Below, in pieces: positions 1 to 64,000 of a stretch of DNA of 64,000 nt. Position numbers and translations under genes: made by a program. Under the pieces are notes generated by a model. The model did not search any database. It had not been told where the DNA came from and was given only the letters and a program-made list of their open reading frames with translations. The stretch's first letter is position 1. Each line of letters starts with the position of its first letter. The DNA is from Thiohalomonas denitrificans. Lineage in GTDB: Bacteria; Pseudomonadota; Gammaproteobacteria; Thiohalomonadales; Thiohalomonadaceae. The stretch is from the NCBI RefSeq assembly GCF_016841685.1, contig NZ_JAENYR010000012.1, forward strand, positions 1 to 64,000, read 5' to 3'.

Positions 1-54
1 GGCTTCGTTCCTCAGCGCCAACCTACATTTTGGAGCCCATTGCTATTCTCGGAC
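1..54. repeat. Right-hand fragment of MITE-like element (core type 2)
   Basis: The first 54 bases are identical to the right half of the complete element at 16719-16849, running from GGCTTCGTTCCTC to the terminal CTATTCTCGGAC. The match stops inside the terminal repeat, so the last bases (AGGCTCC) are missing here. The left half would lie before the window. Read on the minus strand, the repeat end GTCCGAGAATAG runs into the adjacent radical SAM gene and supplies its stop codon. Confidence 0.8.
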
Positions 55-1737
55 ACGATCCTCGATGCGGATTCTGGTCACCGGTCGTCCCTTGAGGTGT
101 TTGCGGGGCCAGAGGGCGTAACGGCCGCTGGCGAGTGGCTCTCGGCGCCGTTTGTTGATCACCCTGGCTGCACTCTTCCCAATGGTGTAGACCGGCCTGC
201 GTCTGTGGCGGCCGTCGATATCGACGGCTTGCCAGGTAATGGCCGCGTGCACCACGGCGGGCGCCTGCTTGCCGGGCAGGGCGAACTGGCCATAGTCCCA
301 GGCAAAGAGCTGTTTCAGGACGGGGTCCTCGCTGGCGTGCGGCTCAAGGAGGGTGGCTACCGCATTGAACATCCGGTGGGGAGGCGGGCGGTGAGCCAAG
401 TCCGGGGCGACTTCCAGCAGGGCATCCAGCAGTCGGCTGATAGCGTTATCGAAGCGGGCGGGTACCCACCAGGCGAGCGTGTGACGCAGCAGGCCCGAAT
501 TCCATAGTCGTTCAATCAGTTCCGCATACCTTTTGAAGCGACTCAGTGCGTTCGCGCAGAGGTTTCGATGGCTGTGGACCTCATAGGGCGGGTTCGGATC
601 AAAGTGGTATTCGTATTGCGGTGCCTGGCCGCGCAGGGTGGTGCCGGGCAGCAGCTTGAGGGTGCCCAGCTGCAGGTGATCGGCTCCCAAACTGAACACC
701 CTGTCCATCGAGGCGCGGCACTGCTCCGCATCCTCATCCGGCAGGCCGACGATCAGGTCCAGGTGTACCGGGTGGCGGTTCATGGCTACCAGTTGGCGGA
801 TGTTTTCAACGCCTTTGGAGACATCCATGCGCCGCTCGATCCGGTCGAGAACCGCATTGTCCAGCGTCTGCAGCCCGATCTCGAACTGGAATTTCCCCGG
901 CGGCGCCGATTCGAACAGCGCCATGGCCTCGGGTGTGACCCGATCCGGATTGAGTTCCAGGTGGAAGCGCAGCGAGTCGGGGGTGTCGAGAAACCGCTTG
1001 AGCAGCCGAAGAGTCCGTTTGGCCCCCAGATGAAAGCTGCGGTCCAGCAGCTTGACCGTCTTGTGCTCGAGACGGCCGAGCACCTCCAGTTCGGCCTCGA
1101 TGCGGCTGTCGGGCAGGATGCGAAGCCGATCGCCGGCACTGGTGCAGAAACTGCAGTAGAACGGACAGCCCCGCGAGGTCTCCCAATAAATCAGTGGTTT
1201 GTCCGCATCCAGTAGCCCTTCGGTATAGGGCGAGATCAGCTCTTGCGGGGGTACCGGAAGAATGGGATTGCGGCGAGTCAGCCCGTGATCGCGCCATACC
1301 AGCCCGGAAACGGTATCCAGTCGCCCTTCGTTGCGTAGCAGGACCCGCGCGAGATCCCGGAAGGCGAATTCCCCCTCCCCCTCAACGACGAAATCCACGG
1401 CCGGCCGGGCTGCTATCAGCTCCTCCCCACGCGGGCCCGCTTCGGGTCCACCGAAGACGATGGTGGTCTGCGGGGAACGGGCCTTGAGTGCTTCGGCCAC
1501 CGCAAGGCAGAGATCGATGTTCCACAGGTAGGTGGAAAAACCCGCCAGCCGGGGGGGCGATGCAGCAATTTGGCGGATGAGCTGGTTCAGGTCGGTTTTG
1601 ATGGTGGTCTCGAACAGCCGAATATCCGGGTAAAAGGGTTCGTCCCGACAGCAGGCGGCGATGGAGCGCAGGGCAAGAGACGAGTGGTGAAACCCGGCGT
1701 GAAGGGTGATCAGTGCAATTGGCGGATTGGCGCTCAT
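43..1737 (-). CDS. B12-binding-domain radical SAM protein (DUF4080-like)
   Basis: 564 residues. The N-terminal ~150 residues look like a cobalamin-binding Rossmann fold (FGGPEAG, VVEGEGE). A radical SAM core follows with the cluster motif C191-PFY-C195-SF-C198 and an elongator-type barrel (LDLIVGLPDED). The C-terminal part resembles DUF4080. Members of this class use a [4Fe-4S] cluster and SAM, often with B12, for methylation or rearrangement; the substrate here is unknown. The gene stands alone. Its last codons (VRE, stop) lie in the end of a dispersed repeat, so the original C-terminus may have been altered by the insertion. The family call is firm, the specific function is not. Confidence 0.85.
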   Translation of the reverse strand: MSANPPIALITLHAGFHHSSLALRSIAACCRDEPFYPDIRLFETTIKTDLNQLIRQIAASPPRLAGFSTYLWNIDLCLAVAEALKARSPQTTIVFGGPEAGPRGEELIAARPAVDFVVEGEGEFAFRDLARVLLRNEGRLDTVSGLVWRDHGLTRRNPILPVPPQELISPYTEGLLDADKPLIYWETSRGCPFYCSFCTSAGDRLRILPDSRIEAELEVLGRLEHKTVKLLDRSFHLGAKRTLRLLKRFLDTPDSLRFHLELNPDRVTPEAMALFESAPPGKFQFEIGLQTLDNAVLDRIERRMDVSKGVENIRQLVAMNRHPVHLDLIVGLPDEDAEQCRASMDRVFSLGADHLQLGTLKLLPGTTLRGQAPQYEYHFDPNPPYEVHSHRNLCANALSRFKRYAELIERLWNSGLLRHTLAWWVPARFDNAISRLLDALLEVAPDLAHRPPPHRMFNAVATLLEPHASEDPVLKQLFAWDYGQFALPGKQAPAVVHAAITWQAVDIDGRHRRRPVYTIGKSAARVINKRRREPLASGRYALWPRKHLKGRPVTRIRIEDRVRE

Positions 1738-1919
1738 TTTCCGATCTTACTTCACTTTCTGCGGGCTTTACTTTCTGTGGGCTTTAATCTCTACGGTTGA
1801 TTTCGGGCGGTTTGATCTCTGCCGGTTTCGCCGGACGCTGAAAGCGGTTTCTTTGCGTCCTTTCGGTTTTGCGGTTAATAATCCGGGTTCATGCTTATGC
1901 ACGGTTTTTGGAGTTTCCC

Positions 1920-2240
1920 ATGAATAGAGGTATCTCAGTAGCCTTGGCCGTTGCGCTCCTTTCGGGGTGCAGTTGGGTATCGTTGACTCCGGAAGCGGAG
2001 GAGGTGCGGCTCCTCACCTCCGAAGTGGAAGCCGAGGAGTGCGAACAGGTTGGAAAGACCACGGTTTCGCTGATGGATCGGGTAGCGGGCATTGAGCGTA
2101 GTGCCGCGAAGGTTCAGAGTGAACTGGTAACCTTGGCCCGCAACAGTGCGGCGCAGGATCTGGAGGCCAACGCCGTGATGCCGATCAGCAAGATCGAATC
2201 AGGACGCCAGACATTTGCGGTCTACCGCTGTCCCCGCTGA
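1920..2240 (+). CDS. DUF4156 (RcsF-like) lipoprotein
   Basis: 106 residues. A short signal peptide ends in the lipobox LLSGC with the lipidated cysteine at residue 17, so the mature protein should be anchored to the envelope. The body has the pattern of DUF4156 proteins: a VxLTPEAEEVRLLT-type start, the EECEQVGKT segment, and a late N(S)AAxxxANAV segment, followed by a final cysteine near the C-terminus. I chose the ATG at 1920 because it places the signal peptide at the N-terminus; an upstream in-frame ATG at 1869 would put ~17 extra residues before it. Role unknown; DUF4156 is related in fold to the envelope-stress lipoprotein RcsF. Confidence 0.8.
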   Translation: MNRGISVALAVALLSGCSWVSLTPEAEEVRLLTSEVEAEECEQVGKTTVSLMDRVAGIERSAAKVQSELVTLARNSAAQDLEANAVMPISKIESGRQTFAVYRCPR

Positions 2241-2285
2241 TGGATCTGCAGTAGTCTGAATCCGTGCGCTTCGGAGGAGGATGCC

Positions 2286-2675
2286 ATGATCGAACTCAAC
2301 CCCGATATCGTGCGCGCCGTTATTGAGCGCGCGCGGGAATTCCAGGCGAAGGACAGCGTCGTGTTCCCCGATGAACAGACGGTCCCGTCGGATGACGCGG
2401 AATGGGCGATGCAGGTGGTCGCCGGTCACGACGAGGACACGGTGCTCGAAGAGGGGCGTACGCTGGTTGATGACCTGGAGCCCGACCAGCAGGTGACGTT
2501 GATGGCACTCATGTGGGTCGGCCGTGGCGATTTCGCTCCCGAGCAGTGGGAAGAGGCCCTCGAGCAGGGTCGCGATCTCTATGCCGATAATACCGCAGAC
2601 GTGCTTTTTTCCACCCCCATGGTTTCCGACTATCTGGAAGAGGGGCTGGCTGCGCTCGGCTACCAGGAAGAATGA
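2286..2675 (+). CDS. DUF3775 domain protein
   Basis: 129 residues, strongly acidic, no signal peptide or membrane segment. The sequence (IELNPDIVRAVIERAREF at the start, LMWVGRGDF in the middle, YLEEGLAALG at the end) fits the DUF3775 family, small alpha-helical proteins of unknown function common in proteobacteria. A strong ribosome site (GGAGGA) lies just upstream of the ATG. It is followed by a 400-base gap before the cold-shock gene. Confidence 0.8.
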   Translation: MIELNPDIVRAVIERAREFQAKDSVVFPDEQTVPSDDAEWAMQVVAGHDEDTVLEEGRTLVDDLEPDQQVTLMALMWVGRGDFAPEQWEEALEQGRDLYADNTADVLFSTPMVSDYLEEGLAALGYQEE

Positions 2676-3077
2676 ATCGGGTCTCGCCCGCGGCAGCCTG
2701 TCGGACTCAGAAACGACCTGCTCGGCGGGAGCCGGTTGACCTTTGCATCATTCGGGAACCTTGGCAGGACTAACGGGTCTCTATACGTAACTGGCCGATA
2801 CGGTCGGGAAAGAAGTTAGCATGTAGCAGAGTCTGTTTTGGTAATGTGTTGAGCGTTGATTGATGTCATTTGAATTCAACCTGACGGGGCGAAAAAAATT
2901 GACACAACGACTGGCGAACCAAACAAACTGGGCGTATGCTTAGTTGTGTGTGCAGTCTCCTTCCTGTAGTCGTAGTCGGTAGTCACTCCTGAACATTCAG
3001 TTGAAACTCCCGCATCGTTCTTCCAGGGGTGGCCGCACGCAGTAAAAAGTATTGTCAGTTTCAAGAGGTGGATTACC
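2676..3077 (+). promoter_or_regulatory. Intergenic region with probable long 5' leader of the cold-shock gene
   Basis: This 402-base stretch has no supported ORF on the plus strand and is more A+T-rich than its surroundings after about 2740. A TTGACA box lies at 2899-2904, but no good -10 box sits at the usual distance. A long untranslated leader upstream of a CspA-type gene is typical of cold-inducible members, where leader structure controls translation. That reading is by analogy; no specific fold was computed. Confidence 0.4.
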
Positions 3078-3281
3078 GTGATTACAGGAACGGTCAAGTG
3101 GTTCAATGAAAGTAAGGGCTTCGGTTTCATTACTCCGGAGGACGGCGGCAAAGATGTGTTTGTACACTTCTCCGCTATCCAGGGGGCGGGTTTCCGAACC
3201 CTGAACGAAGGCCAGAGGGTCACCTTCGAGGTGCAGGACACCCCGAAAGGTCCGGCCGCGGCCAACGTGAACGCGGCCTGA
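3078..3281 (+). CDS. CspA-family cold-shock protein
   Basis: 67 residues, one complete cold-shock domain. The nucleic-acid-binding motifs KGFGFI (RNP1) and VFVHF (RNP2) are both intact. Such proteins bind single-stranded RNA or DNA and act as RNA chaperones. The start is GTG at 3078, preceded by AAGAGGTG at a suitable distance; no ATG is available. The gene is monocistronic, with a strong terminator immediately downstream. Which Csp paralogue it is cannot be decided from sequence. Confidence 0.95.
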
Positions 3282-3298
3282 GCCACGACACGGACCCG

Positions 3299-3326
3299 AA
3301 AAAGGCCCCGCTTGCGGGGCCTTTTT
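3299..3326 (+). terminator. Rho-independent terminator of the cold-shock gene
   Basis: Perfect 12-bp stem, AAAAAGGCCCCG at 3299-3310 pairing with CGGGGCCTTTTT at 3315-3326 around a CTTG tetraloop, ending in a T-rich tail. It lies 18 bases after the stop codon. The symmetrical A/T flanks could also stop transcription from the convergent small gene. Confidence 0.9.
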
Positions 3327-3350
3327 CTTTGGGGAACCGATCGGAGGACT

Positions 3351-3635
3351 TCAGGCCTGCATTTGCCGTGAAGTCCACCCCCCTGGCGCCGAGCCGTTGC
3401 GGGTATTGAGTTCTTCAGCGACCTGGTGGGCGTGGGCCTGCACCTCTTCGCTGTTGCCGGTGCAAAATCCGGTGATTTCCGTACATTCGCTCACCAGTAC
3501 ATAGCGGTGCCACGGCCGGTTATTGTTGCCGTCGGGCGCATCCGCTTTCTCTATCCGATCCACGCTGAATCGATAGCGTTTCGGCATCAGTTGCCGGGGC
3601 TTTTCTTCGGGACCCGCCTTTCCACTCATGATCAT
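3351..3635 (-). CDS. Small hypothetical protein
   Basis: 94 residues, not recognised. It contains a plausible folded stretch (KRYRFSVDRIEKAD, then WHRYVLVSECTEITGFCTG) and a charged N-terminus; no signal peptide, membrane segment or catalytic motif is seen. A good ribosome site (AAGGAGGG) precedes ATG at 3635, and a second ATG two codons later is equally possible. It is convergent with the cold-shock gene. The ribosome site and clean length support a real gene, but no family was identified. Confidence 0.6.
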   Translation of the reverse strand: MIMSGKAGPEEKPRQLMPKRYRFSVDRIEKADAPDGNNNRPWHRYVLVSECTEITGFCTGNSEEVQAHAHQVAEELNTRNGSAPGGWTSRQMQA

Positions 3636-3922
3636 TATCCCTCCTTGACGTCCGAAAGCGGGCGTCCTTTGATACCAGAAGACTCCACTGGATGTGGCGC
3701 GTTCGGCTGACGGATTTGCAGGTTTCTGAGAACCGACACGGTGGAATCGGGGCCATGCCCTCCCGGCGAGTCGTTTTGTGTTGCCGATCGCCCATCAGCC
3801 GATGCGCCTTCGGTAGTTCTATAAAAATAGCAGGTACCCCGGCAATCTGCCGGAAACCGGTGCAGCCTTCGCCTTGTCCGTGTGCGAAAATGGCACGCGA
3901 ACATCCAGTCCAGGAATCCGAT

Positions 3923-4240
3923 ATGGCACAACCCGAATCCCTTGACGAAGTCCGCGCCGGGCTCACTGCCGAGACCGCCAGGATTAGATGGACCGAGCTG
4001 GGGCGCCATTTTGCCCGTGGGGTAGTAATCCGGGTTGATGTGGAACTCGACCTGGTAGAGGTCGCCGCCTGTATGGTCAGGGACGAAAAGGAGGCCCTGG
4101 AAAAATGGCTCGCCAGTGGTCGGGTGGCCCACCCATCGGAGGCGGAGGCCGCGGGCTGGTACGAACGTAGCGCCGAGTTTTGGGCGGTGGTCACCGCCCC
4201 CTGGGTGATCGTCCAGGAGATCCCGCCTTCAGAAGATTGA
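3923..4240 (+). CDS. DUF2288 domain protein
   Basis: 105 residues. The order of conserved pieces (LTAETARIRW, LGRHFARGVV, VDVELDLVEVAA, WAVVTAPWVIVQE) is characteristic of DUF2288, small cytoplasmic proteins of unknown function found in gammaproteobacteria and cyanobacteria. The ATG at 3923 is chosen because the family starts at this point; an ORF open from 3692 adds an unconserved N-terminal piece. The dGTPase gene follows after 92 bases. Confidence 0.85.
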   Translation: MAQPESLDEVRAGLTAETARIRWTELGRHFARGVVIRVDVELDLVEVAACMVRDEKEALEKWLASGRVAHPSEAEAAGWYERSAEFWAVVTAPWVIVQEIPPSED

Positions 4241-4332
4241 CCGCTGAGTGCACAGAGGAGGCGAGAGCCCCCTGTTCTCCGTGGCGATCATCGCAAGTCG
4301 AACCCCCTCTGAAGCGATATGGATACTGCGCT

Positions 4333-5685
4333 ATGAACAACTGCGAACAGTGGCTCCGCCTTCTCTCCAACCGACGTCTGGGGGATGCCCGCCCCGCTGA
4401 GCCCGGGCGCATCCGTACCGACTTTCAGGTCGACCACGACCGCATCGTCTTTTCGTCGGCCTTTCGGCGTCTGCAGGACAAGACGCAGGTGTTTCCATTG
4501 GCGGACAGCGACTATGTCCGCACCCGCCTGACGCACTCCATCGAGGTCTCCTGTATCGGCCGCAGCCTCGGCACGCAGGTGGGTGAGGTGATAACTGCCA
4601 AATACGGGATGGAGAGGGTTCAACCGGCTGATTTTGGCGCCATCGTGGCCGCTGCCTGTCTGGCCCATGACATTGGCAATCCACCGTTCGGTCACTCCGG
4701 CGAAGATGCTATCCGTCACTGGTTTGAACAGGAGCCGCCGGGGCAGGTGCTGCTGGAGTCGTTGAGCGAGCAGCAGCGTACCGACCTGTTGCGGTTCGAG
4801 GGCAATGCCCAGGGTTTCCGGATCCTGACCCGCCTGCAGAGCCCCGACAATCCGGGCCTGCGGCTTACCCATGCGGTACTGGCGGCGTTTACCAAATACC
4901 CGTGCCGCTCCGGGCTTGAGTCTCGCCAGGATGGAATCAGCGGCAAAAAGCACGGCTTCTTTCATGCCGAGGAGCCGTTCTTCGTCGAAGTCGCCGAAGC
5001 CACCGGGCTGCGGGCGCGGCTCCCGGGCGCTGCCTGGCATCGGCATCCGCTCGCCTTCCTCGTGGAGGCTGCCGATGACATCAGCTATCACATCATCGAT
5101 TTCGAGGACGGCTTCCGGCAGGGCTGTATCGATTACAACACCGCCATCGATCATCTCTCGGCCCTCGTCGATCGGGATCTGAGTGAACGCCTGAGCGGTA
5201 TCGCGGAGCCGAAGCGGCGGGTCGAATACCTGCGTGCCGCCGGTATCGGTAGCCTGGTCAATGCCACCGCCCGGGCCTTCCTGGACCAGGAGGAGGCCAT
5301 TCTCAGTGGTGAATTCGATGGGGAACTGGTCGGTGAGATCCCCCAGGCCGATGCGCTGGAGTCGATTAAACGGTTCGCCATCAGCCACATCTACACTGCA
5401 AGACCGGTGGTCGAGATCGAGGCCGCCGGCTTTGAGGTACTGGGCGGGCTGCTCGATATCTTCGCCGGTGCCGCCCACGAGGTGGCGACCCGCCAGAAAG
5501 CGTCGCGCCGTGCGCAAAAGCTGCTGGAACTGGTTCCGGCCCAATTCCTGGGTGAAGGGGGCCTGCCTGCCGCCGACCCTTATCAGCGCCTGCTCGGCAT
5601 TACCGACTTTATTGCCGGCATGACCGACACCTACGCCGTGGCGACCTTCAAAAAGGTGCGGGGGATTTCGCTGCCGCACGCTTGA
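4333..5685 (+). CDS. dgt: dGTP triphosphohydrolase (dGTPase family)
   Basis: 450 residues. HD-superfamily phosphohydrolase with the metal-binding H112-D113 in AHDIGNPPFGHSGE, preceded by the family motifs RLQDKTQVFPL and RTRLTHSIEVS. Members hydrolyse dGTP, and sometimes other dNTPs, to the nucleoside and triphosphate, and so trim the dNTP pool. The ATG at 4333 puts the first conserved segment (NNCEQWLRLLSNRRLGD) at the N-terminus; the reading frame is open from 4180 but the extra residues are unconserved. Length suits the family. Substrate range cannot be read from sequence. Confidence 0.92.
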   Translation: MNNCEQWLRLLSNRRLGDARPAEPGRIRTDFQVDHDRIVFSSAFRRLQDKTQVFPLADSDYVRTRLTHSIEVSCIGRSLGTQVGEVITAKYGMERVQPADFGAIVAAACLAHDIGNPPFGHSGEDAIRHWFEQEPPGQVLLESLSEQQRTDLLRFEGNAQGFRILTRLQSPDNPGLRLTHAVLAAFTKYPCRSGLESRQDGISGKKHGFFHAEEPFFVEVAEATGLRARLPGAAWHRHPLAFLVEAADDISYHIIDFEDGFRQGCIDYNTAIDHLSALVDRDLSERLSGIAEPKRRVEYLRAAGIGSLVNATARAFLDQEEAILSGEFDGELVGEIPQADALESIKRFAISHIYTARPVVEIEAAGFEVLGGLLDIFAGAAHEVATRQKASRRAQKLLELVPAQFLGEGGLPAADPYQRLLGITDFIAGMTDTYAVATFKKVRGISLPHA

Positions 5686-5744
5686 GATGCGGCGAATTTT
5701 CAGAACGCGCCTTACGCATGGGCACCTGACAGGCGCGTTTGCAT

Positions 5745-5791
5745 AAAAAAGCCGCAGTCGCAGAGTGAGCATGGACCCTGCGAGCTGCGGC
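5745..5791 (-). terminator. Terminator of slyD
   Basis: On the minus strand a long hairpin (GCCGCAG/CTGCGGC with an inner CTGCGA/TCGCAG pairing, one bulged base) is followed by six T residues (5750-5745). It lies about 35 bases beyond the slyD stop. It may also end the convergent dGTPase transcript. Confidence 0.8.
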
Positions 5792-5824
5792 TGTATCCCG
5801 TCGAACTACGGGATTTTGGCGGGA

Positions 5825-6304
5825 TCAGTGATCGTGACCGCCGGCCCCGTGCACGTGTCCGTGGGTCTGCTCTTCCTCGGTGGCGTCGCGAACGTCCACG
5901 ACCTGCACTTCGAAGTTGAGGTTGATGCCGGCCAGCGGGTGGTTGGCATCGATGGTGACCTGGTCGCCTTCGGCGTTGACCACGGTGACGGTGATCGTCT
6001 GACCGTCCGGAGTCTGTGCATTGAACTGCATGCCCGGCTGCGGCTCGTGCTCACCGAACATTTCACGCGGCACCTGCTGCTGCAGGTTGTCGTCGCGGGG
6101 ACCGTAACCCTGTTCCGGGCTAACTTCGACCTTGACCGCATCACCGGCGCCTTTTCCTTCCAAAGCCTTTTCCAGGCCCGGGATGATATTCCGGGCACCA
6201 TGAAGGTAGGCGAACTTGCCGCCTTCGGATTGATCGATAACGGTGCCCTGATCATCGGTCAGCGTGTAATCGATAGTGACGACCTTTTGCTCTGCAATCT
6301 GCAT
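5825..6304 (-). CDS. slyD: FKBP-type peptidyl-prolyl isomerase SlyD
   Basis: 159 residues. An FKBP domain (YTLTDDQGTVID, LHGARNIIPGLEKALEGK) is interrupted by the IF insert domain, with NHPLAGINLNFEVQV after it, the SlyD layout. The tail is histidine-rich (HGHVHGAGGHDH), the metal-binding region that in SlyD binds nickel and supports hydrogenase maturation; the tail is short compared with E. coli. It acts in the cytoplasm as prolyl isomerase and chaperone. A second SlyD-like gene without the His tail lies at 38418-38906. Confidence 0.93.
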   Translation of the reverse strand: MQIAEQKVVTIDYTLTDDQGTVIDQSEGGKFAYLHGARNIIPGLEKALEGKGAGDAVKVEVSPEQGYGPRDDNLQQQVPREMFGEHEPQPGMQFNAQTPDGQTITVTVVNAEGDQVTIDANHPLAGINLNFEVQVVDVRDATEEEQTHGHVHGAGGHDH

Positions 6305-6857
6305 TCAATTTACCTTTGGGTCGGTGAATTAAGGCCACCCGGCCATAAGTTGTACGATCGTAACATAAGGGACCATCACCGGCCTTGAGGGTTCCTCCCG
6401 AAAAGTCCGGTTTGATGCTTGACTTGTAAAGTCGGTCTTATACCTTGGGAGTAAGGGCAGCGTCGGCGGAATCCGCGGCAGCGGCGACAGGGATTTCGCC
6501 GATACCGGAAGGTAAGAGGATGAGGCCTTGCCGGGATACGCAGGGAAGCCCGTGGAGCGAGGCCGGAAGTACCGCATCGCCACTGTGCAGCAGGGCACTC
6601 ACTCACACTTGCTGGAGTGGCCGTGCTGTCCACCGCCCGCTGGCAGGGCGCATTGGCTGGGCGTCATCCGACATGGCGAACAGCAGGCGCCTCGCCCCGG
6701 AGGTGACTATGGGTGCGGTACCGATGGTTTTTACCGGCCTCGCCACGCACCAGTCCGGGGAAGATCCGGGCTCCGGTGTACGAAAATGGCCGCGGGGCTC
6801 GTTTCCGTCGGCGCTGACCCGCGCCGATGTCCACCACAGGGGCACCGGCGCATTCTA
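6305..6857. other. Noncoding stretch, no supported gene
   Basis: Several overlapping ORFs of 80-140 codons cover this part in different frames and on both strands, but none has a credible protein composition, recognisable domain or good start. It may be a decayed gene. It separates divergently oriented slyD and the polynucleotide kinase gene and must contain the slyD promoter. Confidence 0.5.
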
Positions 6858-6945
6858 GTGTCCGTCCGAGAATAGGCGGACCTACTCGGCTCGGGCATCC
6901 TGCTTCGCTCTAACTCCTCCATCCCTGGAGCCGTGCGGCCAAGCC
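6858..6945 (+). repeat. Degenerate MITE-like element (core type 1)
   Basis: Left end GTCCGTCCGAGAATAGG is a worn form of the family end. It is followed by the core shared with the copies at 22749 and 30905 (GGCGGACCTACTCGGCTCGG, then CTTCGCTCTAACTCCTCC). The right end is not recognisable, so the copy is decayed or truncated. Confidence 0.75.
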
Positions 6946-7016
6946 TGATTGAGCCAAATCCGGCTTTTATGCAGTAGATCAGTGTTAAGTCCGACAGGAT
7001 CCCAGACCCGTTCATC

Positions 7017-7994
7017 GTGACGCTATCTCCTGACATCGATATCCCTGACGGCTGGTGTCAATCGGCGCGGCGGATTGCGCGCGAGGGCTTCCGTCGCGTG
7101 CTGGTGCTTGGGGCGTCGGGTCGGGGAAAAAGTACCTATTGCAGTTGGTTGTGTGCGGCCCTGAAAGGGCGAAGGGTTGCTTTCGTCGATGCCGACATCG
7201 GCCAGAAAGACGTCGGGCCGCCGGCCAGCGTCACGCTGGCTTATCCACAACCCGGGCAGCCCCTGGCGGACGGCAGGCCCGCGGCCCTGTACTTCATCGG
7301 CGCGGTGAATCCGATGGGACACTTTCTTCCCCTTGTCACCGGGACTCGCGATTTGGCAGAGCGTGCCGAGGCCGACGTGGTGATCATCGATACCACCGGC
7401 CTCGTGCAGGGCCCCGGACGGGCCCTCAAGGATCAGCTTATCGATGCGGTGCGCCCCGACCTATTAATCGCCTTGCAGCGGGAAGATGAACTGGAGCCTC
7501 TGCTACAGGGCAATCGCCATTTGCCGGTGCTTCGCCTTACGGTCTCCCCGGAGGCACGGTCCAGGTCCGATAGTGCGCGCCGGCGGGCGCGGGAGGAGCG
7601 TTTTCGCGTGTATTTCGCTGCTGCGGAAAGCATCACCCTCGACCTCGAAGAGACGGTCTTGAGAGAAACGCCGCTTTTTGCCGGTCGGTGGGAGTCGATC
7701 CCCGGGGCTCTCTGGGCGGAGCGGACGGCTGAAGGGCTGGTGGCGGTGGCGCCCCCGGGGGTGGTGCTACCCCGTAAGTCCCGGCGCCTGAACCCCGGCT
7801 TCGAAGTCGATCGTCTGTGCGGGCTGGGCGACTACCGGGACGATACGGTGGGGCTGGGGATCGTCGAGGCCATCGATTTCGAAAGGCAGTCGGTCCGCAT
7901 CCGGACCCCGGCGGCACAAGCCGGCATCCGAACCCTGCGGTTGGGGGAGCTGCTGGTTCGTCCCGACGGTAGGCACCAGCGCGTGCCCCTGTGA
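7017..7994 (+). CDS. Clp1/Grc3-type polynucleotide 5'-hydroxyl kinase homologue
   Basis: 325 residues. P-loop GASGRGKST at residues 32-40, followed by the signature DADIGQKDVGPPA near residue 60, which is the hallmark of the Clp1/NOL9/Grc3 kinases, then a Walker B-like stretch VVIIDTTGLVQGPGR. Eukaryotic and archaeal members phosphorylate the 5'-OH ends of RNA in tRNA splicing and rRNA processing. The C-terminal third (LVRPDGRHQRVPL at the end) is plausibly the small beta domain of this family. The start used is GTG at 7017 with a weak ribosome site; later starts would enter the domain. It stands alone between noncoding DNA and xthA, with no RNA ligase nearby. Kinase activity in bacteria of this lineage is an inference. 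Confidence 0.8.
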   Translation: MTLSPDIDIPDGWCQSARRIAREGFRRVLVLGASGRGKSTYCSWLCAALKGRRVAFVDADIGQKDVGPPASVTLAYPQPGQPLADGRPAALYFIGAVNPMGHFLPLVTGTRDLAERAEADVVIIDTTGLVQGPGRALKDQLIDAVRPDLLIALQREDELEPLLQGNRHLPVLRLTVSPEARSRSDSARRRAREERFRVYFAAAESITLDLEETVLRETPLFAGRWESIPGALWAERTAEGLVAVAPPGVVLPRKSRRLNPGFEVDRLCGLGDYRDDTVGLGIVEAIDFERQSVRIRTPAAQAGIRTLRLGELLVRPDGRHQRVPL

Positions 7995-8120
7995 TCCGGT
8001 TGGTGATTCACCGCGGATTGTGAACGTCAGAAAAAGGCGTGCCCGGTATCCCCCATGCACCTCGTGACTCGTGTGCCATTCACAATGAAAGCGTTCTGTT
8101 CACTCAGTGATATTACTTTT

Positions 8121-8900
8121 TCAGACTCGGAATTCGGCGACTACCGGGGCGTGATCGGAGGGGCGCTCGAGGCGCCGCGGTTTGGTATCGATGCCGCTGG
8201 CGGTACAGCGTTCGGTCAGAGCGGGACTGGCCAGGATGTGGTCGATACGCAGCCCCCGGTTACGGCGGAAGGCGCCCATGCGGTAATCCCACCAGCTGAA
8301 GCTTCCCTCCTCCTGCTGGAACAGCCGGAAGGTATCGGCAAGGCCCAGTTCGAGGAGTCCCCTGAATGCCGCCCGCTCCGGTTCCGAGAACAGCACGCGG
8401 CCCTTCCACAATTCGGGGTCGTATACGTCCCGCGGCTCCGGTGCGATATTGAAGTCGCCCACCACCAGGACGTTTTCCCGGCGCTGCAACTCCTCCTTTA
8501 GCCAGGCCGTGGCGTGTTCCAGCCAATCGAGCTTGTAGGTGTACTTGTCGGAATCGACACGCTGACCGTTCGGTACATACAGATTGATGACCCGTAAGGC
8601 ACCATAGTTGGCGGCGAGCACCCGCCGGGCGGGGTCGTCGAAGCCCGGCAGGTCGCGGATGACGTCATTCACGTCACCCTCGGCGGCCTCGCGGCTGAGA
8701 ATCGCAACGCCGTTGTAGGTCTTCTGGCCGGAGACGAGGGTGTGGTATCCCGCTGTACGTAGCGCGTCGACGGGGCACTCGTCATCCATCATCTTGATCT
8801 CCTGGAGGGCCAGGAAATCGGGCTGGTGCCGTTCCAGCCAGTCGAGCACATGCGGTAGCCGCACGCGCAGCGAATTGACATTCCAGGTAGCGATTTTCAT
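8121..8900 (-). CDS. xthA: Exodeoxyribonuclease III
   Basis: 259 residues. Endonuclease/exonuclease/phosphatase fold with the ordered motifs KIATWNVNSLR, LALQEIKM (metal-binding Glu), INLYVPNG, VVGDFNIAP, RIDHILAS and the terminal SDHAPV (catalytic Asp-His). It is an abasic-site endonuclease and 3'-5' exonuclease of base-excision repair. The ATG at 8900 gives the family N-terminus; the longer reading from 8978 adds 26 unrelated residues. The prlC stop codon lies about 96 bases upstream on the same strand. Confidence 0.95.
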   Translation of the reverse strand: MKIATWNVNSLRVRLPHVLDWLERHQPDFLALQEIKMMDDECPVDALRTAGYHTLVSGQKTYNGVAILSREAAEGDVNDVIRDLPGFDDPARRVLAANYGALRVINLYVPNGQRVDSDKYTYKLDWLEHATAWLKEELQRRENVLVVGDFNIAPEPRDVYDPELWKGRVLFSEPERAAFRGLLELGLADTFRLFQQEEGSFSWWDYRMGAFRRNRGLRIDHILASPALTERCTASGIDTKPRRLERPSDHAPVVAEFRV

Positions 8901-8996
8901 CGGTGGTTCACGGAGGGCACGGAGTGCCTTGTAAGTCGAATCATCTGAGTGCGTTTCTCTGTGCGTTTGGTGGTTCAAGGCAGCGACAATGAATCA

Positions 8997-11039
8997 TCAA
9001 GCGGCGATTCCGCTATGGCGCAGCAAGGCGTCGATCTGTGGTTTGCGTCCGCGGAATTCCACGAAAAGGTCCATCGGGTCACGGGCGCCCCCCTGCTCCA
9101 GAATGGCTTCCAGAAACGCCGCTCCGGTCTCCCGGTTGAAGATCCCTTCCTCTTCGAACCGGGAGAAGGCGTCTGCCGAAAGCACTTCGGCCCACTTGTA
9201 GCTGTAGTAACCGGCGGCATAACCTCCGGAAAAGATATGTGCAAAACCGTGCTGGAAGCGATTGTATTCGGGTGGGTGGACGACGGCCACCTCGGTCCTG
9301 ACATCGTCGAGCACCTCCTGGATGCGCCCGCCCTCCCCGGGGTCGTATTCCAGATGCAGGCGGAAGTCGAACAGACTGAATTCCAGTTGCCGCACCATGA
9401 ACATACCGACGTTGAAGTTGCGCGCGGCCTTCAGCTTATCGAACAGCGCCTCCGGCAGCGGTTCCCCGGTGCGGTAATGGGCGGCGAACAGGTCTATCGC
9501 CTCCCGCTCCCAACACCAGTTTTCCATAAACTGGCTGGGCAGTTCCACCGCGTCCCAGGGCACGCCGTTGATGCCGGAGACATCGGCGTAATCCACCCGC
9601 GTGAGCATGTGGTGCAGTCCGTGGCCGAATTCGTGGAACAGGGTGGTGACCTCGTCATGGGTGAGCAGTGCGGGGTCCTCGCCCACCGGCGGTGCGAAAT
9701 TGCAGGTGAGATAGGCGACGGGGTTCTGGATGGTAGCGTCCTCGAGCCGGCGCCGGCTGATGCACTCGTCCATCCAGGCGCCGCCGCGTTTGTGGGGTCG
9801 GGCATAGAGATCCAGATAGAAGCCGCCGCGCGGTTGATCCTCGTTGTCCCTTATCTCGTAAAAGCGCACATCCTCATGCCAGACCGGTACCCCTTTCACC
9901 TCCCGGATATCGATGCCGTAGAGGCGTTTCACCACTGAAAACATGCCGGGTACCACGCGCTCGGCGGGGAAGTAGGGCTTCAGCTCCTCCTGTGAGAAGT
10001 CGTAGCGTACCTGCCGCAGTTTCTCGGCGTAGTAACCGATATCCCAGGCCTGGAGCGACTCGAGTCCATCGCGTTCGCGGGCGAAGGTGGTGAGTTCGTC
10101 CAGTTCGTGGCGGGCCAGGGCAACGGAACGGCTGGCCAGATCACGGAGAAAATTCACCACCTGCCGGGGTGATTCGGCCATCTTGGTGGCCAGGGAACGT
10201 TCGGCATAGTTGGCAAAGCCGAGTAGTTCCGCCTGCTCGTGGCGCAGACGCAGGATCTCCTCCATGATCTCGCTGTTGTCCCACTGGCCGGCCCGGGGGC
10301 CGCGATCCGAGGCGCGGGTGCTGAATGCCTGGTAGACCTCCTCCCGTAGTGGACGGTCGTCGGCGTGGGTCATGACGGCGAAATAGGAGGGGAACTCCAG
10401 GGTGACCAGCCAGCCTTCCAGCCCCTCGCGCTCGGCATACTGGCGCAGTAGCCCTTTGGCCGATTCGGGGAGTCCCGCCAGCCGCTCTTCATCGGTCAGG
10501 GATTTCTGCCAGCCGTGGGTGGCGTCCAGCAGATTTTCATCAAAGCGCGAGGTCAGCAGCGAAAGCTTCTGGCTGATGGCCTTGAAACGCTCCTGCTTGT
10601 CTCCCGGCAGGTCGATACCGGTAAGGCGGAAGTCTCGCAGGGCATCATCGATGACCTTGCGCTGCGCGGTGTCCAGCTGCTGGAATTCCGGACCTTCGGC
10701 AATCGCCGTGAAGGCACGGAATAGCCTTGCATTCTGGCCGAGTTCGGTATGATAGGCGCTGATCTTGCTGCGGCAGTTATTGTAGGCCTCCCGCAAGGGA
10801 TCCGAATTGACCACCGCGTTCATGTGGCTGATGGGCGAAAATACCCGCTCCAGGCGGTCCTCCATCGCCTCGAGCGGCGCGACCAGATTGTTCCAGCCGT
10901 AGGGGCCGCCGGAAGAGAGCAGGGACTCGAGGGTGGCGCGGTTTTCGGCCAGAACCGTATCGACAGCGGGTTCGGCGTGTTCGGGACGGATGTCCTGAAA
11001 GGGCGGCAGACCGGTCATCTCCAGCAGCGGATTGGGCAT
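8997..11039 (-). CDS. prlC: Oligopeptidase A (M3 metallopeptidase)
   Basis: 680 residues, full length for the family. The zinc site HEFGH is at residues 469-473 within FHEFGHGLHHMLT, followed by the downstream GVPWDAVELPSQFMENW block, as in oligopeptidase A. It is a cytosolic zinc endopeptidase that degrades short peptides, including cleaved signal peptides. The N-terminus MPNPLLEMTGLPPF is typical. A ribosome site (GAGGAGTACC) precedes the ATG. Confidence 0.96.
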   Translation of the reverse strand: MPNPLLEMTGLPPFQDIRPEHAEPAVDTVLAENRATLESLLSSGGPYGWNNLVAPLEAMEDRLERVFSPISHMNAVVNSDPLREAYNNCRSKISAYHTELGQNARLFRAFTAIAEGPEFQQLDTAQRKVIDDALRDFRLTGIDLPGDKQERFKAISQKLSLLTSRFDENLLDATHGWQKSLTDEERLAGLPESAKGLLRQYAEREGLEGWLVTLEFPSYFAVMTHADDRPLREEVYQAFSTRASDRGPRAGQWDNSEIMEEILRLRHEQAELLGFANYAERSLATKMAESPRQVVNFLRDLASRSVALARHELDELTTFARERDGLESLQAWDIGYYAEKLRQVRYDFSQEELKPYFPAERVVPGMFSVVKRLYGIDIREVKGVPVWHEDVRFYEIRDNEDQPRGGFYLDLYARPHKRGGAWMDECISRRRLEDATIQNPVAYLTCNFAPPVGEDPALLTHDEVTTLFHEFGHGLHHMLTRVDYADVSGINGVPWDAVELPSQFMENWCWEREAIDLFAAHYRTGEPLPEALFDKLKAARNFNVGMFMVRQLEFSLFDFRLHLEYDPGEGGRIQEVLDDVRTEVAVVHPPEYNRFQHGFAHIFSGGYAAGYYSYKWAEVLSADAFSRFEEEGIFNRETGAAFLEAILEQGGARDPMDLFVEFRGRKPQIDALLRHSGIAA

Positions 11040-11177
11040 GGTACTCCTCAGTTGGCGGTGGCAGATTCAAAAAATGGCGAAAAGGCCTTACTCGATACCC
11101 AATATACATGCCAGCATCGGGCACAAGGCGTAGGCTTATAGTACGTATTTTAACCCACTAATCTCATAGGATGCATT

Positions 11178-12158
11178 TTGTCCCACCCTTACGATTCACT
11201 GACGCCGGAAATGATTCTCGATGCCGTCGAGGCCGTCGGTTATCTGCCTACGGGCGGATTGCTGGCGCTTAACAGCTACGAAAATCGCGTCTACCAGATC
11301 GCCCTCGACGACGGCAGTTTTCTGGTGGCGAAGTTCTATCGCCCCAACCGCTGGTCAGACGCCGCCATCCTGGAAGAGCATGCCTTTACCCTCGAGCTGG
11401 CGGAGCGGGAGATCCCGGTGGTGGCGCCGCTGGCCGGCGGGGAGGGTGAAACACTGCATCGGCAGGGTGGATTCCGGTATGCGCTGTTTCCCCGGCGCGG
11501 CGGCCGGGCACCGGAGCTGGACGATGCCGAGGTGCGATTCCGAATCGGCCGTTTGCTGGGCCGGATCCATGCCGTGGGCGCGGTGCGAACGTTTCGGGAG
11601 CGACCCGGCATCGGCCCGGAATTGGGACGTTCGGCAGTGACCTGGCTTTTGGAGAATGACTGGCTTCCGCCGGAGCACCGCAGTCAATACGAGCAACTGG
11701 CGAGCGAACTCCTGGAGAACATCGAGGCGGCCTTCGCGTCGATCCCCCATTTACGCATTCAGCGCCTTCACGGCGATTGTCATCCGGGCAATATCCTCTG
11801 GACGGAGGCGGGGGCCCACTTTGTCGACCTGGATGACAGCCGCAACGGCCCGGCGATACAGGACCTGTGGATGCTGGTCTCCGGGGAGGGGACCGAGTTG
11901 CGCGAGCAGATGTTTGATGTCCTGGCCGGTTATGAGGAATTCCACGACTTCGATTTCCGGGAGCTGCGACTCATCGAGCCCCTGCGGGCCCTTCGCATTC
12001 TCAACTACGCCGGATGGCTGGCGCGCCGCTGGGATGATCCGGCTTTTCCGCGGGCGTTTCCCTGGTTCGAGGCGGGGACCTACTGGGATGAACACATCAT
12101 GACCCTGCGGGAACAGCTGCGCCGCATCGAGGTATCCTCGTACGAAAATGACCTTTGA
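11178..12158 (+). CDS. srkA: Stress response kinase A (YihE/SrkA family)
   Basis: 326 residues. A small-molecule/protein kinase fold with NSYENRVYQI (nucleotide-binding loop), LVAKFYRP (lysine), EEHAFTLEL (Glu pair), LHGDCHPGNILW (catalytic Asp) and VDLDDSRNGP (metal-binding Asp), in SrkA order. SrkA phosphorylates Ser/Thr and counteracts envelope-stress and MazF-linked death in E. coli. The start is TTG at 11178 (MSHPYDSLTPE), with AGGA upstream; the ATG at 11171 is out of frame. Divergent from prlC, with 138 bases between the starts. Confidence 0.92.
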   Translation: MSHPYDSLTPEMILDAVEAVGYLPTGGLLALNSYENRVYQIALDDGSFLVAKFYRPNRWSDAAILEEHAFTLELAEREIPVVAPLAGGEGETLHRQGGFRYALFPRRGGRAPELDDAEVRFRIGRLLGRIHAVGAVRTFRERPGIGPELGRSAVTWLLENDWLPPEHRSQYEQLASELLENIEAAFASIPHLRIQRLHGDCHPGNILWTEAGAHFVDLDDSRNGPAIQDLWMLVSGEGTELREQMFDVLAGYEEFHDFDFRELRLIEPLRALRILNYAGWLARRWDDPAFPRAFPWFEAGTYWDEHIMTLREQLRRIEVSSYENDL

Positions 12159-12182
12159 CAGGTGGTTCCGGGGTTTTCAGGC

Positions 12183-12210
12183 AAAAAAAAGGAAGGCAGG
12201 GTAGCCTTCC
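12183..12210 (-). terminator. Terminator of the diguanylate cyclase gene
   Basis: On the minus strand GGAAGGCTAC...GCCTTCC forms a hairpin followed by eight T residues (12190-12183). It lies about 120 bases beyond the GGDEF gene's stop, just after the end of srkA on the other strand. Confidence 0.8.
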
Positions 12211-12332
12211 CCAATTGGGGTGTAACGGCAGGTCATCAATATCCGAGTTACATCTCAGGCTATATCAGTTACCGTTTTGTTCAAGTATTGTCCAGGCTGG
12301 AGCCTCATTCGCGCATAAGCATAAACGAGCAC

Positions 12333-13508
12333 CTACTTGGCGACGGCCACCAGATCGCGGCCCGATTCCTTGGCCTCGTACAGGCCCTGGTCGACCCGGC
12401 CGAGCAGGGTCCCGGCAGTCTCATCCACACGGCGCTCGGCAACCCCGGTACTGGTGGTGAAGTGGATGACATCGTCGTTATCGGGGTGTCGCACCGATGC
12501 CCCATGACAGGCTTCACGAACCGATTCTGCCGCCTGACGGGCAGCCTCGCGGTCGGTGCTGGGCAGTATGGCGAGGAACTCCTCCCCTCCGTAGCGGCCG
12601 ACCAGACTACCCGGGGGCAACACAGTCTGGAGTACGCGGGCAAACGTCTGCAGCACAGCATCCCCGGCCAGGTGCCCATAGGTATCATTGATGCGCTTGA
12701 ACAGATCCAGGTCGAACAACAGCACCGAGATATGTCCCTCCTTGTCGGTACGGTTATTAACCTCCTGGTCGAGCCACGTATAGAGCACACGGCGGTTGAC
12801 CAGGCCCGTCAGGGCGTCGCGGGTCGCTTCCCGGTAAAGGCGCATCAACATGTGTAATTGGGTCATCTCCACCCACAACGCGATCAGGGCCAGCAATGAC
12901 AGCAACCAGAAATCGCTCATGGTCGCAAGGGTGAAGAGGCTGCCGGCGCGCCAGTTGGTGACGATGAAGAAGCTGATTGAAAGGGTGATCAGGAAGATGC
13001 CTTCCAGCAGGGTCAGCGGGACCACTGCCAGCAACGCCACCATCAGAAATGGCAGAAAGGAGTAGCCGATCAGCACGCCGTTACTCGGCAGGCCTCCGAG
13101 GACCTGGTGGGAGCCGAAATAGAAGAGGCCGGGGATGAACAGGAACAGGGCTACCCTGGCACGCGCTGCCCGTAGCCGGTTGCACTGGCGGCTCCAGGTA
13201 CCGAGCAGGATAAGAAGCGTCGAAAAACCAAGGCGTAGCCCGAGCACCGCTTCAAAGTGCATTTCGGGCATGAGAACGAAGTCGATGGGTATCCAGAGGA
13301 GCGCCAGCGCGGCAAAAAGATAGGCCAGGATTCGAATCCGGATAGAGATGTACTCTGCCCGTGAATTGCGAAAATCCTGCGAGTGGCGGGCGGTTGAAAT
13401 CAGATCCTGTGGGCTTACACGCCGGATCATCTGGCGTACCTTCACACGCAGTCTCTGATCGCCGTTAGTCGACCAGCCTCCTTGAAAATCCCCCATTCCC
13501 AACCTCAC
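12333..13508 (-). CDS. Membrane-anchored diguanylate cyclase
   Basis: 391 residues. The N-terminal half has about five to six hydrophobic segments (from ILAYLFAALALLWIP near residue 60 to FWLLSLLALIALWV), with no recognisable ligand domain. A GGDEF domain follows, with DALTGLVNRR, LLFDLDLFKRINDTYGH and the active-site GGEEF at residues 307-311, so c-di-GMP synthesis is expected. The RxxD inhibitory site that normally lies just before GGEEF is not present, so product feedback is probably absent. The start could also be the internal ATG giving MGDFQGGW. Transcribed alone and ended by the hairpin at 12183. Confidence 0.9.
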   Translation of the reverse strand: MRLGMGDFQGGWSTNGDQRLRVKVRQMIRRVSPQDLISTARHSQDFRNSRAEYISIRIRILAYLFAALALLWIPIDFVLMPEMHFEAVLGLRLGFSTLLILLGTWSRQCNRLRAARARVALFLFIPGLFYFGSHQVLGGLPSNGVLIGYSFLPFLMVALLAVVPLTLLEGIFLITLSISFFIVTNWRAGSLFTLATMSDFWLLSLLALIALWVEMTQLHMLMRLYREATRDALTGLVNRRVLYTWLDQEVNNRTDKEGHISVLLFDLDLFKRINDTYGHLAGDAVLQTFARVLQTVLPPGSLVGRYGGEEFLAILPSTDREAARQAAESVREACHGASVRHPDNDDVIHFTTSTGVAERRVDETAGTLLGRVDQGLYEAKESGRDLVAVAK

Positions 13509-13650
13509 GAGGCTTATTTAGTCTAATAATCATTCTTCCTATCCTAACAGGACCTTACATGTGGAGTCGAAGAGGTATCGGTGAGGTCGAGTTGCTACAA
13601 TCCCGCTTACCCAAGCCTTTAGAACTCAAGAAGAAAACGGGGAAAAGTCA

Positions 13651-14997
13651 ATGCCCAAACACTACGACCTCATCGCCATCGGTGCCGGTTCCGGCGGTCT
13701 TTCCGCCGCCGAACGTGCCGCTCTTCACGGCAAAAAGGCCGCCGTTATCGAAAAAGCCCGGCTCGGGGGGACCTGCGTCAATGTTGGCTGCGTTCCCAAG
13801 AAGGTGATGTGGAGCGCCGCTGCTATCTCCCATGCCCTGGACGATGCGCGCGGCTACGGCTTCGATGTGGTGGTCAACGACTTCGACTGGACGCAACTGG
13901 TGGAGTCCCGCGACCGTTTCATCCAGGGGATCAACGACTGGTACACCACCTACCTGGCCGATTCCAATGTCGATGTCATCAACGGCGAGGCGCGTTTCGT
14001 GGATGCCCATACGGTGGAGGTCAACGGCGAGCAGTACAGCGCCGACCACATCGTCGTTGCGCCGGGCGGCGAGCCCATGGTGCCGCCTGTCCCGGGCGCC
14101 GAGCACGGCATTACTTCCGACGGTTTCTTCGCCCTCAAAGAGCAGCCCAAGCGGGTAGCGGTGGTGGGTGGCGGCTATATCGGCGTGGAGGTTGCCGGTC
14201 TGCTGCGCTCGCTGGGCAGCGAAGTCGATCTGCTGGTGCGCTCCAGCGGTTTCCTGCGCGGTTTTGATGCAGTCGTGCGCGAAGGACTGATGGAAGAGAT
14301 GGTGAACGCCGGTGTGAACATCCTCTCCTATACCCAGGTGGAATCCATGGAGAAGGGCGAGGATGGCAAACTGAATGTCCACTGCACTGGCGGACATGAG
14401 TTGACCGGCTTCGATGCCCTGATCTGGGCGGTCGGTCGCCGGCCCCTGACCGGCAGTCTCAACCTGGAAGCCGCGGGGATCGAGTTGGAGAACGGTTGCA
14501 TCCCCACCGATGAGTATCAGAACACCCGGGTGCCGGGGGTGTATGCGGTAGGTGATGCCACCGGTCGTGCCCAGCTCACTCCCGTGGCGATTGCCGCGGC
14601 ACGCCGCCTGTGTGACCGGTTGTTCGGCGGACAGAGCGAGCGCCGCCTCGATTATGAAAATATCCCCAGCGTGGTATTCAGCCATCCCCCCATCGGTACC
14701 GTGGGGCTGACCGAAACCGAGGCCCGGGAGATCCATGGGGATGCGGTCAAGGTTTACCAGACCCGCTTCACGCCCATGTACCACGCTCTTACGGAGCACA
14801 AGACCCAAACCGCCATGAAGCTGGTCTGTGTCGGCGCGCAGGAGAAGGTCGTGGGTTGCCATATGCTCGGGCACGGGGTCGATGAAATGCTCCAGGGCTT
14901 CGCCGTGGCGATTCGCATGGGCGCCACCAAGAGGGACTTCGATGACACCGTTGCCATTCATCCCACCAGCTCGGAAGAGCTGGTGACGATGCGCTGA
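13651..14997 (+). CDS. gor: Glutathione-disulfide reductase
   Basis: 448 residues. FAD-binding [10 protein letters not shown] at residues 11-20, redox-active cysteines C42 and C47 in [13 protein letters not shown], the NADPH-binding [10 protein letters not shown], a second FAD motif VYAVGDATG, and the C-terminal [12 protein letters not shown] containing the catalytic histidine of the partner subunit. It reduces GSSG to GSH with NADPH in the cytoplasm. The domain order and length match gamma-proteobacterial Gor rather than mercuric or dihydrolipoamide reductase. Confidence 0.95.
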
Positions 14998-14999
14998 GG

Positions 15000-15108
15000 A
15001 ATCACCGCAGAGGCGTGTGCACGGTAATCTTCACCGCTGTAGCGAGCTGAGGAGCCCCGTTCGAAGCGAATTTCTGCGCTTTCCGCGTCTTTGTGGTGAG
15101 TAATTCGG
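15000..15108. repeat. Imperfect palindrome of the CTCTGCGGTG/GCAAAGACGC family
   Basis: The gap after gor begins with ATCACCGCAGAGGCG and ends with CGCGTCTTTGTGGTGAGTAAT, arms that pair imperfectly. The same vocabulary recurs in many spacers of this window (for example 16940-16980, 25692-25939, 27955-28016, 38250-38350). Confidence 0.6.
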
Positions 15109-15120
15109 GGAGGGAGAGCC

Positions 15121-15642
15121 ATGATTCGACTGTTTCGCGATTTCACCCCGGCCATCGATGCCACGGCCTACGTCGACGAGGCGGCAGTGGTGATCGGCGA
15201 TGTGGGGATCGGGGCGCAGAGTTCCATCTGGCCGGGCGCCGTGCTACGGGGCGATGTCAACGCCATCCGCGTCGGTGCCCGCACCAGTATCCAGGATGGC
15301 ACGGTCCTGCATGTCACCCATGATCATGACCAGGCGCCGGGTGGCTTTCCCTGTCGGGTCGGGGATGATGTGACCGTGGGGCACAATGCCACGCTCCACG
15401 GCTGCACGGTCGAGGACCGCTGTCTCATCGGGATGGGGGCGATCGTCCTCGACGGCGCAGTGGTGCGATCCGGGGCACTGCTGGCTGCGGGGAGTCTGGT
15501 CCCGCCCGGGCGGGAACTGGAGGGCGGTTACCTCTGGCTGGGCAGTCCGGTTCGCCGGGGGCGGGCGCTTTCGACGCAAGAGCGTGAGCGGTTCACCTAC
15601 CAGGCGGCGCTGTATGTGTCGCTGGCCGAAGCCTATCGCTGA
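15121..15642 (+). CDS. Gamma-carbonic anhydrase family protein (YrdA/PaaY type)
   Basis: 173 residues. Left-handed beta-helix hexapeptide repeats run from residue ~12 to ~140 (SSIWPGAVLRGDVNAIRVG and similar). The metal-binding histidines appear in HVTHDHD and VGHNATLHG. Fold and length match the YrdA/PaaY/CaiE group. Some members are zinc carbonic anhydrases, others are thioesterase-like, and many are unassigned, so the activity is uncertain. A ribosome site GGGAGGGAG precedes the ATG. Two RRM genes follow on the same strand. Confidence 0.87.
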   Translation: MIRLFRDFTPAIDATAYVDEAAVVIGDVGIGAQSSIWPGAVLRGDVNAIRVGARTSIQDGTVLHVTHDHDQAPGGFPCRVGDDVTVGHNATLHGCTVEDRCLIGMGAIVLDGAVVRSGALLAAGSLVPPGRELEGGYLWLGSPVRRGRALSTQERERFTYQAALYVSLAEAYR

Positions 15643-15777
15643 ACGCGAGTCCGTTCTATGCTCTGGGAGACGGTGCGGGGCCGTTTTCGCACCATTCGAT
15701 GCGCTTACCCGTGTCGGTGTGGCCACTACGCATCTACTGCAAAAAAACAACAGGGATTCGTCGAAGGGAGTGCGAGC

Positions 15778-16191
15778 ATGGAGCTTTTTGTCGGTAATCT
15801 CCCCCCCGGGATCGAATCTGCCGAGTTGCGCGTGGCATTCCGGCGCAGTGTCTTCCTCCCCGTGTGGATGATTCGTTCGGCCAAGGTCGTCGAGTTTCGT
15901 GACCGCCACGGGAGTATCGGTCACTATGGACGCGTTACGTTGGCTTCCAGGGCCATCGGCCGGTACGCGGTGCGGCTTATGGCCAAAAGGCGATTGCAGG
16001 GCTACCGGGTGAGGGTGCGGGAGTTCCATTACCGGGCCGCCGGTAATGAACGGCGGGCGCTCAATTGGCGGTTACGACACTGGGGAGGTATCGAGCGTCG
16101 CCGGAGTGAGCGGCGGGCCTTTTCCGAGAGTGCCTTGACGGGCACTCCCCTCCGTTGCGCGGACCCGTATCAAGAGCTGCAAATGGGCTGA
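15778..16191 (+). CDS. Single-RRM RNA-binding protein with Arg-rich tail (first of pair)
   Basis: 137 residues. One RNA-recognition motif with RNP2 MELFVGNLP at the N-terminus and a degenerate RNP1 (GHYGRVTLAS). The tail is basic and contains RRRSERR-type repeats. The ATG at 15778 starts exactly at RNP2; the frame is open further upstream but without homology. The stop and the next RRM gene's ATG are three bases apart, so the two are surely co-transcribed and probably translationally coupled. Bacterial single-RRM proteins bind RNA; the targets are unknown. Confidence 0.8.
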   Translation: MELFVGNLPPGIESAELRVAFRRSVFLPVWMIRSAKVVEFRDRHGSIGHYGRVTLASRAIGRYAVRLMAKRRLQGYRVRVREFHYRAAGNERRALNWRLRHWGGIERRRSERRAFSESALTGTPLRCADPYQELQMG

Positions 16192-16194
16192 TTC

Positions 16195-16719
16195 ATGCAG
16201 ATCTTTGTCGGCAACCTGCCCGATTCGGTAACCGGTGATGACCTGCGCCGTTTTTTCCGCGGCTACGGGCGGTGCTCAGGTTTTCTCATCATCAACAAAC
16301 TGGTCGATGGTCGCATCAACCACTGCGCCTATGGCGTGATCGAGCCGGATCAGGAGGCGCGCCGCGCCATCCGTGAACTCAATCACCGGGAGCTCAAGGG
16401 CCAGCCGGTGGAGGTCACTGAACACGCGGAGCCCGAGCGTCGCCGCCCTCGCAGGATGCCCTGGAGGGGGCCGGATCGACGTCGCCGGCGTCCATGGTTG
16501 GCGCAACCGTTGATTGTGGAGGATCGACGCAAGACCGAGAGACGATCGGACGAACGCCGACGGCAGGAACGTCGGGCTGTGGATCGCCGTTCGCCGACCC
16601 AAAAGACGCCGTCCTCCAGCCTTGCCGGGGAGATACCCTTTATCGAACAGCGGGTCGCGCAGCGTCGTGTCGCCGAGCGCCGCCATGGTGAACGGCGCCG
16701 GCAGGAGCGCCGGGCCTAG
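16195..16719 (+). CDS. Single-RRM RNA-binding protein with long Arg-rich tail (second of pair)
   Basis: 174 residues. RNP2 is MQIFVGNLP and RNP1 is the divergent NHCAYGVIE, so the aromatic positions are only partly kept. From about residue 80 the protein becomes a low-complexity tail of RRxxERR/DRR units (DRRKTERRSDERRRQERR and RRHGERRRQERRA), with a linker between the two clusters. The stop codon TAG overlaps the first base of a MITE-like element. Product of gene duplication with its upstream neighbour, judged by the similar N-terminus. Binding RNA is likely, role unknown. Confidence 0.82.
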   Translation: MQIFVGNLPDSVTGDDLRRFFRGYGRCSGFLIINKLVDGRINHCAYGVIEPDQEARRAIRELNHRELKGQPVEVTEHAEPERRRPRRMPWRGPDRRRRRPWLAQPLIVEDRRKTERRSDERRRQERRAVDRRSPTQKTPSSSLAGEIPFIEQRVAQRRVAERRHGERRRQERRA

Positions 16720-16849
16720 GAGCCTGTCCGAGAACATTGTTTTTTGTAGGTTGGGGTGAGTGATGCGAACCCCCACGCTGTTTTGTTGGGCTTCGTTCCT
16801 CAGCGCCAACCTACATTTTGGAGCCCATTGCTATTCTCGGACAGGCTCC
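16719..16849 (+). repeat. Complete MITE-like element (core type 2)
   Basis: 131 bases bounded by GGAGCCTGTCC (16719-16729) and its exact inverse GGACAGGCTCC (16839-16849), which extends as TGTCCGAGAA/CTATTCTCGGACA. Inside, TGTAGGTTGG pairs with CCAACCTACA, giving a second hairpin. It has no ORF for a transposase. The same core occurs at positions 1-54. Confidence 0.85.
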
Positions 16850-17005
16850 TGGTGGTCCATACGGGAAATCGTGTAATACTCAGTTCGATCTCCCCGGGTC
16901 GGGTTAAATCCCGACCTGCTACCAAGCGGAGTCTGACCAAGTCTGACCCCTCTGTGCACTCCGCGCCTCTGCGGTGAAAACCACCACTCCACAATCGGCC
17001 GATCG

Positions 17006-17854
17006 TCAGCCCGACAGCTCGCGACGAAGGGTCTCAATCACCGGCCCGATTTCGGGCCGGACACCGCGCCAGATGTAGAAGGATTCCGCCGCCTGTGCGA
17101 CCAGCATGCCGAGACCGTCGTGTGCCGCGGCCGCATGGCGCTCGCGGGCCCATTGGACGAACGCGGTGGGTTCGGCAGCGTACATCATGTCGTAGCAGGT
17201 TGCGCCTTCGGCCAGGATTGCGTCGGGGAGGGGAGGGACTTCGCCCTGCAGACTGGCAGTGGTGCCATTGATGATGACATCGGATTGTCGGCCTTCCAGC
17301 TCGTCGAATCCGCACCCGGTTATCGCTCCCGCCCCGGCAAAGGCGCTCGCCAGCTCCTCGGCCCTGGTAACGGTACGGTTGGCGATCAACAGCTCGGCGG
17401 GCCCCTCGTCGAGAAGCGGTTCCAGCACTCCCCGTACCGCACCACCGGCACCCAGGATCAGAACTCGGCGTCCCCTCAGAGTTACTCCGAGGCGTGAGAG
17501 ATCGCTCACCAGTCCCACGCCATCCGTATTTTCGCCAGACCGGCTCCCATCTTTATGCAGGGTGATGGTGTTTACCGCTCCGGCACGCTCTGCCCGTGGA
17601 CTGCGCTCATCCACCAGCCGCCAGGCTTCCTGCTTGAACGGCACGGTGACGTTGAGCCCCTTGCCGCCATTGGCGTGGAAGTTGCCTACCGCCTGAGCAA
17701 ACCCGCCGGGCTCCACCAGAATGGCGGTATAGGTCAGCCGCTGTCGCGTCTGTTTCGCGAACAGGGCATGGATGCGGGGGGATTTGCTGTGCGCGATGGG
17801 GTTGCCCATCACCGCATAGGCGTCCGGTTTGGCGTCGAAGTCGAGAAGGCCCAT
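17006..17854 (-). CDS. aroE: Shikimate dehydrogenase (NADP+)
   Basis: 282 residues. Shikimate-binding SKSPRIH and NVTVPFKQEAW (catalytic Lys) occur in the N-terminal domain, with ENTDGVGLVSDL (catalytic Asp). The Rossmann glycine motif GAGGAVRGV and the NADP-binding NRTVTRA follow. The enzyme reduces 3-dehydroshikimate to shikimate in aromatic amino-acid synthesis. The ATG at 17854 follows the ribosome site GAGGTGAG; a longer version from 17881 is possible. Confidence 0.95.
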   Translation of the reverse strand: MGLLDFDAKPDAYAVMGNPIAHSKSPRIHALFAKQTRQRLTYTAILVEPGGFAQAVGNFHANGGKGLNVTVPFKQEAWRLVDERSPRAERAGAVNTITLHKDGSRSGENTDGVGLVSDLSRLGVTLRGRRVLILGAGGAVRGVLEPLLDEGPAELLIANRTVTRAEELASAFAGAGAITGCGFDELEGRQSDVIINGTTASLQGEVPPLPDAILAEGATCYDMMYAAEPTAFVQWARERHAAAAHDGLGMLVAQAAESFYIWRGVRPEIGPVIETLRRELSG

Positions 17855-18028
17855 TTGGCTCACCTCGTTACCGTGGGGCAACGAGGTTAGTCCGTTGTCC
17901 GGTCACAGGCAAATCCTTGTGGCGGCAGGCGCCCGTGTGATGCACATCACCATTGCGGCGAGGTGTGGTGGTGCCGGGGAAAAGTGCAGCTATCTTTTAA
18001 GTTAGGTTCCACACACACCCAACAGGCT

Positions 18029-18931
18029 ATGCACCCAGAACAATGCACTGCTCTCAACCCGTACGCACGTTTGCCTCCGGATGACGAAATTTCGCTGATA
18101 GACATTGGGCTGGTGCTTCTGCGCCGAAGGTGGATGGTGATCGGCCTGACCCTCCTGGGCCTCATCGCCGGCACTTTGATGGCGACGCTGCGGGAGCCGG
18201 TGTACACGTATGAGACAACCACCGAGATCGGGGGGTGGTGGCAGGGCTCGGGATCCAAACGAAACTATCTGCCGATATCATCAGCAGTACTGATCGAAGA
18301 TGCGGCGAAAGAAGCGATTGCGGCAGTGGCCGAGGGTCTCCATGCCCGCGCCGCTGTTTCCAAGGATGGCCGCCGCATGACCATCACGAGTGAGGGTACG
18401 GCAGCCCGGGCCGAACGGATCGCAGCGGTTCATCAGGCTGCCATCGTCCGTTTGGCCGACGCGCACGACGACCTGCTCGATGCCGCCAAGGGTGAGATCG
18501 AAGCGAGATTGGCGCGCACCAAGATGCGTCATGCGCAGTTGGATGGAGAGATTCGATCGCGCGCCCGATTGGCGACGGTGTTTGAAGAAACTTCACTGCG
18601 GCTTGCCGCCGTCGACGGTGCCAACCGGGTCGGTGCCCCGCTGCTCGACGTCTCCGAGCGACTCTTCGAGGCGCAAGAGGGGCTAAAGCGATCACAAGAG
18701 CAACGAGAGCAGCTCATTGCCGAGGCCAAGGCGCTTGGGCTCGCGCTGGATTCGATCAGGCCGACCGACCCGACCGACCCGGCCGGTGAGACGGTCAGAT
18801 CCGGCCCGGGAGGGGCGGGCATTGGGGTGATCGTGGCTCTGGCGGCGATACTCGGGCTGTTTGCCGGATTTTTTGGCGCCTTCTTTGCCGAATTCCTCAC
18901 CAAGGTGCGGCAGGCGCAGACGGTGAACTGA
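18029..18931 (+). CDS. Wzz-like chain-length determinant/tyrosine-kinase-modulator family protein
   Basis: 300 residues. It has a cytoplasmic N-terminus with ISLIDIGLVLLRRRW, then a first membrane helix (VIGLTLLGLIAGTLMATL) and a periplasmic coiled-coil-rich part (residues ~75-255). A second membrane helix near the C-terminus (IGVIVALAAILGLFAGFF) comes next. This is the layout of Wzz proteins that set polysaccharide chain length. The PTDPTDPAGE stretch before helix 2 replaces the usual Pro-rich motif. No glycosyltransferase, flippase or polymerase genes are nearby, so it is an orphan. The ATG at 18029 is used because the cytoplasmic segment begins there. Confidence 0.7.
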   Translation: MHPEQCTALNPYARLPPDDEISLIDIGLVLLRRRWMVIGLTLLGLIAGTLMATLREPVYTYETTTEIGGWWQGSGSKRNYLPISSAVLIEDAAKEAIAAVAEGLHARAAVSKDGRRMTITSEGTAARAERIAAVHQAAIVRLADAHDDLLDAAKGEIEARLARTKMRHAQLDGEIRSRARLATVFEETSLRLAAVDGANRVGAPLLDVSERLFEAQEGLKRSQEQREQLIAEAKALGLALDSIRPTDPTDPAGETVRSGPGGAGIGVIVALAAILGLFAGFFGAFFAEFLTKVRQAQTVN

Positions 18932-19008
18932 AGGGTTCAGCGACAGCGCCTGCGTTGCGGCTTTCCGGCGGGCCACGCCCGAAATCGATATCGCGGATGG
19001 GGCGATCC

Positions 19009-20262
19009 TCACCCAAACACCCCCCGCAGGATATAGAAGAAGGTGATCGCCAGAATGGCCCCGGCCGGCAGCGTGATGATCCAGGAGAGAAAGATCGTCC
19101 GGACCACGTGCAGATCGAGGGCCGCGATGCCGCGGGCGAATCCCACCCCGAGCACGGCACCGACCAGGGTATGGGTAGTGGAGATGGGCAGGCCCGTTCC
19201 GGAGGCCACCACCACCGTGGTCGCGGCGGCGAGTTCACAGGCAAAACCGCGGCTCGGCGTCAGTTCCGTAATCCCCCGCCCCACGGTCGCCATCACGCGG
19301 TGACCGTAGGTGACCAGGCCGACGACGATGCCGACGCCGCCGAGCAGCAGGACCCATGCGGGCATTGTCATCTGTTGCGCCACTACGCCGCCGCTCTGGA
19401 CGATGCCGACGACTGCGGCCAGCGGGCCGACCGCGTTGGCTACGTCGTTGGAGCCGTGGGCGAAGGCCATCGCGCAGGCGGTGAAGATCATCAGGACCGC
19501 GAAGACTTTCTCCACGTTGGCATAGTGGAACGAGCGATCGGCGGCGGGATCGAAATGCAGACGTTCGATCATGATCTTGCCGAGCGCCATCACGGACAGC
19601 CCGACTACAGCGGCAATCCCGTAAGCCTCGCCGGTGCTGAATTCCAGCCCGATGTGCTTCAGGCCCTTGTAGAGGGTAACCAGGGTAAGCATAAAGCCGG
19701 TCAGAAAGATGTAGCCCGGCACGTAGCGTTTGGCATTCGCGAGCGGGTCGTCGGTATCGAGAATCAGATGCTGCACACTGACAAACAGCCAGTAGGAGAG
19801 AATCCCCGCCACCGCAGGCGAAATCACCCAACTGATGACGATGGTACCGATCTTGGGCCAGTGAACCGCCTCGACACCGATCCCGACGGCCGCAAAACCG
19901 ACGATCGCGCCCACGATGGAGTGGGTGGTGGAGACCGGCCAGCCCATGCGGGAGGCGATCAGTAGCCAGATGCCCGCCGCCAGCAGGGAGGCCAGCATTC
20001 CGTAGACGAGCAGTTCGGGGGTTCCTGCCAACAGGTCCGAATCGATCATCCCCTTGCGGATGGTCTGCGTCACCTGTCCGCCCGCCAGATAGGCGCCAGA
20101 GAATTCAAAGACGGCGGCGATCAGGACCGCCTGCCGTACCGTCAGCGCCTTCGAGCCCACCGAGGTGCCCATGGCATTGGCGACGTCGTTCGCCCCCACG
20201 CCCCAGGCCATGAACACACCAAAAATACAGGCCAATACGATAAAGGTAATTGCGTATTCCAT
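19009..20262 (-). CDS. PiT-family inorganic phosphate transporter
   Basis: 417 residues, about ten to eleven membrane segments. The duplicated PiT signature is present in both halves (GANDVANAMGTSVGSK near the N-terminus and HGSNDVANAVGPLAAV in the middle). It imports phosphate, usually as a metal-phosphate complex, driven by protons (or sodium in some members). The DUF47 gene lies 16 bases upstream on the same strand, the standard pairing for Pit operons. Confidence 0.94.
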   Translation of the reverse strand: MEYAITFIVLACIFGVFMAWGVGANDVANAMGTSVGSKALTVRQAVLIAAVFEFSGAYLAGGQVTQTIRKGMIDSDLLAGTPELLVYGMLASLLAAGIWLLIASRMGWPVSTTHSIVGAIVGFAAVGIGVEAVHWPKIGTIVISWVISPAVAGILSYWLFVSVQHLILDTDDPLANAKRYVPGYIFLTGFMLTLVTLYKGLKHIGLEFSTGEAYGIAAVVGLSVMALGKIMIERLHFDPAADRSFHYANVEKVFAVLMIFTACAMAFAHGSNDVANAVGPLAAVVGIVQSGGVVAQQMTMPAWVLLLGGVGIVVGLVTYGHRVMATVGRGITELTPSRGFACELAAATTVVVASGTGLPISTTHTLVGAVLGVGFARGIAALDLHVVRTIFLSWIITLPAGAILAITFFYILRGVFG

Positions 20263-20278
20263 CCTCGCCTCCGGCCGT

Positions 20279-20959
20279 TCAGCGCGCCAGCATCAGTTCG
20301 AGGCGACTGCCTACGCGCTGAGCCAGATCGGCGAGGTCGCCAATCCATTCAATGATGCGGTACATGAACATGACGTCCACCGGCGGTAAATCCTTCTCCT
20401 GCTTGAACAGGAGGGCACGAATTTCCACCTGCATGGCGTCCGTGTCGGACTCGATCCTGTCCAGTTCGGTGATCATCGACTGGACCAGCTCCACCTCGTG
20501 ACCCCGAAAGCCGGTTTCCACCAGTTCATCAAGTTCGTCGATTACCGAACGAGCCTGCCCACTGGCATCCACACAGCGGCGCACAAAATTCAGGATGGGT
20601 GTTCCGATTGGGTCGGGGAAGGTCATTTTTCGGCCCAGGATCAGCCCGGCAATATCCTTGGCCTTGTTGGCGATGCGGTCCTGGACGGTGAGGACCTCCA
20701 GCAGGTCCCGGCGGGACATGGCCATCAGCCAGCCACTCGGCAAGTGCAGCCGCAGGTCGTGTTTGAGGTCGTCGGCCGCATCTTCCAGGTCGGCGATCCG
20801 CTGCTGTTCGGCCGCGGCGCGCTCCCAATCATCCGCGAGTACCGCTTCAAAAAAGGGGATCAGTTCCGAGATGCACGCCTGCACTTCCGCCATATGCTTT
20901 TGTAGCGGGGCGACGGGCGAGGTCCCGAACAGGCTGGAAATATAGTTTCTGGGGGCCAT
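20279..20959 (-). CDS. DUF47/TIGR00153 family PhoU-like protein
   Basis: 226 residues, all alpha-helical. The N-terminus (SSLFGTSPVAPLQKHM) and acidic metal-binding-like stretches (IADLEDAADDLKHDLR, ELDRIESDTDAMQ) match DUF47 proteins, relatives of PhoU. These are encoded next to Pit transporters and are thought to regulate them. First gene of a two-gene operon with the transporter. Confidence 0.92.
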   Translation of the reverse strand: MAPRNYISSLFGTSPVAPLQKHMAEVQACISELIPFFEAVLADDWERAAAEQQRIADLEDAADDLKHDLRLHLPSGWLMAMSRRDLLEVLTVQDRIANKAKDIAGLILGRKMTFPDPIGTPILNFVRRCVDASGQARSVIDELDELVETGFRGHEVELVQSMITELDRIESDTDAMQVEIRALLFKQEKDLPPVDVMFMYRIIEWIGDLADLAQRVGSRLELMLAR

Positions 20960-21023
20960 AGGCTCACCGATGATTAAAAATTGCGCGGATTATACCTGTG
21001 AGATGAGTGGGACCACAAAAGCC

Positions 21024-21716
21024 CTACGATCCCGTTAGATGGTCCCGTTGCATTGTGGCCAGCCCCCCCCGGTAGTGATCGAACATCACCGCCAGTCGCA
21101 TGAACACGTCATCCAGGCCGAATCCGCGTGCCAGTTGGTGCCGGGCTGCCCGTTCGAAGGAGGATTGCCCGAACCCGGCATAGTAATCGGGCGAGATCGG
21201 ACGTCGACCGAAATGGTAGCGCTGCTCAAGCCACTGCATCTGCAATCCCGTCAGCCAAAGGGCGTAATTGCCGACGTGGGCGTAGGTGACAAAGGCGCGT
21301 CTCGGGTCGGCGTCATCGGCTTCGGCAATGAGTTCGACGACATAGTGGTGTGGCTCCCGGTCCCCCGGTTCCACCCGAAAGACGCGGTCGGTCCGCACAA
21401 ACAGGGCCAGCAGATTGGCCAGATAGTTCAGCACCCGACGGTCCAGTACTGTCCGTGGTCGCCCCAGTGACCGGCGCAGCAATACGCTGAAAAGAAGGAA
21501 GGGAGACATACCGAGCATCAATTGCCGCCGATCATGGATCAGCTGGTAGATGTAGTCGCTGGTCAGCATCGACTCGATGGTCGAGGGAAGGGTCTCCAGC
21601 ACCTGCGCAATGGCCTCGTAGCTGTCGCCGGGCTGGGGCATGTTTTCGATCAAGAGACGAAGATCCCCTGAGGTCAGGGTGCCAAGGTCGGTGTGAGCAA
21701 AATCCGGTCTGCTCAT
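21024..21716 (-). CDS. Conserved-looking hypothetical protein
   Basis: 230 residues, no signal peptide. The sequence reads like a folded soluble protein (MPQPGDSYEAIAQVLETLP, then MLGMSPFLLFSVLLRRSLG) with several Tyr/Phe-rich stretches (FVTYAHVGNYALWLTG). I do not recognise a family. It lies upstream of the DUF47-pit pair on the same strand, with 64 bases between, so it may be part of that operon; a link to phosphate uptake is only positional. Confidence 0.7.
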   Translation of the reverse strand: MSRPDFAHTDLGTLTSGDLRLLIENMPQPGDSYEAIAQVLETLPSTIESMLTSDYIYQLIHDRRQLMLGMSPFLLFSVLLRRSLGRPRTVLDRRVLNYLANLLALFVRTDRVFRVEPGDREPHHYVVELIAEADDADPRRAFVTYAHVGNYALWLTGLQMQWLEQRYHFGRRPISPDYYAGFGQSSFERAARHQLARGFGLDDVFMRLAVMFDHYRGGLATMQRDHLTGS

Positions 21717-21867
21717 TGCTCAAGCTCCAGTTTCGCTGCTGTATACCGAAACTAAAAGCACTGCCGAACGCCCCGTCAAGGGCAACGTGCCCCGAGTTTG
21801 TCAGCTTGCCGAAATAATGAGGGAGCGGTGGTGCGGTGAGGTAATGAAATAGTGCTCTGAAACGATA

Positions 21868-21892
21868 AAGGCCACCCCGGGAGGATGGCCTT
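21868..21892 (-). terminator. Terminator after tRNA-Asp
   Basis: On the minus strand AAGGCCA (21892-21886) pairs with TGGCCTT (21874-21868) around an 11-base G+C-rich loop, followed by a short T run. It starts about 10 bases beyond the encoded CCA of the tRNA. The T tail is short, so the confidence is moderate. Confidence 0.6.
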
Positions 21893-21901
21893 TTCAAATT
21901 T

Positions 21902-21978
21902 TGGCGGAGCGGACGGGACTCGAACCCGCGACCCCCGGCGTGACAGGCCGGTATTCTAACCAGCTGAACTACCGCTCC
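21902..21978 (-). tRNA. tRNA-Asp (anticodon GTC)
   Basis: 77 bases with encoded 3' CCA. The acceptor stem GGAGCGG pairs with CCGCTCC. The anticodon loop reads CTGTCAC, giving GTC for Asp codons GAC/GAT. The T arm is GCGGGTTCGAGTCCCGT and the D loop TTCAGCTGGTTAGAA. Nearly the same as E. coli tRNA-Asp. It has its own promoter and terminator and is transcribed alone. No integrase lies next to it. Confidence 0.97.
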
Positions 21979-21989
21979 AGAGCCGCGGC

Positions 21990-22017
21990 ATTCTACTGCA
22001 CTGGGCGCTTGCGTCAA
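21990..22017 (-). promoter_or_regulatory. Sigma-70 promoter of tRNA-Asp
   Basis: On the minus strand TTGACG (22017-22012) and TAGAAT (21995-21990) are separated by 16 bases, and the tRNA starts 12 bases after the -10 box. A G+C-rich discriminator (GCCGCGGC) follows, as expected for a stringently controlled stable-RNA promoter. Confidence 0.8.
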
Positions 22018-22064
22018 CTCTTTTTGCGGCAGGCCGAGGGCGCCTACTTTGAAGCGAGCGGTGT

Positions 22065-22236
22065 AAGTCCTTGATAGCAGGCCGTCGGCAGCACGCCGCC
22101 AGGAATGGCGGTGTTAGACAATGCAGGAGCCACTTGTCGAGGGATGCTGCCGTGAGCGTACACCGATGAAAGATGATTGCTCCTGCATAATTGTCACTTC
22201 CTGCAGTATTCACAGCATACCGGCTATCAAGGACTT
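22065..22236. repeat. Nested imperfect palindrome, 172 bases
   Basis: Outer arms AAGTCCTTGATAGC (22065-22078) and GCTATCAAGGACTT (22223-22236) are exact inverses. Inner arms ATGCAGGAGC (22121-22130) and GCTCCTGCAT (22179-22188) are also exact inverses, flanked by GACAAT/ATTGTC. No supported ORF lies here. It fits a mobile miniature element or a structured RNA; no second copy is seen in the window. Confidence 0.65.
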
Positions 22237-22387
22237 GGTTCGCTCGCCGGCATCAAAAATGGGAGTATGCGTTTACCCTGGCGGCAGGCCGCGCCTGATT
22301 CGGGCGGCGTGTCTGGATGCAAGGATTCTCAGCCATCGTCAGGTTTGCTAATCTGTCATTCCATAACAGAACCGTAGGGAATTAATT

Positions 22388-22738
22388 GTGAGTGCACCCG
22401 TGATCAAGACCGCAATTCCCAAGCGGCGCTATCAGTTCGGCGAATTTCTGGTTACGGTACTGGGTGAGGTCGAGAGTGGGGATGGCGTGGACTATCGCTA
22501 CATCATGGCCGTCGTTCAGGAGGCCAATCCGAAGCCGAATCTGTTCCTGTCGATCGAGCCCAACGGTGGCGAGATTGGCGAAGGGCGCTGGGCGTTGCGG
22601 GTCTCGATGCCCGACGGGTCCGAGGTGATCGGCGCCTCGGACCAATGGGGTGATCTGGACACCTTCACCCGGGAGGGCCTGACCATGGTCCAGAAGATGC
22701 TTGCTCTGGAGGATGAAACGGCCTACCGACTGGCTTGA
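22388..22738 (+). CDS. Small hypothetical protein
   Basis: 116 residues, not recognised. A compact, mostly beta-looking protein (RRYQFGEFLVTVLGEVE, YRYIMAVVQE, WALRVSMPDGSEVIG) ending in a helix. No signal peptide or metal motif. The start is GTG at 22388. It ends 11 bases before a MITE-like element. Composition and clean length support a real gene. Confidence 0.7.
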   Translation: MSAPVIKTAIPKRRYQFGEFLVTVLGEVESGDGVDYRYIMAVVQEANPKPNLFLSIEPNGGEIGEGRWALRVSMPDGSEVIGASDQWGDLDTFTREGLTMVQKMLALEDETAYRLA

Positions 22739-22748
22739 TAGCCGTCTG

Positions 22749-22861
22749 GGAGCCTGTCCGAGAATAGGCGGACCTACTCGGCTCGGGCCTCCTGCTTCGC
22801 TCTAACTCCTCCATCCATGGAGTCGTGCCCTCGTGACGGTCGCTATTCTCGGACAGGCTCC
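22749..22861 (+). repeat. Complete MITE-like element (core type 1)
   Basis: 113 bases between GGAGCCTGTCCGAGAATAG and its exact inverse CTATTCTCGGACAGGCTCC. The core starts GCGGACCTACTCGGCTCGG and continues CTTCGCTCTAACTCCTCC, shared with the copies at 6858 and 30905. No ORF. This is the cleanest copy for defining the terminal repeats (19 bases). Confidence 0.9.
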
Positions 22862-22869
22862 TGGCGCTT

Positions 22870-22897
22870 TTGACAAAGGCTCCCCTCAGTCTATGGT
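22870..22897 (+). promoter_or_regulatory. Candidate promoter of the CBS-domain gene
   Basis: TTGACA at 22870-22875 and TATGGT at 22892-22897, 16 bases apart, 44 bases before the ATG. The -35 box begins nine bases after the end of the MITE-like element, so the insertion did not destroy it. The -10 box is a weak match. Confidence 0.45.
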
Positions 22898-22940
22898 TTC
22901 GGCAAGAGGCTACCGCAATGCTCTGCCGTGAGGGCTGAAC

Positions 22941-23399
22941 ATGAATGTCACCGACGTGATGCAGCGCAGCGTGACGATCTGCGACCTAAACACCACCCTG
23001 GAAAAAGCCGGGTTGTTGATGTGGGACGGCGACTGCGGTGCCCTGCCTGTGATGGATGAGTCCGGTCGGGCAGTAGGGATTATCACCGACCGGGATATCG
23101 CCGTCACCGCCGCGCTGAACCACAAGCCGCTTTGGGAAATGAAGTGTGGTGAACTTGTCGGCTCCCGGCCGCTGTACACCTGCCAGGCCGACGAAGACGT
23201 CAAGCAGGCCGTCAAGACCATGTGGGCGCAGAAGGTCAGGCGATTGCCCGTCCTCGACCGGGAGGGGGAGCTGGTGGGTATCCTGTCGATGGACGATATC
23301 GTCGCCAGCGCCGAACGCGGAACCCGTGGGCGGCTGACGCCGGACCTTTCCTATGACGACGCCATGAATGCCCTCAAGGCCGTAGCCCACCACCATTAA
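22941..23399 (+). CDS. CBS-domain protein (tandem CBS pair)
   Basis: 152 residues made of two CBS domains, roughly residues 5-60 and 70-130, each with the typical end (GIITDRDIAV and GILSMDDIVASAE). Such Bateman modules bind adenosyl nucleotides and report energy state to a partner protein. No catalytic domain is attached. The start has NVTDVMQRSV, the family N-terminus. Partner unknown; the two genes downstream are small and uncharacterised. Confidence 0.9.
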   Translation: MNVTDVMQRSVTICDLNTTLEKAGLLMWDGDCGALPVMDESGRAVGIITDRDIAVTAALNHKPLWEMKCGELVGSRPLYTCQADEDVKQAVKTMWAQKVRRLPVLDREGELVGILSMDDIVASAERGTRGRLTPDLSYDDAMNALKAVAHHH

Positions 23400-23415
23400 C
23401 GCGGATGGGTGTGGG

Positions 23416-23688
23416 ATGGCCTCGGCTTCTGCGGAACGGATTCAGGCCCGGGAGGCGGCATCGAGCGTACTCAAGGACCTGAAATTGGCCGCGTTCCTGT
23501 TCGAAGTGGAGGCCGAGGGCGGAGAATGGAGCATCGAGGTGGGGTGTCAATCCCGCGGGGGTTGGGTCATTGTCCAGCTGTCCGCATCCAAAGAGCAACT
23601 GCTTGCCACTCAATTTGACCGAACGGTAAGGCGCCGGATGGCCGGCGAATGGCTCAACCAGCTCCGCATCTGCCGCCGGCACCGGTAA
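23416..23688 (+). CDS. Small hypothetical protein
   Basis: 90 residues, not recognised. It has an N-terminal helix (ASAERIQAREAASSVLKDL), beta-like strands (WSIEVGCQSRGGWVIVQLS) and a basic C-terminus ending RICRRHR. It starts 16 bases after the CBS gene, so the two are probably one operon. It is convergent with the DUF6763 gene, with six bases between the stops. Confidence 0.65.
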   Translation: MASASAERIQAREAASSVLKDLKLAAFLFEVEAEGGEWSIEVGCQSRGGWVIVQLSASKEQLLATQFDRTVRRRMAGEWLNQLRICRRHR

Positions 23689-23694
23689 ACGCGG

Positions 23695-24066
23695 TTACTC
23701 CTCTTCCTTGCCAAGGTCCTTGTCGGCCCACTCGTCTCCGCGGTACTCTTCGTCGGGACCACGAGTACGTTCATGGGCCTCCTGATAGGGTTCATCCCAC
23801 TCCTCGGGCTTCATGTCCGAATCCATATAGACCAGGTCGCTCCGGGTCTCTTCGTCCATCGGTCCGGTCCAGTCTTCCGGTGCTTCGATAGACTCCAAAT
23901 CCATCTGGTACCAATCATCCAGATCCCACTCTTCGACATTGCCGTCGAAGTGCTGAACCTCGACCGTGCCGGCATCCTCCTCCAATGACACCACCTCGAA
24001 GCGCTGGCTCTTTTCGACCTTGTCGCGGTACCAGTTGCCGACTATCGGATCCAAATCGCTCGCCAT
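23695..24066 (-). CDS. DUF6763 family protein
   Basis: 123 residues, extremely acidic. The N-terminus (DPIVGNWYRDKVEKSQRFEVVSLEEDAGTV, shown only in part by its key residues N-W-Y and F-E-V-V) and the WDLDDWYQMD segment match DUF6763, small cytoplasmic proteins of unknown function in gammaproteobacteria. The remainder is a charged tail (YMDSDMKPEEWDEPYQEA). The ATG follows a good ribosome site (GGAGGTGAACC). Confidence 0.78.
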   Translation of the reverse strand: MASDLDPIVGNWYRDKVEKSQRFEVVSLEEDAGTVEVQHFDGNVEEWDLDDWYQMDLESIEAPEDWTGPMDEETRSDLVYMDSDMKPEEWDEPYQEAHERTRGPDEEYRGDEWADKDLGKEEE

Positions 24067-24257
24067 GGTTCACCTCCGTATGAGATTGCCAAAAGTCTAG
24101 CGCAGCAGCCGTCGACCTTTCGGACCTTCAGAAACCAGCCAAAGAGAACACAGCGAATACAGAAGGTCGAAATCGATGTTCCGGGTTCCTTGGCTGGCGG
24201 GAGGAGGTCGTCTCGACGCCATGAATTCCGCCGAAAATCCATATTTTTTAAATCATC

Positions 24258-24293
24258 GCCCTCTGTGCCCTCTGTGCCCTCTGTGCCCTCTGC
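24258..24293 (+). repeat. Tandem 9-base repeat GCCCTCTGT, four units
   Basis: Three exact units of GCCCTCTGT and a fourth ending C run directly before the end of the SpoIIIAA-like gene on the other strand. The sequence belongs to the CTCTGCGG vocabulary of the dispersed spacer palindromes. The 240 bases between DUF6763 and this gene hold nothing else that I can support. Confidence 0.7.
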
Positions 24294-24306
24294 GGCAAAG
24301 AAATCG

Positions 24307-25623
24307 CTAGCTGGCGAAGCGCTCCTCCCACTCGTCGTTTTCCCGCAAGGTGGTCTGCAGAAGGCGCCGGATCTGGGCGGTGGTGTTCTTCTTGACCTGT
24401 CGTAGCGGGATACCGGTGGTTGCCACCAGGTTCAGGATGCGGGGGTCGGCGGCCCGGGAGCGTAGCGTCAGGATCAAGTCCGCCTGTTCGGGACTGCGTA
24501 CCGTACGGGCATCAAGACGCATGTCGCGAATCACCCGCTCCACTGAATCGCGGGAGAGGGCATGGGCGTGGATGCGAAGAGGATGGTCGGGATCCTCCGT
24601 CGGCTGCTCGTGCTCCGGCCCGACCGGGGCCGCCGGTTGCGTTTCGGTGCTCTCGGCGATGCTTCCAAAACGAACCCCGTGAGGGGTTCTGCCCATCAAC
24701 AACTGGTCGACCGCGTCAGCACTGTCGGGATGGACGGTGAAGGCTTTCCGCTCGGTCAGCTCGATCACCACGTCGAACGTGGGCGAGGTCTTGCGTTCGT
24801 TGACGCTCTTGCGGCTGTGGCGAAAACGCGCCTCTTCGTCACTCAGCGTGACGGTCTGTACACCGCCCACCAGGTCGGCGAGGGTGGGATTCATCACCAG
24901 ATTGTCGAGGCTGTTGCCATGTGCGGTGGCGATCAGCTGGACGCCGCGCTCGGCGATGGTGCGGGCGGCGAGGGCCTCTTCGGCGGTACCGATCTCGTCG
25001 ACGATAATGGCCTCCGGCATGTGATTCTCCACCGCTTCGATCATGATCGCATGCTGCCGGTTTGGATGCGGTACCTGCATGCGCCGGGCGCGACCGATGG
25101 CGGGGTGGGGAACATCACCGTCACCAGCAATTTCGTTGGAGGTATCCACCACCACCACCCGCCGGTCGAACTCGTCAGCCAGCACCCGGGCGATCTCCCG
25201 GAGCTTGGTGGTCTTACCCACTCCGGGACGACCGAGCAGCAGCAGGCTGCTGCCGCTCTCGACATACTCCCGAACCAGGTCGATGGTGCCTTGCATTGCA
25301 CGTCCCACGCGCAGGGTCAGGCCGACGATTTCCCCGCGGCGGTTACGCAGTGCGGAAATGCGGTGCAGCGTGCCCTCGATGCCGGCACGGTTGTCGGCGC
25401 CGAAATCACCCAGCGCTGAAACCACTTCGGTGAGCAATTCGCGCGCAATGGGCCGGTTCGACAGCTCCACGGCGCCACGGTCCAGTCGAGCCTGAGGAGT
25501 CCGCCCAAGGTCCAGGATGATCTCCAGCAGCTCATCGGCGGGCAGTGCTTCCACCGCCTCGTGCAACGGGCTCGGCAGCGTCATGGTCAGTAGGCGTAGA
25601 TCATCGGTAAAGGTCTGTTTCAT
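24307..25623 (-). CDS. SpoIIIAA/Ycf45-like AAA ATPase (single-stranded nucleic-acid-binding type)
   Basis: 438 residues. P-loop GRPGVGKTT at residues 131-139, Walker B-like AIIVDEIGT, and the ISALRNRRGEIVGLTLRVG segment ahead of the P-loop, the arrangement of the Ycf45/SpoIIIAA group. The C-terminal third has IHAHALSRDSVERVIRDM and ADLILTLRS, as in plastid Ycf45 relatives. No terminal R3H (R-x3-H) motif is visible and the protein stops soon after, so it may lack that domain. The frame stays open upstream to 27075 over mnmG, but the ATG at 25623 starts the homologous part. Function in bacteria is unsettled; divergent from mnmG. Confidence 0.85.
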   Translation of the reverse strand: MKQTFTDDLRLLTMTLPSPLHEAVEALPADELLEIILDLGRTPQARLDRGAVELSNRPIARELLTEVVSALGDFGADNRAGIEGTLHRISALRNRRGEIVGLTLRVGRAMQGTIDLVREYVESGSSLLLLGRPGVGKTTKLREIARVLADEFDRRVVVVDTSNEIAGDGDVPHPAIGRARRMQVPHPNRQHAIMIEAVENHMPEAIIVDEIGTAEEALAARTIAERGVQLIATAHGNSLDNLVMNPTLADLVGGVQTVTLSDEEARFRHSRKSVNERKTSPTFDVVIELTERKAFTVHPDSADAVDQLLMGRTPHGVRFGSIAESTETQPAAPVGPEHEQPTEDPDHPLRIHAHALSRDSVERVIRDMRLDARTVRSPEQADLILTLRSRAADPRILNLVATTGIPLRQVKKNTTAQIRRLLQTTLRENDEWEERFAS

Positions 25624-25691
25624 GGCCTCTTCAATCACTAACAAAGCGGTATGTCTATTGGTTCTTTCGGCGGGGCGTAAGTTCCCGGGGT

Positions 25692-25939
25692 GTTTAACCG
25701 CAAAGACGCAAAGGGCGCAAAGGAAAACGGCCTTGCACCGCAGAGACGCGGAGATTCCCGGAGGGATGATTCTTGGGGTAGGAGCGGCGCCTCGCCGCGA
25801 TGGGTACCGGAAAGATCGACCCGACGGCGGGCCTCGCCGTTTTGCGGATACACCCTCGCGAATCCCTGCGTACTCTGCGCCTCTGCGGTGCATTCTTTTC
25901 CGTGTCTTCTTTGCGCTCTTTGCGTCTTTGCGGTTAACC
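25692..25939. repeat. Large imperfect inverted repeat upstream of mnmG
   Basis: The left arm (about 25692-25755) begins GTTTAACCGCAAAGACGC, and the right arm (about 25871-25939) ends GCGTCTTTGCGGTTAAC. Each arm has a second block, ACCGCAGAGACGCGGAG pairing with CTCTGCGCCTCTGCGGT. The loop contains a REP-like GGAGCGGCGCCTCGCCGCGA. Together with flanks this fills the 363-base gap between two divergent genes. No DnaA box is present. Confidence 0.8.
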
Positions 25940-25962
25940 CCGTGTCGGCTCCGGGCTACAAT
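25934..25962 (+). promoter_or_regulatory. Candidate mnmG promoter
   Basis: TTAACC (25934-25939) and TACAAT (25957-25962), 17 bases apart, 24 bases upstream of the mnmG ATG. The -35 box is the last part of the right arm of the large inverted repeat. The -35 match is only moderate. Confidence 0.4.
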
Positions 25963-25986
25963 AGCGCCTCTGTTACGGAGCCTGAT

Positions 25987-27885
25987 ATGGATTACCTCCA
26001 CTCTTTCGATGTCATCGTGGTCGGCGGCGGTCACGCCGGTACCGAGGCGGCCCTGGCCGCGGCGCGCATGGGTGTGCGCACGCTGCTGTTGACGCAAAAC
26101 ATCGAAACCCTCGGACAGATGTCCTGTAACCCGGCCATCGGCGGGATCGGCAAAGGGCATCTGGTCAAGGAGGTGGATGCGCTTGGGGGAGTGATGGCGC
26201 GGGCCATCGATCGTGCCGGCATCCAGTTCCGGATCCTCAATGCCAGCAAGGGGCCGGCGGTCCGCGCCACCCGGGCCCAGGCCGATCGGCAGCTCTACCG
26301 CCAGGCGGTGCGCCGCGCCCTCGAAAACCAGGAAAACCTCACCCTTTTCCAGCAGGGGGTGGAGGACCTTATCGTCGAGGGGGAGCGGGTCGCCGGCGTG
26401 GTGACCCAGATGGGGTTGCGCTTTCAGGCCCCAACCGTTGTGCTTACGGTGGGTACCTTCCTGGGCGGCATGATCCATATTGGCCAAGTGAACTATCAGG
26501 GCGGTCGTGCCGGGGACCCGCCCGCCAACGCCCTGGCCCACCGGTTGCGGGAGATGCCCTTTCGGGTGGCCCGTCTGAAGACCGGGACACCGCCGCGCAT
26601 CGACGGGCGCAGCATCGATTACGACCGGCTCGAGCCGCAGCCGGGGGATAATCCGGCGCCTGCGTTCTCGTTTCTTGGCCGAGCCGGTGATCACCCCCGG
26701 CAGGTCCCCTGTTATATCACCCACACCAATAGCCGCACCCACGATATCATTCGCGGCGGTCTGGACCGTTCGCCCATCTATTCCGGGGCAATCGAAGGGG
26801 TGGGGCCGCGTTATTGCCCATCGATCGAGGACAAGGTGGTGCGCTTCGCCGGGCGGGATTCGCACCAGATTTTCGTGGAGCCGGAGGGGCTGGATACCCA
26901 TGAGGTCTATCCCAACGGCATCTCCACCTCGCTGCCGTTCGATGTGCAGATCAAGCTGGTACGCTCCATGGCCGGTTTGGAGAACGCCCATATCACGCGC
27001 CCGGGTTATGCCATCGAGTATGACTTTTTCGACCCGCGGGACCTGAAGCCATCGCTGGAGACCCGTTTTATCCACGGCCTGTTCTTCGCCGGCCAGATCA
27101 ACGGCACCACCGGTTACGAGGAGGCCGCGGCCCAGGGGCTGCTGGCCGCCGTGAACGCTGCCCGCCGGGTTCGCGAGCAGGAGGCGTGGTCTCCTCGCCG
27201 TGACGAGGCCTATCTGGGTGTGCTCGCGGATGATCTGATCACCCGCGGCACCACCGAACCCTACCGGATGTTCACCAGCCGTGCCGAATACCGCCTGTTG
27301 CTGCGTGAGGACAATGCCGATTTGCGCCTGACGCCGATCGGTCGGGAGCTGGGCCTGGTGGACGATGTTCGCTGGGAGGTCTTCGAGGCCAAGCGCGAGG
27401 CCATCGAGAGAGAGCAGGCGCGGCTGGAGTCAACGGTTTTGCGCCCCCGGGATATCGACGCGGCGGACGCGCAGCGGGTCTTCGGGAAGCCCCTGACACG
27501 CGACTACCGGCTTTCGGAGCTCATGCGCCGTCCCGATGTATGTTATGACTCACTCATGGCCCTGGCCGCAGCAGGACCGGGTCTGCAGGCACCGGCGGCC
27601 GCCGAACAGGTGGCTATCCAGGCCAAATACGCAGGTTACATCGATCGCCAGCGCGAGGAGATCGAACGCGCGCGCCGCCACGAAGACACGCCCCTGCCCG
27701 AGGGCATGGACTATACCGCGGTGCGCGGCCTCTCCGCCGAGGTGCAGGAAAAACTCAATCGCCACGCCCCGGCCACCCTCGGCCAGGCCGCCCGCATCCC
27801 CGGCATCACCCCCGCCGCTGTCTCTCTCCTGCTGGTCTACCTGAAAAAGAGCTCGGGGCAACCGATCTCAACGAAAAGATGCTAG
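25987..27885 (+). CDS. mnmG: tRNA U34 carboxymethylaminomethyltransferase subunit MnmG (GidA)
   Basis: 632 residues, full length. FAD-binding GGGHAG at residues 13-18, the first signature [14 protein letters not shown], and the second [16 protein letters not shown]. With MnmE it installs the cmnm5 group on U34 of tRNAs. The ATG at 25987 begins [12 protein letters not shown]; the frame runs upstream to 25690 through the repeat but without homology. First gene of the mnmG-rsmG-parA-parB block. mnmE, its partner, is not adjacent here. Confidence 0.97.
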
Positions 27886-27954
27886 TAACTATTCAGCCAT
27901 TCCTTGCTTTTGCCACGAAATCCACGGAAGAACACAGAACGGTTTATTCTCGCA

Positions 27955-28016
27955 AAGACGCCAAGCTCGCCAAGAAAACCGATCTATCGATGCTTTCTTG
28001 GCGAGCTTGGCGTCTT
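27955..28016. repeat. Perfect 23-bp hairpin between mnmG and rsmG
   Basis: AAGACGCCAAGCTCGCCAAG plus AAA (27955-27977) is the exact inverse of 27994-28016, with a 16-base loop. No T run follows, so it is not a standard terminator. The flanks contain further GCAAAGACG and CTTTGCGTCTTTGCG runs near 27950 and 28145. The 298-base gap has no supported gene. Confidence 0.9.
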
Positions 28017-28183
28017 GGCGAGAGATTCATGGTTATTCGAATTTCCCTCCCCATGCGGGTGAGGCCCTTTGTGAATTACGTTAGATCAATCACAGAGCAA
28101 GAACACTTGAGTCGGTCGCAGACAGTTTTTTACCTCTTGGCGCCCTTTGCGTCTTTGCGTCTTTGCGTTGAAAGTATTTTCCA

Positions 28184-28831
28184 ATGACCCTCCTGAACCA
28201 GAGCCTCGCGACCGGCCTGGAGGCGATGGGGCTGGCGTTGTCGGAGGCGCAGCGGGAGCTGTTGATCGCCTACGTCGGCCTGTTGGCGAAATGGAACCGG
28301 GCCTATAACCTGACTGCGGTCCGGGAGCCGCAGGAGATGGTGGTGCGGCATCTGCTGGATTCGCTGGCGGTGGCGCCGTATCTGGCGCAGGGGCGGGACC
28401 CGGGCGATGCGCTGCGCGTTATCGATGTGGGGACCGGGCCGGGGTTGCCGGGGATCCCGCTGGCGGTGGCCTGTCCGGGGGATACCTTCTTTTTGTTGGA
28501 CACCAACGGCAAAAAGACGCGCTTTCTCACGCAAGCCAAAGCCGAATTGGGGCTTGGCAATGTGACTGTGATACATTCCCGCGTGGAGGCGTACCGCCCC
28601 GATACACCCTTCGATGTGGTGATCGCCCGCGCTTTCGCCTCCCTTTCCGAGATTGCCTCCGGATGCAGCCACTTGCTGGCGCCCCGGGGCCGGGTGCTGG
28701 CCATGAAGGGAGCGCGGCCGGAAGCGGAGCTTGCGGCACTGCCCGCGGGCCTATCGGCGCAGGCAATACGGCTCACGGTGCCGGGACTCGAGCAGGAACA
28801 GCGGCACCTCATCGTCATCAGCAACGAGTAA
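28184..28831 (+). CDS. rsmG: 16S rRNA (guanine527-N7)-methyltransferase RsmG (GidB)
   Basis: 215 residues. SAM-binding VIDVGTGPGLPGIPLAV, the N-terminal KWNRAYNLTAVRE and the later VIARAFASLSE are diagnostic for RsmG. It methylates G527 of 16S rRNA; loss gives low-level streptomycin resistance. It is 298 bases beyond mnmG and 19 bases before parA, in the usual order. Confidence 0.96.
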   Translation: MTLLNQSLATGLEAMGLALSEAQRELLIAYVGLLAKWNRAYNLTAVREPQEMVVRHLLDSLAVAPYLAQGRDPGDALRVIDVGTGPGLPGIPLAVACPGDTFFLLDTNGKKTRFLTQAKAELGLGNVTVIHSRVEAYRPDTPFDVVIARAFASLSEIASGCSHLLAPRGRVLAMKGARPEAELAALPAGLSAQAIRLTVPGLEQEQRHLIVISNE

Positions 28832-28850
28832 GTCAGGAAGGGTAGAGGTT

Positions 28851-29651
28851 ATGGGCAGGATTATTGCGGTGGCGAACCAGAAAGGCGGGGTCGCCAAGAC
28901 CACCACCTGTATCAATTTGGGGGCCTCTTTTGCGGCCACCAAACGGCGTGTGCTGGTGGTCGACCTCGACCCGCAGGCGAACGCCACCGTAGGCAGCGGC
29001 GTGGACCGGGACGAACTCGAAAGGAGCTCCTACGATGTCCTCCTTGATGGCGTTGCCCCTGCCGAGGTCATTGTCCGTGCCGAAGAGGCCGGCTACGATG
29101 TACTCCCGACAACCTCCGATCTGACCGCGGCGGAAGTGGAACTGATGGGGGCGGAGGGACGGGAGCGGCGGCTTCGAAGCGCTCTGCGACCGATTGCCGC
29201 GGAGTACGACTTCATATTGATCGACTGCCCCCCCTCCCTGAACATGCTCACCGTGAATGCGCTGGTAGCTGCCGATTCGGTGCTGATTCCCATGCAGTGC
29301 GAGTACTACGCCCTGGAGGGGCTCAGTGCGCTGCTCGATACCATTGAGCAGATTCGCGGCTCTGTGAATCCCGCTCTGGAGGTCGAAGGCCTGCTGCGGA
29401 CCATGTTCGACCCGCGCAATAATCTCGCCGTCGACGTCTCACGCCAACTGATCACCCATTTCGGGGACAAGGTCTATCGCACCGTGATTCCCCGCAACGT
29501 TCGGCTCGCGGAGGCGCCCAGTCACGGAGTGCCCGCGATGGCGTACGACCGTGTATCGCGCGGGGCCGTATCCTATCTGGCGCTTGCCGGCGAAATCCTG
29601 CGCCGCTATGAGCGTCAGGCGCCCGCGGCAGAATCCGTAAGCGCTGAATAA
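28851..29651 (+). CDS. parA: Chromosome-partitioning ATPase ParA (Soj)
   Basis: 266 residues. Deviant Walker A KGGVAKTTT at residues 11-19, switch region DLDPQANATVG, and FILIDCPPSLNMLTVNAL (Walker B). ParA forms ATP-dependent dimers on DNA and moves ParB-parS complexes during chromosome segregation. The ATG at 28851 follows the ribosome site GGAAGGGTAGAGG, 19 bases after rsmG. The downstream gap to parB is about 200 bases and carries repeat-like sequence. Confidence 0.97.
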   Translation: MGRIIAVANQKGGVAKTTTCINLGASFAATKRRVLVVDLDPQANATVGSGVDRDELERSSYDVLLDGVAPAEVIVRAEEAGYDVLPTTSDLTAAEVELMGAEGRERRLRSALRPIAAEYDFILIDCPPSLNMLTVNALVAADSVLIPMQCEYYALEGLSALLDTIEQIRGSVNPALEVEGLLRTMFDPRNNLAVDVSRQLITHFGDKVYRTVIPRNVRLAEAPSHGVPAMAYDRVSRGAVSYLALAGEILRRYERQAPAAESVSAE

Positions 29652-29659
29652 TCCCGATT

Positions 29660-29810
29660 TACGCCGCAAAGACGCGAAAGACATAACGAAACCGTTCAAC
29701 AAGCCGCTTGCGCGCCGTAACGTTTGCTGCCATTTGCGGTTACACTTTCACGTGCCGCGATCACTATTGTGTTCTTAGCGCTCTTGCCCTCTCTGCGGTG
29801 AGTTTATGAA
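29660..29810. repeat. Spacer palindrome of the GCAAAGACGC family between parA and parB
   Basis: The spacer begins with CGCCGCAAAGACGCGAAAGA and ends with CTTGCCCTCTCTGCGGTGAG, imperfectly complementary arms. It also contains TTTCACGTG (29746-29754), half of a parS-like site, but without the second half. Confidence 0.5.
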
Positions 29811-29848
29811 ACGCTCGGGCTACGACGAACCTACCGACGACGAAAATC

Positions 29849-30733
29849 ATGGCAACTAGAAAGCGACGGCTCGGTAAAGGCCTGGACGCCCTGCTTGGTT
29901 CCGGCAGTTCCGCTGCAGAGGCAACCGGAGACAGCACGGGTGAGGAAAAACACGACAGTGACTTCCGTCACCTGCCGGTGGATGTGATCCAGCGCGGTAA
30001 ATATCAGCCGCGGCTGGATATGCACCCCGATACGCTGGAAGAGTTGGCCGATTCCATTCGCTCGCAAGGCGTGGTTCAGCCCATCGTCGTTCGTCCGTTG
30101 GCGCAAAAGGGACGCTACGAGATCATTGCCGGTGAGCGCCGCTGGCGCGCCGCTCAGATTGCCGGATTGCACGACATCCCGGCCGTGATTCGCGATGTGC
30201 CGGACGAGGCGGCCATCGCCATGGCGCTGATCGAGAACATCCAGCGTGAAGAACTGAATGCCATGGAAGAGGCGCACGCCCTGCAGCGTCTCGTCGACGA
30301 ATTCGGCATGACCCATCAGCAGGTGGCGGAGGCGGTAGGCCGCTCGCGGGCCGCCGTATCCAACCTGCTGCGTCTGTTGGGTCTCGCTCCGGACGTCAAG
30401 CGCCTGGTGGAGAACGGCGTTCTGGAGATGGGCCATGCCCGTGCCCTGTTGGCCCTGAGCCATGACCTCCAGGGTCAGGCCGCCCGCCAGGTGGTGGCTA
30501 AGGGATTATCCGTGCGTGAGACCGAAAAGCTGGTCAAGCGGCTCTCCGAAGGTACGCCGGAGAAAAAGCCGGAGGAGAAGGCCGATCCGGATATTCGTCG
30601 CCTGGAGGAAACACTCGGAGAGCGCATCGGTGCCCGTGTGGCCATTCAGCACGGCTCCAAGGGCAAGGGCAAACTGGTGATCCAGTACAACACCCTCGAC
30701 GAACTGGACGGAATCCTCGACCACATTTCATGA
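29849..30733 (+). CDS. parB: Chromosome-partitioning protein ParB (Spo0J)
   Basis: 294 residues. N-terminal KRRLGKGLDALLG (ParA-interacting), the GERRWRAAQIAG CTPase box, the LIENIQREELNAMEEA helix-turn-helix entry and a C-terminal dimerisation domain (GKGKLVIQYNTLDELDGIL). ParB binds parS, spreads as a CTP-dependent clamp and loads SMC. parA and parB are adjacent and on the same strand as the atp operon. Confidence 0.97.
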   Translation: MATRKRRLGKGLDALLGSGSSAAEATGDSTGEEKHDSDFRHLPVDVIQRGKYQPRLDMHPDTLEELADSIRSQGVVQPIVVRPLAQKGRYEIIAGERRWRAAQIAGLHDIPAVIRDVPDEAAIAMALIENIQREELNAMEEAHALQRLVDEFGMTHQQVAEAVGRSRAAVSNLLRLLGLAPDVKRLVENGVLEMGHARALLALSHDLQGQAARQVVAKGLSVRETEKLVKRLSEGTPEKKPEEKADPDIRRLEETLGERIGARVAIQHGSKGKGKLVIQYNTLDELDGILDHIS

Positions 30734-30904
30734 GGGTGAGGTGCGCTATGCACCGCCCGTTCGGAATTCCCCTGCGCGGGCGCGCCGTAAGCCACCGGAG
30801 TTACGAAAGCACGCTCTGGCTCCTTTGCCGGCTTGTCACTCGTCGGGCTGCAGCCCGACTACAAAGGTTTGCGCCTCCAGTGAGGAGAACGCCACACTGC
30901 ACTG

Positions 30905-31090
30905 GGAGCCTGTCCGGGAATAGACTGACCTACTCGGCTCGGGCATCCTGCTTCGCTCTACTCCTCCATCCATGGCGGCATGCGTCCCTCTAACGACTGC
31001 GTCCATGCAGTCGTATTCGCCTCAAATGACCAAAAAATCCGATTCAATCACTCTTGCCCTCGTGATGGTCGCTATTCTCGGGACAGGCCA
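30905..31090 (+). repeat. Diverged, enlarged MITE-like element (core type 1)
   Basis: The left end is GGAGCCTGTCCGGGAATAG and the right end CTATTCTCGGGACAGGCCACC. The type 1 core (CTACTCGGCTCGG, CTTCGCTCTACTCCTCC) is followed by about 70 extra bases absent from the copy at 22749, including a CGACTGCGTCC/CATGCAGTCG mini-palindrome. Substitutions in both ends suggest an older copy. Confidence 0.8.
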
Positions 31091-31190
31091 CCAGCCACCG
31101 TACTTGCGGCGCCCCTGACCTCCAGGCTTGCATATTCCCTTATTGTCACATTGATTATTGCTTATATAAGGTTCATTTATTGGTGCATCA

Positions 31191-31219
31191 TTGACGCTCC
31201 GGGCTGAGGTTTATATACT
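31191..31219 (+). promoter_or_regulatory. Promoter of the atp operon
   Basis: TTGACG (31191-31196) and TATACT (31214-31219) with an ideal 17-base spacer. Transcription would start near 31226, giving a leader of about 75 bases before atpI. This is the best sigma-70 match near a protein gene in the window. Confidence 0.8.
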
Positions 31220-31302
31220 TTCGCGCCGCTGAAGCTCGACTCGGCGATCTACAACCAACCGAGAACAGAGGGGCGCGCTCGAGCCGCCCGGTTGTCTACT
31301 TG

Positions 31303-31701
31303 ATGAGTTATGCGGCAAAGGTCCTGCTGGGTATGACCCGCAGGCTCCTGACGATCCAGGCGCTCCTGGTCCTGCTGGCGGCCGGCGTCTATCTTGCACT
31401 GAGAGGCTGGGAACCGGTTTCGGCCGTGGTGTTTGGGGGAGCAATCGCCCTGTTCAATACCCTCATCAGTGCACAGCGACTCGCACGGGCCTCCGACTCG
31501 GCTAACCAGGACCCCAAGCGCGGAATGATGGAGTTGTTTACCGGCGCGGTCATCCGCATTGTGGCCACGCCGGCCTTGATTGCCATCGGGATTGTCTTTC
31601 TGGATCTGAACCCGGTCGCCATTATCGTGGGCTTCGGCGTGGCGCAAGTTGGATATTTCTTCAACAGTGCGCACCCCCACCTGCAAAAACCGAATTCATA
31701 A
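31303..31701 (+). CDS. atpI: ATP synthase protein I
   Basis: 132 residues with four hydrophobic segments (LLTIQALLVLLAAGVYLAL, VVFGGAIALFNTLIS, VIRIVATPALIAIGIVFL, VAIIVGFGVAQVGYFFN). AtpI is a membrane protein that assists assembly of the c-ring and is not part of the finished enzyme. First gene of the atp operon. ATG at 31303 is preferred to the overlapping TTG at 31300. It ends 18 bases before atpB. Confidence 0.9.
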   Translation: MSYAAKVLLGMTRRLLTIQALLVLLAAGVYLALRGWEPVSAVVFGGAIALFNTLISAQRLARASDSANQDPKRGMMELFTGAVIRIVATPALIAIGIVFLDLNPVAIIVGFGVAQVGYFFNSAHPHLQKPNS

Positions 31702-32502
<801 letters not shown>

Positions 32503-32552
32503 CGTCCCACTTACTTAACCAACTTTTCACAACTATACCGAGGAGAGCTCCA

Positions 32553-32825
32553 ATGGATCCATCCATTCTCGCTAACGTCTACGCCTTCACCGCAATCGGT
32601 GTCGGTATCATCCTGGCCGCCGCCGGCCTTGGTTCCGCTCTGGGGTGGGGCCTGATCTGCTCCAAGTACATCGAGGGTATCGCACGTCAGCCGGAAATGC
32701 GTCCGCAGCTGATGGGTCAGATGCTGTTCACCGGCGGCCTCATGGAAGCCTTCCCGATGATCGTGCTGGGTATGGCCATGTGGTTTGTATTCGCCAACCC
32801 GTTCGTGGGCGCGCTGGTCGGTTAA
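32553..32825 (+). CDS. atpE: F0F1 ATP synthase subunit c
   Basis: 90 residues, two-helix hairpin. The polar loop is ARQPEMRPQ, and the ion-binding carboxylate is Glu65 (GGLMEAFPMIVLG) instead of the Asp of E. coli. The residues next to it are Ala-Phe, without the Ser/Thr typical of sodium-binding rings, so protons are the likely coupling ion. The glycine-rich first helix (AAAGLGSALGWG) packs the ring. A ribosome site (GAGGAGAGCTCC) precedes the ATG. Confidence 0.97.
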   Translation: MDPSILANVYAFTAIGVGIILAAAGLGSALGWGLICSKYIEGIARQPEMRPQLMGQMLFTGGLMEAFPMIVLGMAMWFVFANPFVGALVG

Positions 32826-32873
32826 ACCGGGTTTTCCAGCCAGTTTCGCCAACCCATACGGGAGAGAGAAGAC

Positions 32874-33344
32874 GTGAATGTAACAGCAACCCTCTTCGGG
32901 CAGATGCTGACCTTCTTCGTCCTGGTCTGGTTCGTCTGGAAGTTCCTTTGGGATCCGATGACCCAGATGATGGAGGACCGGAAAAAGCGCATTGCTGATG
33001 GTCTTGCGGCCGCTGAACGTGGCAAACACGAGCAGGAGCTTGCGGAGAAACGCGCCGCTGAGGTGATCCACGAAGCCAAAGAGAAGGCCGCGGGGATTAT
33101 CGCCCAAGCCCAGAAGCGTGGCAGCGAGATCGTTGAGGAGGCCAAAGAGACTGCCCGTACCGAAGGGGAACGCATCAAGGCGTCCGCCGAGTCGGATATC
33201 GAGCAGGAAGTCAATCGTGCCAAAGAGAGTCTGCGTGGCAAAGTCGTCTCGCTATCTGTGGCCGGCGCATCGAAAGTGCTCGCCCGGGAGATTGACGAGA
33301 AGTCACAAGAGGACCTTCTCAAGGACCTCGTGGCGCAGATATAA
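32874..33344 (+). CDS. atpF: F0F1 ATP synthase subunit b
   Basis: 156 residues. One N-terminal membrane helix (LTFFVLVWFVWKFLW) followed by a long charged coiled coil (RKKRIADGLAAAERGKHE onward), the peripheral stalk. Single copy in the operon; no b' gene is present. The start is GTG at 32874 with GGGAGAGAG upstream. Confidence 0.95.
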   Translation: MNVTATLFGQMLTFFVLVWFVWKFLWDPMTQMMEDRKKRIADGLAAAERGKHEQELAEKRAAEVIHEAKEKAAGIIAQAQKRGSEIVEEAKETARTEGERIKASAESDIEQEVNRAKESLRGKVVSLSVAGASKVLAREIDEKSQEDLLKDLVAQI

Positions 33345-33356
33345 GGGCTGTACCCA

Positions 33357-33893
33357 ATGGCTGAACTGATAACCATCGCACGCCCGTACGCCCAGGCCAT
33401 TTTCAGTCTCGCCCAGGATGAAGGCGACCTGAAGGGGTGGTCTGACATGCTGGCCTTTGCCGCTACCGTCGCAAGCGATCCAGACATGGCGGCGCTGCTC
33501 GACAATCCGAGGGTCGAGCGTCACCAGACGGTGACGATCTTCCTCGATGTCTGTGGCGAGCGCCTCAATGCTGGCGCCAAGAACACGATCCGCGTCCTGG
33601 CGGAAAATAACCGGCTCGAGCTGTTGCCGGAAATTGCCGATTTGTACGAGGTCGAGCGCGCTGCCGCCGAAGGGACTCTGCGGGCCGAGGTAACCTCCGC
33701 CCGCTCCTTGTCGGATGCACAGAAGAAGGCGATTGCGTCGGCCCTTACGAAGCGGCTTGGCCGCAAGGTCACGCTTGACTGCAAAATCGACGAAAAGCTG
33801 ATTGGCGGGGCCATTATCCGTGCGGGAGACGTGGTCATCGATGGTTCGGTTGTCGGCAAGCTGGATAGGCTAAGTCATCAGCTGCTGCGGTAA
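33357..33893 (+). CDS. atpH: F0F1 ATP synthase subunit delta
   Basis: 178 residues. The N-terminal helical domain (ITIARPYAQAIFSLAQDEG) and the C-terminal signature LIGGAIIRAGDVVIDGSV are characteristic. It links the top of F1 to the b stalk. It begins 12 bases after atpF. Confidence 0.96.
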   Translation: MAELITIARPYAQAIFSLAQDEGDLKGWSDMLAFAATVASDPDMAALLDNPRVERHQTVTIFLDVCGERLNAGAKNTIRVLAENNRLELLPEIADLYEVERAAAEGTLRAEVTSARSLSDAQKKAIASALTKRLGRKVTLDCKIDEKLIGGAIIRAGDVVIDGSVVGKLDRLSHQLLR

Positions 33894-33920
33894 ACCGGAC
33901 CGATTAGAGGACACATAACA

Positions 33921-35462
<1,542 letters not shown>

Positions 35463-35476
35463 GCGGGAGGCATCTG

Positions 35477-36340
35477 ATGGCCAGCGGAAAAGAGATACGT
35501 ACCCAGATCGGGAGTGTCAAGAACACTCAGAAGATCACCCGCGCCATGGAGATGGTGGCCGCCTCCAAGATGCGCAAGGCGCAGGACCGGATGGTGGCTT
35601 CCCGGCCCTATGCCGACAAGATGCGTACTGTGATCAGTCATCTGGCACACGCGCATGCGGAGTACAAGCATTCCTACCTCGCGGATCGCGAGGTCAAGCG
35701 GGTCGGGATGATTATTGTTTCGTCGGATCGGGGCCTTTGTGGTGGTTTGAACACCAACGAGTTCAAGGTAGCGCTGCAGACCGTCAAGGAGTGGCGGGAT
35801 CGGAATGTCGAGGTGGATGCCTGCCTCATCGGACAGAAGTCCGCCGGATTCTTTAAACGAATAGGGGTGAACATCGTCTCCCAGACGACTCACCTTGGAG
35901 ATGCTCCCGGACTCCAGGACCTGATCGGTGCGGTCAAGGTGATGCTGGAGGCCTTCGATGAAGGGAAGATCGACAGGCTGTATATCGTGTTCAACGAGTT
36001 TGTGAATACGATGATGCAGAAGCCGACGGTCGAACAGCTCCTGCCGATCCGGGCCGGAGAGCTCGACCCCGAACTCAAGCATCACTGGGACTACCTGTAC
36101 GAGCCGGACGCCGAGCAGGTTCTGGAGCAGCTGCTGATGCGTTATGTGGAGTCGCTGGTCTATCAAAGCGTGGTCGAAAACATCGCTTGCGAACAGGCTG
36201 CCCGAATGGTGGCCATGAAAGCGGCATCCGACAATGCCGGAAGCCTTATCGAGGAGCTGCAGTTGGCCTATAACAAGGCCCGACAGGCAGCAATCACCCA
36301 AGAGTTGTCGGAGATCGTCGCAGGCGCAGCGGCTGTATAA
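35477..36340 (+). CDS. atpG: F0F1 ATP synthase subunit gamma
   Basis: 287 residues. The N-terminal coiled coil ([18 protein letters not shown]) and C-terminal coiled coil ([20 protein letters not shown]) flank a Rossmann-like domain with [11 protein letters not shown]. It is the rotating central shaft of the enzyme. The start is 14 bases after atpA. Confidence 0.97.
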
Positions 36341-37759
<1,419 letters not shown>

Positions 37760-37803
37760 CCCGGATGTTTTCACCTTGACACTGGTCACTTGGAACTGAA
37801 GCT

Positions 37804-38232
37804 ATGTCAATGACAATGCACGTCGACATCGTCTCTGCCGAGTCGGAGATCTACTCCGGTACGGTGGAAGCTGTGTTTGCTCCGGCAGCTGAGGGCGAAT
37901 TGGGCATCATGCCCCGCCACGCCCCGCTGCTGACGCAGCTGGCGCCCGGTGAGGTGCGTGTTCGGATGCCGGGCGGCGAAGAGGAGTTTTACTTCGTTTC
38001 CGGCGGGATGATCGAGATTCAGCCGCACACGGTGACCGTTCTGGCGGATATCGCGGTGCGTGCCAAGAGCCTCGACGAGGCCGCCGCCCGGCAGGCGAAA
38101 GAGCGTGCCGAGCAGGCGATGAAGGACCGGCTCTCCGACGGAGAGTACGCCCTGGCCGAAGCGGAGCTGGCACAGGCCGCCGCACAGTTGCAGACCATTC
38201 GACGTCTGCGGCAGCGCCAGGGCCGTCGCTAA
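37804..38232 (+). CDS. atpC: F0F1 ATP synthase subunit epsilon
   Basis: 142 residues. The N-terminal beta-sandwich ([28 protein letters not shown]) and the C-terminal helical hairpin ([16 protein letters not shown]) are both present. It couples and inhibits F1 rotation. Last gene of the operon, followed by a terminator. Confidence 0.97.
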
Positions 38233-38370
38233 CCGCTAGGGTAGGTAACCACAGAGAACCCAGAGTAAATACCGGCTAGCATTGGGCGAAACGAGCGGGA
38301 ACGATTGCCGCTGGAGGCTCGGTTCACTGTGTCCTCTGCGGTGAAGCTTCCCATTTAGTGAGAATAGAGA

Positions 38371-38397
38371 GGGGCAGTGCTAAACTGCCCCTTTTTT
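38371..38397 (+). terminator. Terminator of the atp operon
   Basis: Perfect 7-bp stem GGGGCAG (38371-38377) and CTGCCCC (38385-38391) with a 7-base loop TGCTAAA and six T residues. It lies 138 bases after atpC, behind a spacer palindrome (CACAGAGAACCCAGAG near 38253 and CTCTGCGGTG near 38334). Confidence 0.92.
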
Positions 38398-38417
38398 CGT
38401 TGGGAGGAGTGCAAGCG

Positions 38418-38906
38418 ATGAGTGAGCCCCGGGTAGGCGTCAATAAAGTCGTCTCGGTGACCTACAGCATCCTGGATGACAGGCAGGAGGTCGTCGAACA
38501 GATCGAAGTTCCCGTATCCTATCTGCACGGCCGTGACCGCGGGCTTTTCGAACCCATCGAACGGGCGCTCGAGGGTAAGATGGTGGGCGACGAGGTTACG
38601 GTCAACCTGTCGGCCAAAGAGGGTTTCGGTGAGTGGGACCCTGCCAAATCCTTTTCCGATGCCATCGAAAACGTTCCACCCGACTATCGCAAGTTGGGGG
38701 CCCAGGCCGAGTTTGAAAACGAAAAGGGCGAAAAACTCACCATGGTGGTCACTCACGTCGACGAAGGAACCGTCACGCTCGACGGAAATCACCCGTTCGC
38801 CGGCAAGGATTTGACGTTCCACGTCACAGTTTCCGACATCCGCGACGCGACTCCCGAAGAGGTTGCAGCCGGGGACGTGCAGGAGCGGACCGGCACGCTA
38901 CACTGA
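38418..38906 (+). CDS. SlyD-like FKBP-type peptidyl-prolyl isomerase without His tail
   Basis: 162 residues. The FKBP/IF layout is that of SlyD (VVSVTYSILDDRQEVVEQ, SYLHGRDRGLFEPIERAL, NHPFAGKDLTFHVTV). The C-terminus ends AGDVQERTGTLH and lacks the histidine-rich metal tail of the paralogue at 5825. Several FKBP active-site aromatics look substituted (for example RDRGLFEP where SlyD has ARNIIPG), so activity may be reduced and chaperone function may dominate. It sits between the atp terminator and glmU; its 3' end is 25 bases from glmU. Confidence 0.85.
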   Translation: MSEPRVGVNKVVSVTYSILDDRQEVVEQIEVPVSYLHGRDRGLFEPIERALEGKMVGDEVTVNLSAKEGFGEWDPAKSFSDAIENVPPDYRKLGAQAEFENEKGEKLTMVVTHVDEGTVTLDGNHPFAGKDLTFHVTVSDIRDATPEEVAAGDVQERTGTLH

Positions 38907-38931
38907 CCTCAAAGCAACGCCTCAATCGTCA

Positions 38932-40305
38932 ATGAGCAATTATCTGGAAGTCATTATTCTGGCTGCGGGACAGGGTACGCGCATGCGCTCGTCCCTCCCG
39001 AAAGTTCTTCATCCCCTCGCGGGAAAGCCGCTGCTCGGCCACGTCCTCGATACGGCCCGACAGCTTGAGCCGACCGGGATACACGTCGTCTACGGTTATG
39101 GCGGCAAACAGGTCATCGACACCTTCGAAGAGGAGTCGGTGCACTGGGCCGAACAGGTGGAGCAACTCGGGACCGGCCATGCGGTAGCTGCCGCGCTGCC
39201 TGGAGTCGCCGACGAGGCGACGGCCCTGATCCTTTATGGCGACGTGCCGCTTATCGGGCGGAACACGCTTCAGCGGCTTGTCAATGCCGTATCCGGAGAC
39301 CGGTTGGTGCTGCTGACGGCGCTCCTGGATGATCCCCACGGTTACGGCCGGATCCTCCGGGACCGTAAAGGCCGGGTGCAGCGTATCGTCGAGCAGAAGG
39401 ACGCCACAGCAGAGGAGCGGAGTGTTTGCGAAGTCAATACGGGCATGATGGCCATGCCTGCCGCACGCCTCAAGGAGTGGCTGGGCCGGATCGAAAACGA
39501 CAACGTCCAGGGCGAGTACTACCTCACCGATATTATCGCCCTCGCCCGTGCCGACGGGGTCGCCGTGGAAGCGGTGATCGACGACGATCTCGAAGAGATA
39601 CTGGGTGTCAACGATCGAGTACAACTTGCCGCCCTGGAGCGCAGCTATCAGCGCCGTCGCGCCGAGGAGTTGATGCGTGACGGGACGATGTTGATCGATC
39701 CGGCTCGATTCGATCTGCGCGGTACCTTGCGGGTAGGCCGGGATGTCCGTATCGATGTCAATGTTCTCGTCGAGGGTGAGGTCGCCCTCGGAGACGGAGT
39801 CACCATCGGCGCCAATTGCATCCTGCGGGACGCGGTTATCGGAGAGGGCACTACCGTCGAGCCGATGAGCATCATCGAACAGGCCCGCATTGGACCGAAT
39901 TGCCAGGTCGGCCCCTTTGCCCGCATCCGTCCCGGCACGGAGATGGCCGAAGGGGCCAAGGTGGGCAACTTCGTGGAAGTAAAGAAGAGCCGCATCGGCC
40001 CCGGCTCCAAGGTCAACCACCTCAGCTACATCGGCGATACCACCATGGGTTCCGATGTCAACGTTGGTGCCGGCACCATTACTTGCAACTACGACGGCGC
40101 CAACAAGCATCAGACGGTCATCGGCGACGCTGTCTTCATCGGTTCCGATACGCAACTCGTGGCTCCGGTTGACGTCGCTGATGGTACAACCATCGGTGCC
40201 GGATCTACCATTACCAAAGACACTCCGGTGGGCGAACTGACCCTCAGCCGGAGCAAGCAGATCACCATCAAGGGCTGGAAACGGCCGATTAAGAAAAGTG
40301 GCTAG
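38932..40305 (+). CDS. glmU: Bifunctional GlcNAc-1-P uridyltransferase / GlcN-1-P acetyltransferase GlmU
   Basis: 457 residues. The pyrophosphorylase domain starts VIILAAGQGTRMRSSLPKVL (residues ~6-25). The C-terminal acetyltransferase left-handed beta-helix contains HLSYIGDTTMGSDVNVGAGT and NYDGANKH. It makes UDP-GlcNAc for peptidoglycan and LPS. The stop codon lies within a direct-repeat block (GTGGCTAGTTGC repeated) just before the AGCAACT tandem array. Confidence 0.97.
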   Translation: MSNYLEVIILAAGQGTRMRSSLPKVLHPLAGKPLLGHVLDTARQLEPTGIHVVYGYGGKQVIDTFEEESVHWAEQVEQLGTGHAVAAALPGVADEATALILYGDVPLIGRNTLQRLVNAVSGDRLVLLTALLDDPHGYGRILRDRKGRVQRIVEQKDATAEERSVCEVNTGMMAMPAARLKEWLGRIENDNVQGEYYLTDIIALARADGVAVEAVIDDDLEEILGVNDRVQLAALERSYQRRRAEELMRDGTMLIDPARFDLRGTLRVGRDVRIDVNVLVEGEVALGDGVTIGANCILRDAVIGEGTTVEPMSIIEQARIGPNCQVGPFARIRPGTEMAEGAKVGNFVEVKKSRIGPGSKVNHLSYIGDTTMGSDVNVGAGTITCNYDGANKHQTVIGDAVFIGSDTQLVAPVDVADGTTIGAGSTITKDTPVGELTLSRSKQITIKGWKRPIKKSG

Positions 40306-40328
40306 TTGCGAGTGGCTAGTTGCTAGGA
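40299..40328. repeat. Duplicated CTAGTTGC block at the end of glmU
   Basis: GTGGCTAGTTGC occurs twice in 25 bases (near 40298 and 40312) and is the inverse of the GCAACTAG units 40 bases downstream, so the two can pair. The first copy includes the glmU stop codon TAG. Confidence 0.75.
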
Positions 40329-40363
40329 TAGCGTTGAAAAAGGTGACTGTTATGTGCGTTGCT

Positions 40364-40426
40364 AGCAACTAGCAACTAGCAACTAGCAACTAGCAACTAG
40401 CAACTAGCAACTAGCAACTAGCAACT
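40364..40426 (+). repeat. Tandem array of nine AGCAACT heptamers
   Basis: Nine exact, uninterrupted copies of a 7-base unit (63 bases) between glmU and glmS, ending 19 bases before the glmS ATG. Upstream lies the inverse CTAGTTGC block at 40299-40328. It is likely to vary in copy number by slippage, which would change spacing ahead of the glmS start region. Confidence 0.95.
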
Positions 40427-40445
40427 GAACATTGAGGTTTAGAGC

Positions 40446-42278
40446 ATGTGCGGAATCGTCGGAGCAGTAGCGGAAAGGGATGTCGTTCCGATTCTCATCG
40501 AAGGCCTGCGTCGCCTCGAGTATCGGGGCTATGATTCGGCAGGGGTAGCCGTCATCGATGAGGAAGGGGCCTTGCAGCGCGTGCGTCTGCCGGGGAAGGT
40601 CGACGGACTGGCGGATGCCCTGGACGGACAGGCATTGACCGGCAACATCGGCATCGCCCATACCCGGTGGGCCACTCACGGCAGGCCCAGTGGAAACAAT
40701 GCCCATCCGCACGTTTGTCGCAATATGGTGGCCGTGGTCCACAACGGCATCATCGAAAACCACGAAGAGCTGCGGCGCCGCCAGCTGGCACGGGATTACC
40801 TCTTTACCTCCGAGACCGACACCGAGGTCGTCGTCCACCAGATTCACGATTATCTGCACGAGGGGTGCGACCTCCTCGATGCGGTCAGAAACACTGCCTC
40901 CGATCTTGAAGGGGCGTTCGCCCTTGGCGTTATCACCGATCGTGACCCGGAGCGGTTGGTGGCGGCCCGACAGGGTAGTCCTTTGGTCATCGGTATTGGC
41001 ATTGGTGAGCACTTCATCGCCTCCGACGTGGCGGCCCTGTTACCGGTTACCCGCCGCTTCATCTTCCTGGAAGAGGGTGATATTGCCGACATCAACCGCG
41101 AACGTGTCGTGATCTACGATGGCGACGGAAGGAAGGTCACCCGCCCCATCAGAGATTCCGAACTCTCTGCCGATTCCGTCGAGCGTGGTGAGTTCCGCCA
41201 CTACATGCTCAAGGAGATCCATGAACAGCCGCGGGCCATCGCCGACACGCTGGAGGGTCGCATCAGCGCGGGACGGCTCCTCGAGGCCAGCCTGGGCCAC
41301 GAAGCCGGTGCCGTTCTCGACCAGGTGCGCCGCGTCACCATCGTGGCCTGTGGCACCAGCTATCACGCCGGGATGGTGGCCCGCTACTGGTTCGAGGGTA
41401 TCGCGGGCGTGCCGTGCAGCGTCGAGGTCGCCAGCGAGTTCCGCTATCGGGAGCCGATTCCCGAGGAGGGCAATCTCCTGGTGCTGATCTCCCAGTCCGG
41501 TGAGACGGCCGATACGCTGGCTGCTCTCCGGGAGGCTCGGCGCACCGGATTTGCCGACCATACCCTGGCGATCTGCAATGTTCCGGAAAGCTCGCTGGTA
41601 CGCGAGACCGACCTGGTACTCATGACCCGGGCCGGCCCCGAAATCGGTGTCGCCTCCACGAAGGCGTTCACGACTCAGCTGGTCTCGCTGCTTCTGTTGG
41701 TGATTGCCGTTGGGCGTCGGCATCGCCTCGCACAGACCGGACGGGAGGAGTCGATTGTCGCCGCATTGGAGCAACTTCCGCGTCAGGTGGAGCGTGCCGT
41801 GGAACTCAATAGCCAAATCGAGGCCATGGCCAGTCACTTCGCGGAAAAGCGCCATGCCCTGTTTCTCGGCCGTGGCCCGCACTTTCCGGTGGCCATGGAG
41901 GGAGCACTCAAGCTCAAGGAGATCTCCTACATCCACGCCGAGGCCTACCCGGCGGGCGAGCTCAAACACGGTCCCCTGGCACTGGTGGACAGCGAAATGC
42001 CCATCATCACCGTGGCGCCCAACGACTCCCTGCTGGAAAAGCTTAAATCCAATCTGCAGGAAGTCCGGGCCCGGGGCGGCGAACTGTTCGTCTTTGCAGG
42101 CAAAGGCATTCACATGGACGACGGCGATCACGTGCTTGAACTCGATGCTGTCGACACAGTCACCTCTCCCATTCTCTACACGGTCCCCCTGCAGCTACTC
42201 GCCTATCACGTGGCCGTGCTCAAGGGCACGGATGTGGACCAGCCGCGAAACCTGGCGAAATCGGTAACGGTGGAGTAG
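40446..42278 (+). CDS. glmS: Glutamine-fructose-6-phosphate aminotransferase (isomerising)
   Basis: 610 residues. It begins MCGIVGAV, with the catalytic Cys at residue 2 exposed after Met removal. The N-terminal glutaminase has HTRWATHG and NGIIEN, and the two SIS domains follow ([25 protein letters not shown]). It makes glucosamine-6-phosphate, the first step towards UDP-GlcNAc, and so pairs with glmU upstream. No glmS ribozyme is seen ahead of the gene, as expected in this group. Confidence 0.97.
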
Positions 42279-42678
42279 GGATCAGATCACCCCTTCAAGT
42301 TGATGCCGCAGTACTTCTTTCGGATGGTTGCATCCCGATCGGGGATGCACTGGCAGTCTCGGCATGAGCCACAGTGCGCTCCGGAACGCCGTTTACTCTG
42401 GAGTCGTCCCTGCCCCCAATATCGAGGACGGGGTACGTCATTCGTCTGGCGCTGTAGAATAGCCACTCTCCGCAACCCGGTTTTCAGGGGCGATAGCGCC
42501 TCAACGATGAAGCTCTCGACTCGCGCCCCCATAAGTCGATAATTGGAAGGATCTAAACGCACGAAGGCGGAGCGGTTAGCTACACTTTTGGAACAACGGG
42601 CCTCACCCCTTCGAACGCGAAGCGCGAGTTCAAGACAGGCCGCGCCCCCGTAGCGGAACGACACGGAGTGTCGCTGGG
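42279..42678. other. 400-base spacer, no supported gene
   Basis: An ORF on the minus strand (42287-42664) has Cys- and Arg-rich, uncharacteristic protein and is rejected. No clear hairpin, promoter or repeat-family member is seen. The region marks the change from the conserved glm block to the accessory segment. Confidence 0.5.
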
Positions 42679-43473
42679 ATGTCGGACATATTACCCATTC
42701 GCTATCTCGACTATCTTCCGCTCTGGGCTATCTTCCTGCTTTCGGTCGTATTGCTGCTTGCTTTCAGCGAAGTGGGCTTCCGGGTCGGCAAACGCTGGCA
42801 ATCCACTGATGTGGCGGAATCTTCGCAGACAGGTGCGATCATGGCCGCGTCTCTTGGGCTGCTTGCCTTTATGCTCGCCTTCTCCTTCGGTATGGCCGGA
42901 AACCGTTTAGACGCCCGCAAGCAGGCGGTGCTGGATGAAGCAAACGCCATCGGCACGACATGGCTGCGTTCGCAGTTGCTGCCGGCGCCACACGATGCTC
43001 AAATTGAAACGCTGCTCAAGCGCTACGTCGAACTGCGGATCGAAGGGGCGGAAGCCGAGTCGTTAGAGGAACTGCGCCTAGCCGTCGCCGAATCGACGGA
43101 AATCCACGAGCAGCTTTGGCAGCATGCGGTGACCCTGGGCAAGGAATTCCCGCGCGCGGTTACGCTGGGGCTGTTCATCGATTCGCTCAACGAAGTGATC
43201 GACCTGCACGAGACCCGCATGACAGTCGCCCGCTACCGAATACCGCGGAGCGTGTGGAGCGCCCTCTATTTTCTTGCCTTTGCCGCGATCACGGTGGTGG
43301 GGGTGCACGCCGGGCTATCGGGTGGGCGTAGTTGGTTGGTCACGGTCCTGCTGGCGATGACGTTGTCGATGGTGTTGATGCTGGTTATCGATATCGACCG
43401 GCCGGGACAGACCCTGTTCAGCGTCAGTCAGCAATCGTTAGTCGATCTTCGACGAAGCATGGGTGAGCCCTAG
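42679..43473 (+). CDS. DUF4239 (bestrophin-like) membrane protein
   Basis: 264 residues. Two N-terminal membrane segments (LPLWAIFLLSVVLLLAFS and IMAASLGLLAFMLAFSFG), a soluble helical middle with EANAIGTTWLRSQLLP, then two C-terminal segments (ALYFLAFAAITVVGVHAG and LVTVLLAMTLSMVLMLVID). The motif LLAFMLAFSFGMAGNRLDARKQ is typical of the DUF4239 bestrophin-like family, whose role may be anion transport but is not proven. Its TAG stop overlaps the stop of the convergent potassium-channel gene. Confidence 0.82.
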   Translation: MSDILPIRYLDYLPLWAIFLLSVVLLLAFSEVGFRVGKRWQSTDVAESSQTGAIMAASLGLLAFMLAFSFGMAGNRLDARKQAVLDEANAIGTTWLRSQLLPAPHDAQIETLLKRYVELRIEGAEAESLEELRLAVAESTEIHEQLWQHAVTLGKEFPRAVTLGLFIDSLNEVIDLHETRMTVARYRIPRSVWSALYFLAFAAITVVGVHAGLSGGRSWLVTVLLAMTLSMVLMLVIDIDRPGQTLFSVSQQSLVDLRRSMGEP

Positions 43474-43787
43474 GAACCTCTATTTGGTTGCTCGGCCATC
43501 GCTTGACCGATACGGGTAAAGGTCGCATACAGCATCGAAGCGGACAGACCCAGCATCAGTATGCCGTTGACGGCCTCGAGGGGGCCAAGCACACGCCAGC
43601 GCTCGGACATCACGATGTCGCCGTAACCCAGCGTGGTGAAATTCACGGCCGAGTGGTAGAACGCCGCCGTGTATTCGACAAACTCGCCACAAAGGACTAA
43701 GACGGCGGCCCATACGGCCATCTGTAGCAGCGCCAACAGCGTCAATTCCAGCAACAAAGTAGCGTCCCAATAGGGGTATTTCGGCAT
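43470..43787 (-). CDS. 2TM potassium-channel protein, pore-containing part
   Basis: 105 residues from ATG at 43787. A first helix (LLLELTLLALLQMAVWAAVLV), a pore with the selectivity filter TLGYGD in YHSAVNFTTLGYGDIVM, and a final helix (AVNGILMLGLSASMLYATF) give an ion-channel domain. Homologues usually have one more N-terminal helix, which here is encoded in another frame at 43787-43906. The stop overlaps that of the DUF4239 gene. The channel may work only if joined to the first part. Confidence 0.72.
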   Translation of the reverse strand: MPKYPYWDATLLLELTLLALLQMAVWAAVLVLCGEFVEYTAAFYHSAVNFTTLGYGDIVMSERWRVLGPLEAVNGILMLGLSASMLYATFTRIGQAMAEQPNRGS

Positions 43788-43906
43788 CACGCGTTGGCCG
43801 ATTCCCCGGTTCCCCGTAAAAGGCCTATCGCAACCAGTCCCTGGATACTCAAGGTTGTGAGAAAAACCGTACCCGTTACCAGCAGCGTATTGGCCCACGC
43901 GGTCAT
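43787..43906 (-). CDS. N-terminal helix of the potassium-channel gene in a separate frame
   Basis: 39 residues, MTAWANTLLVTGTVFLTT then LSIQGLVAIGLLRG, a single hydrophobic helix like the first helix of small ion-channel proteins. Its TGA stop and the ATG of the pore-containing ORF share one base (TGATG). This could be a frameshift mutation or translationally coupled two-piece gene. The upstream gene's stop is 29 bases away, so transcription may be shared. Confidence 0.55.
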   Translation of the reverse strand: MTAWANTLLVTGTVFLTTLSIQGLVAIGLLRGTGESANA

Positions 43907-43934
43907 GCGGATGCGTCCGTTTGACCGCTTTAAT

Positions 43935-46301
43935 TTATTCGGTCGAATTCAGGGGCACGACGAACTCGACGTTGTCATTTCTCCCCTTGCCTGATGGAAG
44001 TACTTCGCCGCCGATCTGCAAATCCCTCCAACGTAAAGCCCCTTGGACCCCATAGAGCCGCAGCAGCACGCGGTTGGCCGAACGCTCCACGCGAACCTCC
44101 ATGAAGCTTTGGAAAAAAGGCGCCTTGTCGTAACTGAAAGCGGTGGCCAACGGCTGGATCGACATCGGCCATGCGTCGAAGTGCTTCACCCATAGCCAAA
44201 GCGGCCTTTGCCACAGCGGCACCTGGGCGTCGAGCTTGGCGGTGATTCGATCGGTGCGCGGGTAATAGGCCCAATTCTTGACCGGCGGTTGCTCCGCCCA
44301 GTCCAGCGGCGACTCGATGCTGAGGTAGGCCCCACCGCCGCCGTTGGTGAAGTAGAGTGTCGGCCGAGCGCTCTCCGTACCCGGTTCCCGGTAGAACTCG
44401 AAGGCATGGGTATCGCCTGCCATGACCACCTCGACGCTGTGCTCCCGCAGCAAATGATGGATCGCGCGGAAGTCGGGATTGGCATTACCCTGATAGCGGC
44501 CGGTTGCGTAGAGCGGGTGTCCCAAAATCACCATTTTGAACTTGTCCCGTGCGCGGTCGAGTGCATTACGGAACCAGGCCATCTGCGCCGGGTCGGTGGT
44601 GCGCAATACACCGGTGTCGAGCGCCAGCAGGGCAAAGTCGTCGGTCTGCAGCTCGAAAAATGGCCCGCGCTGATGGGCGACCGAAAGGCCGTAGTAGTCG
44701 CGAAGCGCCCTGGCCCGGCTGACCAAATCGTCGACCTGCTCTTCGGTCGGAGCGGTGAGGTTCAGATCCGCCGTGCGCCGCGCCCGCATGGCCGTCACGG
44801 CCGCTTTCGGCTCAAAAAAGTTCGCGCTGAAACCATCCAGGCCGTCGAACCAGTCATGATTGCCTGGTATAGCGTAAATAGGCTCGTCGAAGCCTTTGAA
44901 GGGAAGATAGAACTTGTCTTCGTAGTCATGTATCTCGCCGGAGGGGTAGATGACGTCGGAAGAGATCACCATGAACTTCACTTCCGGCCGGTTCCCGACA
45001 CGCAGAATCTGGTCATGCAACACGTACTGCGATGGATCCCCCTCGCCCGGATCGCCGATCACCAGGAAACTGAAATCGCCGCCCTGTACCCCCTCCGGGT
45101 TCACCTGGAAGCGTTCGCTATCGCTCACTGTCGGGAATTCCTCCCGAACTGCCTTGACCATCGCCTCTCGCCACGGATCGGTGCGCTCGGTGGCCCACTG
45201 CTCATTGAGCGCGGCCGTCCAACTCTCGGTGTTGAAGAACCAGCTGAAACCCAAAACCGGCGTAATCGCCACCAACACCGCCGCAAGGGGCAGCCCGTAG
45301 GTAAGACCCCACCCAATAATCGCGCTCGGCGAGCGGCGCCCGCGCAGGTCATAGAGATCGGCGCGCATGCGCCGCAGGACCCAACGCTCGCGGAACGAGG
45401 GGCGGGCGTCCGGGTCGCTGTCCAGTCGCCTCAGGTAGCGCCGCCAGGCACGGCGCTCCCAAGGCCGGGTCAGCCAGCGCCAAAACAGGCGCACCGGGCC
45501 TACTACCAGAAAGGCCAGCAGCAGGGCGACAAGAACATCCCCCACGGTGGCCATTGCCGGTCCCCACCAGCCACCAACCGTGCCCTCCACCTGCATCCGG
45601 CCGGCATGAATAATGAAAAAGGTGAGAATGAAGACCCATCGCCAGTATCTTGAGATTTGGTGGCGCGGCTTCTCTTCGGCCAGGAACCGCTCACGCACCC
45701 GGGCGAAGAGCGGATTCGGGGGCAGCTTTAGCTTCGGGTCCGGGTGGCGTTTGGTGATGTCCACCTCCTCGGCGCTGACCGGCTTCGGCTCCTTGCCCGA
45801 TAGGAGTTCCCATCCGGTTGAGAGAAGCCAGAGTCCCACTACGACGCCAAGGGACCACTCGCCGGCGATCGGCCACTGCAGGGCGACCGCCAGCCCCAAC
45901 AAGACCTTGAAACCGCCATCGACTGCCGCCCACGGTGCGATCTCTCGGGCCCCGGACCGCAGCCCGGCGACCACTTTGCCGCCGCCGTCTACGACAATGG
46001 CCAGTCCCAGCAGCGCGGCAAGAGCCGAAAAGGTAAAACCGGGAGCCTCCATAAGCAGCAGGCCGGCGACCACCGAAGCGCCGGGTGCAACGAAGGCGGC
46101 TTTGCTAGGTATCCCTCCAGGGGTGACGAGCAGATTGACGATCTGAACGCCGCCAGCGGCAACTAACAGAAAGCCCAAAACCGCGGCGGAGGTGGAACCG
46201 GCCAGGAGGGGGGCGGCCAGCGCGAGCATCCCGCCCAGGATAACGGGGAGGCCGAGCAGCAGGCGGTGGCTCAGGGCTGGCCGCTGTGTCTTCACTGGCA
46301 T
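43935..46301 (-). CDS. HdeD-like membrane domain fused to calcineurin-type metallophosphoesterase
   Basis: 788 residues. The first ~170 residues hold six to seven short hydrophobic segments (LLLGLPVILGGMLALAAPLL and following) like HdeD/DUF308. Further membrane segments lie near residues 225 and 260, and one near 345. The soluble C-terminal part has phosphoesterase motifs in order: D417 in IGDPGEGD, SSDVIYPSG, GNHDW (H482), ILGHPLY and AGDTHAFEF. The first motif is D-P-G rather than the standard D-x-H. It may dephosphorylate an envelope or lipid substrate. It overlaps no neighbour; a split channel gene follows downstream. Confidence 0.8.
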   Translation of the reverse strand: MPVKTQRPALSHRLLLGLPVILGGMLALAAPLLAGSTSAAVLGFLLVAAGGVQIVNLLVTPGGIPSKAAFVAPGASVVAGLLLMEAPGFTFSALAALLGLAIVVDGGGKVVAGLRSGAREIAPWAAVDGGFKVLLGLAVALQWPIAGEWSLGVVVGLWLLSTGWELLSGKEPKPVSAEEVDITKRHPDPKLKLPPNPLFARVRERFLAEEKPRHQISRYWRWVFILTFFIIHAGRMQVEGTVGGWWGPAMATVGDVLVALLLAFLVVGPVRLFWRWLTRPWERRAWRRYLRRLDSDPDARPSFRERWVLRRMRADLYDLRGRRSPSAIIGWGLTYGLPLAAVLVAITPVLGFSWFFNTESWTAALNEQWATERTDPWREAMVKAVREEFPTVSDSERFQVNPEGVQGGDFSFLVIGDPGEGDPSQYVLHDQILRVGNRPEVKFMVISSDVIYPSGEIHDYEDKFYLPFKGFDEPIYAIPGNHDWFDGLDGFSANFFEPKAAVTAMRARRTADLNLTAPTEEQVDDLVSRARALRDYYGLSVAHQRGPFFELQTDDFALLALDTGVLRTTDPAQMAWFRNALDRARDKFKMVILGHPLYATGRYQGNANPDFRAIHHLLREHSVEVVMAGDTHAFEFYREPGTESARPTLYFTNGGGGAYLSIESPLDWAEQPPVKNWAYYPRTDRITAKLDAQVPLWQRPLWLWVKHFDAWPMSIQPLATAFSYDKAPFFQSFMEVRVERSANRVLLRLYGVQGALRWRDLQIGGEVLPSGKGRNDNVEFVVPLNSTE

Positions 46302-46499
46302 GTCCGCTCCCTCCCCGGCTTTCAGCGCTCGCGCTCCGTTCGGCTATAGCAGCTCGGAAAGGCTAGCGTGAAATTTCGCGTTGTTGCGGCCAGTGCCTGA
46401 GCCCCCGATGCTCCAGGCTCCGTGGTCAGCCCGACCTGGTGGATGCTCTGCATCGATGACATACGGGGAGACTCGGTCGAGCCGCCCTGGAAGGTGAAA

Positions 46500-47201
46500 T
46501 CAGAATTCATAGGCCAGACCGAGCCCCAGCCCCTCCTGGGCGATATCCCACTGGAAATTGCCTTCGTCAAAGTCCGTATCCAGGTAGCGGTAGGCGATGC
46601 GTCCCGACCAGCTGTCGCTGAACCGGTAGCCTACGCCGGCTTGGGCCAGCCAGGTCAGGTCCGAGTCGCCCCCTCCCACATCGGCGCGCAGAATGCCTTG
46701 CCATCGATGGCTGAGTGCCGGTGTATAGCGGGCTCCGATAATGGCGTCGGTCCAATCCTTGTCAGAACTCCGTTCTCCACCGATCGGGATGTCGAGCTCG
46801 CCATCCAGTTGTTGGTAGCGGGCGCCGAAATAGCCAACCAGGTCGGATTGAAAGGCATAGAGTGCGCCGGCTTCAGCAATGGTCTGATCGAAAGTGACCT
46901 CGACGTTGCCGATGGGAGTCTCTTCCTCATTGGAAAGGCTCGCAAACCAGATATCACCGAAAAAACCCCACTTCTTCATCGCCTCGAAGCGCAGGGCGGC
47001 GGCGGTGTCCACGAAATCCACAACATCGCCGAAATCGGCGCTCACATCCGCCTCACGGTCTCCCACGGTGACTTTTCCGTCGATGCTGGTGCCCCACGCA
47101 TAAGGGGCGATAACGTACTTCCACCCGGTTTGATCGACGTCCTGCGCCAACGCACCCCCTGAAATCAGGAGCCCGGCCACCGACGTTGCGGCAATGCGCA
47201 T
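46500..47201 (-). CDS. Outer-membrane beta-barrel protein
   Basis: 233 residues. Signal peptide MRIAATSVAGLLISGGALAQ followed by alternating strands rich in aromatics and glycine (YVIAPYAWGTSIDG, YFGARYQQLDGEL, GYRFSDSWSGRIAYRYL), ending in the aromatic C-terminal residue F (LGLGLAYEF), the barrel-assembly signature. ATG at 47201, preceded by AAAAGGA, is preferred to a GTG at 47225. No named function; possibly a porin-like or structural protein. Confidence 0.8.
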   Translation of the reverse strand: MRIAATSVAGLLISGGALAQDVDQTGWKYVIAPYAWGTSIDGKVTVGDREADVSADFGDVVDFVDTAAALRFEAMKKWGFFGDIWFASLSNEEETPIGNVEVTFDQTIAEAGALYAFQSDLVGYFGARYQQLDGELDIPIGGERSSDKDWTDAIIGARYTPALSHRWQGILRADVGGGDSDLTWLAQAGVGYRFSDSWSGRIAYRYLDTDFDEGNFQWDIAQEGLGLGLAYEF

Positions 47202-47417
47202 GAAATCCTTTTCTCTGCTCATCACGTCTGCATCTCCTGTGTCGCTCGTGCTTGTTCAAGCGGAAGGCTAGGCGAGGCCAAGCCACTTCGCCATAAACTG
47301 GCGGCCTGCGCAGCATCCCGCCACCGTACGATATCGGCCGGGCAACCCGAAGATCGGCTAAAGGTTGATGGAGACGCTCTCATCCCGCAGACCGTACAAG
47401 CGCCCGAGGATAAAGGC

Positions 47418-47807
47418 ATGGATGAAATCTTCAGTCGATTCTGGGAGAACCTGGCGGATCGGATCCACGGGCCGCTCACCTTTCGGTTGATACTCCAGCC
47501 GATCATGGCTCTCTCCTTCGCCATTCGTGACGGTTATCGGGATGCGCGGGCCAGACGCCCGCCCTATTTCTGGGCGGTATTCACCGATCCCGGCCATCGA
47601 CGTAGTCTGCTCGCTGAGGGTTGGAAGGCAGTGGCGCGGGTCTACGTCTTTGCGCTGATTATCGACGGGGTCTATCAGGTCATCGTGTTTCGCTGGTTCT
47701 ATCCGATCGAGGCCCTTGTGGTGGCATTCCTTCTCGCATTTGTTCCCTACCTTCTAATTCGCGGCCCCGTCAACCGTAGTTTGCGTCGGTACGTGAGGGA
47801 ACGTTGA
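47418..47807 (+). CDS. Small hypothetical membrane protein
   Basis: 129 residues, not recognised. Amphipathic N-terminus (DEIFSRFWENLADRIHGP), an Arg-rich middle (RDGYRDARARRPPYF), and two hydrophobic segments (VYVFALIIDGVYQVIVF and ALVVAFLLAFVPYLLI) before a basic tail. It starts 36 bases ahead of the DUF2254 gene and is likely in the same operon. Divergent from the beta-barrel gene, so the 217 bases between them must hold two promoters. Confidence 0.7.
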   Translation: MDEIFSRFWENLADRIHGPLTFRLILQPIMALSFAIRDGYRDARARRPPYFWAVFTDPGHRRSLLAEGWKAVARVYVFALIIDGVYQVIVFRWFYPIEALVVAFLLAFVPYLLIRGPVNRSLRRYVRER

Positions 47808-47843
47808 GCCGGCATAACTTGGCCTAGGCTGTCGATCAACGCA

Positions 47844-49184
47844 ATGAGGGAAACTGGCATGATTTCCATTTACCGTGCGATTATCGCCCGCCTGGGGGTC
47901 CCCAAGTTTCATCGGGAGCACACCCGAAGCCCGCGGCTGGGGCTGATCACCTGGGTCTACATCGGCAGCGCCATTGCACTGGGGTATGCCGCGCCCCAGT
48001 TCAATCAATGGTTCTTCCCCTGGCTGGTATCGCCGCTGGACAAATCCAGTATCTCCACCATTCTGGCGACCATCGCCTCGGGCATGATCACCCTTACCGG
48101 CATCGTCTTTTCCCTGGTTTTCGTCATTGTCCAGTTTGGCAGCAGTACCTACTCGCCGCGAATCACCCGCGTATTCGCCCACGTCCGCAGCCTGCGCCAC
48201 TCGCTGGGGATCTTCACGGGTACATTCATCTATTGCCTGATGGCGCTTAGGACCCTGGGGCTGGAGAGGGGCGAAATCGTGAGCGCCTTCACCGTATGGC
48301 TGGCGTTCGCCTGGCTGCTGGCTTCCGTGGTGATTCTGGCGAATTTGGTTCGGGTGTTTACGACACTCACTATCGGCAATGTGCTGTTCGCCTTGAGCAC
48401 GGCCGGACGCTTCAGTATCGCCCGGCTGTACACACCCTTGACGGCGGGTAACACCAACCGGGCCAGCGGCGGGGAAGGGCAGACACTGCCGGAGCTGCCC
48501 ATTGCCCAGACTGTACTGTACAAAGGCGCACCGGGCTACGTCATCCGCTATGACACGCGGCGGCTCATGGAGTTGGCCAGACCCGCCGGCCAGGTGATCC
48601 ATCTTCCCTATGCGGTGGGCGACGCCCTGCGTGACGGCGAAGCGGTGGCCCAGATACGCGGAGGCGAAACCGAGATTCCTGAGCCGAAAATCTACTCGGC
48701 TATCATCCTAGGGCGCGAACGCGCTTTCCGGGACGATCCCCGATACGCCCTGCGGCTCCTTGTCGACATGGCGATTCGCGCGCTGTCGCCGGCAATCAAC
48801 GATCCCACGACGGCAGTGCAGGCACTCGACCATATCGAGCTTCTGTTGCACCGGCTCGGCAACTCGGATCTGGATATCGGGACGGTACGGGACCGTGAGG
48901 GCAGGGTCAGGGTGGTCTATGCCGCTCCCGGTTGGGAGGTCCTGCTACGGTTGGGGCTTTCGGAGATCATGCAGTACGGTGCCACATCGCTCCAGGTCCA
49001 GAGGCGTCTCGCGGCACTGCTGCAGTTCCTGTCGCGTGCTGTCCCGCCCGATAGGGCAGCGGTGGTCGAGCAGTTCGCCAAAGAGCGGGAGGTCTTTATT
49101 TCCAGCGCCTGGGAAGACGACACGCTCCGGCAGTGGGCCGAAACGCCTGACCACAGCGGACTGGGAGGAGGCGGGGATATCTAA
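47844..49184 (+). CDS. DUF2254 family membrane protein
   Basis: 446 residues. Four hydrophobic segments in the first 180 residues (LITWVYIGSAIALGYA, TLTGIVFSLVFVIVQFG, GIFTGTFIYCLMALR, AWLLASVVILANLV) precede a long soluble tail with SARVY-type pieces, including VRDREGRVRVVYAAPGW and the DUF2254 segment ALRLLVDMAIRALSPAIND. Role unknown. The alternative ATG five codons in (47859) gives MISIYRAIIAR. Confidence 0.85.
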   Translation: MRETGMISIYRAIIARLGVPKFHREHTRSPRLGLITWVYIGSAIALGYAAPQFNQWFFPWLVSPLDKSSISTILATIASGMITLTGIVFSLVFVIVQFGSSTYSPRITRVFAHVRSLRHSLGIFTGTFIYCLMALRTLGLERGEIVSAFTVWLAFAWLLASVVILANLVRVFTTLTIGNVLFALSTAGRFSIARLYTPLTAGNTNRASGGEGQTLPELPIAQTVLYKGAPGYVIRYDTRRLMELARPAGQVIHLPYAVGDALRDGEAVAQIRGGETEIPEPKIYSAIILGRERAFRDDPRYALRLLVDMAIRALSPAINDPTTAVQALDHIELLLHRLGNSDLDIGTVRDREGRVRVVYAAPGWEVLLRLGLSEIMQYGATSLQVQRRLAALLQFLSRAVPPDRAAVVEQFAKEREVFISSAWEDDTLRQWAETPDHSGLGGGGDI

Positions 49185-49210
49185 GGATGATCTTCAGACT
49201 CCTATCCGAG

Positions 49211-49236
49211 TGGGAGCGGCTTCCAGCCGCGAAGCC
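49211..49236. repeat. REP-like GGAGCGGC palindrome
   Basis: GGGAGCGGCTTCCAGCCGCGA matches the Pseudomonas-type REP pattern (GGAGCGGC, short loop, GCCGCGA). Related copies: loop of the large inverted repeat near 25780, and 51648-51701. Confidence 0.65.
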
Positions 49237-49330
49237 GTTTTTTCGGAGGTCGTTTGCGGCAGGGATGCCGCACCTACTGAAATCGGGAGTGACTGCTCGC
49301 CGGGGTGATAACGCCCCGTCCCAGGATACT

Positions 49331-49407
49331 CGTCATCCCCGCGTAGGCGGGGATCCATTTTGATCCATGCTTCTGTTCTGTGGATTCCCGCCTTCGCGGG
49401 AATGACG
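49331..49407. repeat. dRS3-like palindrome pair
   Basis: CGTCATCCCCGCGTAGGCGG and, 50 bases on, GATTCCCGCCTTCGCGGGAA with TGAC at the end. Each half is a small palindrome and the outer GTCATCCCC/GGGAATGAC arms also pair. A second copy is at 57071-57135. This is a widespread bacterial spacer repeat. The remaining 309-base gap between DUF2254 and the periplasmic protein has nothing else supported. Confidence 0.8.
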
Positions 49408-49493
49408 GGGGGGTGAATAGTTACTTTGGAGCAGCTGTTTCGTTCGACGGAGAGAGGGCGGGGAACCGCCCCCCCCTCCGATTCGATGGAACC

Positions 49494-50057
49494 TTAAGAC
49501 CGCTCTTTCACCGAGGTCGCGACTGCTTCGGTGTAGGTCACCAGGATCTGGTCGCCTTCGTTGAGTTTGTCCAGGTCTACCTCCTCGGGGGCATTGAGTA
49601 TCCGGGTATTGCCGCGCGGTCCCGTAACGGTGACCTCTCGCTTGTCCTTGTCGATCTTGTCGACCGTGGCGGCCATCTGAAGCGTCGCCGCCTCAACCAC
49701 CCGGGGTTTCTCGCCGGAAGGGGCCACTTCGGTGAACTGGGCAAACTCGGCCGGCGGAGCCGGCTCGTTACTAAGGCGAAGGGAGACCGAACCCAGGTAC
49801 TCGATTTCAATCTCATCGCCCTTTTCGATTTGATCGAAGTTCTGCACCTCTTCGCTCACCTTCAGATCGAACGTGCGCCCCTCCGGCCCCTTGAGGGTCA
49901 GACGGCGTTTGTCCTTGTCGATATCCTCCACGGTGGCCACCGTTTCGGATACGGACACCAGAATCGGCTTGGTCGGCTGCTCGGCGGTCTGTGCCTGCGA
50001 AGCGAACGCGAAAGCCATAGCCAGCAGCGCAGCCGGAATGATGCTGAATCCTTTCAT
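49494..50057 (-). CDS. Periplasmic duplicated-domain protein
   Basis: 187 residues. Signal peptide KGFSIIPAALLAMAFAFASQ followed by two homologous ~65-residue repeats. The first has VATVEDIDKDKRRLTLKGPEG and the second has AATVDKIDKDKREVTVTGP (quoted in part), each ending in an LGSVSL/TEAVAT-type strand after a KGDEIEIEY or EGDQILVTY segment. Such repeats resemble small OB-like or beta-barrel domains. It is exported; role unknown. A degraded relative lies at 55022-55247. Divergent from the sulfatase-maturase gene. Confidence 0.8.
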   Translation of the reverse strand: MKGFSIIPAALLAMAFAFASQAQTAEQPTKPILVSVSETVATVEDIDKDKRRLTLKGPEGRTFDLKVSEEVQNFDQIEKGDEIEIEYLGSVSLRLSNEPAPPAEFAQFTEVAPSGEKPRVVEAATLQMAATVDKIDKDKREVTVTGPRGNTRILNAPEEVDLDKLNEGDQILVTYTEAVATSVKERS

Positions 50058-50263
50058 TGCGATCTCCTTCCCTAGAGTAAAGATTACTCATCCCGGGCTT
50101 CGGGATAGACCAGAATATAGCCTATTTGTTGGCTCCTCTACATTGGCCAAGCGAGTTTCAGAATGCCGCCCGACCTCTTTATGGGAATGTGCCCTATGCT
50201 CAAAGTGCCGGCGGGCATAAGTCGGCACCGCTTACTTGAATGGGCCAATGGAATGAGAGGCGA

Positions 50264-51613
50264 ATGATGCAAACCCGTGAACACACGCTGCACTTCCGTT
50301 CGCCGGGTTCGGCCGGCCGGCAACCCGCTGCTTTTCCGGAGCCGCCGAAGGTTTGGCCGCGCGATGCCCCCTCCAATTTCCATGTGCTCGCCAAACCGAC
50401 CGGCGCGGTTTGCAACCTCGATTGCAAGTACTGTTTCTTTCTCTCGAAAGAGAGCCTCTATCCCGGCAGCCGCTTTCGAATGCGTGACGAAGTGATGGAG
50501 GCGTATGTCAAACAGCTGATTGAGTCGCAGGAGAGTTCGCACGTTACTATCGCTTGGCAGGGGGGAGAGCCGACCCTGATGGGGCTGGACTTCTTTCGGC
50601 GGGCAATGGCGCTTGTGGAAAAGTACACCCGGTCCGGCAAGACCTTCGAGCACACCATTCAGACCAACGGTACGCTGCTCAACGACGCCTGGTGTGAATT
50701 CCTGCGGGAGAACAACTTTCTTGTCGGACTGTCGATGGATGGGCCGAGAGAGCTACACGACGCCTACCGGGTGGACAAGCACAACCGTCCCACGTTCGAC
50801 AAGGTGATGCGGGCGACCCGTCTGATGAAACGGCACGGGGTCGAATTCAACATTCTGTGCACCGTCCACGCCGGCAATGTGATGCGACCTCTGAGGGTCT
50901 ATCGATTCTTCCGCGAGGAGTTGAAAGCGCGTTTTATTCAATTCATCCCCATCGTCGAGCGGGTCACGCCCGAATTGCGTGACGCCGCTAACGAAGGGTG
51001 GGGCGATCGCAAGCACGCAAGGCCGTTCTATAGCCAACAGGGCGACATTGTCACCGAGCGCTCCGTCAGGCCCGAACAGTGGGGGCGGTTTCTTAACACC
51101 ATTTTCGATGAGTGGGTGAAGCGGGACGTCGGGCGGGTTTATCTCCAAATTTTCGAGTCGGCCCTTGCTTCCTGGGTCGGGCTGCAGCCCTCCATGTGCA
51201 TCTTCGCCGAGACTTGTGGTGACGCTGTGGCACTGGAGCACAACGGGGATCTCTATTCCTGCGACCACTACGTGGAGCCCGAGTATCGCCTCGGCAACAT
51301 TACCGAAAAACACATGGTGGAGCTGATGTCATCCACGCAACAGCGGTCGTTCGGAGCCGCCAAGCGGGATACGCTCCCCCGTTACTGCCGGGAGTGCGAG
51401 GTGCGGTTTGCCTGCCACGGGGAGTGCCCCCGCAATCGTTTTGCGACTACACCGGATGGCGAGCCGGGGCTCAACTATCTATGCGCCGGCTACAAGCGTT
51501 TCTTCAAGCACATCGATCGGCCGATGCGGATCATGACGAACCTGCTCCGCCAACAGCGTAGCCCGGCGGAGGTGATGCGAATGCTCAAGCGGGAGCAGCG
51601 CGTCGGCAAATAG
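50264..51613 (+). CDS. Radical SAM anaerobic sulfatase-maturating enzyme
   Basis: 449 residues. The radical SAM cluster motif is C50-NLD-C54-KY-C57, followed by AWQGGEPTLMG and QTNGTLL. The C-terminal SPASM part carries the auxiliary-cluster cysteines (MCIFAETCGDAVALE, YSCDHYVEP, CRECEVRFACHGECPRNRF), the layout of anSME enzymes. These oxidise the Cys or Ser in C/S-x-A/P-x-R of nascent sulfatases to formylglycine without oxygen. The nearby sulfatases at 51850, 57390 and 59922 have cysteines in this motif. ATG at 50264 follows GAGAGGCG; 50240 is an alternative. Confidence 0.92.
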   Translation: MMQTREHTLHFRSPGSAGRQPAAFPEPPKVWPRDAPSNFHVLAKPTGAVCNLDCKYCFFLSKESLYPGSRFRMRDEVMEAYVKQLIESQESSHVTIAWQGGEPTLMGLDFFRRAMALVEKYTRSGKTFEHTIQTNGTLLNDAWCEFLRENNFLVGLSMDGPRELHDAYRVDKHNRPTFDKVMRATRLMKRHGVEFNILCTVHAGNVMRPLRVYRFFREELKARFIQFIPIVERVTPELRDAANEGWGDRKHARPFYSQQGDIVTERSVRPEQWGRFLNTIFDEWVKRDVGRVYLQIFESALASWVGLQPSMCIFAETCGDAVALEHNGDLYSCDHYVEPEYRLGNITEKHMVELMSSTQQRSFGAAKRDTLPRYCRECEVRFACHGECPRNRFATTPDGEPGLNYLCAGYKRFFKHIDRPMRIMTNLLRQQRSPAEVMRMLKREQRVGK

Positions 51614-51647
51614 ATGATGCGGACGCGGTTTCATCGTACGGCTCACA

Positions 51648-51701
51648 CAGGAGCGGCGGAGAGCCGCGATAAATGCGATCCACGGCTCCCGCCGCACCGA
51701 T
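51648..51701. repeat. REP-like palindrome between maturase and sulfatase
   Basis: CAGGAGCGGCGGAGAGCCGCGA is followed by an inverse GGCTCCCGCCGC 30 bases on. It lies in the 236-base gap between the maturase stop and the sulfatase start, which otherwise shows no supported feature. Confidence 0.6.
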
Positions 51702-51849
51702 ACGGTCTGCGTATCGTCGGCAACGGATTCGTAGTGGAGGAAAACCCTTTCGGAATACATCTTCAGGTCTTGCATGATCGGAACCTGGGACTAGCGTAAA
51801 GGGAAAGACGGGCGACCGCCGGAGTGTGGCTTATCGAGGAGGAGATCAC

Positions 51850-53328
51850 GTGGAAAAGGCAGGGAAGCCGAACATTTTGGTCATCTGGGGCGATGATATC
51901 GGCCTGTGGAACATCAGCTACCACAACCGTGGCATGATGGGCTATCGCACGCCGAACATTGATCGCATCGGCCACGAGGGCGCGGCGTTTACGGACTACT
52001 ACGGACAGCAAAGTTGCACCGCGGGACGGGCCACTTTCATTACCGGACAAAATCCCTTTCGAACCGGCTTGACCAAGGTGGGCATGCCCGGCGCGGACGT
52101 GGGGCTGCGGGGCGAGGACCCGACCATCGCCGAACTGCTCAAGCCGCTGGGGTATGCCACGGGTCAGTTCGGCAAGAATCACCTCGGCGACAGGGACGAG
52201 TTTCTGCCCAGCAATCACGGCTTCGACGAATTCTTCGGCAACCTCTACCACTTGAACGCCGAAGAGGAACCGGAACATCCCGACTACCCGAAGGACGCGG
52301 CATTCAGGCAGCGTTTCGGGCCGCGTGGCGTCATCCACAGTTTCGCCGACGGACGGATCGAGGACACGGGGCCGCTGACGCGGGAGCGGATGGAGACCAT
52401 CGATGACGAGGTAACGGCGAAGACCCTCGACTTCATCGATCGGACGCAGGGGGAAGGGAAGCCCTTTTTCATCTGGTGGAATGCCACCAAGATGCACTTC
52501 CGAACCCACATCAAGCCGGAGAGCCGAGGCGTGAGCGGCCAAGGCCCCTACAACGATGGAATGGTCGAGCACGACGGCCATGTCGGGACCCTGCTGGACA
52601 AGCTCGATGAGCTGGGCATCGCCGACAATACCATCGTGTTGTATTCCACGGACAACGGTCCGCATTACAACACCTGGCCTGATGCCGCCATCACGCCCTT
52701 TCGCAGTGAGAAGAACACCAACTGGGAGGGGGCGTTCCGGGTGCCGGCCTTCGTCCGCTGGCCGAGCCAAATTGCCGCCGGAACCGTGCTGAATGGCATC
52801 GTCTCCCACCAGGAGTGGTTGCCCACTTTCCTTACCGCGGCGGGCGAGGGCGAGGTCGTGGAGAAACTCAAGCAGGGGCACGAGGCTAACGGCAAGCACT
52901 TCAAGGCCTATCTCGACGGTTACGATTTGCGCCCTTACCTCGCGGGCGACGCTGACGAAAGCCCACGCCGTTCGTTTTTCTACGTCAACGACGACGGCCA
53001 GCTGGTGGCCCTGCGGTACGGCGACTGGAAGGTGGTCTTCATGGAGCAGCGCGCGAAGACCCTCGCCTGCTGGAGCGAACCCTTTGTGCCGCTGCGCGTT
53101 CCGAAGATCTTCAATCTTCGCCGCGATCCCTTCGAGCGGGCGGACGAGAACTCCAACACCTACTGGGATTGGGTGCTTGATCACGCCTTCATTCTCGTCC
53201 CCGCGCAGGCGTTCGTGGCCGAACAAGTACAGTCTCTCATGGACTTCCCGCCCCGGCAGAAACCGGCGGCGTTCAACCTGGATCGCGTGCTGGAGCAGTT
53301 ACAGCACGGCGCAATCACATCGCACTGA
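51850..53328 (+). CDS. Cys-type sulfatase adjacent to its maturase
   Basis: 492 residues. The sulfatase alkaline-phosphatase-like fold begins KPNILVIWGDDIGLWN (metal-binding Asp pair). The active-site motif is C56-T-A-G-R60, where alanine takes the usual proline position, a form that anSMEs accept. FGKNHLGD and STDNGPHYN follow as metal and substrate motifs. No signal peptide is evident, so the protein is probably cytoplasmic. GTG at 51850, with GAGGAGGAG upstream, is preferred to an in-frame start at 51826. Substrate unknown. Confidence 0.92.
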   Translation: MEKAGKPNILVIWGDDIGLWNISYHNRGMMGYRTPNIDRIGHEGAAFTDYYGQQSCTAGRATFITGQNPFRTGLTKVGMPGADVGLRGEDPTIAELLKPLGYATGQFGKNHLGDRDEFLPSNHGFDEFFGNLYHLNAEEEPEHPDYPKDAAFRQRFGPRGVIHSFADGRIEDTGPLTRERMETIDDEVTAKTLDFIDRTQGEGKPFFIWWNATKMHFRTHIKPESRGVSGQGPYNDGMVEHDGHVGTLLDKLDELGIADNTIVLYSTDNGPHYNTWPDAAITPFRSEKNTNWEGAFRVPAFVRWPSQIAAGTVLNGIVSHQEWLPTFLTAAGEGEVVEKLKQGHEANGKHFKAYLDGYDLRPYLAGDADESPRRSFFYVNDDGQLVALRYGDWKVVFMEQRAKTLACWSEPFVPLRVPKIFNLRRDPFERADENSNTYWDWVLDHAFILVPAQAFVAEQVQSLMDFPPRQKPAAFNLDRVLEQLQHGAITSH

Positions 53329-53360
53329 GTGGTTGTTCCGCACACAAGGAGGAGTGGGAA

Positions 53361-53948
53361 ATGGCAGAGAAGATACATACCGAAACCGCGGACCGTCTGA
53401 ATCTGGCGGGCCTCGACGAGTTGCAGCGCCATTCGGGCTGGTTCTTGGGACTCGGGATCGCCCTGATGATCCTCGGCTTCATCGCCGCCGGCTCGGCGAT
53501 CTTCACCACGGTGGCATCGCTGTATCTGTTCGGCTGGCTACTGGTCATCGGTGGGGTGATGGAGATCGCCTACGGCGTTTGGCGCAAGACCTGGAGCGGC
53601 TTTTTTATCGACCTCCTCGTCGGGGTGCTCTACGCCGTGGTGGGTTTCATGATCATAGCCAATCCGGCGGCCACGGCGGTTGCCTTGACGCTGCTCATCG
53701 CGATGTTCCTGATCGTGGTGGGTATCTTCCGCATTGTCGCGGCGCTATCGGCCCGCTATCCGAACTGGGGCTGGCTGGCGCTGCACGGTGTGGTGTCGCT
53801 CGCGCTCGGCATTCTCATCTGGCAGGGTTGGCCGGAGAGCGGGCTGTGGGTGATTGGTCTGTTTATCGGTATCGAGCTCATCTTCAACGGCGCCGCCCTT
53901 ATGATGCTGGGCATCGCGGCCAAGCGACTGCAGACCTTTACCCCGTAG
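53361..53948 (+). CDS. HdeD family membrane protein
   Basis: 195 residues with six hydrophobic segments (GWFLGLGIALMILGFIAAGS, VASLYLFGWLLVIGGVMEI, LLVGVLYAVVGFMIIANP, LIAMFLIVVGIFRIVAAL and two more), the DUF308/HdeD pattern. HdeD in E. coli contributes to acid resistance. It starts 32 bases after the sulfatase, so likely in its operon. The phosphoesterase at 43935 carries a related domain. Confidence 0.88.
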   Translation: MAEKIHTETADRLNLAGLDELQRHSGWFLGLGIALMILGFIAAGSAIFTTVASLYLFGWLLVIGGVMEIAYGVWRKTWSGFFIDLLVGVLYAVVGFMIIANPAATAVALTLLIAMFLIVVGIFRIVAALSARYPNWGWLALHGVVSLALGILIWQGWPESGLWVIGLFIGIELIFNGAALMMLGIAAKRLQTFTP

Positions 53949-53949
53949 G

Positions 53950-54305
53950 GTGATCGGCGCGGAGGCAATAGAGGTTCTCGTCGGCCGGCTGCGGCTGGCC
54001 GCTGAGGCCGCCAGCGTGCTGATCATCGGGGTCGGTGTGGTCATTACCGTTTGGAACGGCGTAAGAACGCGCTCGAAACCGGGCGTGACGTCTAGCAGAT
54101 GCCCCGCCTGCGGCTGCGGCACTTGCTTGTCCTGGCTTGGAGTTTCAGTTGGCCCCGAACATCCTGACCACTCCGAAGGCACCGAGCTGACAAGAATTCG
54201 GGAAACTCGGGCGGTCAGGCTACAAGGACGTTCCTCAATTTTTTCCTCTTAAAGGAGCAGGAAGCGATCAAGAGGGAGAGGAAGGCCGCTTCCTCAACGG
54301 AGTAG
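53950..54305 (+). pseudogene. Frameshifted DUF1622 membrane-protein gene
   Basis: The first frame (from GTG 53950) begins with AASVLIIGVGVVITVWNGVR, a DUF1622-like helix. Continuing in other frames, the DUF1622 pieces LETGRDV, LEFQLAPNILTT and RTFLNFFLLKEQEAIKRE can be read in order to the TAG at 54303-54305, interrupted by stops. At least two to three frameshifts are needed. DUF1622 proteins are commonly associated with DUF202/YidH genes; the intact YidH-like gene follows immediately. Not expected to make a functional protein. Confidence 0.75.
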
Positions 54306-54307
54306 CC

Positions 54308-54736
54308 ATGGAAAGGCAGACGCAGAAGCCGGGCGACAGCAGACGGGCGTTGGCCGAGGAGCGCACCGAACTGGCCCTGCGGCGCACGATCTTCGCCGCC
54401 GACCGTACACTGCTCGCCTGGGTACGTACCTCGCTGGCGTTGATGACGTTCGGCTTCAGCATCTACAAATTCTTCCAGTATCTCGAAGAGTCCGGCGCCG
54501 TCTCGACCGGTTGGCAGCCCACCGGGCCGCGCCGGTTTGGAATGATCCTGGTAACGGTTTCGACCGTGCTGCTGGTGTGGCAGACCTGGCAGTATTATCA
54601 ACTCCTGAAAAGGCTTAGCAGGCAGCAGGGAAAAAAGCGGGTTCCCATGACACCCACGCTGGTCGCTGGCGGCGCGGTCATCCTGCTCGGTTGTGCCACC
54701 TTTGCTAGTATTTTTTTCGGTATACGGCTTTTCTAA
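54308..54736 (+). CDS. DUF202/YidH-like membrane protein
   Basis: 142 residues. The motif AADRTLLAWVRTSLALMTFG near residues 30-50 is typical of DUF202. Three hydrophobic segments: around residue 45 (the motif itself), MILVTVSTVLLVW, and LVAGGAVILLGCATFASIFF. It begins three bases after the broken DUF1622 gene and probably belonged to the same operon. Function unknown. Confidence 0.88.
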   Translation: MERQTQKPGDSRRALAEERTELALRRTIFAADRTLLAWVRTSLALMTFGFSIYKFFQYLEESGAVSTGWQPTGPRRFGMILVTVSTVLLVWQTWQYYQLLKRLSRQQGKKRVPMTPTLVAGGAVILLGCATFASIFFGIRLF

Positions 54737-54825
54737 ATCAGTGAGGTAATCTCCTGGCGTTGCCGGGGAGACTAACCAGTGTTGACCTATGCGTCAGTCG
54801 ACGTGTTGAACACGATAGGAGACTC

Positions 54826-54896
54826 TCGCCAAAGCGCAAAGGATGCCAAGAGATCGATGTCGTTGTCTTGGCGTTCTTCGCGTCTTGGCGCGATTC
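54826..54896. repeat. Palindromic spacer of the CTTGGCG family
   Basis: CTCTCGCCAAAGCGCAAAGG is followed by GTCTTGGCGTTCTTCGCGTC, imperfect inverse arms similar in wording to the perfect hairpin at 27955-28016. It lies in the 285-base gap between the DUF202 gene and the broken periplasmic gene. Confidence 0.55.
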
Positions 54897-55021
54897 AAAT
54901 ACTTCATGACAACTGTTGGCGTAGTGCTGGCGTTCGAGAAATGCCGGCTTCGCACCCAATCAGGCTCATCTAAAGGGAAAAAGGAGGGCGATTTCTCGCC
55001 CCTCTTCTCCAGGCCGGGGGC

Positions 55022-55247
55022 CTAAGACGATTTCCTCACCGAGGTAGCTATCGCTTCATCGAATGCCCCTCGGCCTTTTCGAGGATCAGGGTCCGCTTGT
55101 CCGCATTGGTGCTCTCCACCGTGGCGGACAGTTCAGTGACCGGCATGACGATCGGGCTCCCCTGTTGCGGAGCGAAACCCGGGGTGGTCAACGCGATGGC
55201 AAAGATCATCGCCGACAGTGGAGTAACAGTCTGTTGACTCCTTTCAT
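55022..55247 (-). pseudogene. Remnant of a paralogue of the duplicated-domain periplasmic protein
   Basis: On the minus strand a piece reading ELSATVESTNADKRTLILEK is followed out of frame by DEAIATSVRKSS and a stop. Compare the intact gene at 49494, which has ATVEDIDKDKRRLTLK and ends TEAVATSVKERS. The N-terminal signal region also needs a frameshift (MKGVNRLLL then MIFAIALTTPGFA). Most of the middle is deleted, so this is a broken copy. Confidence 0.8.
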
Positions 55248-55357
55248 ACGGATATAGGCTGCCTTCCCTGGCGCCGCATAACTGAGCCCGTGCTGGCGTG
55301 CCGCCAAATATAGGCGGAACAAACGTCCGGTCCCCTATCAGACATGCCATGGGCGCA

Positions 55358-56320
55358 CTATTTGCTCCCGCCCCACCGATGCTGCCAGACCAGGCTGCCC
55401 ACATCGAAGGTGGTCCCAGCGCGTGTCGAGACGCTAGTGTTTCCCTGGAGTCGGATCGAGTTCTTCGCATTGACGGGAAATGAAAAAGTGGCCCCGATTC
55501 GGGAGTTGCGGGGGCCCACGAGCCGGGTGGATTCACCATTGCTGGTCGAGTTGACCTCGCCGCCCTCGTAATAGGTCCCTCCGAGGGACGCCCACATGCC
55601 TGACGGGAAATCGTGGATGGCGTGGAGCTGGAGGGCGTAGATGGGTTCCTGTTCACGGGTGCCGTCGCCGAGAAACTCGTTATTGTCGGTAAAGAAGCTC
55701 GCCGCCAGCGAGGCGTCGAAGGTCCACGGCCGCAGGGTTTTCGACAGGGCCACTTCGCTGCGCAGGGTCCAGCGGTTGGTGCCTATGTTGACGAGTCTCT
55801 CCTTGTCGTACTGGCCGAGTGGCGACCTCAGCAGAAAGGAGACAGCGACGCTCAGATTCTGTTGGTAGTCGGCGAATTCCGCAGGTGACACGGCGGGTGC
55901 CCCGTAGAGGTTGAGCGAGAATCCCAACGCCGGATCCGCCGGCCCGGAGACCTCCCTCTCGCCGGGTTGTCCGGCCAGTAGGCCGCTGGCGGATAGCCGT
56001 GCGTAGGGCACCAGGAGTTTGAGCCGGGCGGATCGGCCGGCTACATCCAATGCCTGGAGGTATCCAACGAAGCCTGCATGGACCTTTGCGTCCGCATTTT
56101 CCAGACGCACGGCCGGGTCCGCGAGAATGCCACCCTCGGAGTAGGAGTAGCCGGTGAGCAGGAACCGGGTGCCCACCGGCAGGTTGGCATAGGACCTCGG
56201 CTCCAGCTCCTGAGCCTGCAGGGCTGATGCGGTCATGGCAGCCAAGAGCAGGAGAGCGGGCTTTAGCATCCCTCTCCGGACAGCGGCTGTCACTCGTACC
56301 GGGAGAATCTCCATATTCAT
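55358..56320 (-). CDS. MetA-pathway-like outer-membrane transporter family protein
   Basis: 320 residues. Signal peptide near MLKPALLLLAAMTASALQAQ, then a barrel-like sequence with alternating polar/aromatic strands (RFLLTGYSYSEGGIL, WTLRSEVALSKTLRPW, GMWASLGGTYYEGGEVN) and a late DVGSLVWQHRW. The RIGATFSFPVNAKNSIRLQ segment is typical of the PF13557 phenol MetA-pathway family. The start at 56320 is uncertain; ATG at 56269 begins directly at the signal peptide. Role likely outer-membrane uptake, substrate unknown. Confidence 0.8.
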   Translation of the reverse strand: MNMEILPVRVTAAVRRGMLKPALLLLAAMTASALQAQELEPRSYANLPVGTRFLLTGYSYSEGGILADPAVRLENADAKVHAGFVGYLQALDVAGRSARLKLLVPYARLSASGLLAGQPGEREVSGPADPALGFSLNLYGAPAVSPAEFADYQQNLSVAVSFLLRSPLGQYDKERLVNIGTNRWTLRSEVALSKTLRPWTFDASLAASFFTDNNEFLGDGTREQEPIYALQLHAIHDFPSGMWASLGGTYYEGGEVNSTSNGESTRLVGPRNSRIGATFSFPVNAKNSIRLQGNTSVSTRAGTTFDVGSLVWQHRWGGSK

Positions 56321-56342
56321 TGGTGTCGCAACGCCTTTCCTC

Positions 56343-56984
56343 TCAATGGCCGGTCAGCGAGATGAGCCCCAGCTGGGCCAATCCATCGAGAACCAGTTGC
56401 ACGGCGAGGGCCGCCAGCAGCACGCCGAATATCGCCTCGGTCACCGCCAGGCGGGAGACGTCCAGGTGCCTGGCGATTTTTTCGATGTTGCGGAAGACCA
56501 GGAAGTCGATCGCCCCGACCAGTAGCACCAGGCCGACGACAAGCGCAGCCATCAGCAATGAACGGATATCGCTCGAGATCGTCACCAGCGCCGCGATGCC
56601 CGCCGGGTTGAGCATGTAGGGAACGGCCAGCGGATAGACCGCGGTCTGCATGGGGTCACGATCAGCGGTCTGTTCATGATGGGTGGTCTTGCCGGGACTC
56701 ATGAGCATGTGTAGCGCCAGTAGCAGCAGCACGATGCCGCCGGCGATATTCGCCGCGCCGGGGGTGAAGTGTAAAAGCCGCATGAGAAGCCACCCCAGTG
56801 CGACTAGAAACAGGGCGGTTCCGACCGCCACCCGTACCATGCGGTTCGCGGCACGCCGCTTGGTGTCCGGGTCCATTCCCTGGGTCAGTTCGAGAAACGG
56901 GACCATGGCGATCTTGGGGCCCATGCCGATGAGCAGCAGTAGGAAAAAGTCGAGGGCCTGAGAGAGAGGGCTTCCGTTTCCCAT
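56343..56984 (-). CDS. MarC family membrane protein
   Basis: 213 residues, six hydrophobic segments (LSQALDFFLLLLIGMGPKIA, VGTALFLVALGWLLM, IAGGIVLLLLALHMLMSP, PAGIAALVTI, LLMAALVVGLVLLVGAIDF and the last, VLLAALAVQLVLDGL). The conserved VYPLAVPYMLNPAGI region fits MarC. Function unsettled. ATG at 56984 starts just before the first helix; a GTG at 57014 would extend it by 10. It lies 22 bases upstream of the MetA-like gene, likely one operon. Confidence 0.87.
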   Translation of the reverse strand: MGNGSPLSQALDFFLLLLIGMGPKIAMVPFLELTQGMDPDTKRRAANRMVRVAVGTALFLVALGWLLMRLLHFTPGAANIAGGIVLLLLALHMLMSPGKTTHHEQTADRDPMQTAVYPLAVPYMLNPAGIAALVTISSDIRSLLMAALVVGLVLLVGAIDFLVFRNIEKIARHLDVSRLAVTEAIFGVLLAALAVQLVLDGLAQLGLISLTGH

Positions 56985-57070
56985 GGAGAATCGCCTCTTC
57001 AGCAAATAGAACACTCCTAGTAACTACTCGCCCAGGTTCATTCTCAATACCCCGCACGTACGGATCATTC

Positions 57071-57135
57071 GTCATCCCCGCGAAGGCGGGGATCCAGTTT
57101 GCACTGTCCTGGATTCCCGCCTTCGCGGGAATGAC
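57071..57135. repeat. dRS3-like palindrome pair, second copy
   Basis: CGTCATCCCCGCGAAGGCGG and, about 30 bases on, GGATTCCCGCCTTCGCGGGA with ATGAC. Same layout as 49331-49407 with a shorter middle. The surrounding gap (56985-57389) has no supported gene. Confidence 0.8.
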
Positions 57136-57389
57136 AGGGGTGGTGAGCAGTTACCACTCCTTGTAAATAGAATAGGCCGGGTTTTCGTTTGACAGGGAGG
57201 CAGGTGAAAATCGGGTTTTGGCCGAAGGCCGGCCTCCGGCGAAGCGGGCTGTCGGTGGGCAAGAATTCGGGGCCACTGGGTGGACGTCCGTGCCGCGATT
57301 GTCTCCGGTTTTAATCGCCCGAGGCGGGGGGCTACCTGTCGGGGGACCGGCGGCCGGGAAAGGCCACCGGTCTCGAAACGGCACAGCAG

Positions 57390-59732
57390 TTATTCCCGCG
57401 CCATCATCGCCTGTGCCTCCTTCTCCAGGTCGCGGACGCGTTCGCGGCCCAACTGGACGATAACCTGCTTGATGGTCCCACCGCTGAACTCGAACGGGGG
57501 CCGGTAGTCGCTGGCGACCGCCTGGCCGCTATCGCGGCCCACCGCCAGCCCTTCGCCGACCAGGGAGAAGTAGGCCGGTTGGGTCTTGATGTCGATGTGG
57601 CCCACCACCGCATCGTCGACGAGCAGCTCCAGCCGGCCGGTGGGGCTGGGTCCGTCAAACCCCTGCCGTTCGAAACGCGCCGCCAGCGAATGCCGTCCGG
57701 CGGGAACGCTGCGGTCGGAGCTGACCTTTTGCTCGATCTCGCCGAGCCAGTTGTAAACGTAGTGGAGTCGGCCCTCCTTGATGAACAGCGAGTGGCCGCC
57801 GAAGCGTCCGCCCTGGGCGAACAGTACCCCTTCGGCCCTTTTTTCGCCGATGGTCACTTCCGCGGCGACGCTGTAGGAGCGGCCATGGGTCTTGGCGGCG
57901 ACGTGTTCCGGCACATCGGCGCAGCCGGGGTAGTAGAAGTAGACATCCCGCTCCTCGGCCGGCTGGGGCCGGGGCGTCATCAGCACCTCCGGCGGCGTAC
58001 GGTCGTCCAGCGGCAGGCCGTTGTAGCGCCCGGCAAGCATAAACCAGAGCTGTTTCGCCTGTTCCAGCTTGTCCGGGTGCCGGTCGGCCAAGTCGTGAAC
58101 CTGCGTGCGATCCTTATCCAGGTGGAACAGCTCCCAGCGGTCCGCGGGGAAGTGCCCCCAGCCCGAGACTGCCGGATGAACTGTAGCGGCATGCCAGCCG
58201 TCGTACCACACCCCGCGGGTACCGAGCATGCCGTAGAACTGATACTGCTTGTGGGTCGGCGCCGATGCATCGTCGAAGGTGTGTCGGAAGCTTACCCCCT
58301 CCAGAGGGCTCTGGGTGTAGCCCTTGATGGTCTCCGGCGGCTCGACGCCCAGACACTCGTAGAGGGTAGGGACGATGTCGATGGCATGGCAGTACTGATG
58401 GCGGATTTCGCCACGCGCCTTGATGCCCTTCGGCCAGGTCACGATCAGGGGGTCGGAGGTGCCGCCCTCATGGCCCGAGTAACGCTTGTACATCTTGAAC
58501 GGCGTACAGAAGGCCGCTGCCCAGGCGTTGGGGTAGTGGTTGTAGGTTTCGGGCGAGCCCAGCACGTCGAGGTACTTCATGTTCTCCTCGAGGCTGTCGG
58601 GGATGCCGTTGAAGAATTTGTTCTCGTTGACCGAGCCGTGGGGGCCGCCCTCGCCGCTGGCGCCGTTGTCGCTCACCACCACGACGATGGTGTTATCGAG
58701 CTGGCCCGATTCCTCCAGGTAATCGAGCAGACGGCCGATGTGGTGATCGCAGTGGGAGACGAAGCCGGCGTATACCTCGGCCATGCGGGAGAAGAGTTTT
58801 TTCTGATCATCATTCAGCGAATCCCACATGGGCAATTTGTCACCCTCCGGCCACGGCTTGCCCTCAGCGCTGGTCTCGCCGACGTAGGGGTTGAGGGGCG
58901 ACAGCTCGGTCCCCTCCGGCAGCAGGCCCATCTCGATCTGACGCTTCAGGGTCTCTCTCCGATACCAGTCCCAGCCCTGGTCGAACCAGCCCTTGTACTT
59001 GTCCGCCCACTCTTTCGGCACCTGGTGCGGTGCATGGGCGGCGCCGGGGCAGAAGTACATCATCCACGGCTTTTGCGGAGCTATGGTCTTGGCGTCGCGG
59101 ATGTACTGCAGCGCCTTGTCCGCGAAGTCTTCCGAGACGTGGTATCCCGCTTCGGGACGCGGGGTAGGCGGCGCCGGCTGGTTATCTTGCATCAGGTCGG
59201 GGTAGTACTGGTCGGTCTCGCCGCCCAGAAAGCCGTAGTAGCGCTCGAAGCCGCGCCCCAGCGGCCACTGCTCCTTGCCCGCGGCCATGTGGGTTTCTTC
59301 GCTGGGGGTCAGGTGCCACTTGCCGACGCTGTAGGTGTTGTAGCCCTTACCGACCAGCGCCTCGGAGATGAGGCCGTTTTCGAAGGGAATGCGCCCGTTG
59401 GAGCCGGGGAAACCCGCTGAAGCCTCGGTGATGCACCCCATGCCGTTGGAGGTGGCATTGCGTCCGGTCAGCAGACAGGAGCGGGTCGGAGAGCAGAGTG
59501 CCGTGGTGTGAAAGTTGGTGTAGCGCAGGCCCATGTTGGCGAGCCGGGACATGTTAGGCGTCTCAATCATCCCCCCGTAGCAGTCGAAGGCGCCGAAACC
59601 CACGTCGTCCCAGACAATATAGAGAACGTTGGGCGCGCCTTCCGGTGCATTGGGCGGCTCGTAGGGTGTCCAGTCGGGTTTGGCATCACGAATATCGAGG
59701 GCTATGCGTCCGTTGAAGTGCTTTTTGGCCAT
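57390..59732 (-). CDS. Cys-type arylsulfatase, 780 residues (second)
   Basis: Active site C80-S-P-T-R84 in TTALCSPTRSCLLTG, metal-binding WDDVGFGAFDCYGG, histidines in KWHLTPSEETH and the DNGAS acidic motif. Residues ~590-780 form a separate C-terminal beta-rich domain. No signal peptide. It is highly similar, end to end, to the gene at 59922, clearly a tandem duplicate. A ribosome site (AAGGAGA) precedes the ATG. The substrate may be an aryl or alkyl sulfate; unproven. Confidence 0.92.
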   Translation of the reverse strand: MAKKHFNGRIALDIRDAKPDWTPYEPPNAPEGAPNVLYIVWDDVGFGAFDCYGGMIETPNMSRLANMGLRYTNFHTTALCSPTRSCLLTGRNATSNGMGCITEASAGFPGSNGRIPFENGLISEALVGKGYNTYSVGKWHLTPSEETHMAAGKEQWPLGRGFERYYGFLGGETDQYYPDLMQDNQPAPPTPRPEAGYHVSEDFADKALQYIRDAKTIAPQKPWMMYFCPGAAHAPHQVPKEWADKYKGWFDQGWDWYRRETLKRQIEMGLLPEGTELSPLNPYVGETSAEGKPWPEGDKLPMWDSLNDDQKKLFSRMAEVYAGFVSHCDHHIGRLLDYLEESGQLDNTIVVVVSDNGASGEGGPHGSVNENKFFNGIPDSLEENMKYLDVLGSPETYNHYPNAWAAAFCTPFKMYKRYSGHEGGTSDPLIVTWPKGIKARGEIRHQYCHAIDIVPTLYECLGVEPPETIKGYTQSPLEGVSFRHTFDDASAPTHKQYQFYGMLGTRGVWYDGWHAATVHPAVSGWGHFPADRWELFHLDKDRTQVHDLADRHPDKLEQAKQLWFMLAGRYNGLPLDDRTPPEVLMTPRPQPAEERDVYFYYPGCADVPEHVAAKTHGRSYSVAAEVTIGEKRAEGVLFAQGGRFGGHSLFIKEGRLHYVYNWLGEIEQKVSSDRSVPAGRHSLAARFERQGFDGPSPTGRLELLVDDAVVGHIDIKTQPAYFSLVGEGLAVGRDSGQAVASDYRPPFEFSGGTIKQVIVQLGRERVRDLEKEAQAMMARE

Positions 59733-59779
59733 TTCCTGTCTCCTTCCTTGGATCCGTTGGATATATCTTTCGGCGCCGT

Positions 59780-59882
59780 TCCCCCTCCCTGCGGGAGGGG
59801 GTTAGGGGGAGGGCGATCATAGAGTTCGCGGCTATGAATGATCCCCCTCACCCTGGCCCTCTCCCGTGGGGAGAGGGGATGG
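59780..59882. repeat. CCCTCTCCC-type palindromic spacer
   Basis: CCCCCTCCCTGCGGGAGGGG is followed by GTTAGGGGGAGGG; then, after 40 bases, CCCCCTCACCCTGGCCCTCT and GGGGAGAGGGG. The inner and outer arms pair. It lies between the tandem sulfatases and matches another widespread bacterial spacer repeat. Confidence 0.8.
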
Positions 59883-59921
59883 CATCGGTATGGTATGCGG
59901 CACGCATGCCAACGATCGAGC

Positions 59922-62264
59922 CTAATCCCGCCGCCGGGCCACTTCCGCCTCCTTTTCCGGATCGTGGTGGGGTGTCCCCTTGAGGCTGACGGTCACTCGC
60001 TCGACGACACCGCCGCGGAACGTATCGGGCGATCGGTAATCGTCGGAGGCGGGCCGGCCGGTGTCGCGGCCCACGGTGATGACCCCCTCCAGGCCGAAGA
60101 ATCCGGGCTGGGTCTTGATCTCGTGGGAGGCCACCTCCTCTTCGTCGATAAAAAGCCGGGCCGGGCCGGCGGGACTGCTGTGCTCGTCCCGTTGCTGGAT
60201 CTCGAAGCTCACCCCGAGGGTGTGCTTGCCCTTCGTCAGCGGCCTGTCCGAACGCAGTTTCTGCTGCAACTCGCCCAGCCAGTTGTAGACGTAATGGAGA
60301 TAGCCGTCCTTCAGATAGAGCGTGTGCCCGCCGATGTGACTGCCCTGCGCGAAGATGACCCCGTCGGGCTGGTCCTGCTCGATGTTGACTTGAGCGGCGA
60401 TGTCGTAGGAGCGTTGGACCGTACTGGCACCCACGCCCTGCGGCACCGGCTCTGTTTGCGGGTAGTAGATATACTGGTCGCGCGGCTTGCCCGGCTGAGG
60501 CCGTTGCTCAGTAAGCACCTCGACCGCGACGCGGTCGTCAAGCGGTAGCGCCTGGTGCTTGCCGGCGAGCATTGCCCAGATGTTCTTCATCTCTTCGAGC
60601 TTCTCAGGATACTGGCCGGACAGGTCCTTTGTCTGGTTTCGGTCCTCCTCCATGTTGAACAGTTCCCAACGGTCTCGGTCGAAGCCGCCCCATCCGCTTG
60701 TGGCCGGATGCACCGTGGCGGCGTGCCAGCCGTCGTACCAGACTCCTCGGGTACCGAGCATGCTGTAGAGCTGGGCCACCTTCTTGGTCGGTGCGTTGGC
60801 GTTATCGAAGGTATGGGCGAAGCTGGCCCCTTCGATCTCCGACTGGGTATAGCCGTGCACCACGTCCGGAGGGTCTATCCCTAAGCACTCATAGAGCGTC
60901 GGGACGATGTCGATGGCGTGGGTGTACTGATGACGGATCTCGCCCCGGGCCTTGATGCCATTGGGCCAGGCCACCATGAGCGGGTCGGCGGTGCCACCCT
61001 CGTAATTGGCGTAGCGTTTGTACATCTTGAACGGCGTGCAGAAGGCCTGTGCCCAGGCATTGGGGTAGTGGTTGTAGCTCCTGGGAGACCCCAGATCGTC
61101 GAGATGCTTGAGGTTCTCCTCGACGCTGTCGATGATGCCGTTGAAGAACTTCATCTCGTTGACCGTGCCGTTGGGTCCGCCCTCGCCGCTGGCGCCGTTG
61201 TCGCTGGTCACCACGATGATGGTGTTGTCGAGCTGCCCGGTCTCTTCCAGATGGTCCAATAGGCGACCGATCTGATGGTCGCAGTGGGAGACGAAACCGG
61301 CGTAGACCTCCGCCATGCGGGAGAAGAGCTTCTTCTCGTCGTCGCTCAGCGAATCCCAGGGCCGGACCAGGTCCTGCTCGGGCCACGGTTCGCCATTCGG
61401 CCCTTTGGCATCGGCATAGGGGTTGAGGGGCGGCAGTTCGGTACCCTCCGGGATGAGGCCCATGTCGATCTGGCGCTTGAGCGCCTCTTCCCGGTACTGC
61501 TCGTAGCCCATATCAAACTTGCCCTTGTACTTGTCTGCCCACTCCTTGGGCACGTGGTGCGGCGCATGGGCGGCGCCGGGCGAAAAGTACATGAACCAGG
61601 GCTTGCCGGGCGCCACGGCATCGGCGTCGCGGATGTACTGCAGCGCCTTGTCGGTGATGTCCTTGGAGAAGTGGTAACCCTCCTCGGGCAGGTAGGGCTG
61701 GTCGACGGACTGATTGTCCTGGATGAGCAGCGGATACCACTGATTGGTCTCACCGCCCAGGAAGCCGTAGAAACGCTCGAAGCCGCGTCCCAGCGGCCAC
61801 TGCCGGCGCGATCCGGCCGCGTGATTGTCATAATCGGGGGTCAGATGCCACTTGCCGACGTGGTAGGTGCTGTAGCCCTCGTCCACCAGCACCTCCGGAA
61901 TCATCGCGTTCTCAAACGGAACGCGACCGTTGGAGCCGGGATAGCCGGTGGCGAACTCCGAAATGCACGCCATGCCGTTGGAGGTGGCGTTGCGCCCGGT
62001 TAGCAGACAGGAACGCGTCGGCGAACAGAGGGCAGTGGTGTGGAAGTTGGTGTAACGCAGCCCCATGTTGGCGACGCGCGACATGTTCGGCGTCTCGATG
62101 TTGCCGCCGTAGCAGTCGAAGGCTCCAAACCCAACATCATCCCAGACGATATAGAGCACATTGGGGGCGCCCTCTTTCGCCTCCGGCGGCTTGTAGGGCT
62201 CCCAGTCCGGCTTCGCATTGCGCACGTCCAGTGCGATGCGTCCGTTGAAACGTTTCCTGGCCAT
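59922..62264 (-). CDS. Cys-type arylsulfatase, 780 residues (third)
   Basis: Same architecture and length as the gene at 57390. Active site C80-S-P-T-R84, metal motif WDDVGFGAFDCYGG, KWHLTPDYDNH, and a C-terminal domain after residue ~590 (KGKHTLGVSFEIQQ and following). The differences from its neighbour are spread along the protein, so the duplication is not recent. No signal peptide. Its ATG follows GGAGAG. It is first in the tandem pair (transcription runs leftward). Confidence 0.92.
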   Translation of the reverse strand: MARKRFNGRIALDVRNAKPDWEPYKPPEAKEGAPNVLYIVWDDVGFGAFDCYGGNIETPNMSRVANMGLRYTNFHTTALCSPTRSCLLTGRNATSNGMACISEFATGYPGSNGRVPFENAMIPEVLVDEGYSTYHVGKWHLTPDYDNHAAGSRRQWPLGRGFERFYGFLGGETNQWYPLLIQDNQSVDQPYLPEEGYHFSKDITDKALQYIRDADAVAPGKPWFMYFSPGAAHAPHHVPKEWADKYKGKFDMGYEQYREEALKRQIDMGLIPEGTELPPLNPYADAKGPNGEPWPEQDLVRPWDSLSDDEKKLFSRMAEVYAGFVSHCDHQIGRLLDHLEETGQLDNTIIVVTSDNGASGEGGPNGTVNEMKFFNGIIDSVEENLKHLDDLGSPRSYNHYPNAWAQAFCTPFKMYKRYANYEGGTADPLMVAWPNGIKARGEIRHQYTHAIDIVPTLYECLGIDPPDVVHGYTQSEIEGASFAHTFDNANAPTKKVAQLYSMLGTRGVWYDGWHAATVHPATSGWGGFDRDRWELFNMEEDRNQTKDLSGQYPEKLEEMKNIWAMLAGKHQALPLDDRVAVEVLTEQRPQPGKPRDQYIYYPQTEPVPQGVGASTVQRSYDIAAQVNIEQDQPDGVIFAQGSHIGGHTLYLKDGYLHYVYNWLGELQQKLRSDRPLTKGKHTLGVSFEIQQRDEHSSPAGPARLFIDEEEVASHEIKTQPGFFGLEGVITVGRDTGRPASDDYRSPDTFRGGVVERVTVSLKGTPHHDPEKEAEVARRRD

Positions 62265-62708
62265 GTGTCATCTCTCCTTGGCTTGTCCTTTACAACCCGC
62301 CCCTTGAAAATGCCCCTGCCGTCGCCCCGCTTCCGTGCTCGCGGCAGACATGCGGATTTTTGCAGAGTGTAGGCGGGGAACTCAAAAACGGCGTCGGTTA
62401 TTTTACGGATGTCCCGCAATGCCCCGGCACCGACGAGAAGTCGGACCAGGCTCGAATGAAAAGGACACTGCTTCGCCCAGGCTCGGGAGCAGAAGGGAAC
62501 AGGCGAATAGCAAATTCGGGAGACGGGGAGTTGTGGCAGGTCTGCAGTCGAATCGTCTATGTCCTGCTCAAACGTCCCTGCTTCGCGGTTGACCAGCCAA
62601 ACCATCGGCTGTGGTGCCAGAGAAAGGGGTTACCGTTGCTTGGCAGAAACGTCTTCGAGCCGGCCGTCAGGGAGTGTTCGGAATGACGAACGCTCCCACC
62701 CTCAAACA
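62265..62708. other. 444-base spacer, no supported gene
   Basis: Overlapping short ORFs on both strands do not look like proteins. The part near 62280 must contain the promoter of the sulfatase pair. No clear hairpin or repeat-family copy is seen. Confidence 0.5.
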
Positions 62709-63038
62709 TCAATCAGTGTCGGAGGATTTTTCGAGACGTTTGATAAACACGCCCATCTCTTTGGCGGCCTGAATGTCCCCCTTCTGTTCAGCCACTTTGA
62801 TGCCCTGTGCGAAGCTGCGGATCGCTTCATCAGTGCGAGCCGATTGCATGTAAGCGCGCCCCAGGAGCTTCCAGGCGGCGGAATATTCGGGGTCTTGATC
62901 TATTGCGTTTTCCAGGTGTTCGGCCGCTTTTTGGAAATCTTTTGACGTGAGGTAAGCCTTGCCGAGTCCAAAACGAAGCATCGGACTGTCCTGGCCGTTG
63001 CCAAGCATACGTTCGAGGTTCTCGATAACTGTCGACAC
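62709..63038 (-). CDS. Small TPR-repeat protein
   Basis: 109 residues, two to three tetratricopeptide repeats (LRFGLGKAYLTSKDFQKAAE, AWKLLGRAYMQSARTDEAIR) and a helical tail ending KRLEKSSDTD. No signal peptide, so probably cytoplasmic. TPRs mediate protein contacts. The gene starts 66 bases after the methyltransferase stop on the same strand. Confidence 0.85.
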   Translation of the reverse strand: MSTVIENLERMLGNGQDSPMLRFGLGKAYLTSKDFQKAAEHLENAIDQDPEYSAAWKLLGRAYMQSARTDEAIRSFAQGIKVAEQKGDIQAAKEMGVFIKRLEKSSDTD

Positions 63039-63104
63039 TGTCTCGTCCTCCCAAGCAGTCAGAAAAAAGAATAATACAGGCTGCGTTCGCTGCCGCTTAT
63101 TCGC

Positions 63105-63692
63105 CTACTCTGGAGTGTCGGGTGGTTTCAGGGCGACCAGCATGGCTTCGTCCCGAAAGCCTTCATCGAGCCGTCCGAGGCGGCCCTCTTCACGATAGGC
63201 AACTACCCGCAGATCTGAAAACAGTCGCAGAAGTTCGTTCGGAGCCAGACGGAAGGCGGCTCTCCCCGGGCCGGCTTCGCTCACCCGTTCCCTTGTATAG
63301 GTCTGATAGAACAGCAAGCCGCCGGGTTTCAGGGCCGCCGTCAGACGTGGTGCCAAGGAGCGCTCGAGATATCGGCTCACCACTATGACGTCGAATCGAT
63401 TCGCCGGAGGCGGTTCGGTCATGACGTCCCGGACGCTGGGATGGAGAGGAAGACCCTCTGTAACGGCCTGCAAGCGCTGAATGGCGACGGCGGAGATATC
63501 CCATGCGGATACCTGGAGACCTCGCTGCGCCAGAAATCGGGCATTCCCGCCCAACCCGCAGGCCAGATCCAGGGCCTCGCCCTTTTCCGGCAGGAGATGG
63601 GCGAAATCGTTCAAAACACGCGCAGGGGCCGCGTCCGCGGCATCGGCATCGCGATAGCGAGCGTCCCACTTGGCGCGGGGATCTTCGGTCAT
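63105..63692 (-). CDS. Class I SAM-dependent methyltransferase
   Basis: 195 residues. KWDARYRDADAAD near the start, the SAM-binding ALDLACGLGGNARFLAQRG, and VSAWDISAVAI, with the FDVIVVSRYLERS acidic strand following. The pattern resembles the TehB/UbiE-like small methyltransferases; the substrate (thiol, tellurite or small molecule) cannot be told. It is upstream of the TPR gene and probably co-transcribed with it. Confidence 0.87.
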   Translation of the reverse strand: MTEDPRAKWDARYRDADAADAAPARVLNDFAHLLPEKGEALDLACGLGGNARFLAQRGLQVSAWDISAVAIQRLQAVTEGLPLHPSVRDVMTEPPPANRFDVIVVSRYLERSLAPRLTAALKPGGLLFYQTYTRERVSEAGPGRAAFRLAPNELLRLFSDLRVVAYREEGRLGRLDEGFRDEAMLVALKPPDTPE

Positions 63693-63775
63693 GATGGTTT
63701 AACCCACTGAGTCTCAGGTGTTGGGTATGGGGGAATATCGGGCTATTTGCAAGGGTGGTCAGCCACTGCGGGGAA

Positions 63776-64000
63776 TCAGAAGCCATAGACGGCATTGATT
63801 TGAAATGATGTGATGTGATCCCGCTCGACCAGTTCACCACGAAATTCCAGGTTCCGGTCGACATGAAATGCGGCACCCCCTCCAACCATCAGGCCGTCGT
63901 CATCACCAAAGTCGAAGCCCGCTCGTCCAAGGACACTCCATTGGGGGTTGATAGGGTAGGCCACACCGCCCGTAGTCCAGAGACCGCTGTAGGATCGGGA
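63776..64000 (-). CDS. Outer-membrane beta-barrel protein, C-terminal part
   Basis: The last ~75 residues of a gene that begins beyond the window. Alternating strands (WSVLGRAGFDFGDDDGLM, GGGAAFHVDRNLEFRGE) and a final FQINAVYGF with C-terminal phenylalanine, the barrel signature, fit the opacity/OmpA-like barrel type. The 5' end and signal peptide are not visible. Confidence 0.75.
   Translation of the reverse strand, partial: SRSYSGLWTTGGVAYPINPQWSVLGRAGFDFGDDDGLMVGGGAAFHVDRNLEFRGELVERDHITSFQINAVYGF

Follow-up and report, generated by a model that had tools for sequence, protein, structure and literature searches.

A bacterial Clp1/Grc3-family kinase gene in Thiohalomonas denitrificans and a candidate RNase Z-like partner

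The Clp1/Grc3 family of polynucleotide 5'-hydroxyl kinases (CLP1_P, COG1341) is best known from eukaryotes and archaea, as the original prediction for the gene described here fairly put it, yet bacterial members have been published, one of them with demonstrated kinase activity (PMC6777427). In a survey of 1,543 complete bacterial genomes, Saito et al. (2019, PMC6777427) detected Clp1 in 14, and they assayed one such protein, so the family is not new in bacteria. Their Thermus scotoductus protein (Ts-Clp1) phosphorylates single-stranded RNA, with a Km for ATP of 2.5 uM, and single-stranded DNA at high enzyme; the available text of that report describes it as lacking N- and C-terminal domains and as having a less conserved lid, and describes bacterial Clp1 as devoid of a C-terminal domain. 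Some Clp1 proteins, such as that of yeast, have no kinase activity (PMC6777427), and inactivity has been tied to changes in the motifs, above all in the clasp (PMC10598085). The available text of PMC6777427 and PMC10598085 gives no physiological role for bacterial Clp1.

Here we describe a member of this family encoded in a 64,000-nucleotide stretch of the Thiohalomonas denitrificans genome (contig NZ_JAENYR010000012.1, positions 1 to 64,000; hereafter the window), assigned by sequence, fold and phylogeny. Like Ts-Clp1, it belongs to a bacterial Clp1 family of patchy distribution in bacteria (PMC6777427); unlike Ts-Clp1 as described, it keeps the arginines of the lid and has a C-terminal domain of the archaeal type. 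With the archaeal Clp1 proteins of Thermococcus and its phylum it shares the P-loop kinase domain and a homologous C-terminal region, although it is only 31-33% identical to the Thermococcus protein and lies outside the clade of that phylum. Human and Caenorhabditis elegans CLP1 and Grc3/NOL9 match its fold over nearly the whole protein (Z 18-28), with their motif residues aligned, but carry an N-terminal domain that it lacks; to our knowledge it has no TSEN, CPF or Las1 partner. The genome of T. denitrificans and those of its relatives do provide a concrete partner candidate, an RNase Z-like protein that occurs fused to, or encoded beside, a Clp1-type domain and that, if the partnership is real, would link the phosphorylation of 5'-OH RNA in bacteria with the processing of tRNA or RNA 3' ends.

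The gene, its fold and its motifs

The open reading frame (Table 1) is exactly the one originally proposed, and it is present as a single copy in its 3.79-Mb genome. Because a second genome of the genus carries a copy that is 85% identical and flanked by the same neighbours, with a dN/dS of about 0.18 between the two, we consider it a real gene under purifying selection.

Table 1. Features of the clp1-like gene, in window coordinates
Feature	Position	Strand	Basis
clp1-like gene, 325 aa, GTG start	7017-7994	+	ORF; CLP1_P match; AlphaFold2 model
Walker A GASGRGKS, residues 32-39, Lys38	7110..7133	+	motif scan; 15-row alignment
Walker B DADIGQ, residues 58-63	7188..7205	+	motif scan; alignments
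Clasp motif DTTGLVQGPG, residues 125-134	7389..7418	+	motif scan; alignments
Lid motif RRRAREERFRVYF, residues 188-200	7578..7616	+	motif scan; alignments
C-terminal beta-rich domain	7626..7973	+	hhalign against archaeal C-termini; AlphaFold2 secondary structure; structural alignment to residue 316

By far the best Pfam family of the protein is CLP1_P (121.8 bits, where the cut-off is 26.6; E=3.8e-35, profile positions 1-187 of 188), while NCBIfam gave no above-cut-off match for it or for two relatives. Among solved structures, the best sequence matches are human CLP1 (2e-9), worm CLP1 (2.5e-5) and NOL9 (0.002). An AlphaFold2 model built from 12 sequences reached a mean pLDDT of 90.2, and all 23 of its Foldseek matches at E below 0.001 are chains of Clp1, Grc3-containing rRNA-processing or LAS1L-NOL9 entries. 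In VIA-align comparisons spanning model residues 1-316, human CLP1 scored Z 28.1 (274 residues aligned at 2.7 A) and worm Clp1 with single-stranded RNA and AMP-PNP scored Z 27.9, against Z 12.3 for the best row from outside the family. The predicted homology to the Clp1/Grc3 RNA kinases is thus borne out by profile, fold and tree, and no unrelated P-loop family competes for the protein.

Both signatures on which the prediction had been based were found as quoted: the P-loop GASGRGKST (Walker A, residues 32-40) and DADIGQ...GPP, which reads DADIGQKDVGPP from residue 58 in Walker B. The protein matches all four motif patterns of the scan (Walker A, Walker B, clasp and lid), as do 11 of 11 archaeal rows; of 30 further bacterial Clp1 proteins, all match the Walker A and Walker B patterns, 27 the lid and only 8 the clasp. 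In a 15-row alignment 24 columns are invariant, including K38, D60, T126, R188 and R192, as well as G32 and G37. Sequence alignment against the solved structures pairs K38, D60, R188 and R192 with a Lys, an Asp and two Arg of worm Clp1, which we take to be catalytic, the Asp presumably being the catalytic base; the Lys/Asp set expected of a family member is therefore in place, together with the arginines.

The residues following the lid are homologous to the C-termini of 12 archaeal Clp1 proteins (hhalign 99.1%, E 5e-18), and the statement that bacterial Clp1 has no C-terminal domain (Saito et al., PMC6777427, as far as the available text goes) consequently fails for this branch. At the other end the P-loop strand of the AlphaFold2 model begins at residue 27 of 325, leaving no counterpart of the eukaryotic N-terminal domain, and a Pfam scan found no other Clp1 domain ahead of the P-loop at E up to 1.

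We consider it probable, at roughly 80%, that the gene product is a catalytically active polynucleotide 5'-hydroxyl kinase of the Clp1 family acting in RNA end processing, an assessment in which fold, motifs and family membership come from computation and the chemistry is carried over from characterised relatives. ATP-Mg would be bound in the P-loop, Asp60 would activate the terminal 5'-OH of the RNA, and the gamma-phosphate would be transferred under lid arginines 188 and 192 to yield 5'-phosphate RNA. The alternative that the protein is a Clp1-fold ATP-binding regulator or scaffold devoid of kinase activity, like yeast Clp1 in mRNA 3'-end formation, draws on the kinase-dead members of the family (PMC6777427; PMC10598085) and on a related branch, fused to RNase Z (see below), in which the loss of the DxDxGQ and clasp patterns makes loss of activity possible. 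A point against an active kinase is the clasp of the window protein itself, which reads TTGL, with Leu where human and worm CLP1 carry Trp, in a motif whose pattern few of the other bacterial proteins match. Against the regulator alternative stand the full set of four motif patterns in the window protein and the invariance of the 24 columns, K38, D60, T126, R188 and R192 among them, and we regard it as unlikely.

Phylogenetic position and distribution

We built a tree of 64 rows, all of them prokaryotic relatives, rooted on 5 rows of Clp1-like/RNase Z fusion proteins; of 100 loci, 27 were dropped (duplicates, close relatives, one fragment and further fusion rows), the window's row was restored, and 10 of the 15 listed fusion rows were left out. 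The window protein falls in a mostly proteobacterial clade (99/95), whose 9 members come from gamma- and betaproteobacteria and from Syntrophobacteraceae; Thermodesulfobacteria are its sister (97/81) and Hydrothermarchaeota follow next (98/95), while the clade of the Thermococci phylum is separate (97/100) and the fusion rows sit apart on a long branch (100/100). The choice between archaeal and bacterial relatives, which the original prediction had left to a phylogeny, thus comes out in favour of bacterial members, with one archaeal lineage (Hydrothermarchaeota) nearby. As a separate observation, in three Hydrothermarchaeota loci (L036:5998-8044, L037:5956-8084 and L040:3548-5591) the next gene after clp1 is a conserved one, some 375-400 aa long and presumably coding for an ADP-dependent sugar kinase.

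Clp1 matches at 1e-15 were found in 100 of 115 genomes of the phylum of Thermococcus, and Clp1 matches occur in 36 of 247 genomes of Thermodesulfobacteriota. In the window's own phylum 4 of 398 genomes match when the best five candidates or fewer per genome are scored, of which the one in the window's genome alone is full-length; the remaining three are partial and fall within frames of 649-808 aa. With up to eight candidates per genome scored, 25 of the 369 genomes of the class sample exceed the CLP1_P cut-off; five of the 369 carry CLP1_P at more than 100 bits in frames of 316-494 aa, and 7 of the 25 are short partial P-loop matches (frames of 91-253 aa) that were set aside by eye. This patchy distribution fits horizontal transfer or repeated loss. 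A mobile-element origin was considered and rejected: no clp1 relative was present among 72,556 plasmid records or 50,697 phage records, none of the 18 stretches that matched a pattern in a peptide-pattern search of IMG/VR encodes a relative, and PHROGs returned weak matches only (best 0.0032). An anti-phage role was likewise set aside, PADLOC matching the kinase only weakly, to mad8 (0.0037), and the RNase Z-like protein not at all.

Genomic neighbourhood and likely role

Of nine neighbouring larger ORFs scanned against Pfam (positions 43 to 14997), eight were identified, including those for an FKBP isomerase, an Exo_endo_phos-family (exonuclease III-like) protein, an M3 peptidase, an APH-type kinase and a GGDEF protein, and the ninth, ORF 4180-5685, had no Pfam match at 1e-8. 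Among the eight there is no RNA ligase, tRNA-splicing or RNA-repair gene, which agrees with what had been noted from the sequence, and neither the ligase nor the healing-phosphatase gene of an RNA repair operon is found. Other contigs of this genome carry genes for RtcB (494.8 bits, profile positions 1-362 of 426) and RtcA (238.7 bits). Repair by the kinase together with a 5'-phosphate RNA ligase is unsupported here, because a ligase search confined to RNA_ligase PF09414 found none in the window's genome or in the second genome of the genus; 7 of 14 Clp1 genomes match that family. Nor is there a conserved clp1 neighbourhood: among the matches listed, neighbours recur within lineages only (the same genus, the three Hydrothermarchaeota, Thermodesulfobacteria and the f122 group), save for one pairing with an RNase Z-like gene described below. 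The window also holds a cspA thermoregulator RNA element at 2939-3328 (+) (Rfam RF01766, 105.5 bits).

The exonuclease III-like gene, which adjoins clp1 and diverges from it, raises the question of whether the enzyme is a nucleic-acid kinase whose physiological substrates are DNA 5'-OH ends, and the activity of Ts-Clp1 on single-stranded DNA could be read in the same sense. However, that neighbour lies on the opposite strand; in a blastp comparison of ORFs from 16 clp1 loci its counterpart was found, among the matches listed, in the same-genus locus only; and Ts-Clp1 prefers RNA (PMC6777427, available text). A DNA-directed role is accordingly very improbable in our judgement. RNA end processing or repair, rather than tRNA splicing, is the most likely role of the kinase in its host, where a newly added 5'-phosphate might make a 5'-OH fragment inaccessible to the RtcB ligase and so channel it into maturation or decay.

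An RNase Z-like candidate partner

In 13 of the 369 class genomes the CLP1_P match lies within a frame of 657-1,060 aa, and all 13 have a match to NF002558 (PRK02126 'ribonuclease Z'; best five candidates or fewer per genome scored) on that contig, in an equally long frame. The five fusion proteins that were scanned (L009, L010, L011, L016 and L023) all have an N-terminally placed CLP1_P match and a C-terminal metallo-beta-lactamase domain. Fusions score 260-290 bits on NF002558, below its cut-off of 315, and two of them compared with NCBIfam matched PRK02126 at 275-288 bits. The fused kinase-like domain is homologous to that of the window (hhalign 99.8%, E 3e-28), yet it differs from it in having an RNase Z-type domain attached and in failing to match the DxDxGQ and clasp patterns in 15 of 15 cases, so that its activity may be altered. 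The linker that follows it shows weak likeness to the window's C-terminal domain (25%) and none to the archaeal one (0.2%) in hhalign.

The two genes also occur unfused. Genome G190 (locus L046) has a true clp1 at 8153-9091 (+) followed by a stand-alone RNase Z-like gene at about 9219-10226 (+), with a gap of about 130 bp (80 bp to the longest frame) and long opposite-strand ORFs before and after the pair, and a betaproteobacterial contig carries both on one strand, separated by 9,066 bp. T. denitrificans has its stand-alone RNase Z-like gene (421.5 bits) at 27072-28067 of contig C105, separate from the contig of clp1, and the product of this gene has human ELAC1 as its best solved relative (4e-14).

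The stand-alone gene is carried by 4 of the 5 class genomes with a stand-alone Clp1, against 14 to 17 of the remaining 364 (p 2e-5 to 4e-5 by Fisher's test, with no correction for relatedness, in a test that takes genomes as independent although G140, G254 and G350 are of one genus, and that scores the 13 fusion genomes as having no stand-alone gene). Within the window's family both genes are present in the two genomes of its genus, and neither was matched in any of the 18 members from other genera, 4 of them less than 90% complete; in family f27 both genes occur in G190 and neither in G045. Six of 8 Clp1-positive proteobacterial genomes pass the NF002558 cut-off. At E 0.001 that profile matches 33 of 33 genomes and 13 of 14 controls, which is general metallo-beta-lactamase likeness; 6 of the 33 pass its cut-off. 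The association is imperfect: Nitrosospira multiformis and G350 (82% complete) have Clp1 and no RNase Z-like gene above cut-off, and in 17 of the 369 class genomes the RNase Z-like gene is present but CLP1_P is not matched above its cut-off.

We hypothesize a partnership of the Clp1 kinase with the RNase Z-like protein, and the protein encoded on contig C105 would be the best lead. In its specific form, the proposal would assign 5' healing to the window kinase in a two-part module for RNA end processing, with the metallo-beta-lactamase protein as the other half, as suggested by the fusions, the close same-strand pair of G190, the betaproteobacterial contig, the joint presence and absence of the genes in the window's family and their association in the class sample. 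RNase Z leaves 5'-phosphate ends, and hence would not itself be the source of the kinase's substrate; together with the genomes that have one gene only, the separate contigs in T. denitrificans, the key motifs lost from the fused domain and the weak resemblance of the fusion linker, this keeps the proposal tentative, a possibility to which we give somewhat less than even weight. ELAC1 reportedly has a 3'-end role on cleaved tRNAs, to go by the title of a 2020 study by Yip et al., and such a role would fit an RNase Z-like partner better than the making of kinase substrate.

A wider version, in which proteobacterial Clp1-type kinases and PRK02126-type RNase Z-like phosphodiesterases constitute a two-part module (fused, as a two-gene pair, or encoded separately) that would be a bacterial counterpart of the nuclease-kinase complexes Las1-Grc3 and TSEN-CLP1 of eukaryotes, appears to us more doubtful still; in such a module the RNase Z-like component would trim or open 3' ends, and Clp1 would add phosphate to 5'-OH ends. 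The eukaryotic Las1, the partner of Grc3, is sometimes fused to a metallo-beta-lactamase domain (PMC3710099, available text), and offers a loose parallel to the Clp1-like/RNase Z fusions. A search of one open-access library found no report of a link between Clp1 and RNase Z or metallo-beta-lactamase proteins in bacteria.

Some further genes were seen near RNase Z-like genes. At locus L172 (genome G302) the RNase Z-like ORF at 9577-10692 (+) and an ORF at 449-1477 (+) that we take to be an RNA 3'-phosphate cyclase-like gene are about 8 kb apart. A small protein with a PIxxNWYxHxDKGxxF-like motif is encoded next to the fused RNase Z-like gene in L120 (7239-7547) and next to stand-alone ones in L169 (9053-9583) and L170 (11326-11649), three genomes in all; another copy, at 1818-2234 of L172, lies about 7 kb from the RNase Z-like gene.
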